Shown here: positions 1 through 35,621 of the stretch, piece by piece
Layout of the letters: each line of letters starts with the position of its first letter
Numbering within the stretch: position 1 is the stretch's first letter
Assembly (NCBI GenBank): GCA_017543595.1
Contig: JAFYFU010000019.1
Location: 1-35,621 of the forward strand
Origin: Ruminococcus sp.
GTDB lineage: Bacteria; Bacillota; Clostridia; Oscillospirales; Ruminococcaceae
DNA: 35,621 nucleotides
Reading direction: 5' to 3'
The notes under the pieces: model-generated
Told to the model about the DNA's origin: nothing
The model's input: the letters and a program-made list of their open reading frames with translations, nothing else
Databases searched by the model: none
Translations under genes and position numbers: made by a program

Positions 1-2
1 CC

Positions 3-125
3 CTTACCTGCCGTGAAACCGTGAATTATATAAACCATAATCCAAAATGCCTCCTTGGAATAGGTCGCTTTAACAGGAGCGGTCTTTATTCAACAGAAGA
101 ATTTATGAGAAAAATTTTTAGTTAA
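3..125 (+). CDS. C-terminal fragment of an unidentified protein
   Basis: An open frame enters from the left edge and stops at TAA 123-125, giving about 40 residues ending in STEEFMRKIFS. The two other plus frames stop within the first 25 bases, so this is the only plausible coding frame. I do not recognise the family. The fragment has two cysteines, no membrane segment and a polar C-terminus. It may share a transcript with the DUF2752 gene at 254, although a strong hairpin lies between them. The call rests only on an open frame and reasonable codon use, so it is tentative. Confidence 0.4.
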   Translation, partial: LTCRETVNYINHNPKCLLGIGRFNRSGLYSTEEFMRKIFS

Positions 126-147
126 TACAGGAATTAACAGGGGGCTT

Positions 148-233
148 GGGGGGAATCAGCCGCCCCTTGCCGTATGAACGAACGCAGTTTACGAAGTGAG
201 TGAATAGGCAAGCCCAAAAGGGCGGCTCCCCCC
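148..233. repeat. Long imperfect palindrome (stem-loop)
   Basis: A run of six G (148-153) pairs with six C (228-233). AGCCGCCC (158-165) pairs with GGGCGGCT (220-227). CTTGCC (166-171) pairs with GGCAAG (207-212). The apical part carries an ACGAACGCAG...ACGAAGTGAGT pattern. No T-run follows, so it does not look like a classical intrinsic terminator. Its size and its position between two genes fit a small non-autonomous palindromic repeat element or an mRNA-processing structure. The assignment is inferred; copies elsewhere in the genome cannot be seen from here. Confidence 0.55.
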
Positions 234-253
234 ATTTCAAATAGGAGATAAAA

Positions 254-655
254 ATGAATAAGAAAAAATTAAAAAGTATAATTATTTCGGCTCTGCCGTT
301 TGTTTTAGTACCGTTTATGTATTTCTTTGTGCCGTTTTACAGGAACAATATTGGAAATCATATTATGCCCTGCTATATAAGGCTTTTTCTGGGGATATAC
401 TGCATGGGCTGCGGAGGTACTCACTGCGTTTACGAACTCTCGGAGGGTCATATTTTAAAAGCCCTGAAATACAATGCTGTGCTTGTTTTTGTTATTTTGT
501 ACCTGATAATCCGCTGGATTGAAAATGTCTTTTCGGTTTTCGGAAAAAATATAAAAATTATCCCCGAAAGCCGTAAGTTTTACCTGACGGTTTCGGGGAT
601 TTCCGTGGCTTATTTTATTTTAAGAAATTTTATACCGCAGCTTGCGCCTGTATAA
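254..655 (+). CDS. DUF2752 family small membrane protein
   Basis: The protein has 133 residues with a start ATG behind TAGGAG (242-246). An N-terminal membrane segment (about 9-28) is followed by the family signature CMGCGGTHC at residues 50-58 (the CxGCGxT pattern typical of DUF2752). Next come the usual LKYNAVLV segment and two more membrane helices (about 73-90 and 110-127). The conserved cysteines sit near a membrane face. The family is widespread in Bacteroidetes and Firmicutes and its function is unknown. The 3' end overlaps the convergent DUF4190 gene by 26 bp. Upstream is the long hairpin at 148-233. Family assignment is confident; role is not. Confidence 0.85.
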   Translation: MNKKKLKSIIISALPFVLVPFMYFFVPFYRNNIGNHIMPCYIRLFLGIYCMGCGGTHCVYELSEGHILKALKYNAVLVFVILYLIIRWIENVFSVFGKNIKIIPESRKFYLTVSGISVAYFILRNFIPQLAPV

Positions 656-1139
656 GATTTATATTTGTCAGCCTGTCCGAAAGCGAAAACGCACCTGCAT
701 ACGCTGAGGAAGCCTGTGCTGCACTCTGGTCCATCTTGCTTATAAGGTCAGCATAAAATTCTTCAAAGTTTGCATAGTTGTTGCTCTTCCACATCTCATC
801 ATATTTGGGGTCTTCGTACTTCTTGAACTCATCGGGAACTTCGCCTGTTTCCTTGTACATCTGAACATAGTGTTCGCTGTTCTGTATAAACTTCGAGAAG
901 TCATTAACTTCTTCCTTGTAGCTTACGCTTATAAATACAACCACAAGTATTGAAAGAATCGAAATAACCAAGCCTGCTATTGCAAGACCCTTTGCTCCTC
1001 TGTGAGTTGCAAGCGATATAATCGCAAGAATGATTGAAATGGGTGCGAAAACAACTGCACCGCAGCCGCAGCAGATAAATCCCAGAATACTGAGTACAAA
1101 GGCGGTTATCGCAAGCCCTTTCTTTTCTGAATTGTCCAT
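630..1139 (-). CDS. DUF4190 domain membrane protein
   Basis: The protein has 169 residues. Start ATG at 1139 lies behind AAAAGGAGAAG. Two glycine-rich hydrophobic hairpins (about 8-36 and 46-75) with the KGLAITAFVLSILG and KGLAIAGLVISILS pattern are diagnostic of DUF4190. A CCGCG motif sits in the first membrane turn. The remaining 90 residues are soluble, charged and contain many aromatic residues (KYEDPKYDEMWKSNNYANFEEFY). The gene is read in the same direction as metA, 72 nt downstream of it, so it may be the last gene of the long minus-strand run. Its 3' end overlaps the convergent DUF2752 gene. Function is unknown; proteins of this type are often found with secretion or envelope genes. 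Confidence 0.8.
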   Translation of the reverse strand: MDNSEKKGLAITAFVLSILGFICCGCGAVVFAPISIILAIISLATHRGAKGLAIAGLVISILSILVVVFISVSYKEEVNDFSKFIQNSEHYVQMYKETGEVPDEFKKYEDPKYDEMWKSNNYANFEEFYADLISKMDQSAAQASSAYAGAFSLSDRLTNINLIQAQAAV

Positions 1140-1211
1140 AATCTTCTTCTCCTTTTTAATAACTTATTTCAATGCAGAAGCATTGACAACATGATTTTTT
1201 CTTCCCTTAAA

Positions 1212-2162
1212 TCAAAGGAAATTGTTTTCCCACGTCCAGCTTCTTATTTCAAGTTCGTCAAGATTGTAGGGTGTCTGCTGGTATACGCAGTAGTTGAGCC
1301 AGTTTGTAAACAAAAGATTAGCAGTTCCACGCCATGAAAATACAGGCATTTTTGAAGTGTCGTCATTGGGGAAATAATTATACGGAATCTGTATATCAAC
1401 TCCCTTTTTCAAATCACGGAAATATTCCGAGGCTATTGTATTTCTGTCGTATTCGGAATGACCTGTTATGAAATACTGTCTGCCGTTCTTGTTTGCGACT
1501 ATGTGAACGCCTGCCATATCGGAGCTTGTAAGTATTTCAAGCTGGTGAATTTTTTCTATGTCTTCCCGCCTTACTTCGGTATTTCTTGAATGGGGAACAT
1601 AGAAAATATCATCAAAGCCACGGAGAAGCTGTTTGTTTCCGACTTCCGCCCTGTGCGGGAATATTCCGAACATTTTCTTTTCAAGGGGGTATTTCGGCAC
1701 TCCGAAATGATAGTAAAGCCCTGCCTGCGCTGCCCAGCATATATACATTGTGCAGAAAACATGGGTCTTTGACCATTCAAATATTTCCGTTATTTCTTTC
1801 CAGTAATCAACCTGACTGTATTCAAGAAGTTCAACGGGTGCGCCTGTAACTATCATTCCGTCATAGCGGTTGTTTTTTATTTCGCTGAAAGTCTTGTAAA
1901 AAGCATCAAGATGAGTATGTGAAGTATTTCTCGAAATGTGGGAAGCCATTTGCAGAAGTTCAATATCGACCTGCAAGGGGGTATTGCTTAACAGGCGCAT
2001 GAGCTGAGTTTCCGTTTCGATTTTTTTAGGCATAACATTTAATATTATGACTTTGAGGGGGCGTATATCCTGATGTTCGGCTCTTTCATTTGACATTACG
2101 AATATATTTTCCTCGCCGAGCGTCCTGAAAGCAGGCAGTTCCGATGATATTCTTATTGGCAA
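1212..2162 (-). CDS. metA: Homoserine O-acyltransferase MetA, predicted acetyl-CoA specific
   Basis: The protein has 316 residues, the usual MetA length. It acylates the hydroxyl of L-homoserine as the first committed step of methionine synthesis. The catalytic triad is visible: Cys142 (in [13 protein letters not shown]), His235 and Glu237 (in [10 protein letters not shown]). Residue 111 is Glu ([11 protein letters not shown]). In characterised family members Glu at this position favours acetyl-CoA and Gly favours succinyl-CoA, so the product is predicted to be O-acetylhomoserine despite the common succinyltransferase name. The start codon is TTG at 2162, set by AAGGAGGTGAT 5 nt upstream. The gene overlaps the preceding small gene by 10 nt, which suggests translational coupling. 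No SAM riboswitch or T-box was seen. Confidence 0.95.
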
Positions 2163-2551
2163 TCAGCATCACCTCCTTTATTGTTTTTGCAGTTCTCACA
2201 GCCGTTCATGAAAGAATTGAGATTTCCGCAGATATTTTCATTTTCCGCAAGAAATTTCAGTTTTATTAAATTCTTGTATTTTTCGGAATCGTCAAGGGCA
2301 AATTCAAGCGTTTCTATGCCTTTGAGGACGCTTTTGAACATAACCGAACGGACAAGACCGTCACAAAGCATGATATCTCCGCCGTCATCATAGTCATAGA
2401 CAAAAGTTCTGTCGGAATCATAGGCATAGGCGATAAAGCCCGTAACTTCTTCTCCGTTCAGAGCCTCTGTTACATGGAGATTCTTAATGCCTGCCCTGTC
2501 TTTGATTTCCCCGTAACCTGAAATGTCAAATTTCTCCTGAATTTCAAGCAT
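2153..2551 (-). CDS. Small GNAT-like protein with C-terminal cysteine cluster
   Basis: The protein has 132 residues. The centre ([36 protein letters not shown], about 36-71) follows the strand, strand, helix pattern of a minimal GNAT acyltransferase fold. There is no clear RxxGxG/A acetyl-CoA loop, so enzymatic activity is doubtful. The last 25 residues hold Cys108, Cys118, Cys121 and Cys131, which could bind a metal. The gene starts one base after the stop of the pseudouridine synthase and overlaps metA by 10 nt, so it is almost certainly co-transcribed with both. I know no experimentally studied member. The fold assignment is by pattern only. Confidence 0.6.
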
Positions 2552-2552
2552 T

Positions 2553-3287
2553 TTATCTCACCTTGCCTATTGCGGTTCTTATGGCACGGAGTTCCTCTGC
2601 GGAGAGTTCTCTCCATGTGCCGGGTTTAAGCATACCGAGTTTTATAGGTCCTATGCTTATACGGCGCAGTCTTGCGACTTCAAGACCGACAGCCTCGCAC
2701 ATTTTTCTTATCTGGCGGTTTCTGCCCTCTTTTATAGTGATAAGAAGAACAACTCTGCCCTGTTCTTTTTCCTTTACGACAACATTTGCGGGGAGAGTCA
2801 TTTTCCCGTCAATTTCAACGCCGTTCTGTAAAGTTACAAGCTGTTCCTCATTTATATCGGGGCGGACTGTTACACGGTATGTCTTTGAAATATGTCTGCT
2901 TGGGTGCATGATATCATTTGCAAATTCCCCGTCATTCGTAAACAGGAGAAGTCCCTCGGAATTTCTGTCAAGCCTGCCCACAGGGTAAACTCTCTCGTCA
3001 ACGCCGTCAAGCAAATCCATTACGCATCTCCTGTCCATTTCATCGGAAACAGTAGTCACATATCCTCTCGGCTTGTTGAGCATTATATATATGAATTTTT
3101 TTCTTCTCGGCATTGAAATTCTTTCGCCGTCAACAGTTATTATATCCTTGAAACTGCATTTGTCGCCAAGTTTTACAGGGTGACCGTTTAATTTTACTCT
3201 GCCGCCCGAAATGAGGGCTTCGGCTTTTCTTCTCGAACAATAACCGCTGTCGGCTATCATTTTCTGTATTCTTATTTTATTATCCAT
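2553..3287 (-). CDS. rluB: RsuA/RluB-family rRNA pseudouridine synthase
   Basis: The protein has 244 residues. An N-terminal S4 RNA-binding domain (about 4-60, RIQKMIADSGYCSRRKAEALI) is followed by the TruB/RsuA-type catalytic core. The catalytic aspartate is Asp107 in VGRLDRNSEGLLL. The conserved KEGRNRQIRKMCEAVG motif closes the active site. It isomerises uridine to pseudouridine in rRNA; the RluB type modifies 23S rRNA, but this and the 16S-specific RsuA type cannot be separated safely by eye. Start ATG 3287 lies behind AGGAGAAAGG. It sits 19 nt after dacF and is followed after one base by the GNAT-like gene, the packed arrangement of an operon. B. subtilis has a comparable cluster (scpAB, ypuG region, dacB, ytfI-ytfJ and rluB homologues). 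Confidence 0.92.
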   Translation of the reverse strand: MDNKIRIQKMIADSGYCSRRKAEALISGGRVKLNGHPVKLGDKCSFKDIITVDGERISMPRRKKFIYIMLNKPRGYVTTVSDEMDRRCVMDLLDGVDERVYPVGRLDRNSEGLLLFTNDGEFANDIMHPSRHISKTYRVTVRPDINEEQLVTLQNGVEIDGKMTLPANVVVKEKEQGRVVLLITIKEGRNRQIRKMCEAVGLEVARLRRISIGPIKLGMLKPGTWRELSAEELRAIRTAIGKVR

Positions 3288-3306
3288 AGTTTCCTTTCTC
3301 CTGCCC

Positions 3307-4440
3307 CTATCCGAACAGGAAATGCTTTATTTTTTCGATTAAGGATTTTTTCTTTTCAACAGGAATTGCAGACTGTGCATTTTCTGCGGCATAAAGCGGG
3401 ATTTTCCTGACTTCGTGATTTTTGTATCTCACGGATATGTATGCAAGTTTGTCTCCTGCGGATACAGGCGCATACACAAAGGGAGCGGATATTATTTTAT
3501 ATTCAAGGTCATTTTCATTTGCGTGAAAAACCGTTATATCGGTTTCAGCCTCTCCTGCACAGACTTTGATGTAACTTTTCTCCGCACCCGCAAGATTAAG
3601 GCTTATATTATCGGGAATATCAAGGGTTATCTGCCTCGCACACTGAAAAGCATAGTCATACATCATCAAATGGTCATTCCAGTCGTTGCGGTCATTGAGT
3701 GTCACGCAGATTAAATTTTTACCGTCCCTCTCGCAAGCCGAAACAAGACATCTGCCCGCTTCATCTGTGAATCCCGTCTTTACTCCGTAAACTCCGCTGT
3801 CCATTGAGAGAAGCTTGTTTGTATTTTTAAGCCAGCGTGTATAGGGAGGATTTCCAAATTCAAGCTTTATGCTCTGACTTGAACATATTTCCCTGAACAA
3901 GTCATTCTGCAAGGCGACTGAGGCAAGTATCGCCATATCACGGGCTGACGAACCGTGACCCACTCCTTCAAGCCCTGACGGTGTGACGAAATATGTATTT
4001 GAAAGTCCGAGTTCTTCGGCTTTTTCATTCATCATAACGGCAAAATTTTCCATACTTCCCGCAAGCTTTACGGCTGTCGCATTTGCGGCATCATTCCCCG
4101 ACGGGAGCAACATACCGCAGCACAGTGCGTATTTTGTGACAATATCGCCCTCTGTAAGACCCATTGACGAACCTTCAACTTTTATCGCATCACTGTCAAC
4201 AACAAATTCTTCATAGAGGTTTCCGCTTTCAAGGCATAAAAGAGTTGTCATTATTTTGGTAGTGCTTGCCATAGGGAGCTTTTCGTTATAATTTTTGCCG
4301 AATATTATCTCGCCCGTATCTGCGGATATAACTATCGCAGCCTTTGCGGATATATCGCTTTCTTCAAGCGCATATGCCCGACAGATGGGGAAAATTTGCA
4401 GAAAAACCGCAAAACACACCGCAGGAAAAATTTTTTTCAT
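3307..4440 (-). CDS. D-alanyl-D-alanine carboxypeptidase (peptidase S11, DacF/DacB type)
   Basis: The protein has 377 residues with a signal peptide (KKIFPAVCFAVFLQIFPICRAYA, cleavage near residue 25). All three penicillin-binding motifs are present: Ser59-x-x-Lys62 (STTK), Ser114-Gly-Asn116, and Lys221-Thr-Gly223. It trims the terminal D-Ala from peptidoglycan stem peptides outside the membrane. The C-terminal beta-rich domain (about 270-350) fits the PBP5-like family, and the end (KKKSLIEKIKHFLFG) is an amphipathic membrane anchor typical of these enzymes. Start ATG 4440 follows ACGGAGG. The gene lies 57 nt after gerW; next to scpAB and gerW it resembles the DacB/DacF clusters of Firmicutes that are linked to sporulation. 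The exact paralogue is uncertain. Confidence 0.93.
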   Translation of the reverse strand: MKKIFPAVCFAVFLQIFPICRAYALEESDISAKAAIVISADTGEIIFGKNYNEKLPMASTTKIMTTLLCLESGNLYEEFVVDSDAIKVEGSSMGLTEGDIVTKYALCCGMLLPSGNDAANATAVKLAGSMENFAVMMNEKAEELGLSNTYFVTPSGLEGVGHGSSARDMAILASVALQNDLFREICSSQSIKLEFGNPPYTRWLKNTNKLLSMDSGVYGVKTGFTDEAGRCLVSACERDGKNLICVTLNDRNDWNDHLMMYDYAFQCARQITLDIPDNISLNLAGAEKSYIKVCAGEAETDITVFHANENDLEYKIISAPFVYAPVSAGDKLAYISVRYKNHEVRKIPLYAAENAQSAIPVEKKKSLIEKIKHFLFG

Positions 4441-4497
4441 ACAATACCTCCGTAACGTTTTTGTTACAGGATATGCACGGAAAATAATTTATATGAA

Positions 4498-4917
4498 TCA
4501 GTCGTTTATTGTAATATCGGCAGTATCTTCGGGTTCTCCGCCTTTTTTCTTTGACATTATGCCCGAAATTTTTTCAAATACTTTCGGAACGGAATTTATA
4601 GCCGTTGAAATCGGGTCGGACTTAGCGTCCATATCAACCATTTTAGCCTCTCCGTTGGGAGAAATTACAAGGAAACCTTCGGGCTTTATGGAAATTCCCG
4701 CACCTGCACCGCCTCCGAAAAGGTCTTTGTCATATTTTGACGGAATATCCGAACCGCCCGATGCAAAACCGTATGTAACCTTTGATATGGGGATTATCGT
4801 AGTGCCGTCATCAAGTTTTATGGGGTCGCCGATTATTGCGTTTACATCAGCCATTTCCTTTACTTTTTCCATTGAAATACCGAGGAGGTCATTGATAGAA
4901 GTTTTCTTTTCTGCCAT
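4498..4917 (-). CDS. gerW: GerW-family sporulation protein (YtfJ)
   Basis: The protein has 139 residues, the usual length. The conserved block ITVGDPI-like (NAIIGDPIKLDDGTTIIPISKVTYGFASGG, about 25-54) and the glycine-rich GGGAGAGISIKPEGFLVIS (68-86) identify the YtfJ/GerW family. In B. subtilis GerW is made in the forespore and is needed for normal response to certain germinants. The gene follows DUF2953 (YtfI-like) by 16 nt, the same ytfI-ytfJ pairing as in Bacillus. Presence of the gene is compatible with sporulation but does not prove it, since many Ruminococcaceae keep this pair without observed spores. Confidence 0.92.
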   Translation of the reverse strand: MAEKKTSINDLLGISMEKVKEMADVNAIIGDPIKLDDGTTIIPISKVTYGFASGGSDIPSKYDKDLFGGGAGAGISIKPEGFLVISPNGEAKMVDMDAKSDPISTAINSVPKVFEKISGIMSKKKGGEPEDTADITIND

Positions 4918-4933
4918 TTCAAAACATCACCTT

Positions 4934-5815
4934 TCATTCAGCCGTTTCGGCTGTTTTTGCTTTTTTTGCATTTCTTTTATTGGGAATATATATTTTAAAC
5001 AAATATGTTATCAGGAACCAGATTCCTGCAATAACCAGAGTACCGAGGCGGAATGTTACTTTTGAAGATGCGTCCCAGCGGTTTTCTTTCAGGGCAAATC
5101 CTGCGTTTATGTCAACTGTTTTAAACTGCAAAGTGAACAATGCGCCAAGCCAGCCGAGCAGATTGTAAACTGCTCCCGAAATCATTCCGTAATTCACGGC
5201 GCATTTGTATGCGTCCTCGTTTGCTATTATAAAATCTATATATATATCATTAAAATGAAATCCCTTGAAAATTTTCAGAACGGGTCTGTCGGCAGCACGC
5301 CATATATCAAGGAGAAATTCTATTTTATCGCCGAGAGATTTTTTATTGTCGCTTTTTGTATCCGAATCATCGTCAAAGTCCTCATCGTCAAATTCGGGGA
5401 AATCCTCATCTTCTTCGATATCCTCCGAATCATCGGGAATTTCTTCATCGGAATCCTGAATATCCTCCGTTGTATCCTCCTGCGGTTCTTCATGGGGAAT
5501 ATCGTGGTGTTCCGACATTTCGGGAACTTCTTCAATTTCAGTGTCCTGCGGGCTGTCCGAATCCTCGTCTTTATCATCTTTTTTTGGTTTTTTCCTGCGT
5601 TTTCTGAGGCGGTTCAGAAGTCCTCCGCCGTCTGAATCCATAAGCGGAACAAAAGAATATTTCGCCCTATATGCAAATTTCCCGTCCAGATAGCTGACAT
5701 TTGCGGAAATCGGAAGTATGCACGCAACAAAAATTATTCCCAATACCGAAAGTATTATCCAGAGCAAAACTTTCAGTATTATAAGAATCACCGTCAAAAA
5801 ACCACCCCATTTCAT
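4934..5815 (-). CDS. DUF2953 membrane protein with acidic linker (YtfI-like)
   Basis: The protein has 293 residues. One long hydrophobic segment (about 6-33) anchors the N-terminus. A basic patch (RKRRKKPKKD, 71-80) is followed by an extremely acidic, low-complexity stretch (about 81-153) made mostly of D and E with some S and P. The C-terminal part (about 160-290) is the DUF2953 domain and ends in a second membrane segment and a basic tail. Homologues in Bacillus (YtfI) are next to gerW, as here. Function is unknown; a role at the spore or cell membrane is inferred from context. The acidic region is unusually long and probably disordered. Confidence 0.85.
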   Translation of the reverse strand: MKWGGFLTVILIILKVLLWIILSVLGIIFVACILPISANVSYLDGKFAYRAKYSFVPLMDSDGGGLLNRLRKRRKKPKKDDKDEDSDSPQDTEIEEVPEMSEHHDIPHEEPQEDTTEDIQDSDEEIPDDSEDIEEDEDFPEFDDEDFDDDSDTKSDNKKSLGDKIEFLLDIWRAADRPVLKIFKGFHFNDIYIDFIIANEDAYKCAVNYGMISGAVYNLLGWLGALFTLQFKTVDINAGFALKENRWDASSKVTFRLGTLVIAGIWFLITYLFKIYIPNKRNAKKAKTAETAE

Positions 5816-5834
5816 AAAAACCCGAAAATCATTG

Positions 5835-6380
5835 TTAATTTATTTCATCTTCGCTGACAAAAATTTTTTCCTGACCCGAAACCGGCGGAAGGTCTGCCGT
5901 TGAACTAAGCCCGAAACTTCTCAAAAATACGGGAGTAGTCCTGTAAACAAGCGGTCTGCCCGGTATATTAAGTCTGCCTGCCTCCTCAACAAGCCCCTTT
6001 TCAACAAGATTATTCACAACGGAAGAACTGTCGATTCCCCTGACGTTTTCAACAAATCCCTTTGAAACAGGCTGATTGTAGGCTATTATGGTCAGAACTT
6101 CCATAGCTGCGCTTGTAAGCGGAGAATTTTTTTTGGTTTCAAGTGCAGTGCGTATCATGGGGGAATATTTCTCCCGTGTACACATCTGAAAGCTGTTGTC
6201 AAATTTTTTAATGCATATACCGCTTCCCATATCGTCATATCTTTCATTCAGCAGGCGTATAAGAGAGGGCAAAGTCCCCGTATCAACACCGCTTGCCTCG
6301 GAAAGACGGTACATTTCAACGGGTTCACCGCTTGCAAAAAGTATAGCCTCTACTGCTCCGAGTTTTTCTTTGATTTCCAC
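5835..6380 (-). CDS. scpB: Segregation and condensation protein B
   Basis: The protein has 181 residues. ScpB dimers bind the ScpA kleisin and, with SMC, form the condensin that organises newly replicated chromosomes. The tandem winged-helix architecture is visible: KLGAVEAILFASGEPV opens the first, and SAAMEVLTIIAYNQPVSKGFVENVRGIDSSSVVNNLVEKGLVEEAGR the second, which carries the most conserved family motif (IAYxQPV). The start is GTG at 6380 behind AGGGGG; it overlaps the end of scpA by 31 nt, a long overlap that suggests translational coupling and balanced stoichiometry. Confidence 0.95.
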   Translation of the reverse strand: MEIKEKLGAVEAILFASGEPVEMYRLSEASGVDTGTLPSLIRLLNERYDDMGSGICIKKFDNSFQMCTREKYSPMIRTALETKKNSPLTSAAMEVLTIIAYNQPVSKGFVENVRGIDSSSVVNNLVEKGLVEEAGRLNIPGRPLVYRTTPVFLRSFGLSSTADLPPVSGQEKIFVSEDEIN

Positions 6381-7102
6381 TTTCTGCGCCCCCTGTCGCC
6401 GTTGAAAAATATTTTTGTATTGTCATCGCTTATTTTTATGCGTCCGAATCTTGTAAGTTCAAGGACTGCGAGAAACGTTGCGACTTTTGCGGAACGGTCG
6501 TCCACGCCGTCATAAAGCCTGTCCATGTAAACTTCCCCTGTTGTATATAATTCTCTCAGGATATGCACAACTTTTGTGAGTACGGGGACTATCCTGCGCT
6601 TTACGACTGAATTTATTTTTCTTTCGATATTTGCCTTTTTCTTTGCGGAAGTAAGTTTTTTCCCTGAAAATGCGTTTTTATAGGCAGTTACAAGCTTTTC
6701 GGGTTCGTGAACGAGATTATATGTCATATCCGCTTTTATTTTCATGGGTTCACGGACGAAAATATCATTTCCGACAAAATTTTCCGAAAGTCTTGCGGCA
6801 GCCTCCCTGCAAAGGGAAAGTTCTATCAATGCACCTTCAAGTTCCTTTTTCATTTTTTCGGCTTCTTCTTTCTGCGGAAGAAGATAAGCTGTTTTAATGT
6901 ATATAAGCCTTGCCGCCATTTCAAGAAATTCCCCTGCAAGTTCCATATCCCGTTCATGGGCTTCGTCCATGAATTTCATGTACTGTTCAAGAAGTATTGA
7001 TATTTCTATGTCAAATATATTAAGCTTATGTTTTGTTATAAGATTCAACAGAACATCAAGAGGACCTTCAAAGACATCAAGGCTGAATGAAATTTTCTCC
7101 AT
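6350..7102 (-). CDS. scpA: Segregation and condensation protein A
   Basis: The protein has 250 residues, the normal ScpA length. It is the kleisin subunit of bacterial SMC condensin; its N-terminus (SFSLDVFEGPLDVLLNLITKHKLNIFDIEI) binds the SMC head-proximal coiled coil, and the C-terminal winged helix (VATFLAVLELTRFGRIKI) binds the SMC head. The middle region binds ScpB. Start ATG 7102 sits right after the upstream gene's stop (TGATATG), so both are on one mRNA. No smc gene is in the window. Confidence 0.96.
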   Translation of the reverse strand: MEKISFSLDVFEGPLDVLLNLITKHKLNIFDIEISILLEQYMKFMDEAHERDMELAGEFLEMAARLIYIKTAYLLPQKEEAEKMKKELEGALIELSLCREAAARLSENFVGNDIFVREPMKIKADMTYNLVHEPEKLVTAYKNAFSGKKLTSAKKKANIERKINSVVKRRIVPVLTKVVHILRELYTTGEVYMDRLYDGVDDRSAKVATFLAVLELTRFGRIKISDDNTKIFFNGDRGRRKWKSKKNSEQ

Positions 7103-7103
7103 A

Positions 7104-7808
7104 TCAGCCGAATTTTGACGGTATCCATGAAGTGAGCAGGCTTAATCCGCTTCCGACTATGTTTATAAGCCAGCCGAGAGGGTCAAAATATCCCCCCGTA
7201 ATCACGGGCATGAAGAAAAGCGCAAGCAGTATTATTGTTGACATCTGATTTATGCGGACATAGTTTCCGTGATACCAGTTGAGAAATTTAGGCGGTGCAT
7301 ACTGATACAGTATGTTGAATCCGTCCATTCCGGGCAGCGGCAGAAGATTTATCACGCCAAGACATACATTTATACTCGAAATTATAGAGAGTATAAAGAA
7401 AAAACAAAAAACAGGCGTTATGTCAGAAAGCGTGAGCTTACTGCGTATGCTCTCCGAACAGAGCATTATATTCATTATAAGATTGCACAATATCGCAAAG
7501 ACAAAATGTGTAATCGGTCCTGTTGCCGAAAGAATTACTATTCCCCGCCTGCGGTCTTTCATTCGGTTTACGTTGAAAGGCATGGGCTTTGACCAGCCGA
7601 ATCCGCAGAGAAGTATTGCAAGCGAACCAATGGGGTCAAGGTGCATGAATGGATTGAGAGTTATTCTTCCCTCCTGTTCAGCCGTATCATCTCCCTGAGA
7701 CTTTGCGGCAAGTCCCCTCGCCGAGTTTATTACGGGCATTACAAGCAGTATCATCAATGCCCTTGAAAAATATTTAAGAAATTTTTCAAAAAATTCGATA
7801 TTGTTCAT
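7104..7808 (-). CDS. Site-2-protease-like (M50) membrane protein lacking the HExxH motif
   Basis: Read from ATG 7808 (AAGGAAGG in front) the protein has 234 residues and about five membrane segments. It is a clear relative of the short M50 proteins that normally read HExxHGYVAYKLGDPTAK..GRLTLNPxxHxDPIG: here GDDTAEQEGRITLNPFMHLDPIG (39-61) is intact. The zinc-binding HExxHG is replaced by INSARG (27-32), so both histidines and the catalytic glutamate are missing. The distal motif INLLPLPGMDGF (153-164) keeps Asp162. It is therefore predicted to be a non-catalytic homologue. It is first in the scpAB operon, as active M50 relatives often are in Firmicutes. The frame extends upstream to 7904, but those codons precede the promoter and lack a ribosome binding site. 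Confidence 0.85.
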   Translation of the reverse strand: MNNIEFFEKFLKYFSRALMILLVMPVINSARGLAAKSQGDDTAEQEGRITLNPFMHLDPIGSLAILLCGFGWSKPMPFNVNRMKDRRRGIVILSATGPITHFVFAILCNLIMNIMLCSESIRSKLTLSDITPVFCFFFILSIISSINVCLGVINLLPLPGMDGFNILYQYAPPKFLNWYHGNYVRINQMSTIILLALFFMPVITGGYFDPLGWLINIVGSGLSLLTSWIPSKFG

Positions 7809-7862
7809 AAAACCTTCCTTTCTCCTCCAACCGCATAAATAACAGGCGGCTGCGTATTTACT

Positions 7863-7891
7863 ATTATACAACAAATGCACAAATTTTTCAA
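7863..7891 (-). promoter_or_regulatory. Sigma-A promoter of the M50-like/scpAB operon
   Basis: On the minus strand TTGAAA (7891-7886), a 17-nt spacer and TATAAT (7868-7863) match the vegetative consensus. It would start transcription near 7856, about 48 nt ahead of the ATG at 7808. It is the only strong promoter I found for the minus-strand run down to 630. Confidence 0.8.
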
Positions 7892-7949
7892 GTGCTAACG
7901 GCAAATTTAATAATTTTTAAAAAAATTCGGAATTTTTTTCAAAAAACAC

Positions 7950-7978
7950 TTGCAATTTCCGAAATTTTATGATACAAT
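7950..7978 (+). promoter_or_regulatory. Sigma-A promoter of rpmB
   Basis: TTGCAA (7950-7955), a 17-nt spacer and TACAAT (7973-7978). The predicted start near 7985 leaves a leader of about 50 nt before rpmB. It is divergent from the scpAB promoter, with 58 bp between the two -35 boxes. Confidence 0.8.
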
Positions 7979-8036
7979 ATTCATGTTGTCCGATTTGCGG
8001 ACTGTTTACGAGATTGTAATAAGGAGGTGCAGCCTG

Positions 8037-8222
8037 ATGGCAAAATGTGAAATATGCGGAAAGGGAGTTACTTTCGGTATAAAGGTTTCCCACTCTCACA
8101 GACGCACAAACAGAACATGGAAGCCTAATGTAAAGCGTGTTAAGGCTATCGTCAAGGGTACTCCTTGTCATATATACGCTTGCTCAAGATGTCTGCGTTC
8201 AGGTAAGGTTGAAAGAGCCTGA
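8037..8222 (+). CDS. rpmB: 50S ribosomal protein L28, zinc-binding form
   Basis: The protein has 61 residues from ATG 8037, placed 8 nt after AAGGAGGTG. The sequence MAKCEICGKGVTFGIKVSHS is typical of L28. Two CxxC pairs (Cys4/Cys7 and Cys49/Cys52) would coordinate zinc, which marks the C+ form of the protein. Some bacteria also have a cysteine-free paralogue used in zinc shortage, and none is in this window. L28 sits in the large subunit near the E site. The frame is open further upstream but without a start context. The gene is monocistronic: its own promoter and terminator flank it. Confidence 0.97.
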   Translation: MAKCEICGKGVTFGIKVSHSHRRTNRTWKPNVKRVKAIVKGTPCHIYACSRCLRSGKVERA

Positions 8223-8241
8223 GAACGTTTCATCTGAACCG

Positions 8242-8285
8242 AAAATCAAAGGGACGTTTCATAACGGAGCGTCCCTGATTTTTTG
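8242..8285 (+). terminator. Intrinsic terminator after rpmB
   Basis: GGGACG (8251-8256) pairs with CGTCCC (8270-8275); AAAATCA (8242-8248) extends the stem with TGATTTT (8276-8282), and the T-run continues to 8284. Confidence 0.88.
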
Positions 8286-8376
8286 CCTTTAAAGCAGTAA
8301 AATCTTTCAAAATGACAAAATATGCCGAAATATGTAAAATAATTTCGGTATAATCAACAAAAATCTTGAAAACCAC

Positions 8377-8413
8377 TTGACATACTTGACATAATGTATT
8401 ATAATGATATAAT
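8377..8413 (+). promoter_or_regulatory. Two overlapping perfect promoters for rpoBC
   Basis: Promoter 1: TTGACA 8377-8382, 17-nt spacer, TATAAT 8400-8405. Promoter 2: TTGACA 8386-8391, 16-nt spacer, TATAAT 8408-8413. Both hexamers are duplicated in tandem (CTTGACATA repeated at 8376-8384 and 8385-8393; TATAATG/T repeated 8 nt apart). Both promoters lie on the same DNA face shifted by about one turn. Confidence 0.9.
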
Positions 8414-8574
8414 GTATCAATATGGGAAAAAGTCGCTTATTTTGCAAGGTATTATACCATATTTCACACAGCCTTGTCAATAGTTTTGCGATAATTTTTT
8501 TCTTTGAGCGATACCGCTTGACAAAAACTTTCCTCTGTTCTGGAAAGATTATAAAATACAAGGAGGTTCCGCCT
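8414..8574 (+). other. Untranslated leader of rpoB (about 155 nt)
   Basis: The stretch 8223-8574 contains no gene. It holds the rpmB terminator, the twin rpoBC promoters and this leader. In the leader a weak stem GCAAGG/CCTTGT (about 8443-8477) can form, followed by a T-rich run near 8492-8504, and the ribosome binding site AAGGAGG lies at 8560-8566. I see no rplJ-type leader fold and no clear attenuator. A TTGACA at 8518 has no -10 box at a usable distance. Confidence 0.5.
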
Positions 8575-11500
8575 ATGGTGAATGTAACACCTAAGCAGCT
8601 GGGAAAAAATGTCAGAATGAGCTTCGGTAAAATTACCGAGCCTCTTGAAATGCCTAACCTTATCGAGATTCAGAAAAACTCCTACCAATGGTTCAGGGGT
8701 GAGGGACTCCGTGAGGTTTTCCGTGATATGACTGCCATTACCGACTACAACAACAATCTGGTACTCAATTTCAAGGATTACAGGTTCGATGAAACTCCGA
8801 AATATACCCTCGCCGAATGTAAGTCAAGAGGTGCTACCTATCAGGTGGCTATGAGGGCTACCGCTACTCTCTGCAACAAGGAAACGGGTGCTGTAAGCGA
8901 AAGTGAGATTTATATGGGAGATTTCCCCCTCATGACCGACAGCGGTACTTTTGTTATCAACGGTGCGGAGCGTGTAATAGTTTCTCAGCTTGTCCGTTCG
9001 CCCGGTGTCTACTACGGCTTTGAAAAGGACAAGACAGGTAAAGACCTTTTCAATACGACAGTTATCCCCAACAGAGGTGCTTGGCTTGAATATGAAATGG
9101 ACTCCAACGATGTTGTGTACGTCCGCATAGACAAGAACAGAAAAATTCCCCTCACTACTTTTATCCGTGCGCTCGGCATAGGTTCTGACGAGGAAATTTA
9201 TGAGCTTTTCGGTCCTGATGAAAGACTTAAACAGACTATTCTCCAGAAAGACCAGACTAAGAATATGTCCGAAGCCCTCATTGACGTTTACAAGAAACTC
9301 CGCCCCGGTGAGCCTCCTACGGTTGAGAGTGCGCAGCAGCACCTCGACAATCTTTTCTTTGATGCGAAAAGATATGACCTCTGCCGTTTCGGAAGATACA
9401 AATACAATAAAAAACTCGGTATAGCCTCCCGTCTTACGGGTCATGTTCTCGCCCAGCCCGTCATAAATCCCCTCACAGGCGAAATAATGGCTGAAACAGG
9501 CGAAACGGTTTCCTACGAAAAAGCCTGCGAAATCGAACAGGCAGGCGTTTACTCCGCTTTCGTAACCGTTGAGGCAAAGGAATACATTACAAATGAACGT
9601 GGCGAAACAACTATCCAGATGGTTGAAAGAGTTGCAAAGATAATCGGCAACGGAATGGTTGACATCAAGGGATATGTAAATTTTGATGCCGAAAAATACG
9701 GAATCAATGAGAAAGTTTCTTTCAAGGTTCTCCGTGAGATACTCGAAAGTTCAATTGATGAGGACGAAATCGAGGAAAATATCAAGAAAAAAGTTGACCA
9801 GCTCGTTCCCAAGCATATCATTCTCGATGATATCTTCGCAACTATAAGCTACTTTATAAATCTCTGCGAGGGTGTCGGCACTGTTGACGATATCGACCAC
9901 CTCGGAAACAGACGTATAAGAAGTGTCGGCGAACTTCTCCAGAATCAGTTCCGCATAGGCTATGCCCGCATGGAACGTGGTATAAAAGAGAGAATGAATA
10001 TCCAGACTCAGGACGTAAATACTCTCACTCCCCAGACAATTATCAATATAAGACCTATTTCTTCGGCTATGAAAGAATTTTTCTGTTCTTCACCCCTTTC
10101 ACAGTTCATGGACCAGAACAATCCCCTTGCCGAACTCACACACAAGAGAAGACTTTCGGCTCTCGGTCCGGGCGGTCTTTCCCGTGACCGTGCAGGATTT
10201 GAAGTACGTGACGTTCATTACAGCCACTACGGAAGAATGTGTCCTATTGAGACTCCCGAAGGTCCGAACATCGGTCTTATCTCCTACCTTGCAACTTTCG
10301 CAAGAATAAACGAATACGGTTTCATAGAAGCTCCTTACAGGAGAGTTGACAAGGGAACAGGCACAGTTACCACAGATGTAGTTTATATGACTGCCGATAT
10401 GGAGGACAACTTCATTGTCGCTCAGGCTAACGAACCCCTCACAGAGGACAACAAACTCGCCCGTCCGAGAGTAAACGCACGTTACCGTGAACAGATTCTC
10501 GAAATTGAACGTGAAAAAGTTGACTACATGGACGTTTCGCCTAAAATGGTTGTTTCCGTTGCTACTTCAATGATTCCTTTCCTTGAAAACGATGACGCAA
10601 ACCGTGCGCTCATGGGTTCAAATATGCAGAGACAGGCTGTTCCGCTCCTCAAAACAGAACGTCCCTTTGTCGGCACGGGTATGGAATACAAAGCCGCTGT
10701 CGATTCGGGTGTATGCATAGTCGCAGAACAGGACGGAAGAATAACTTATGTCGATGCGGATAAAATAAACATGATTGGCAAGAACGGAATTGAATACAAG
10801 TATGAGCTTATCAAGTTCAAGCGTTCAAATCAGGGTACTTGCGTAAACCAGCGTCCGATAGTTTCTGTCGGCGAAGAAGTTACAAAGGGTCAGGTTCTCG
10901 CAGACGGTCCTGCTACTGCCGATGGCGAAATCTCCCTCGGTAAAAATGCCCTCATCGGCTTCATGACATGGGAAGGCTATAACTATGAAGATGCCGTTCT
11001 CCTCAATGAAAGACTCGTAAGAGAAGATGTTTTCACATCTGTTCATATAGAAGAATATGAAATAGAGTGCCGTGACACAAAACTCGGACCGGAAGAAATT
11101 ACCCGTGATATCCCCAATGTCGGTGACGATGCCCTCGCAAACCTCGATGAAAACGGTATCATAAGAATAGGTTCGGAAGTTACTTCGGGCGATATTCTCG
11201 TAGGTAAGGTAACTCCCAAGGGCGAAACCGAACTCACTGCCGAAGAAAGACTTCTCCGTGCGATATTCGGCGAAAAAGCCCGTGAAGTAAGAGATAACTC
11301 ACTTAAAGTTCCTCACGGTGCGGCAGGTGTTATTGTTGATGTAAAAATATTTACAAGAGAAAACTGTGACGAACTCAGTGCAGGCGTAAATATGCGTGTT
11401 ATCTGCTATATCGCTCAGAAGAGAAAAATCACTGTCGGCGATAAAATGGCAGGTCGTCACGGAAACAAAGGTGTCGTTTCAAGAATACTCCCCGAAGAAG

Positions 11501-12504
11501 ATATGCCTTTCCTCCCTGACGGCACACCGCTTGATATCGTACTCAACCCCCTCGGCGTTCCTTCACGTATGAATATCGGTCAGGTTCTCGAAGTTCACCT
11601 CGGAATGGCTTGCAAGGCTCTCGGCTGGCACATCATGACACCCGTATTTGACGGCGCACATGAAGACGATATCCGTGAGTGTTTCAAGGAGGCAAACGCA
11701 CACAGTCTCGCTCACAGGGACGATATGTTTGAACTCAAAGCCATGGACAAGGTTATAAATCCCAATGCTCTTGAATTTAAAGAGGACTGTAAGTTTACTC
11801 TTTATGACGGACGTACGGGCGAAAAGTTCGACAACCGTGTAACTGTCGGCTATATGTATTACCTCAAACTCCACCACCTCGTTGACGATAAGATACACGC
11901 ACGTTCGGTAGGTCCTTACGCACTCGTTACACAGCAGCCCCTCGGCGGTAAGGCGCAGTTCGGCGGTCAGCGTTTCGGAGAAATGGAAGTTTGGGCTTTG
12001 GAGGCTTACGGCGCAGCTTATACGCTTCAGGAAATCCTCACAGTTAAATCAGATGACACTATCGGTCGTGTAAACACCTATGAGGCTATCGTAAAGGGAC
12101 AGAATGTTCCCACTCCTGGTATTCCCGAATCATTCAAGGTACTTATCAAGGAAATGCAGTCACTCTGTCTTGATGTAAAAGTTCTTGACATAAATCAGCA
12201 GGAAATCGACCTCAAACAGAACTTTGACGATGACCCGCTCCCCTCAAAGGAAACTTTCGCAGATGAAAATACTGCCGACAATACAGACTATTCCGATGAC
12301 GATATCCGTGATGAAGGTTATCTCCTTGACGGTGAAGAAGGCTCTGATATTGACGATGTTTCCGATGACGGAGATTTCAATGACGACTACAACGATGATT
12401 ACAATGACGACTACGATGACGACTTTGACGATGAAGAACCTATCGAGGACGACGAGGCTTTCTCGGCATTTGACCTTGACGATTCAGACCCGTTCGATGA
12501 TTAA
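8575..12504 (+). CDS. rpoB: DNA-directed RNA polymerase subunit beta
   Basis: The protein has 1309 residues from ATG 8575 behind AAGGAGG; the frame is open to 8422 but that part lies in the promoter and leader. The rifampicin region ([26 protein letters not shown], about 509-534) has the drug-sensitive residues Asp, His and Ser at the classic resistance positions. The fork loop [17 protein letters not shown] follows, and the active-site lysine region [19 protein letters not shown] lies near 954. The C-terminus beyond about 1214 is a roughly 95-residue acidic extension rich in D, E, N, Y and F, with a short repeat [12 protein letters not shown] near 1268-1280. This is much longer than the core needs. 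The genes rplJ and rplL, usually upstream, are absent. Confidence 0.98.
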
Positions 12505-12513
12505 CAGTCTTTA

Positions 12514-12554
12514 ACGGATATATCGGCGCATATCCGCTGTGCGCCGTATACCGT
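12514..12554 (+). promoter_or_regulatory. Intercistronic hairpin between rpoB and rpoC
   Basis: GGCGCA (12525-12530) pairs with TGCGCC (12540-12545), and ACGG (12514-12517) with CCGT (12551-12554) across an internal loop. No T-run follows. It ends 7 nt before the rpoC ribosome binding site, so it may stabilise or process the message or tune rpoC translation. Confidence 0.6.
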
Positions 12555-12577
12555 GCATTATGCAAGGAGGTAGCAGT

Positions 12578-15500
12578 TTGGAATTCAATACTTTTGAATC
12601 AATAAAAATCGGTCTTGCTTCACCCGAACAGATTAGAAGCTGGTCATATGGTGCGGTTGACAAACCCGAAACTATAAATTACAGAACTCAGAAGCCCGAA
12701 AAAGACGGTCTTTTCTGCGAAAAAATCTTCGGACCAACCAAGGACTGGGAATGTCACTGCGGTAAATTCAAGAAAATTCGCTTCAAGGGAAAAGTCTGCG
12801 ACCGCTGCGGCGTTGAAGTTACAAGGGCAAGAGTAAGACGTGAACGTATGGGTCATATCGAACTCGCAGCTCCCGTTTCACATATATGGTATTTCAAGGG
12901 TACTCCGTCAAGAATAGGACAGGTTCTTGAAGTTTCTCAAAAAAGACTTGAAGAAGTCCTCTATTTCACAAAGTACATCGTTACTGACCCCGGAAATACC
13001 GAACTTGTCAAAAAACAGCTCCTTACAGAAAAGGAATATCTTTCATATCTTGAAAAATACGGCGATGACTTCAAAGCCGAAATGGGTGCGGAGGCTATCA
13101 AGAAACTCCTCAACGAATACGACCCCGCAAGATATGACACTCATAAAAAACGCCTCATCGAAATGGGAAAGATATCTTTCGGCATAGGCAAAAAAGTCAC
13201 CTGTTTCAACAACCCCATAGAATGTGACTGTGAGGAATGCAGGGCTTTTGCAGCACTTCCCGATATCGAATGGAAAAACAATATCGAAATAGTTGCAGAC
13301 GACCTCAAAAATGAACTTGTCGGTCTGCCCTCCGGTCAGAAAAAGGTAAAACTTCTCAAAAGATTACAGATAATTGAGGCTTTCCGCCTTTCGGGAAACA
13401 AGCCCGAATGGATGATTCTCGATGTTGTACCCGTTATCCCGCCTGATTTGAGACCCATGATTATGCTTGACGGCGGACGCTATGCAACTTCCGACCTCAA
13501 TGACCTTTACAGGCGTGTTATAAACAGAAACAACCGTCTTGAAAAAATGCTTGAACTCGATGCCCCCGATATCATCGTGAGAAACGAAAAGCGTATGCTT
13601 CAGGAGGCTGTTGATGCCCTCATAGACAACGGCAGACACGGCAGACCCGTTACAGGTCCGAGCAACCGTGCGCTTAAATCACTTTCCGATATGCTTAAAG
13701 GTAAGCAGGGACGTTTCCGTCAGAATCTTCTCGGTAAGCGTGTTGACTATTCGGGACGTTCGGTTATTGTCGTAGGTCCTGAACTCAAAATGTATCAGTG
13801 CGGTCTGCCGAAAGAAATGGCTCTTGAACTTTTCAAGCCTTTCGTTCTCAAAAGACTTGTCGATAAAAAGGCAACATCTGGTTCAAATATAAAGGGTGCA
13901 AGAAAACTCATTGACCGTGCAGATGCAAAGGTATGGGACGCTCTTGAAGATGTTATCAAGGACCACCCCGTTATGCTCAACCGTGCGCCTACGCTTCACC
14001 GTCTGGGTATTCAGGCATTTGAACCGATTCTCGTTGAGGGTCGTGCAATAAAGCTTCACCCGCTTGTATGTTCGGCTTTCAATGCGGACTTTGACGGCGA
14101 CCAGATGGCTGTGCATCTTCCGCTTTCCGCAGAGGCTCAGGCAGAGGCAAGATTCCTCATGCTTGCGGCTAATAACCTTCTCAAACCCTCGGACGGAAAA
14201 CCTGTTGCCGTTCCTTCACAGGATATGGTACTCGGTTCTTATTACCTCACTATGGCTAAACCCGGTGAAAAGGGCGAAGGAAAAGTTTTCCGTGATGTCA
14301 ATGAGGCTCTCATGGCTTACAATGAGCATGACGTTTCGCTCCATGCAAACATAAAAGTTAAAATAACAAAGGATATCGGTGAAAAGAAAGTTTCAAAGAT
14401 AATAGACGCAACTGTCGGCAGACTTATTTTCAACGAAAATATTCCCCAGAATCTCGGCTATGTTGACAGAACAAACTCCGACAAGCAGTTTGACCTTGAA
14501 GTTGCTTTCCTCGTAGGAAAGAAACAGCTTTCCGATATCATTGAACGCTGTATAAAAATCCACGGAACTACCACAACTTCGGAAGTTCTCGACAGAATAA
14601 AGGCTCTCGGATACAAGTATTCAACAAGGGCAGCCCTCACCGTTGCCGTATGCGATGCAACTATCCCGCCTCAGAAAAAGGAAATCCTCGCCCGTGCAGA
14701 TGATGAAGTCGCTGAAATCACTCAGGAGTACAATTTCGGCTACATCTCCAAAGAGGAAAAGACAAAGAGAATTATCAGTCTCTGGACAGATACAACAGAT
14801 GAAGTTACCGCTAAACTTAAAGAGAATTTCGACCGCTACAATCCTATCTGGATGATGGCTGACTCGGGTGCGAGAGGTTCTATCTCACAGATTCGTCAGC
14901 TTGCTGGTATGCGTGGACTTATCGCAAATACTTCGGGTACTGTCATCGAAATTCCGATTCGTGCAAATTACCGTGAAGGTCTTAACATTCTCGAATACTT
15001 CATAGCTTCACGAGGCGCAAGAAAAGGTCTTGCTGATACCGCTCTCCGTACCGCTGACTCAGGTTATCTTACCCGCCGTCTTGTTGACGTTTCACAGGAC
15101 GTTATCATAAGAGAGGAAGACTGCGGAACTACTGACGGAATTGAAGTTTATGAGATAAAAAACGGAAACGAAATAGTTGAACCGTTCGCAGAAAGACTTG
15201 TCGGCAGATTCCTCTCGGAGGATTTGCGTGACGAAAGCGGTGAACTTATCGTTTCAAGAAACAGACTTATCACAGATGCAGATGCAAAGAAAATCATTGA
15301 TGCAGGCATCGAAAAAATAAAAATCCGCTCCGTTCTCAACTGTAAGGCAAGAAACGGTGTTTGTGCAAAGTGCTACGGTGCTAACCTTGCAAACAACAAC
15401 ATGGTTTCTGTCGGTGAGGCTGTCGGCATAATCGCTGCTCAGTCAATCGGTGAACCAGGTACTCAGCTTACCATGAGAACTTTCCATACGGGAGGCGTTG

Positions 15501-16309
15501 CTTCTGCCGATGCGGAAGATATCACTCAGGGTCTTCCCCGTGTTGAGGAACTTTTTGAGAGCAGACGACCCAAGGGTGCGGCTATACTTTCAAGAATCCC
15601 CGGCGTAATACACATTGAGGAAGTAAAGACAACAAGAAATATCATCGTTACAAATGACGAAACAGGCGAATCGGAAAGCTATATGATTCCCTATAACCTT
15701 AAAATCCGTGTTCAGGAAGGCGAAATCATCACCAAGGGCAGCCGTCTTACAGAAGGTAATATTTACCCTGCGGATATTCTCAACATTCTCGGCACTCAGG
15801 ACGTACAGAACTACATCATCAACGAAGTACAGAAAGTTTACCGTTTACAGGGTGTTGATATCAACGATAAGCATATCGAAGTTATTGTCCGTCAGATGCT
15901 CCGCAAGATAAAGGTTGAGGAAACAGGCAGCAGCTATCTTCTCCCCGGAACTCTTGTTGACAAGAAAGAAATTGATGCTATCAATCAGGAGCTTCAAGCT
16001 CGTATTGATGCAGGCGAATATGATGTTCAGCTTGTACAGACAAGTCCCGTTCTTCAAGGTATCACAAAAGCTTCTTCAAATTCGGACAGCTTTATGTCTG
16101 CCGCATCATTCCAGGAAACAACAAAGGCTCTCACAGATGCCGCTATCAGAGGAAAGAGCGACAAACTCCTCGGTCTTAAAGAAAATGTTATCATCGGTAA
16201 ACTTATTCCCGCAGGTACGGGTATGGAATGTTACAGTCATGTCAAAGTTGTCAAGAACGAGACATTTTCAGACCACAGCACATCTCCGCTTACAAATCCG
16301 ATAGTATAA
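12578..16309 (+). CDS. rpoC: DNA-directed RNA polymerase subunit beta'
   Basis: The protein has 1243 residues from a TTG start at 12578, set by GCAAGGAGG 7 nt upstream and by the conserved opening [22 protein letters not shown]. The frame extends 13 codons further to 12539, but there it falls in the hairpin. The N-terminal zinc ribbon uses Cys59, Cys61, Cys74 and Cys77. The catalytic magnesium loop NADFDGDQM places Asp504, Asp506 and Asp508. A second zinc site is formed by the Cys in EEDCGTTDG and the [13 protein letters not shown] motif. The trigger-loop region [30 protein letters not shown] is intact. It lies 73 nt after rpoB in one operon and is followed by a terminator. Confidence 0.98.
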
Positions 16310-16314
16310 AATAT

Positions 16315-16345
16315 AAAACAGCTCCTGCAAAGGGGCTGTTTTTTG
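16315..16345 (+). terminator. Intrinsic terminator of rpoBC
   Basis: ACAGCTCC (16318-16325) pairs with GGGGCTGT (16332-16339) with one G-T wobble, extended by A-T pairs and a run of T to 16344. It ends the rpoBC transcript 6 nt after the rpoC stop. Confidence 0.88.
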
Positions 16346-16357
16346 TTGCAATTTCTA

Positions 16358-16386
16358 TTTACTTTTTTTTCCGAAAATGTTATACT
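16358..16386 (+). promoter_or_regulatory. Promoter of the comM-like gene
   Basis: TTTACT (16358-16363), a 17-nt spacer and TATACT (16381-16386) lie between the rpoBC terminator and the next ATG at 16432. The leader would be about 40 nt. Confidence 0.65.
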
Positions 16387-16431
16387 GTTCTATGGAGAAC
16401 ATTTTATTAAAACAGAACCGGAGGAAAATTT

Positions 16432-17961
16432 ATGTTTGCAAAAGTTTCAAGCCTCGGACTTTTCGGGCTTAATGCCTTTCCCGTTGATGTAGAAATAGAT
16501 ATAAGCCGTGCCTTGCCTCAGTTTGATATTGTCGGGCTGCCTGATACTGTTGTAAGGGAAAGCCGTGAAAGAATAAGGGCTGCCCTGCGTGCCTGCGATA
16601 TAGCTTTCCCCGTTGCAAAAGTCATGGTAAACCTCGCACCTGCCGACACCAAAAAAAGCGGTTCGGTTCACGATATGGCTATATTCATGGCAATACTGGA
16701 AGCCATGCGAATGACGGATGTTAAGACGGAAGGCTGTGCGTTTATCGGAGAACTTTCCCTTAACGGCGATATCCGTGGAATAAACGGTGTACTGCCCATG
16801 GTTATACTTGCAAGGGAAAAAGGGCTTAAATCTGTATTTGTCCCATACGCAAACTCCCGTGAGGCATCTGTCATAAAGGGAATTGATGTATATGCGGTTA
16901 AAAACGTAACCGAACTTATAAGCCATTTCCGAAATGAAAAATTACTGACTCCCGTGGAAAATTATATTCCGCCACAGACTTCATATGAAAATATTCTTGA
17001 TTTTGCCGATGTAAGAGGTCAGAAAAGCGCAAAAAAAGCCCTCGAAATCGCTGCGGCAGGCGGTCACAACGCTATACTCATAGGTTCGCCGGGAAGCGGA
17101 AAGAGTATGCTTTCAAAACGTATGCCCTCGATACTTCCCCCTCTTACCTTTGAGGAGGCTCTCGAAACTTCAAAAATCCATTCGATTACGGGATTACTTT
17201 CGGCTGAACAGCCAATAATAACAGAAAGACCTTTCCGCTCTCCGCATCATACAATATCTTCCGCAGGGCTTGTGGGAGGCGGTTCAGTCCCGAAACCCGG
17301 AGAAATTTCAATTGCACACAACGGACTGCTTTTTCTCGATGAACTTGCGGAATTTGACAGGCGCACACTCGAAATAATGCGTCAGCCCCTCGAAGACAGA
17401 AAAATTACCATTGTCCGTGCGGCAGGTTCGGTGACTTATCCGTGCAGTATTATGCTTATAGCTGCTATGAATCCCTGCCCGTGCGGATATTACGGACACC
17501 CTACAAAAAAATGTATCTGCGGTATGAAGAAAGTAAGCAGTTATCTTTCAAAAATTTCAGGTCCTCTGCTCGACAGATTTGATTTGCATATTGAAGTTGC
17601 ACCCGTTGAATTTAAAGATTTGTCGTCAAAGGCAAATGAAGAACCTTCCTCCGAAATAAGAAAAAGAGTTGTTGCCGCAAGAGAAATGCAGAATAAGCGT
17701 TTCAAAGGCACTTCAATAACCTGCAACGCACAGATAACACCCGATAAACTCAGACAGTTCTGCCCTATGGACGATTCCGCAGAAAAGCTTTTCCAGAGTA
17801 TATTTGACAGGCTCGGTCTGAGTGCAAGAGCTTATGACAGAATACTCAAAGTCGCAAGAACTATTGCCGACTTAAACGGCGATGAAATAATAAAGAAACA
17901 ATACATCGCCGCCGCTGCACAGTATCGCAGTCTCGACAGAAAATACTGGTCACAGGAATAA
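16432..17961 (+). CDS. YifB/ComM family Mg-chelatase-like AAA+ ATPase
   Basis: The protein has 509 residues. The N-terminal domain (about 1-170) is the Lon-protease-like fold typical of ComM (VGLPDTVVRESRERIRAAL, NLAPADTKKSGSVHDMAI). The AAA+ core has Walker A GSPGSGKS (218-225) and Walker B LLFLDE (299-304). A four-cysteine cluster (Cys349, Cys351, Cys361, Cys363) sits in the CPCGYYGHPTKKCICG loop, and the C-terminal helical Mg_chelatase_C domain ends the protein. In transformable Gram-negatives ComM is a hexameric branch-migration helicase that helps integrate incoming DNA; the clostridial role is untested. Start ATG follows CGGAGG. The SEDS gene starts 22 nt after the stop, so the two are probably co-transcribed. 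Confidence 0.93.
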   Translation: MFAKVSSLGLFGLNAFPVDVEIDISRALPQFDIVGLPDTVVRESRERIRAALRACDIAFPVAKVMVNLAPADTKKSGSVHDMAIFMAILEAMRMTDVKTEGCAFIGELSLNGDIRGINGVLPMVILAREKGLKSVFVPYANSREASVIKGIDVYAVKNVTELISHFRNEKLLTPVENYIPPQTSYENILDFADVRGQKSAKKALEIAAAGGHNAILIGSPGSGKSMLSKRMPSILPPLTFEEALETSKIHSITGLLSAEQPIITERPFRSPHHTISSAGLVGGGSVPKPGEISIAHNGLLFLDELAEFDRRTLEIMRQPLEDRKITIVRAAGSVTYPCSIMLIAAMNPCPCGYYGHPTKKCICGMKKVSSYLSKISGPLLDRFDLHIEVAPVEFKDLSSKANEEPSSEIRKRVVAAREMQNKRFKGTSITCNAQITPDKLRQFCPMDDSAEKLFQSIFDRLGLSARAYDRILKVARTIADLNGDEIIKKQYIAAAAQYRSLDRKYWSQE

Positions 17962-17983
17962 AAAGAAATAAAAAGGAGTTATA

Positions 17984-19144
17984 ATGAAATCAGCTTTTAA
18001 AAACTTACAGCGCACTAAGCACAGTACAGATATAGGTTTGCTTATTGCCGTAACACTTTGCGCCGTTATAAGCACTCTGCTTATATATTCCATAGTCAGA
18101 AGCGGTATAAATACCCGTGAGGGTGTCGGAAAAAGCTACATGATTACACAGACCGTTTCAATGGTCATAGGCATGATAACCGCAATTATAATATCCTATA
18201 TAGATTACAGGAAACTCGCCAAACTATGGTTTATAATCGTTCCCATATCGCTTGGGCTTATGGCTCTTACATTTACAAGCCTTTCATACAGGAGAGGCGG
18301 TGCAGACGACCAGGCATGGATAAAAATTGCGGGATTCAGCTTACAGCCCTCGGAAATCATGAAAATAGCGTTTATATTGTCTTTCAGCTATCATCTTTCA
18401 AAAGACGAGGAAAATATGAACAAGCCCCTGCATATGCTTTTATTGTTAATGCACGGTGCTGTCCCCATAGGAATAGTAGGCTTGCAGGGCGACTACGGAA
18501 CAGCTATTATTTTTGCGGCAATATTCGCCTCAATGATGATATCCTCAAAAATATCATGGAAATATCTCCTTGCCGCACCTTTTCTTATAGCAGGAATAAT
18601 TGCGGCTATGTGGTTTTTCGCATTCGGAGAACACCACAAAAAGCGTATACTTGTATTGTTTCACCCCGGAAGTGACCCTGACGGCATGGAATATCAGCAG
18701 GATTTGGGGCTTGCGGCTCTTGAATCGGGGGGGATTTTCGGAAAAGGTCTTTTCGCAGACAAAAGTGAATATATATATGTTCCCGAAATGCACAACGATT
18801 TTATATTTTCCTATGCGGGACAGGTATTCGGCTTTATAGGCTCTCTCGGAATATTAATAATTTTAGCTTATATCTGCCTTAAAGTATTCACAAACAGCAG
18901 AATTGCCCGTGACAGGCTCGGCAGATTTATCTGCATGGGAGCATTCGGACTTTTGTTCTCTCACTGTGTCATGAATATAGGAATGGTTCTGAAAGTTGCA
19001 CCCGTAATCGGTGTACCCCTGCCTTTTCTGAGTGCAGGCGGTACGGCTATGGTAAGTATGTATGCGATAATCGGACTTGTATTAAGCACTTACAGCCACA
19101 GGGCAGTGACTTATAACGTTTTCTATGACGAAAACGAACAATAA
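17984..19144 (+). CDS. SEDS family peptidoglycan glycosyltransferase (RodA/FtsW-like)
   Basis: The protein has 386 residues with about ten membrane helices. Family landmarks are the QAWIKIAGFSLQPSEIMKIAFI segment (about 107-128), the extracellular loop with YVPEMHNDFIFSYAGQVFGFIG (about 266-287) and the late VIGVPLPFLSAGGTAMVSM motif (about 343-361). SEDS proteins polymerise lipid II glycan chains and work with a class B penicillin-binding protein; none is encoded next to it. Two details differ from the usual RodA/FtsW: the motif reads FLSAGGTA rather than FxSYGGSS, and the second loop is short. RodA-like elongation, FtsW-like division or SpoVE-like sporulation roles cannot be separated by eye. 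Ribosome binding site AAAGGAG precedes ATG 17984. Confidence 0.88.
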   Translation: MKSAFKNLQRTKHSTDIGLLIAVTLCAVISTLLIYSIVRSGINTREGVGKSYMITQTVSMVIGMITAIIISYIDYRKLAKLWFIIVPISLGLMALTFTSLSYRRGGADDQAWIKIAGFSLQPSEIMKIAFILSFSYHLSKDEENMNKPLHMLLLLMHGAVPIGIVGLQGDYGTAIIFAAIFASMMISSKISWKYLLAAPFLIAGIIAAMWFFAFGEHHKKRILVLFHPGSDPDGMEYQQDLGLAALESGGIFGKGLFADKSEYIYVPEMHNDFIFSYAGQVFGFIGSLGILIILAYICLKVFTNSRIARDRLGRFICMGAFGLLFSHCVMNIGMVLKVAPVIGVPLPFLSAGGTAMVSMYAIIGLVLSTYSHRAVTYNVFYDENEQ

Positions 19145-19170
19145 AAATCTCCCCGTAACGGGGAGATTTT
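19144..19170. terminator. Bidirectional intrinsic terminator
   Basis: An 11-bp perfect stem AAAATCTCCCC (19144-19154) and GGGGAGATTTT (19160-19170) with a 5-nt loop. T-runs flank it on both strands, so it ends both the SEDS transcript and the convergent SCIFF maturase transcript. Confidence 0.92.
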
Positions 19171-19171
19171 C

Positions 19172-20539
19172 TTATTCCTGTTCTCCGAAAGTGCGGAGTG
19201 CTTTAAGCATTATCGCACATTCAAGACGTTTCTTTTCAAGCTGACATGAAAGCTTGTAAGCCTTTCTTATGTCGCCCATGTACTGGTAATTATTTGCATT
19301 ACAGCCGCCGCTGCAATAGAATTTTGCCCAGCAGTCACGGCAGTCGGATTTTGAATATATATGTGCTTTGGCGAAATCCTCTTTCATTTCCTGATTGAAA
19401 GTACCCTCATCTATGTTGCCCATTTTGTATTCATCTTTTCCGACAAACTGGTGACAGGGGTAAATATCTCCGTCAGGAGTAATTGCAACATAGTCATTTC
19501 CGCAGCCGCAGCCCCTTAATCTCTTTATGGCGCAAGGTCCTTGGTCAAGGTCTATCATGAAATGGAAGAAATTAAACTTTCCGCCTGCTTTTTCGTTTTC
19601 AATGATTCTTCCCGCAAGCCTTTCATATTCCTTGAAAACAGCGGGCAAATCTCCCTCTGTAAGTGCATATTCATCATTGTCGCCTACAACGGGTTCAATG
19701 GAAATCTGGTCAAATCCCTCTTTGTAGAGTGCAAATACATCATCTGAGAAGTCAAGGTTTTTATTTGTGAAAGTTCCTCTTACATAGTATTCCTTGTCAC
19801 CTCTGCCTTCAACAAGTTTCTTGTATTTCGGGAGGATTATGTCATAACAGCCCTGACCGTTGGGGAATACACGGAAATAGTCATTTACGGATTTTCTGCC
19901 GTCAATCGAAAGCACAACATTTGACATTTCTTTATTGATGAAATCAATCTTGTCATCATCGAGAAGAAGTCCGTTGGTTGTTATGGTAAATCTGAAAGTC
20001 TTGTTGTATTCTTTCTCACGGCTTCTTGCATATTCGATAATTTGCTTTACAACATCAAAATTCATAAGCGGTTCACCGCCGAAGAAATCAAGTTCAAGGG
20101 TGGGTCTGTCGCCTGATTTTTCAAGGAGGAAATCTATTGCGTGTTTTCCTGTCTCAAAAGTCATTAATTTTCTGCCCTTGCCGAAATCTCCCGTTGATGC
20201 AAAGCAATATTTGCATCTTAACTGACAGTCGTGTGCGATATTCAGGCACATAGCCTTGACGGGCGAGGAAACCGAATACTGTGCGAATTTTTCATATTCA
20301 TCTTCCGAGAACAATATTTTGTCGTTGTATAATTCAACTATTTCCTGATAGCAGGATTCTATATCTTCGGGTTCATAAGCCCTTGAAAGCTTTTCTATAA
20401 CGTCCTGCGGACAGTTCTCCTCAAAGGGCGGTGCAACGTTGTCGAGGAGGTCATATGTGAGTTCATCAACGATATGCACTCCCCCACTGTTGACATCAAG
20501 AACTATATTGAATCCTCTGAGTTTATACTTATGTATCAT
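19172..20539 (-). CDS. scfB: SCIFF peptide radical SAM maturase
   Basis: The protein has 455 residues. The radical SAM cluster motif is Cys105-x3-Cys109-x2-Cys112 (CQLRCKYCF). The C-terminal SPASM region carries Cys344, Cys346, Cys362, Cys400, Cys403, Cys409, Cys413 and Cys432, enough for two auxiliary Fe-S clusters. The first 90 residues form the leader-binding part expected of RiPP maturases. Enzymes of this family (thioether cross-link-forming SCIFF maturases) attach cysteine sulfurs of the SCIFF peptide to neighbouring alpha carbons. The matching precursor lies upstream at 22211-22348. Unusually, a TIR-domain gene lies between the two and overlaps this gene by 11 nt (ATGATACATAA), so the maturase is translationally coupled to it. 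Confidence 0.95.
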   Translation of the reverse strand: MIHKYKLRGFNIVLDVNSGGVHIVDELTYDLLDNVAPPFEENCPQDVIEKLSRAYEPEDIESCYQEIVELYNDKILFSEDEYEKFAQYSVSSPVKAMCLNIAHDCQLRCKYCFASTGDFGKGRKLMTFETGKHAIDFLLEKSGDRPTLELDFFGGEPLMNFDVVKQIIEYARSREKEYNKTFRFTITTNGLLLDDDKIDFINKEMSNVVLSIDGRKSVNDYFRVFPNGQGCYDIILPKYKKLVEGRGDKEYYVRGTFTNKNLDFSDDVFALYKEGFDQISIEPVVGDNDEYALTEGDLPAVFKEYERLAGRIIENEKAGGKFNFFHFMIDLDQGPCAIKRLRGCGCGNDYVAITPDGDIYPCHQFVGKDEYKMGNIDEGTFNQEMKEDFAKAHIYSKSDCRDCWAKFYCSGGCNANNYQYMGDIRKAYKLSCQLEKKRLECAIMLKALRTFGEQE

Positions 20540-22130
20540 AATTATTATCCTTTCTTTCCAGTCGGTTTAAATATCTTTTTTCTGCCTTTTTGTTGTGAAT
20601 GAAAATAAACGGAATTATCGCAAACAACGGAATAATTTCCCACAACAGCATACTTAAAGCTGACATAAAATCTATATCATACGATTCCAGTATTCTTGAT
20701 GTAAAAATTCCGCATAACGGCGCAAGCACCACAAAATGCAGAAACATTATTCCAAGAATCGCAGTTGATGATATTTTTTCCTTTTGATATTTCTTTATGG
20801 CTTCTTCACGCTGTGCGAGATTTTTCTTGCCTGACTGATAATCAGCGGCATTTTCGTCATATGCAAGCCTTTTAATCATTCGTGCCTTTGCAGCCTTATT
20901 GTTTTTATATGTCTTTCGTGACATAACAAACACAAAAACAATGAATATAATCCACCAGACACCTGAAAATATTCCCACCTGCGATTCAATGCTTAATTTG
21001 TTGTCAAAAATTCCGAAAGAAAGCAGTGGGCTTGCAACTGAGGCGAAAACAAGTGAAATAAGAAATGACGGCAAATATGATTCATATTCCGTCTTGTATA
21101 ATTTCTCAGCCATGCGTTTTTCATCAATCATTTGCAGATGTTTTTCCTGTTCGTATCTGCGGATAGTATTAAGCTGACTTTTCATCTGCTTTTCGTACTG
21201 TGCAAAAAGCGAACTCAACTGCTGTTTTGTATCAGATGCAACGGAAAATATTTCCTTAATGCTGTTCGTTATATTTTTCTGAGCGTCATATTTTTCCATG
21301 TCCTGTGCCTGAAAGCCCTGTAATTCTTCGGGCAGACCGCCTACGAGCATATTCTTATAACACGGAATAATTAATCTGCTTTTGTCCTCTTTCATGAGGT
21401 CAAGAAACCTGCTCCATTCATTTCTCACCCATACGGCATTGAAATTTTCTTTTGAAGTACCCACGCAGAGCATGACCTGAGAGGAATTTATCGCCGAAAA
21501 TATATATGGTTCAAACTCCGTGCCTAATTTATCTTTGAGAGTTACTGCCGCATAGAATACTTTATAGCCCTCTTTTGTGAGTGTGCTGTATAAATCATGG
21601 GCGACAAAAGAATCTTCCGTTCTTTCGCCTGTTTCGTCCGATTCCTTGTAGCATATGAAAATATCAAAGGGTTTTTCCTTTGCGGAAACCGACATTATAT
21701 GCTGTTGGATATCGTCTATTTTTTCAGCCTCACGGGTATAAATCGTATGCATTATCTCATCGGCATATTCAAGGGCTTTTGAATATTCTGGAATATTGAA
21801 TATTCTTTCAAAATCCGCACGGTGACAGGTCGGAATTTTTTTATTTGTTTCGGGGTCGTCAACATATTCTATTCCGTACCTGCAAAGGCAAAGTCCCCAG
21901 TAAGCCTCTGATTCTTCGGGGAATATGTCAACTATTTCCCTGTACACCTCGGCAGCCCTGTCAAATTCGCAGTCAAAGCGCAGGCGGTGGGCTTTTTTAA
22001 ATAAATTAAGTCTGTTTTCGGTGCTTATATCGGGTATTGTCTGATAGCTCCCGCAGTAAGAGCATTTACAGATTCTCATACCGCTGATTATTTCGAGATT
22101 CGCACCGCACATTTTACAGTTGAAAACCAT
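20529..22130 (-). CDS. TIR-domain membrane protein with N-terminal zinc ribbon
   Basis: Read from ATG 22130 (AAGGGA upstream) the protein has 533 residues. Residues 1-30 form a zinc ribbon (Cys5, Cys8, Cys23, Cys26). Residues 40-150 are helical and contain a tetratricopeptide-like unit (FDRAAEVYREIVDIFPEESEAYWGLCLCRYGIEYVDDP). The TIR domain spans about 154-280 (FDIFICYKESD; YKVFYAAVTLKDKLGTEFEPYI; VWVRNEWSRF). Glu238 occupies the place of the catalytic glutamate of NAD-cleaving TIR domains. A helical linker (about 290-350) leads to four membrane segments (354-376, 385-404, 453-476, 488-511). Similar soluble zinc-ribbon/TIR proteins are common in gut Clostridia with no known role. It lies inside the SCIFF locus and overlaps scfB by 11 nt. 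Whether it cleaves NAD, senses phage or acts in RiPP biology is unknown. Confidence 0.88.
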   Translation of the reverse strand: MVFNCKMCGANLEIISGMRICKCSYCGSYQTIPDISTENRLNLFKKAHRLRFDCEFDRAAEVYREIVDIFPEESEAYWGLCLCRYGIEYVDDPETNKKIPTCHRADFERIFNIPEYSKALEYADEIMHTIYTREAEKIDDIQQHIMSVSAKEKPFDIFICYKESDETGERTEDSFVAHDLYSTLTKEGYKVFYAAVTLKDKLGTEFEPYIFSAINSSQVMLCVGTSKENFNAVWVRNEWSRFLDLMKEDKSRLIIPCYKNMLVGGLPEELQGFQAQDMEKYDAQKNITNSIKEIFSVASDTKQQLSSLFAQYEKQMKSQLNTIRRYEQEKHLQMIDEKRMAEKLYKTEYESYLPSFLISLVFASVASPLLSFGIFDNKLSIESQVGIFSGVWWIIFIVFVFVMSRKTYKNNKAAKARMIKRLAYDENAADYQSGKKNLAQREEAIKKYQKEKISSTAILGIMFLHFVVLAPLCGIFTSRILESYDIDFMSALSMLLWEIIPLFAIIPFIFIHNKKAEKRYLNRLERKDNNYDT

Positions 22131-22154
22131 AATTAATCCCTTATCCCATAATAG

Positions 22155-22186
22155 AAAAAAAGAGCCGTATGCAGGCATACAGGCTC
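22155..22186 (-). terminator. Intrinsic terminator/attenuator after the SCIFF precursor
   Basis: On the minus strand GAGCC-T-GTATG, a 4-nt loop, CATAC-GGCTC is followed by seven T. It begins 25 nt after the SCIFF stop and ends 25 nt before the TIR start. As no good promoter lies between it and the TIR gene, TIR and maturase mRNA probably arise by read-through. Confidence 0.85.
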
Positions 22187-22210
22187 ATTCTTCAAACAAG
22201 CTTTTTCTGC

Positions 22211-22348
22211 TTATTTCTCGCACTTCTGGTTAGCAACAGTGCAAGATGTCTTGCAGGCTGACTGACATGAAGCCTGACATTTGCCGCAGCCGCCCTTCTT
22301 AGCGGACTCTTTAAGGTTTGCCTTGTTGATAGTTCTGATATGTTTCAT
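22211..22348 (-). CDS. scfA: SCIFF ribosomal peptide precursor (six cysteines in forty-five residues)
   Basis: The peptide has exactly 45 residues from ATG 22348, with AGGAGGG upstream. Six cysteines at 21, 24, 28, 32, 36 and 43 give the defining SCIFF pattern. The N-terminal part (MKHIRTINKANLKESAKKGG) is the leader recognised by the maturase. SCIFF peptides are nearly universal in Clostridia, are converted by a radical SAM enzyme to thioether-linked products, and their final role is unknown. The gene has its own strong promoter, a 5' hairpin and a downstream terminator, which suggests abundant expression compared with the downstream genes. The open frame continues 15 codons further upstream but without a ribosome binding site. 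Confidence 0.97.
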   Translation of the reverse strand: MKHIRTINKANLKESAKKGGCGKCQASCQSACKTSCTVANQKCEK

Positions 22349-22372
22349 TTCCTTTACCCTCCTGTACAGTTT

Positions 22373-22397
22373 CACGGTGACAACCGTTCGCACCGTG
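22373..22397 (-). promoter_or_regulatory. 5' hairpin of the SCIFF transcript
   Basis: On the minus strand CACGGTG (22397-22391) pairs perfectly with CACCGTG (22379-22373) around an 11-nt loop. It starts within a few bases of the predicted transcription start (about 22402), the position of known 5' stabilising stems. Confidence 0.65.
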
Positions 22398-22408
22398 TAT
22401 TGGAATAT

Positions 22409-22437
22409 ATTATAGCATATCCCGAAAAATTTTTCAA
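22409..22437 (-). promoter_or_regulatory. Sigma-A promoter of the SCIFF locus
   Basis: On the minus strand TTGAAA (22437-22432), a 17-nt spacer and TATAAT (22414-22409). Predicted start near 22402, 54 nt ahead of the SCIFF ATG. Confidence 0.85.
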
Positions 22438-22513
22438 TAGTTTTTTATGATGAAATGCCGAAAAATAAGATTTTTGTTGATTTTTAACAATCATACCGAA
22501 ATATAATTGTATA

Positions 22514-24442
22514 TTATTGCTCATCAAGTTTGATTAACTTTTCAAAGTTTTCGTCTATTTGGTTTTTTAATTTATCTATTTCAGCACATTTTTCGTTCAT
22601 GAGTTCATAATCCGTATATACTTCCTCTTTGGAAATTTCCTCTGTGAGAGTATCTATTCTCGCCTGAAACTCATCAATTTCGTTTTCAAGGCGGCGCATT
22701 TCATTTTTGCGGGCGGCATCTGCACTTCTCTGCTGTTTGTTTCGATAGGCTTTTACCTGTTTTTCCTTTGAAAGTTCTGCGGATTTTCTTAATTTCTCGG
22801 CATCGGCGGATTTTTTCTCGGCAGCCTGCTCCTCACGGAGAACCTCCGTATATTTTTCAAAGCCGTATTCATGAATACGATAGGAATTATTTGTAAGTTC
22901 AATTAACCTGTCAGCGATTTTGCTGAGTAAGTATCTGTCATGGGAAACAAAAATTATGGTTCCCGTATATTCTTCCATAGCCTTTTCAATGGCTTCCTTT
23001 GAGGACAAATCAAGATGATTTGTAGGTTCGTCAAGAATCAATACGTTTCCGTGTTCCTGCATCATGATTGCAAAGCATAATTTTGCACGTTCGCCGCCGC
23101 TTATAACGCCTGTTTCCTTGAAAACGTTTTCGCCCGTGATTCTGACCTGTGCGAGCAGACTCCTGACTTCAAGGTCTGACATGGACGGATAACGGCTGTG
23201 TATTTCTTCCATAACGGTTAATTCTTTATTTAAGTTTGTGCTTTCCTGCTCAAAGTAAGAAATTTTAATATTGCTGTTCCAGCGGACAATGCCCTTATGC
23301 GGGAGCTGTTCCTGAATTATTCTTAAAAGGGTGGATTTTCCTATGCCGTTATCGCCTATTATGCCTATTTTGTCGCCACGCCTTACTTCAAAGCTTATAT
23401 CGGGAACAAGAGTTTTTCTTTCTGCGCCTTTTCCGACTGATATATCAATATTTTTAACTTTGAGAACGTCTATGGGCGGTTCAACCGCATAAGTAAAACT
23501 TATTTTTGCGTTTTTGTTATCGTGGACGGGTCTTTCAACGAGTTCTATATTTTCAAGCTGTTTTCTGCGGCTTTGTGCCATTTTTGTAGTAGAAGCACGG
23601 ACAAGGTTTTTCGCAACATAATCTTCAAGCTTTGCAATTTGTTTCTGCTGCATTTCATATTCTTTTTCCTGACGGATATCATTTTCTTCACGCTGACGGA
23701 CAAAAGCCGAATAATTACCCCTGTAACGTTTAAGCACTCCCCTTTCGATTTCGCAGATACTTGTACAAAGCCTGTCAAGAAAATATCTGTCGTGGGAAAC
23801 TATAAGGACTGCGCCCCTGTAAGTTTTGAGGTAATCTTCAAGCCACATGATAGTTTTAAAATCAAGGTGGTTGGTAGGTTCGTCAAGAATTAAAAGATTC
23901 GGTTCTTCAAGGAGAAGCTTGGATATTGAAAGCCTTGTTTTTTCTCCTCCGCTGAATCCCGAAACAGTGCGGTCAAGTTCATTTTCCGAAAAGCCCATAC
24001 CGTTGAGTATCATTTTAATTTTAACGTCTGTGTTATAGCCGTCATTAGCCTCTATCCATGAGGAAAGCCTCTGGTATTCCTCTGCGGAGGAATTATCACC
24101 CGACTGTATTTCAAGTTCAATTTCACGCAGTCTTTCTATGGCTTTGTGAACGGGTTCAAAAACGCTCTGCATTTCTTCTCTTACGGTATTTTCTGAATTT
24201 AAACCGCCCATCTGTTCAAGATATCCGATAGTTGTCTTTGAGGCGATTGAAATTATACCGTCTTTTTCTGTGAACCTGTCGGGTTCTTCGTATCCCGTGA
24301 GAATTTTCAGAAGTGTGGATTTTCCGCAGCCGTTTTTTCCGACAAGACCTATCTTGTCGCTTTCGTCAATGCTGAGACAGATATTTTTAAGTATCTGGTT
24401 TCCGTTATAGAATTTATTTATATTTGTTAATCCTGCAAGCAT
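22514..24442 (-). CDS. ABC-F family ATPase (YdiF/Uup-like)
   Basis: The protein has 642 residues with two ABC ATPase domains and no membrane segment. First Walker A GKNGCGKST (35-43) and signature SGGEKTRLS; second Walker A GDNGIGKST and signature SGGERAKLC; both Walker B motifs read LILDEPTNHLD. A charged linker (about 235-310, RQEKEYEMQQKQIAKLEDYVAKN) separates them, and residues from about 545 onward form a long coiled coil. ABC-F proteins bind the ribosome E site and rescue stalled translation; some give antibiotic resistance. The linker is of normal length and no antibiotic-resistance subtype can be claimed. The start ATG 24442 follows CGGAAGGAAG. It shares a promoter region with glgB. 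Confidence 0.93.
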   Translation of the reverse strand: MLAGLTNINKFYNGNQILKNICLSIDESDKIGLVGKNGCGKSTLLKILTGYEEPDRFTEKDGIISIASKTTIGYLEQMGGLNSENTVREEMQSVFEPVHKAIERLREIELEIQSGDNSSAEEYQRLSSWIEANDGYNTDVKIKMILNGMGFSENELDRTVSGFSGGEKTRLSISKLLLEEPNLLILDEPTNHLDFKTIMWLEDYLKTYRGAVLIVSHDRYFLDRLCTSICEIERGVLKRYRGNYSAFVRQREENDIRQEKEYEMQQKQIAKLEDYVAKNLVRASTTKMAQSRRKQLENIELVERPVHDNKNAKISFTYAVEPPIDVLKVKNIDISVGKGAERKTLVPDISFEVRRGDKIGIIGDNGIGKSTLLRIIQEQLPHKGIVRWNSNIKISYFEQESTNLNKELTVMEEIHSRYPSMSDLEVRSLLAQVRITGENVFKETGVISGGERAKLCFAIMMQEHGNVLILDEPTNHLDLSSKEAIEKAMEEYTGTIIFVSHDRYLLSKIADRLIELTNNSYRIHEYGFEKYTEVLREEQAAEKKSADAEKLRKSAELSKEKQVKAYRNKQQRSADAARKNEMRRLENEIDEFQARIDTLTEEISKEEVYTDYELMNEKCAEIDKLKNQIDENFEKLIKLDEQ

Positions 24443-24536
24443 TAAAAACTTCCTTCCGATTTATAAAATTTATATATTTAGATTAAAAAGATATTTTCTA
24501 TCAAATCTGTTAATTATTGCTGTATAAAAATGCATA

Positions 24537-24565
24537 TTGCAAATAAAATTATTTTAAGTTATAAT
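24537..24565 (+). promoter_or_regulatory. Promoter of glgB
   Basis: TTGCAA (24537-24542), a 17-nt spacer and TATAAT (24560-24565), start predicted near 24572. It interlocks with the opposite promoter of the ABC-F gene. Confidence 0.75.
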
Positions 24566-24568
24566 ATT

Positions 24569-24597
24569 ATTATACTATCTAAATTAAGTATTGTCAA
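24569..24597 (-). promoter_or_regulatory. Promoter of the ABC-F gene
   Basis: On the minus strand a perfect TTGACA (24597-24592), 17-nt spacer, TATAAT (24574-24569). Start predicted near 24562, inside the -10 box of the glgB promoter, leaving a 120-nt AT-rich leader to the ATG at 24442. Confidence 0.82.
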
Positions 24598-24627
24598 ACA
24601 ATAATTTCACTGAAAGGATAAACCTTG

Positions 24628-26418
24628 ATGAACATAAATACATTTTATAATGGTGACGAATTTGAAGCTTATAATTATTTCGGGGCGCATATTACGGATA
24701 AAGGCATACTTTTCAGGACTTATGCACCGAATGCAGAAAAAGTTTCCGTTGTCGGAGATTTCAGCAAATGCGAAGATATCCCGATGAAAAGAATAAATGA
24801 CGGCAGATTCTTTGAAATATTATGCCCTAATGCAAAAGAAGGCATGAGATACAAGTACAGAATATACAGCAATGAAGAGGATTTCATTGACCACTGCGAC
24901 CCCTACGGTTTCAGTATGGAAGTCCGCCCGGGAACTTGCTCCGTAATAAGAAATTTAAACTATAAATTTACTGATAACAAATGGCTCGAAAACAGAACAG
25001 ACTGCCGTGACAAGCCTATGAATATATATGAAGTTCATCTCGGTTCATGGAAAAGAAAATCAGACGAAAATGAAAAAGGCTGGTATTCATATTCAGAAAT
25101 CGCTGACAAGCTTGTTGATTATCTCTGCGAATACGGCTATAATTTCGTTGAGTTAATGCCCCTCAGCGAACACCCCTGCGATGAATCATGGGGTTATCAG
25201 TGTACAGGATTTTTCGCCCCTACATCAAGATACGGCACTCCCGTTCAGCTTATGGAATTTGTAAACAAATGCCATAAGAAAAATATCGGCGTTATAATGG
25301 ACTTTGTACCCTTTCATTTCGCTGTTGACAACTATGCCCTTGCGGAATATGACAGCACTAAATTATATGAGTTTCCCGATGATGAGGCAGGCTATAACGA
25401 ATGGGGAAGCAAAAATTTTATGCACTCAAAAGGCGAAGTGCGTTCTTTTCTCAATTCTGCGGCGAATTATTGGCTTTCGGTCTACCACTTTGACGGTTTG
25501 AGAGTTGATGCCGTGAGAAATATGATTTACTGGAACGGCAGAGATTACCTCGGTGAAAATAAATATGCAATTCAGTTCCTCAAAGATATGAACAGCGGTC
25601 TTAAAGCCCGCCACCCCTCTGCGGTACTCATAGCGGAGGATTCCTCGGCATATCCGAAAGTTGCCTGCCCCGTATTTGACGGCGGTCTCGGATTTGGCTA
25701 TAAATGGGACTTGGGCTGGATGCACGATACCCTTGAATATTTCCAGAGTGCGCCCATTTACAGAACAAGAGATTACCATAAACTCACTTTTTCCATGTTA
25801 TATTTCTTTAATGAAAAATATATACTCCCACTCTCACATGATGAAGTCGTTCACGGAAAAGCTACCATTGTACAGAAAATGAACGGCTACTATGACGACA
25901 AATTCCCGCAGGCGAGGGCTATGTATATGTATATGATTGCCCATTCGGGTAAAAAATTAAACTTTATGGGGAATGAATTTGGTCAGCTCCGTGAATGGGA
26001 CGAAAAAAGACAGCAGGACTGGGATATGCTTAAATACCCCATGCACGATTCTTTCAGAGAATATATTAAAAAGCTTAATAAAATATATCTGAAATATACC
26101 GCCCTCCACTACGACTATGACCCGACAAATTTCTTGTGGGAGGATTGCAGTTCCGCTGACAGGTGCGTTTATGCAATAAGAAGAAAAAGCGCAGACGGCG
26201 ATATACTGGCGGTTCTTAACTTTTCCGACTGGTATCAGAAAGACTATTCCGTAAATATCGGCAAAGGATACAAAGCAGAACTTCTCCTTGATTCCGATAA
26301 TCAGATTTACAGCGGTTCAACTCCTGACGGAAAAACAGAGTTCAAACAGTACGATGACCATATAGATATGAATATACCGCCGTACAGCGGAAGAATGTTT
26401 TTTCTAATTCGGAATTAA
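24628..26418 (+). CDS. glgB: 1,4-alpha-glucan branching enzyme
   Basis: The protein has 596 residues from ATG 24628 (GAAAGGA upstream; a TTG directly before it is a less likely start). It makes alpha-1,6 branches in glycogen or a similar storage polysaccharide. A CBM48-type N-terminal module (about 20-115) leads to the GH13 barrel. The catalytic residues are Asp294 (FDGLRVDAVRNMIYW), Glu337 (LIAEDSS) and the transition-state Asp405 (LSHDEVVHGK). MNIYEVHLGSW, ELMPLSEHPCDESWGYQ and FHFAVDN are further family motifs. No other glycogen gene (glgC, glgA, glgP) is in the window. It is a single-gene transcript with its own promoter and terminator. Confidence 0.95.
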   Translation: MNINTFYNGDEFEAYNYFGAHITDKGILFRTYAPNAEKVSVVGDFSKCEDIPMKRINDGRFFEILCPNAKEGMRYKYRIYSNEEDFIDHCDPYGFSMEVRPGTCSVIRNLNYKFTDNKWLENRTDCRDKPMNIYEVHLGSWKRKSDENEKGWYSYSEIADKLVDYLCEYGYNFVELMPLSEHPCDESWGYQCTGFFAPTSRYGTPVQLMEFVNKCHKKNIGVIMDFVPFHFAVDNYALAEYDSTKLYEFPDDEAGYNEWGSKNFMHSKGEVRSFLNSAANYWLSVYHFDGLRVDAVRNMIYWNGRDYLGENKYAIQFLKDMNSGLKARHPSAVLIAEDSSAYPKVACPVFDGGLGFGYKWDLGWMHDTLEYFQSAPIYRTRDYHKLTFSMLYFFNEKYILPLSHDEVVHGKATIVQKMNGYYDDKFPQARAMYMYMIAHSGKKLNFMGNEFGQLREWDEKRQQDWDMLKYPMHDSFREYIKKLNKIYLKYTALHYDYDPTNFLWEDCSSADRCVYAIRRKSADGDILAVLNFSDWYQKDYSVNIGKGYKAELLLDSDNQIYSGSTPDGKTEFKQYDDHIDMNIPPYSGRMFFLIRN

Positions 26419-26439
26419 ATTTGGAATTTAAATTTATAA

Positions 26440-26470
26440 AAAATCCCCTGTTTTCGCAGGGGGTATTTTA
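26440..26470 (+). terminator. Intrinsic terminator of glgB
   Basis: CCCCTG (26445-26450) pairs with CAGGGG (26457-26462), with A-T pairs extending the stem and a T-rich tract (ATTTTATATT) after it. Confidence 0.8.
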
Positions 26471-26479
26471 TATTGTAGG

Positions 26480-26517
26480 ATATAACAAAAATATATATTA
26501 TTTTTTGTTATATAACA
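26480..26517. repeat. Nested AT-rich inverted repeats
   Basis: ATATAACAAAAA (26480-26491) and TTTTTGTTATAT (26502-26513) form a 12-bp inverted repeat with a 10-nt spacer. Its right arm overlaps a perfect 12-bp palindrome TGTTATATAACA (26506-26517). They lie 20-60 bp upstream of the -35 box at 26537. An operator array for the small genes downstream is a reasonable guess. Confidence 0.6.
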
Positions 26518-26536
26518 CAAATTTGTACTTTTATTA

Positions 26537-26565
26537 TTGACAATATTGTTTATTCGTGTTATAAT
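26537..26565 (+). promoter_or_regulatory. Perfect promoter of the zinc-ribbon/coiled-coil gene pair
   Basis: TTGACA (26537-26542), a 17-nt spacer and TATAAT (26560-26565), fully consensus. Start predicted near 26572. Confidence 0.88.
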
Positions 26566-26569
26566 AAAC

Positions 26570-26586
26570 TTGTCATTAGATGACAA
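26570..26586 (+). promoter_or_regulatory. Operator-like palindrome at the transcription start
   Basis: TTGTCAT (26570-26576), spacer TAG, ATGACAA (26580-26586): perfect 7-bp arms placed across the predicted +1 of the consensus promoter. This is the classic location for a repressor site. No cognate regulator is encoded next to it. Confidence 0.6.
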
Positions 26587-26616
26587 TTAGTAAATATTAT
26601 TAAGGAGTTGTTTAAT

Positions 26617-26835
26617 TTGAGCAGATATTTTATGTGTCCAGATTGCGGTCATCGTATGAAAAAAATTGATTCAGAAAACTATTATTGTCCTTTTTGTGAC
26701 CCTTTTGGAAGTGAAGATGAGGAAAGATTACCTTTGTCAGAGGCAGCCCTTATTTGGGGTTCAAGCGGAGAAGATGAAGATTATACTTTTGGATATTCAG
26801 AAGAAGAATTAAGAAATGAATTATATGGTGGCTAA
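26617..26835 (+). CDS. Small zinc-ribbon protein
   Basis: The protein has 72 residues from TTG 26617, set by AAGGAG (26602-26607) at 9 nt; an ATG at 26632 is too far from that site. The N-terminus CPDCGHRMKKIDSENYYCPFC (residues 7-27) is a compact four-cysteine zinc ribbon. The remainder is acidic (SEDEERLPLSEAAL..SGEDEDYTFGYSEEELRNEL) and probably partly disordered. I do not recognise a named family. Codon use is strongly A/T-ending and the DNA is AT-richer than the core genes, which suggests an accessory gene. It forms a pair with the next gene, 23 nt downstream. Confidence 0.7.
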   Translation: MSRYFMCPDCGHRMKKIDSENYYCPFCDPFGSEDEERLPLSEAALIWGSSGEDEDYTFGYSEEELRNELYGG

Positions 26836-26858
26836 CCTTTTTTAAGGAGGTGAAAAAT

Positions 26859-27068
26859 TTGAGCATATTTGGAAACAAAAAAAGAGCAGATAGACTTGAA
26901 ACTCAAAATGCTATTTTAGCAAACAGAGTAGCAGAACTTGAAAATCTGTGTCAGAAAAAAGACAAAGCAGCTTTGGAAATAATATCTGATGGGCTTAGAC
27001 ATGGAAGTTCTATCGCTGGTCAAGAAATGGCAGCAAGAAAAAAATATTTAAAAGAAAAAAACAAGTGA
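26859..27068 (+). CDS. Small basic coiled-coil protein
   Basis: The protein has 69 residues from TTG 26859 behind a perfect AAGGAGG (26844-26850). Residues 10-40 (ADRLETQNAILANRVAELENLCQKKDKAALEII) form a heptad-like coiled coil; the C-terminus is basic (AARKKYLKEKNK). There is no membrane segment. The start contexts of this and the preceding gene are alike (AATTTGAGC followed by ATATTT). Family unknown. The acidic zinc ribbon and basic coiled coil in one transcript could form a complex, which is an inference. Confidence 0.65.
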   Translation: MSIFGNKKRADRLETQNAILANRVAELENLCQKKDKAALEIISDGLRHGSSIAGQEMAARKKYLKEKNK

Positions 27069-27075
27069 AAAAGTG

Positions 27076-27103
27076 AAAATCCCCGTGACATCACGGGGAT
27101 TTT
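27076..27103. terminator. Bidirectional intrinsic terminator
   Basis: AAAATCCCCGTG (27076-27087) and CACGGGGATTTT (27092-27103) form a 12-bp perfect stem with a 4-nt loop, with T-runs on both sides. It ends the small-gene transcript and the convergent serine acetyltransferase transcript. Confidence 0.92.
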
Positions 27104-27105
27104 TA

Positions 27106-28059
27106 TTATATGATATAGAACCATGTTTCGTCCTGTTCGATTTCTTTCTTTTCGGGCTTTGAACTGCCGTACTTGAAATTGAGTTCCTGTGCCTTGATAC
27201 TTACCCTTGCACCGCTTGAAACGGATTTTGTTATAAAGGCATTACCGCCTATGACAACATTTTTTCCGACAACGGTTTCACCGCCTAGAATAGACGCACC
27301 CGAATATATTGTAACGTTATCCTCTATTGTGGGGTGACGTTTTTTATTTTTAAGGGACTGACCGCCTCTTGTGGACAACGCACCGAGGGTTACTCCCTGA
27401 TAAATTTTAACATTGTCGCCGATTTCGGTAGTTTCGCCGATAACTATTCCCGTTCCGTGGTCTATGAAAAAATATTTACCGATAGAAGCTCCGGGGTGAA
27501 TGTCAATTCCCGTTTTGCTGTGGGCGTATTCCGTCATAATTCTCGGAATCATGGGAACTTTCAGGAGAAACAATTCATGTGCTATGCGGTTTACGAATAT
27601 CGCAAAAAGCCCCGGATATGAAAATATAATTTCGTCCTTGCTGAAAGCTGCGGGGTCTCCGTCAAAAGCCGCCTGAACGTCTGTTTCTATATATTCCCTT
27701 ATTTTCGGGATTTTTTCAAGGAAAGCAAAAGTAAGCTCCCGTGACTTATAGGCTATTTTTTCATCGCAGTTATTTTCGTATTCGCAGTTGTAACGCAGAA
27801 CTCTTTTAATCTGTTCCGTGAGATTATATATTATATCTTCAAGAATCATAGATGTGTTGTTTCTCAGGGTACAGCTTTTGAGGGTTTTTGTCCTGAAATG
27901 TGCGGGGAAAATTATACTCCTGAGCTGGGAAATTATATTTATCAGTATATCTTCATCAGGGTGTTTGAAGGGCTTTATGCAGTCAATCGCCCTGCCGTTT
28001 TCGTAGTCGCTTGTAATCGTATCAACAAGATTATTTATTCTTTCTTCCGTAATATCCAT
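27106..28059 (-). CDS. cysE: Serine O-acetyltransferase (CysE/EpsC type)
   Basis: The protein has 317 residues. It transfers acetyl from acetyl-CoA to L-serine, giving O-acetylserine for cysteine synthesis. The N-terminal helical domain (about 1-165) is followed by the left-handed beta-helix of hexapeptide repeats (about 185-290). The catalytic pair is Asp186 (TGIDIHPGASIG) and His201 (DHGTGIVIGETTEIGDNV). The longer N-terminus, as in the EpsC-like group, distinguishes it from the short Bacillus CysE. No cysK is adjacent. The strong C-terminal tail ends in ETWFYII; a C-terminal Ile is what cysteine synthase binds in the cysteine synthase complex, so complex formation is possible. Start ATG 28059 follows GGAGG. 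Confidence 0.93.
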   Translation of the reverse strand: MDITEERINNLVDTITSDYENGRAIDCIKPFKHPDEDILINIISQLRSIIFPAHFRTKTLKSCTLRNNTSMILEDIIYNLTEQIKRVLRYNCEYENNCDEKIAYKSRELTFAFLEKIPKIREYIETDVQAAFDGDPAAFSKDEIIFSYPGLFAIFVNRIAHELFLLKVPMIPRIMTEYAHSKTGIDIHPGASIGKYFFIDHGTGIVIGETTEIGDNVKIYQGVTLGALSTRGGQSLKNKKRHPTIEDNVTIYSGASILGGETVVGKNVVIGGNAFITKSVSSGARVSIKAQELNFKYGSSKPEKKEIEQDETWFYII

Positions 28060-28095
28060 AAATGCCTCCGTGCAGTATTCCTATTAATATACTAT

Positions 28096-28124
28096 ATTAT
28101 ATCACTCCGCACGAAAAATGTCAA
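28096..28124 (-). promoter_or_regulatory. Perfect promoter of cysE
   Basis: On the minus strand TTGACA (28124-28119), a 17-nt spacer and TATAAT (28101-28096). The leader of about 30 nt has no room for a riboswitch. A small palindrome (GGAATTAT-4 nt-ATAATTCC, 28139-28158) covers the stop codon of the upstream XRE gene. Confidence 0.85.
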
Positions 28125-28145
28125 CACAAATTAAATTCGGAATTA

Positions 28146-28388
28146 TCAGTATAATTCCTGTTCAAGATTTCGGAATTTTTCAGTGTCAAAAAATTCCGTT
28201 ATTGTTATATCAAGCCCGTCACAAAGTTTTTTTATTGTTACAATTCCGATATTTTTTACATGATGATTAACAATACAATTAACAGTTGACTGCGTAACTC
28301 CCGAAATTGTGCAAAGTTTGTTTACAGTAATATTTTTCTGGCTGCAAAGTTCAATTATGCGTTCTGCAACGATTTCTGAAATTCCCAT
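28146..28388 (-). CDS. Small XRE-family helix-turn-helix regulator
   Basis: The protein has 80 residues from ATG 28388, with GGAGAGTGAT upstream; the frame is open further but that part holds the promoter. Residues 6-70 are an XRE/Cro-like helix-turn-helix: IVAERIIELCSQKNITVNKLCTISGVTQSTVNCIVN, then VTIKKLCDGLDITITEFFD. There is no extra sensor domain. It is a DNA-binding regulator of the size of phage Cro/C repressors. A copy of a 16-bp operator (28450-28465) sits at its own promoter, and two further copies bracket the divergent promoter at 28547-28575, so it probably controls itself and the small peptide gene. Ligand, if any, is unknown. Confidence 0.88.
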   Translation of the reverse strand: MGISEIVAERIIELCSQKNITVNKLCTISGVTQSTVNCIVNHHVKNIGIVTIKKLCDGLDITITEFFDTEKFRNLEQELY

Positions 28389-28422
28389 AGTATCACTCTC
28401 CAATTTAATTATTGTTTTAATT

Positions 28423-28431
28423 ATGATACCA
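28423..28431 (-). promoter_or_regulatory. Extended -10 promoter of the XRE gene
   Basis: On the minus strand TGG directly precedes TATCAT (28428-28423), an extended -10 motif. No good -35 box is visible; the region at -34 to -49 is occupied by operator copy C. Start predicted near 28416. Confidence 0.5.
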
Positions 28432-28449
28432 TTTTTAATAGAAAACACT

Positions 28450-28465
28450 TGTTGATAAATCGTTA
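28450..28465. promoter_or_regulatory. Operator copy C (XRE promoter side)
   Basis: TGTTGATAAATCGTTA, 13 of 16 bases identical to the perfect palindrome at 28581. It covers about -34 to -49 of the XRE gene promoter. Confidence 0.65.
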
Positions 28466-28533
28466 CTTTCGACAAGAATTTTTTCGTTAGGCATAATGCA
28501 CAAATCGAGCATTTAAACTTTGTACACAAAGAT

Positions 28534-28549
28534 TAACGATAAAACGTTG
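28534..28549. promoter_or_regulatory. Operator copy A (peptide promoter, upstream)
   Basis: TAACGATAAAACGTTG, 14 of 16 bases identical to the copy at 28581. It overlaps the first three bases of the -35 box at 28547. Confidence 0.7.
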
Positions 28550-28575
28550 ACTTTTTATGGATTATGTGTTATAAT
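28547..28575 (+). promoter_or_regulatory. Promoter of the 26-residue peptide gene
   Basis: TTGACT (28547-28552), a 17-nt spacer and TATAAT (28570-28575), start predicted near 28582. It is bracketed by operator copies A and B. Confidence 0.82.
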
Positions 28576-28580
28576 ACATA

Positions 28581-28596
28581 TAACGATAAATCGTTA
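28581..28596. promoter_or_regulatory. Operator copy B (perfect palindrome at +1)
   Basis: TAACGAT-AA-ATCGTTA: perfect 7-bp arms lying over the predicted transcription start of the peptide gene. Bound protein would block initiation. Confidence 0.75.
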
Positions 28597-28655
28597 ATAG
28601 AAAATCTGCGGTAAATCAACTGTACTGATAGTCCGTATACGAAAGGAGGATAATT

Positions 28656-28736
28656 ATGGGTTGTGTTATTGGTGGCTGGCTGGCTATAATCACTTACATT
28701 GGTGCAGGTCATGTAATCAAATATTATTGCAGATAA
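28656..28736 (+). CDS. 26-residue hydrophobic peptide
   Basis: A 27-codon frame (ATG 28656, TAA 28734-28736) sits 6 nt after AAAGGAGGA, a near-perfect ribosome binding site. The product starts MGCVIGGW, has one hydrophobic helix (residues about 4-21, with LAIITYIGAG) and ends KYYCR. Cysteines 3 and 25 flank the membrane segment. The gene has its own promoter, an about 74-nt leader with a possible stem (near 28608-28636) and a strong terminator, which together form a transcript of about 225 nt. This is compelling evidence for expression. It could be a membrane-active peptide (toxin-like or bacteriocin-like), a small regulatory membrane protein, or a signal peptide. No family is recognised. Confidence 0.7.
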   Translation: MGCVIGGWLAIITYIGAGHVIKYYCR

Positions 28737-28766
28737 TCAATAACTAAATGGTTACTTAACAACAAA

Positions 28767-28806
28767 AAAGTCTTTCGTGTACAGTGCGAAAGACTTTATT
28801 TTTTAT
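28767..28806 (+). terminator. Intrinsic terminator of the peptide transcript
   Basis: AAAGTCTTTCG (28767-28777) and CGAAAGACTTT (28787-28797) make an 11-bp perfect stem with a 9-nt loop, followed by ATTTTTTTAT. Confidence 0.92.
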
Positions 28807-28818
28807 ATAATGCAAATA

Positions 28819-28847
28819 TTGACATATGTTTAATAATCTGTTATAAT
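28819..28847 (+). promoter_or_regulatory. Perfect promoter of the ABC exporter operon
   Basis: TTGACA (28819-28824), a 17-nt spacer and TATAAT (28842-28847). No operator copy of the XRE type lies here. Confidence 0.88.
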
Positions 28848-28883
28848 TAATTTATTATTAAAATAATATACAGGGGGATTTTT

Positions 28884-29624
28884 ATGGGAAATGTACTCGA
28901 AGTAAAAGAACTTTCCAAAAAATATACCAAAGTCTTTGCAGCCGAAAAGGTTTCCTTTGAGATAGGCGAAGGGGAAATTTTCGCTCTCATAGGTCCTAAC
29001 GGCGCAGGAAAAACCACTACAATACGAATGATTGCAACTCTGCTTACTCCCACTGAGGGAGATGCAACAGTCGCAGGTTACAGCATTGTAAAAAACCCGT
29101 CAAAAGTCAGGGAATGTATTACATATCTCCCAGATGAGGCAGGTGCTTATAAGACCATGAAAGGCATTGAATATCTCAAATTCATGGGCGGACTTTTCAC
29201 CGAGGACAGCAAAAAAATCAATGAATTTGTCGAAAGGGCTAAGGAAATAAACGGTCTCGGCGAAAGATTAAATGATAAAATAGGAACTTACAGCCGTGGA
29301 ATGATTAGAAAATTACTGCTTTCCCGTGCCGTAATGACAAAGCCGAAACTTGCAATTCTTGACGAACCAACAAGCGGTCTTGATGTCCTCAATGCCCTTG
29401 ATATAAGAAAAACCATAAAGCGTCTTGCCCGTGAGGAGAATATGTCTTTTCTTCTGTCGTCACACAATATGCTTGAAATAGAATTTGTTTCTGACCGTGT
29501 GGGAATAATCTCAAAAGGGCATTTAATGGTTACGGGCAGAACAGATGAACTGAAAGAAAGATATAACGCTCCCAATCTCGAAGAAGTTTTTGAAAGGGTG
29601 GTGCTTGAAAATGAAGTTCATTAA
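28884..29624 (+). CDS. ABC exporter ATP-binding subunit (NatA-like)
   Basis: The protein has 246 residues. Walker A GPNGAGKTT (about 38-46), a signature reading YSRGM instead of LSGGQ, Walker B LAILDEPTSGLD and the switch histidine in LLSSHNM are all present. The YS(K/R)GM signature is usual in the NatA branch of Firmicutes, so it is not a defect. NatA-type ATPases drive export of Na+ or of antimicrobial compounds through an ABC-2 permease. The permease gene starts 14 nt before this stop. Ribosome binding site is AGGGGGA. The substrate cannot be read from sequence; the neighbouring peptide gene makes a peptide substrate conceivable. Confidence 0.93.
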   Translation: MGNVLEVKELSKKYTKVFAAEKVSFEIGEGEIFALIGPNGAGKTTTIRMIATLLTPTEGDATVAGYSIVKNPSKVRECITYLPDEAGAYKTMKGIEYLKFMGGLFTEDSKKINEFVERAKEINGLGERLNDKIGTYSRGMIRKLLLSRAVMTKPKLAILDEPTSGLDVLNALDIRKTIKRLAREENMSFLLSSHNMLEIEFVSDRVGIISKGHLMVTGRTDELKERYNAPNLEEVFERVVLENEVH

Positions 29625-30963
29625 CCTGCTGAAAAAAGAACTTAAAGAACTCATCAATGCCCAGATGATAGCAAGCCTTTTGGTTGTTATGGCTTTGCTT
29701 GTTGCCATGGGAAATATGATGTCCTCAACAATAAATGAAATCTCAAATACAGAGTATAAAGTATCTCTCAGCGACAGGGACGACACGGATTTTACAAAAT
29801 CATTATTAGACCAGCTTGAAAAAGACGGTTCTGTTATTACACTTATCAAAACAGAGGGCGACAATTATTCCGAAATACTCAAAGAAAACAACCTCGACAG
29901 CATTATAATTATTCCCGAAGGCTTTACGGATTTGATAAACAAAAACGAAAAACCCGAACTTATAACTGTTTCAAGAATGGAATCCGCCGCCATGATGTCA
30001 AATATCAGCAATCATACTTCCGATGTCACAAACCTTATAAATACATATATATACAAGGAACTGTCCAAAAAAGCGGGAATCACGGAAGAAGAACTGAATT
30101 ATATGACAAGTCCCGTGAATATTGTCGAAAATACCGTTGTTGCCGATAAATCCGCAAATATCTCGGTTGAGACAATAATGAACAATGTCATGATGAAAAA
30201 TCAGATACTTCCCATTGTGGTATTTATACTTATCACTATGGTTTCGCAGACAATTATGAACGCCATCGCAAACGAAAAAATTGACAAAACCCTTGAAACT
30301 CTCCTGTCTGCACCTGTTTCAAGAAGTTCTATAATCGGAGCAAAAATGCTTGCGGCGGCAATAGTTGCCATGCTTAATGCGGCTTTTTACATGGTAGGCT
30401 TTTCGTCTTTCATGTCAAAAACAACCAACAGCACAAATTTATCATCAAATATGGACAGCTTAAAAGAAATGGCAGAGGGCGCAAGTTCTGTCGGGGACAT
30501 ACTTTCAACTGAGGCGAAACTCTCACAGCTTGGATTGTCCCTCGGAATTACAGATTATCTTCTCGTAGGCTTACAGCTTTTCATAACAATAATGATATGT
30601 CTTTCGGTATCAATAATACTCGGTGCGCTTGTAAATGATACAAAATCATCACAGACAATGATTATGCCCCTGCTTATGCTTGCGATGATTCCCTATATGA
30701 TATCTATTTTTGCGGATATAAACAGTCTGCCTGTTGTATTCAAAACGCTTGTATATGCAATACCTTTCACACATACTTTCTCTGCCATGAGTAATTTAAT
30801 GTTCGGGCATTACAGCTTGTTCTTCGGCGGAATTATATATCAGATTATAGTTCTTGCGGTGTGTATGTTCTTTGCACTCAGACTTTTCAACTCGGACAAA
30901 ATACTCACAATATCGCTTAATTTCGGAAAAAAAGACAAGCAGAAAACAAACTCTGATACGTGA
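29611..30963 (+). CDS. ABC-2 type permease (NatB-like)
   Basis: The protein has 450 residues from ATG 29611 inside the end of natA (AAAGGGTGG upstream). One N-terminal membrane segment (about 17-36) is followed by a large extracytoplasmic domain (about 37-195) and five further membrane helices (starting near ILPIVVFILITMVSQTIMNAI). The motif EKIDKTLETLLSAPVSRSSIIGAKMLAA is typical of ABC-2 permeases. This layout is that of NatB and related Na+/drug exporters. The 14-nt overlap with the ATPase gene is diagnostic of a two-subunit transporter operon. Confidence 0.92.
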   Translation: MKFINLLKKELKELINAQMIASLLVVMALLVAMGNMMSSTINEISNTEYKVSLSDRDDTDFTKSLLDQLEKDGSVITLIKTEGDNYSEILKENNLDSIIIIPEGFTDLINKNEKPELITVSRMESAAMMSNISNHTSDVTNLINTYIYKELSKKAGITEEELNYMTSPVNIVENTVVADKSANISVETIMNNVMMKNQILPIVVFILITMVSQTIMNAIANEKIDKTLETLLSAPVSRSSIIGAKMLAAAIVAMLNAAFYMVGFSSFMSKTTNSTNLSSNMDSLKEMAEGASSVGDILSTEAKLSQLGLSLGITDYLLVGLQLFITIMICLSVSIILGALVNDTKSSQTMIMPLLMLAMIPYMISIFADINSLPVVFKTLVYAIPFTHTFSAMSNLMFGHYSLFFGGIIYQIIVLAVCMFFALRLFNSDKILTISLNFGKKDKQKTNSDT

Positions 30964-30972
30964 GGAATCAAT

Positions 30973-31158
30973 ATGGAAAAGAAAACAACAAACTGCGAAA
31001 GCTGTACAAACTATGTCTATGATGAGGACTGTGAATGTTATGTCTGCATGATAGACCTTGATGAAGATGAAATGATGAGATTTTTGCAGGGTACAAATTA
31101 TTCCTGTCCCTATTACCGCCTTGATGACGAATACGGAATCGTAAGGCATCAGAACTGA
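30973..31158 (+). CDS. DUF6472 family small cysteine-rich protein
   Basis: The protein has 61 residues from ATG 30973, 9 nt after natB. Six cysteines (8, 11, 20, 22, 25, 45) and the acidic centre DLDEDEMMRFLQ are characteristic of this short family seen across clostridial genomes; it probably binds a metal. The conserved end (CPYYRLDDEYGIVRHQN) matches the family pattern I recall. Function unknown. It is co-transcribed with the exporter, but family members are found in many contexts, so a functional link is not implied. Confidence 0.85.
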   Translation: MEKKTTNCESCTNYVYDEDCECYVCMIDLDEDEMMRFLQGTNYSCPYYRLDDEYGIVRHQN

Positions 31159-31159
31159 A

Positions 31160-31187
31160 AAAATCCCCCTTACGGGGGACTTTTTTT
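31160..31187. terminator. Bidirectional intrinsic terminator
   Basis: CCCCC (31165-31169) pairs with GGGGG (31174-31178), extended by A-T pairs on both sides with T-runs on each strand. It ends the exporter operon and the convergent phosphatase transcript. Confidence 0.82.
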
Positions 31188-33054
31188 ATTTTCCGTTGTA
31201 TTTTATGCAGAGCATTGTCAGGTCATCAAACTGCGGAGCTTCTCCGACAAATTCATCAATGCTTTCTTTCATTGTATTGACAAGCATTTCAGGCGGGAGA
31301 TTCGGGTCACGGTTAAGAGTTTCAATCATTCTGTCAGTGCCGAAAAGTTTGTTTTCCTCATCGGTAGCTTCGGGTGCGCCGTCAGTATACAAAAAGAGTA
31401 CACCGTTCTTTTCAATTTCAAATTCATATTCACGGTATCTTATGCCTTCCATAGCACCCACGACAAGACCGTGCTTATCCTTGAAAAGTTCAAAGTTTCC
31501 GTCTGCTTTTTTGATAATGGGGTATTCATGCCCTGCGTTTGCGGCGGTGACATGACCTGTTGAGATATCCATAATTCCGAACCACACGGTTACGAACATA
31601 TCGTTCGGATTATTTTCGGAAATTCTGCTGTTTAATTTTTCAAGGACTTCTTTCGGGGATATTTCGGTCTTTGCAAATTCTCTGATGAGTATTTCCGAAA
31701 TCATCATAAAAAGAGATGCGGGAACGCCTTTTCCTGAAACGTCCGCTATTGCAAGTCCCAGATGACTTTCGTCAATGAAGAAGAAATCATAGAAATCTCC
31801 GCCGACTTCTTTTGCGGGTGTCATGGAGGCAAATATTTCAAATTCTTCTCTCTGCGGGAAATCCGTTGACAGCATTGAAGTCTGAATTTTTGATGCAAGG
31901 TCAAGTTCCGTTGAAACTCTCTGTTTTTCTTCTGCAAGCTTGACATTCTCGTTTGTATACCTGTCTATTTCAATGGCAAGTTCGGAAATGTCCTCGGCAA
32001 GCACGCCTATTTCGTTTCGTGACCTCATTTCCTTTACAATCTTAGTAACCGACCTGCTGTCTTTTGTATCCATATAAGCCGCAACGCTTTCCTTTATTTT
32101 CAAAAGGGGCTTTAATACTGCGAAATACAGGAAGAATACAAGCGCAAAGCCTATCATAAGGAAAAAGAATGTTCCTATTCTCAGGAGAGTTTCCATTCTG
32201 CTGCGCAAAGATTTTAACTCGTCTTTCAAATCATACAGAAGGCAGAAAGCACCGACAGGTTTTCCCTCGGATTCAATGCACTTAAAAGCTGCATAATATT
32301 CATTTCCTTCTGTACCGTCATCAAACCCGATATATTCATAAACTGTATCTTCCTGACCGCTTATAAGCATTTCGGAAATTTCGTTTATATCGAAATCTAC
32401 TTTTGTGCCATATTCCTGATTTTTGGATTCTTCGCCAATGAGAGACGCAAAGATAAAGCCTCTCGTTTCGGGTCTTATGTCAACAAAATATACATGGCTG
32501 TAATCCATGTTTAAATTTTTAAAAAGATATTTTGAAGAAAGAACACTATAAATACTTCTGACAAGAGCAAGTCTTACTTCATATGGTTCATTTTCTGCTT
32601 TTTTAAGTGCCTGTTCTATAACACGGTTATAATTTTTGTCTAACAAATCCAATTCCGCTTCGGCATCTTCAATTGATTCTTCTTCATCTGTTTCGCTTGA
32701 CGGTTCAGTATCAGTCGGTATGAGATTCTCATAATCTATACCTATATCTTTTCCTGCTCTGACAAAAAGCTCTCTTATCAGTTCATATTCTTCATTTGTG
32801 TTATTCTTTTCAACTTCATCTGTATTTGTTTCGGCTAAATCAAATGCCCATTTGGGAACTTTCCAAAATTCACCCGCATCTGATATCACGTTGGATATAT
32901 CTCTTGACATAAGTTCGTTCTTATCTTCAAGAAAAGCGTCATTACGTTCTTTATATGCGATTATGCTGATTGAGACAATCGCAAGAATAAAGCAGAAAAC
33001 AGTTGTTACTTCAACCTGAAACAGCAGTCGTCTGTTTTTCTTTTTAGCTTTCAT
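31186..33054 (-). CDS. Membrane-bound SpoIIE/RsbU-type PP2C phosphatase with HAMP domain
   Basis: The protein has 622 residues. A first membrane helix (about 11-33) and a second (about 291-314) enclose a large extracellular sensor region (34-290) with an acidic low-complexity stretch (117-136). A HAMP-like linker and coiled coil follow (about 315-385). The C-terminal SpoIIE-type PP2C domain (about 385-620) has the metal-binding motifs GGDFYDFF (Asp420), ADVSGKG (Asp438), YTDGAPEA and DDLTMLCI. Such enzymes dephosphorylate anti-anti-sigma proteins in partner-switching pathways. No STAS protein or anti-sigma kinase is adjacent, so its partner is elsewhere. It is read divergently from the polytopic protein at 33245. 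Confidence 0.92.
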   Translation of the reverse strand: MKAKKKNRRLLFQVEVTTVFCFILAIVSISIIAYKERNDAFLEDKNELMSRDISNVISDAGEFWKVPKWAFDLAETNTDEVEKNNTNEEYELIRELFVRAGKDIGIDYENLIPTDTEPSSETDEEESIEDAEAELDLLDKNYNRVIEQALKKAENEPYEVRLALVRSIYSVLSSKYLFKNLNMDYSHVYFVDIRPETRGFIFASLIGEESKNQEYGTKVDFDINEISEMLISGQEDTVYEYIGFDDGTEGNEYYAAFKCIESEGKPVGAFCLLYDLKDELKSLRSRMETLLRIGTFFFLMIGFALVFFLYFAVLKPLLKIKESVAAYMDTKDSRSVTKIVKEMRSRNEIGVLAEDISELAIEIDRYTNENVKLAEEKQRVSTELDLASKIQTSMLSTDFPQREEFEIFASMTPAKEVGGDFYDFFFIDESHLGLAIADVSGKGVPASLFMMISEILIREFAKTEISPKEVLEKLNSRISENNPNDMFVTVWFGIMDISTGHVTAANAGHEYPIIKKADGNFELFKDKHGLVVGAMEGIRYREYEFEIEKNGVLFLYTDGAPEATDEENKLFGTDRMIETLNRDPNLPPEMLVNTMKESIDEFVGEAPQFDDLTMLCIKYNGK

Positions 33055-33085
33055 ACTATTTCCCTTTCAAATTTACTTCAAATAT

Positions 33086-33114
33086 ATTTTACCACAAGAC
33101 AGAATTTCAGTCAA
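33086..33114 (-). promoter_or_regulatory. Promoter of the SpoIIE-type phosphatase
   Basis: On the minus strand TTGACT (33114-33109), a 17-nt spacer and TAAAAT (33091-33086). The leader is about 25 nt. Confidence 0.75.
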
Positions 33115-33131
33115 TAGTTTTTTCTTTATTA

Positions 33132-33151
33132 AAAGTGACAAATGTCACTTT
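33132..33151. promoter_or_regulatory. Perfect palindrome in the divergent promoter region
   Basis: AAAGTGACA-AA-TGTCACTTT, 9-bp arms with a 2-nt spacer, 18 bp upstream of the phosphatase -35 box. Its position suits an activator or shared regulator. No cognate regulator can be named. Confidence 0.6.
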
Positions 33152-33175
33152 CAAAATGACGGAATACACCTTATA

Positions 33176-33204
33176 TTTTCCTGAAAAATCCTGTATTATA
33201 TAAT
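33176..33204 (+). promoter_or_regulatory. Weak promoter of the polytopic membrane protein
   Basis: TATAAT (33199-33204) has only TTTTCC at the 17-nt position (33176-33181), so the -35 is poor. It may need an activator, perhaps at 33132-33151. Confidence 0.45.
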
Positions 33205-33244
33205 TAAGGAAAAAACATAAGACTTTCACGAAAGGGTGATATAT

Positions 33245-35620
33245 ATGATGTCAGTTTTAATTATTATTCTTCTGGCGGCTGTGATAGTTGCCCCGATATT
33301 AATACCTGTCCTGATAACTGTATTTATAGTAAAGCTTGTAAAGAAATCAAAGCAGAAAAATCAGGAAAATTCCGAAAATCAGGAAACTCCCGCAAAACCT
33401 CCCAAACCGAAACGTGAACCTTTAAGCCCGTCCGCAGTAATGCTTCTGATAGGCACGGCATTTATAGTCCTTTCGGGAATTGCTTTCGGCGTTGCAAGCT
33501 GGGTGAAAACTACTCCAATGGGCAGGGTGGGCATAATGTTCATAGCCTGTGCGGTATCATTCGGACTCAGCGGATTTTTCAGAAAAGTATTCAAACTCAA
33601 CGGCACATCTGTTTCATTCTACACATCGGGAACAATTTTCGTGTCAGTAACGCTTATAACCGCAGGATATTACAATATATTCGGCAACTGGTTCTCGGTA
33701 AGCGGACAGGGTGCGGGAATACTCTACATGACAGCCTGCATGATAATATCGGCACTTTCAATATTCGCATATAATTTATACAATCACAAAGCTTTTTCAT
33801 ATGTCGGAATATCCGCAGGATTTCTTGTTGTCCCCTGTATTATTTATCAGTTTGCGGAAACTTTCAGACAGGCAGCACTCCTTGCAGTAATTTTCCAGAC
33901 AATAATCACGGCACTGATTAAAATATTTAAAGTTCAGAGAATAACTCCTTTCAAAAAACAGATTGATATTGTAGGTTCTGTTTTTTCTGTAATTCTCGCA
34001 GTATTCTCAATGATATTCGTATTTGACGGTTCATTCAGGGTAAATATGGATTCCGTGATAATTCTCGCATTAATAATAGCACAGCTTATATTTTACGGAA
34101 TTTGTTTTGAAAACAAGGGTCTTATCTCGGCAGAAAGCATAGTATGTATCTATACAGCCTTTGTAATATCAATAATGGCTGAAAATATGTTCAATGACGA
34201 TATAGGAACAATTGTTTTCGGAGTTGCAACTGTTCTTGTATGCGTTGCACACAGATTTGTACCTCATCTTAAAAATGATTTTACTGTAATATTTACTTTC
34301 GCAGCAGGAGTTATAGGTTCGATTATATCCGCATCAAGAGGATATGACGAATATTTTGCATACGGAATGATTCCCCTGCTTTTAATGACTTTCATGACAG
34401 CAACTTATATATTCAATGAAAGTGCAGGCATACAGACTCTTTCGGGACTGATTTCGCCTATACTTTTCTGCTATATCGCAAATAACTATATGCATTATTT
34501 CTTCAAAGTATCGGATATGCCCGACAGCGACATAACGGCAATAGTTCTCGGAATACTTGCATTTGCAATGACAGCGGTTTCGGCACTGATAATATATCTC
34601 CCAAAATATGCATTTTCATTCCATGCAAAACACCCGCTGAAAAGCAATATGATAATATATGCAAATATTTATCTTTCGGCATATGCACTTTTCCGCACAA
34701 GCGAATATTCAAGATTTATAATCATACCCATAACAGTTTGTATCATTCATTTCTTTGTATCGAACAAGATGAGCAATAATCTTGCCTCGGCAGGTTCGGT
34801 TGCGTCTTTGATTATAATGGCGCATACTCTTTCGGAACACTTCTCAGATAAAAACAATGATATAACAATGTATGTAATGTTCGGACTGTTTATACTCCTC
34901 ATGACTGCATCAAGAATATTTTTCAAAGAATCTTTCATGGTTAAAACAGAAGAAAAAACAGCGTTTGACACTTCACTCATAGGCGGAGCGGTTACTATAT
35001 TCCTCATGCTTGACGGAAACAAGACACATTCATTTTTCACACTTCTTGCGACAGCAGTATATTTCGCCTGCTTTGTCAAGAAAAATACTTCAAAGGATTC
35101 CGCCTGCATACTGCTTTCAATATCAGCGGTTTTAACTGCATTTGCTTTCATAAACAGACCGTTTCTTGTATCGGACAACGAACTTGTAACGGATAAAATA
35201 ACCCTTGCAATAATCGCCCTCACGGGAACGGCTTACAAATTTATCTGGAAATCTCACCCGTCAGCATCAAAAATTTCCTCAACATTCATATATATGCTTT
35301 CGTTCGCAGGACTTATATTCGATGCGGTAAAATTCCATACGGCAGGAAATACTATATTTGTACTCTGCATTACAACGGGAATTATGATACTTTCATTCAT
35401 GACAAAAAGCAAAACATGGTTCACAGCTTCTTCAATAGCACTTGCATTTATAACCATCTATTCGTCAAGAAAATACCTCATGACAATGGGCTGGTGGGCA
35501 TATCTTTTCATGGTTGGAATTATCCTCATAACAATTGCTTCCGCAAACGAATACTGCAAACAAAAGGGCATTTCCCTCAAAGACAAACTCGCTCTTAAAT
35601 TCAGCGACTGGTCATGGTAA
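33245..35620 (+). CDS. Large polytopic membrane protein of unknown function
   Basis: The protein has 791 residues from ATG 33245 (GAAAGGG 8 nt upstream; a second ATG follows at once). The TAA stop at 35618-35620 is one base from the window edge, so the gene is complete. An N-terminal helix (about 4-31) leads to a charged, proline-rich cytoplasmic linker (33-60, QETPAKPPKPKREPLSP), followed by roughly twenty hydrophobic helices to the C-terminus. The first repeat (VMLLIGTAFIVLSGIAFGVASWVKTTPMGRVGIMFIACAVSFG) resembles DUF2157 or the SCO7613 C-terminal group of membrane proteins. Function unknown. It is read divergently from the SpoIIE-type phosphatase across a shared regulatory region. Confidence 0.75.
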   Translation: MMSVLIIILLAAVIVAPILIPVLITVFIVKLVKKSKQKNQENSENQETPAKPPKPKREPLSPSAVMLLIGTAFIVLSGIAFGVASWVKTTPMGRVGIMFIACAVSFGLSGFFRKVFKLNGTSVSFYTSGTIFVSVTLITAGYYNIFGNWFSVSGQGAGILYMTACMIISALSIFAYNLYNHKAFSYVGISAGFLVVPCIIYQFAETFRQAALLAVIFQTIITALIKIFKVQRITPFKKQIDIVGSVFSVILAVFSMIFVFDGSFRVNMDSVIILALIIAQLIFYGICFENKGLISAESIVCIYTAFVISIMAENMFNDDIGTIVFGVATVLVCVAHRFVPHLKNDFTVIFTFAAGVIGSIISASRGYDEYFAYGMIPLLLMTFMTATYIFNESAGIQTLSGLISPILFCYIANNYMHYFFKVSDMPDSDITAIVLGILAFAMTAVSALIIYLPKYAFSFHAKHPLKSNMIIYANIYLSAYALFRTSEYSRFIIIPITVCIIHFFVSNKMSNNLASAGSVASLIIMAHTLSEHFSDKNNDITMYVMFGLFILLMTASRIFFKESFMVKTEEKTAFDTSLIGGAVTIFLMLDGNKTHSFFTLLATAVYFACFVKKNTSKDSACILLSISAVLTAFAFINRPFLVSDNELVTDKITLAIIALTGTAYKFIWKSHPSASKISSTFIYMLSFAGLIFDAVKFHTAGNTIFVLCITTGIMILSFMTKSKTWFTASSIALAFITIYSSRKYLMTMGWWAYLFMVGIILITIASANEYCKQKGISLKDKLALKFSDWSW

Positions 35621-35621
35621 A

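What the first reader, a model, noticed from the sequence alone, without database searches (positions are those of the whole stretch)
28146..28806. XRE repressor, three matching operators and a divergent 26-residue membrane peptide
Seen directly: three copies of a 16-bp element, with B (28581-28596) a perfect palindrome, A (28534-28549) matching at 14/16 and C (28450-28465) at 13/16. A and B bracket a strong promoter (28547-28575) and C sits at the XRE gene promoter. The controlled transcript of about 225 nt encodes only a 26-residue hydrophobic peptide with cysteines at 3 and 25, behind a near-perfect ribosome binding site and before an 11-bp terminator. Small XRE repressors often control themselves and a divergent gene. 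A regulator devoted to one tiny membrane peptide suggests a toxin-like, bacteriocin-like or signalling unit. It is too short for most gene callers.
Basis: partly seen in the sequence, partly recalled or inferred. Interest (0 to 1): 0.85.

Follow-up and report, generated by a model that had tools for sequence, protein, structure and literature searches.

The report
Double-locked micropeptide gene in Ruminococcus
A gut bacterium carries a tiny gene for a 26-residue membrane peptide that seems to be locked twice, by a dedicated repressor protein and by a messenger RNA whose two ends appear to hold hands, and in related species the RNA ends stay similar while the peptide between them changes almost completely.

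Summary
In detail: an 80-residue HTH_26 (XRE) repressor gene, three operator boxes, a strong promoter, a 26-codon ORF with a good SD and a terminator. In related loci the operator changes with the regulator's recognition helix; in the own assembly, boxes within 2 mismatches occur only here. In three species (of 125 genus genomes) with this XRE-transcript-ABC order, leader (79-88% identical) and terminator (77-90%) are conserved beyond 4-fold degenerate sites (49-57%), while the ORF between is barely alignable (17-36%). Two of the three carry a second, conserved tiny ORF that the window lacks. The leader folds into a hairpin whose 7-nt loop (ACUGUAC) is fully complementary to the 7-nt terminator loop (GUACAGU). 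A fourth XRE-controlled micropeptide gene (L010) has the same architecture with compensatory changes. Strict loop pairing occurs in 4 of 10 eligible regions; 0 of 2000 loop shuffles reach that, though three of the four are homologous. Best reading: a toxin-like membrane micropeptide, repressed by XRE, whose mRNA closes 5'-to-3' by a kissing loop that restrains translation or decay. Translation, binding and function are untested. No Rfam, Pfam or NCBIfam family matched RNA or peptides.

The parts
28146..28388 (-). XRE (HTH_26) repressor gene, 80 aa
   Evidence: 86% and 89% identical relatives in L043 and L044, each divergent from a small transcript followed by the same ABC genes
28450..28465 (.). 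operator box C, 13/16, upstream of the XRE gene's own putative -10 (TATCAT, minus strand, 28428-28423, read by eye)
   Evidence: also seen in L043/L006, not seen in L044/L014 (by eye)
28534..28549 (.). operator box A, overlaps the first three bases of the -35
   Evidence: matching box in 29 of 30 close relatives with a recognisable promoter, read by eye
28547..28575 (+). promoter TTGACT-17-TATAAT, extended -10
   Evidence: 11/12
28581..28596 (.). operator box B over the expected transcription start (about 28582, inferred)
   Evidence: cognate box in 22 of 30 close relatives
28607..28637 (+). leader RNA hairpin UGCGG...CCGUA, apical loop ACUGUAC at 28619-28625
   Evidence: -7.5 kcal/mol; 8 pairs kept in 4 sequences, 3 with compensatory changes
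28644..28649 (+). Shine-Dalgarno AGGAGG
28656..28736 (+). 26-codon membrane peptide ORF (p2)
28767..28797 (+). intrinsic terminator, loop GUACAGU at 28779-28785, complementary 7/7 to the leader loop
28819..28847 (+). separate promoter-like site (12/12) before the downstream ABC transporter genes 28884-29624 and 29590-30963

Best explanation
This is a toxin-like (membrane-active) micropeptide gene with two locks. Lock 1: dimers of the 80-residue XRE protein bind box A (over the -35) and box B (over the start site) and shut the promoter; box C lets the protein damp its own gene. Lock 2: once the roughly 225-nt mRNA is complete, the 7-nt loop of its terminator hairpin pairs with the 7-nt loop of a hairpin 19-49 nt upstream of the start codon. 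This kissing complex closes the mRNA 5'-to-3' next to the SD and most likely hinders ribosome loading at the standby region (or slows decay) until it is opened. The peptide is free to vary in sequence as long as it stays a short hydrophobic segment with a basic C-terminus. Shown by comparison: box-regulator covariation, conserved and covarying leader hairpin and terminator, loop-loop complementarity. Inferred: repression, translation, the effect of the kissing loop, membrane activity.
For: Operators: the 20 Asp38 regulators (NDIVN...) with a cognate box B have CGG in its half-sites (one, L025, has CGA in one half); the two with Cys38 (window, L125/L043) have CGA in A and B; L054 with Tyr38 has CGATATATCG; more distant groups have TAGTGAT, TAACTC and TAACCC half-sites. 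Boxes only at this locus in the own assembly. RNA: leader identity 45/51, 41/52 and 44/52, terminator 27/31, 24/31 and 28/31, against 4-fold degenerate sites of the ABC ATPase gene 50/102, 60/105 and 58/108 and ORF 17-36%. Leader loop and terminator loop are 7/7 complementary in all three species, and 7/7 with one G-U in L010, in a hairpin of the same shape. Strict test: of 94 regions 10 have a terminator with a 7-nt loop, 4 of these 10 have such a partner loop; shuffled loops give 0.284 on average, at most 3 in 2000. On an unforced MAFFT alignment of the four transcripts (A2) 26 pairs are kept in 104 of 104 cells; 12 show compensatory changes (3 leader, 2 kissing, 7 terminator stem), 0 of 500 shuffles as good in covariation score. 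Chance that a random 7-nt terminator loop matches a leader hairpin loop this well: 5.5e-4 (window), 6.7e-4 (L010). Peptides: p2 of 3 species no acidic residue (P=0.005), C-terminal K/R excess (0 of 2000), hydrophobic (P=0.045).
Against: Only four sequences, three of them homologous, so the strict loop match has two independent instances; the loop-loop covariation rests on L010 alone, and for the kissing helix by itself 30 of 500 shuffles did as well. Seven of the 12 compensatory pairs lie in the terminator stem, where any terminator would show them. A permissive loop-loop scan found 8 of 94 loci against 6.06 expected; L010 also has one unrelated pair of equal score there. If any 7-mer of the leader may be the partner, the chance rises to about 2% per locus. 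The energy-only fold of the whole transcript does not form the leader hairpin as drawn. In L006, L014 and L010 the terminator's best fold has a 5-nt loop, so a 7-bp kiss must open one closing pair. Second-position T is not enriched in the ORFs (P=0.98 for p2), and each ORF alone is open by chance in 16-46% of shuffles. The RNA model finds 4 of 125 genus genomes at E below 1e-12, but these are the four it was built from; 22 weaker candidates examined had no terminator kiss. No transcript, translation or toxicity data.
Confidence: 0.5

Rival explanations
1. The RNA is the product: a short XRE-controlled regulatory RNA whose two loops hold it together or serve as contact sites, and the ORF is incidental.
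For: Leader and terminator are conserved while the ORF is not. Close XRE relatives face short transcripts with no clear SD plus ORF: L011, L023, L027 beside a serA-like gene, L007 and L009 in related places, L139, L144, L154 elsewhere.
Against: An SD and an open frame are kept in all four; p2 keeps composition and charge pattern; p1 of L006/L014 is conserved as protein (BLOSUM score 58, 0 of 1000 permutations).
Confidence: 0.17
2. A leaderless bacteriocin or exported signal peptide: p1 and p2 are made for export, and the ABC transporter next door exports them or gives immunity; XRE times production. Sequence variability would reflect strain-specific activity.
For: ABC ATPase (best NCBIfam hit DrrA, below that model's cut-off) and ABC-2 permease in the window; ATPase and start of the permease follow also in L006 and L014. 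Tandem tiny ORFs in two of the three. Rapid divergence of p2.
Against: L010 has the same RNA architecture beside a serA-like gene, with no ABC gene recognised by eye in its 3-kb locus; L146 and L149 have XRE plus the ABC ATPase gene but no peptide. The ABC genes have their own 12/12 promoter-like site behind the terminator (also in L006 and L014).
Confidence: 0.15
3. A classical type I toxin-antitoxin pair with an antisense RNA antitoxin that targets the leader or terminator loop.
For: Size, hydrophobicity and 5'-3' closure resemble type I toxin mRNAs (aapA3: passages of PMC6733600). Antisense promoter-like sites exist near the ATPase start: 9/12 in the window and 10/12 in L006, 6 nt apart relative to the start codon.
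Against: The hexamers of those two sites differ, L014's 9/12 sites lie elsewhere, L010 has none on the antisense strand, and such sites are expected by chance. No Pfam or NCBIfam family at E up to 10.
Confidence: 0.1
4. The peptide is an inducer or co-repressor of the XRE protein (feedback signal).
For: Gene pair and shared operators.
Against: The XRE protein is only 80 residues, mostly HTH; close relatives (86-89%) face quite different peptides.
Confidence: 0.05

Closest known systems
Type I toxin mRNAs with 5'-3' closure (hok/Sok; aapA/IsoA of Helicobacter)
   Same: Short toxin-encoding mRNA in which the 3' end pairs back to the 5' region and blocks the ribosome site (PMC6733600, passages seen)
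   Different: There a 3' anti-SD masks the SD directly and an antisense RNA is the antitoxin; here two hairpin loops are complementary, one upstream of the SD; no conserved antisense promoter was seen, and a protein repressor gene with operators is present.
Fst/Ldr family (par of pAD1)
   Same: Short TM peptide with charged C-terminus; terminator loop used for RNA pairing (PMC7472228, passages seen)
   Different: There the terminator loop pairs with a separate antitoxin RNA transcribed convergently; no family match here.
Small HTH proteins: C proteins of restriction systems, prophage Lp1 protein 11 (3b7h)
   Same: About 80-residue HTH; 3b7h E=3e-14, C.BclI E=0.0013; PADLOC control protein E=4e-5
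   Different: Neighbours are cysE-like and ABC genes; no relative in viral contigs (close relatives only); boxes A and B bracket a divergent promoter 47 bp apart.
tisB (recalled, no call)
   Same: Membrane peptide under a DNA-binding repressor, translation controlled at a ribosome standby site
   Different: LexA and the IstR-1 sRNA there; here XRE and an intramolecular loop pair.

Membership tests
HTH_26 / XRE regulators | HTH domain over Pfam gathering score | tested here: met
   42.3 bits vs 22, E=8.8e-11
HTH_26 / XRE regulators | binds inverted-repeat operators at its own locus | tested here: inconclusive
   comparative covariation only; no binding data
Type I toxin-antitoxin | antisense RNA antitoxin overlapping the toxin gene | tested here: not met
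   no conserved antisense promoter; simple consensus scan only, window and L006 sites lie 6 nt apart but with different hexamers
Type I toxin-antitoxin | short hydrophobic toxic peptide | tested here: inconclusive
   short and hydrophobic; toxicity not testable here
Type I toxin-antitoxin | 5'-3' long-distance interaction restraining translation | tested here: inconclusive
   loop-loop complementarity conserved in 4 of 4, changed in L010 only; effect on translation untested
Fst/Ldr toxins | match to a curated family model | tested here: not met
   0 families for 7 peptides at E up to 10 in NCBIfam and Pfam
Leaderless bacteriocins | export and antimicrobial activity without leader | not testable with these tools
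   ABC genes adjacent in 3 species, none recognised at L010
Known Rfam RNA | match over gathering score | tested here: not met
   0 in window and in 12 related loci

The most novel reading that the evidence does not exclude
A new RNA scaffold: a bacterial mRNA whose leader hairpin and terminator form a 5'-3' kissing complex around an exchangeable, fast-changing membrane micropeptide cassette, under a dedicated XRE repressor; one of several short transcripts that a Ruminococcus branch of HTH_26 repressors controls from paired operators.
Probability: 0.4. Interest if true: 0.82.

Novelty: new variant of a known kind. Interest (0 to 1): 0.62.

Why it matters
If true, it is a micropeptide module in a gut commensal in which the non-coding ends, not the peptide sequence, carry the conserved identity. 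That would explain why such genes escape homology searches, suggests a search rule (leader loop complementary to terminator loop around a 20-35 codon ORF) and adds loop-loop 5'-3' closure, without an evident antitoxin RNA, to the ways bacteria keep a membrane peptide silent.

Tried and rejected
Peptide search in the genus: 7 of 125 genomes at E up to 1, but only the window's own copy is convincing (others E 0.2 or worse). Leader pattern with 3 mismatches in 396 family genomes, of which 8 (own included) are of the window's genus: only the own genome. Pattern in viral contigs: 0. DNA search of phages and plasmids: 1 and 5 records with weak partial hits; the Priestia plasmid hit covers only the terminator region and lies between unrelated genes. 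XRE relatives in viral contigs: none. L010 region in the genus: 5 of 125 genomes at E up to 0.01, only G124 with the whole; its second copy of the terminator end (L163) is an unrelated repeat. RNA model R1 in 125 genomes: 88 have a hit at E up to 1; of those below the four members I examined 22 candidates, none with a terminator kiss, 17 of the 22 without a terminator by the script's rule; the rest were not examined. Rfam at E up to 10 on 28380-28900: 10 sub-threshold hits, none near its gathering score. Fold-back of the terminator's 5' arm onto the SD region (11 pairs in the window by eye) was put second because I do not see it in L010; it was not calculated. Paper searches (listings and abstract starts seen, lists capped) showed no description of this element; most subscription papers are not held.

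Full report
What is there. The window is a stretch of contig C123 of a 2.41-Mb draft genome; the closest relatives of its XRE protein are in Ruminococcus MAGs. Between a serine O-acetyltransferase gene (cysE/epsC-like, 27106-28059, minus) and an ABC transporter pair (28884-29624 ATPase, 29590-30963 ABC-2 permease) lie an 80-residue XRE gene (minus) and, divergent, a promoter, a 26-codon ORF and a terminator.

The regulator and its boxes. The protein matches Pfam HTH_26 (E=8.8e-11); the nearest solved relative is prophage Lp1 protein 11 (3b7h, E=3e-14). Related regulators sit next to matching boxes, and the boxes change with the recognition helix. Of 37 close relatives (68% identity or more, distinct regions, window included), 30 have a divergent promoter by the rule. 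By eye, 29 of these 30 (not L156) carry a box A that ends in the first bases of the -35; its left arm is often imperfect (TGTCGG), so the script's own arm threshold was met by only 8 of 30. A cognate box B after the -10 is present in 22 of 30, 47 bp from A in 16 of the 22. Regulators with Asp38 and a cognate box B (20) have CGG half-sites, L025 with CGA in one half; the window and L125/L043 (Cys38) have CGA; L054 (Tyr38, no promoter by the rule) has CGATATATCG. L044, 89% identical to the window protein and with Asp38, has CGG. The own assembly holds no other copy of the window's box within 2 mismatches, although it holds 12 HTH_26 hits, so this repressor looks devoted to this locus. Box C lies upstream of the XRE gene's own putative -10; of the two nearest relatives only L043 has it.

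The same locus in two other species. G053 (L006, the same DNA as L043) and G033 (L014, the same as L044) have the XRE gene, promoter, small transcript and ABC ATPase gene in the same order. The left neighbour is shared only by L014 (start of the cysE-like gene, by eye); in L006 it is a TrpB-like gene. Both carry two tiny ORFs: p1 (MILGWILPIICTPVLPAPYFWRWLR; MFWWLFPIISSPIITIPHISRWFN), conserved as protein (0 of 1000 permutations), and p2 in the place of the window's peptide. The window lacks p1. p2 reads MGFLIYSGAVGISTAIYSIWVLRHR in L006 and MFTSISASACCAGIAYGLALAWGATYLKWKWGL in L014.

Conserved RNA around a variable ORF. The leader is 88.2, 78.8 and 84.6% identical and the terminator 87.1, 77.4 and 90.3%, whereas the p2 ORF gives 16.5, 36.3 and 33.3% (over gapped alignments) and the 3' spacer 42.5-58.1%. 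For scale, 4-fold degenerate sites of the ABC ATPase gene are identical at 50/102, 60/105 and 58/108. Leader and terminator are therefore held by selection and p2 is not, as a sequence. As a type of peptide it seems to be: no acidic residue in the three p2 (P=0.005), C-terminal K/R excess (0 of 2000 shuffles), hydrophobicity (P=0.045). Against this, second-position T is not enriched (P=0.98) and each ORF alone would be open by chance in 16-46% of shuffles.

The kissing loops. The leader folds into UGCGG-internal loop-UCA-ACUGUAC-UGA-internal loop-CCGUA (-7.5 kcal/mol; -8.4 in both relatives). Its 7-nt loop is the exact complement of the terminator's 7-nt loop GUACAGU in all three species. A fourth XRE-controlled gene, L010 (G124, beside a serA-like gene), encodes MWFVAGALLGESLGYFLFWR; its leader hairpin has the same shape (5 pairs, internal loop, 4 pairs, 7-nt loop ACCAUAC) and its terminator loop is GUGUGGU, complementary 7/7 with one G-U. 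On the MAFFT alignment of the four transcripts, made without structure, the proposed 26 pairs are kept in 104 of 104 cells; 12 pairs show changes on both sides (7 of them in the terminator stem, 3 in the leader, 2 in the kissing helix); 0 of 500 shuffles reach the covariation score, and sliding the partners by 1-3 columns drops paired cells to 30-54%. The leader hairpin alone gives 7 of 500. The kissing helix alone has 28 of 28 cells paired with 2 double changes and one wobble, but 30 of 500 shuffles do as well, because only L010 differs. Chance of such a match between a terminator loop and a leader hairpin loop is about 6e-4 per locus, or 2% if any 7-mer of the leader counts. Among 94 divergent regions a permissive scan is not above chance (8 loci against 6.06); the strict form (both loops 7 nt, 7/7, at most one G-U) is found in 4 of the 10 regions that have a terminator with a 7-nt loop, against 0.284 on average and at most 3 in 2000 shuffles. 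Three of those four are homologous. The energy-only fold of the whole transcript does not show the leader hairpin as drawn, and such a fold cannot contain a kiss; in three of the four the terminator folds best with a 5-nt loop.

How rare. In the genus, the leader pattern is found in 3 of 125 genomes and the leader model in 4 of 125 at E below 1e-12, the four it was built from. Of the weaker candidates 22 were examined and none had a terminator kiss. None in viral contigs; no Rfam family; no peptide family.

Mechanism proposed. XRE dimers on A and B close the promoter by covering the -35 and the start site (inferred from positions). When repression lifts, the mRNA is made; once the terminator exists its loop can bind the leader loop, 19-49 nt upstream of the start codon, in the region where ribosomes first load (standby idea recalled; effect inferred). 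This resembles in purpose the 5'-3' closure of aapA3 mRNA, where a 3' anti-SD masks the SD (PMC6733600, passages read), but uses loop-loop pairing and, as far as simple promoter scans show, no conserved antisense antitoxin. The alternative that the RNA itself is the product is real, because close XRE relatives face short transcripts with little or no ORF. The link to the ABC transporter is not general: no ABC gene was recognised at L010, and L146 and L149 have XRE next to the ABC ATPase gene without a peptide.

Verdict. The operators are convincing by comparison; the covarying RNA architecture is good but rests on four sequences, two of them independent cases; the peptide's function is unknown. 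I file it as a new variant of small, doubly controlled membrane-peptide genes, not as a member of type I toxin-antitoxin systems, since the antisense RNA test was not met.

Noticed in passing
L011, L023, L027 (beside a serA-like gene, by eye), L007, L009: XRE-controlled transcripts of about 110-180 nt with strong terminators and no clear SD plus ORF; L009 and L007 could encode MVNFLKKLLGLGF.. and MKFLYKLFGLGF; L023 has GGGGGG followed by a 4-codon frame.
   Followed up: partly
L139, L144, L154: Short XRE-promoter transcripts without an evident ORF, sharing a CAUUCUC stretch before a terminator; possible trans-acting sRNA. L144 (Pfam UPF0122) and L154 (by eye) lie beside ylxM.
   Followed up: partly
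L146, L149: The XRE gene lies directly upstream of a close relative of the window's ABC ATPase gene, with box A but no peptide, so the XRE-ABC neighbourhood is not limited to peptide-bearing species.
   Followed up: partly
L043-L122: HTH_26 regulators with operators that track the recognition helix (TAACGG, TAACGA, TAGTGAT, TAACTC, TAACCC groups): a natural data set for decoding regulator-operator specificity.
   Followed up: partly
L008: XRE-controlled 24-aa ORF MLSTWCFACFWVAGGCNVLLGLLK with terminator, without a clear loop pairing.
   Followed up: partly
window 28469-28497: Second promoter-like site (TCGACA-17-CATAAT) between boxes C and A; L043 has a stronger-looking version by eye.
   Followed up: no
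window 22211-22393 and 19172-20539: SCIFF ranthipeptide precursor (TIGR03973) and its radical SAM maturase (TIGR03974), with a TIR-domain protein gene (20529-22178) between them.
   Followed up: partly
window 8422-12504: rpoB (Pfam Rpb2 domains) with a long Asp-rich C-terminal tail.
   Followed up: no
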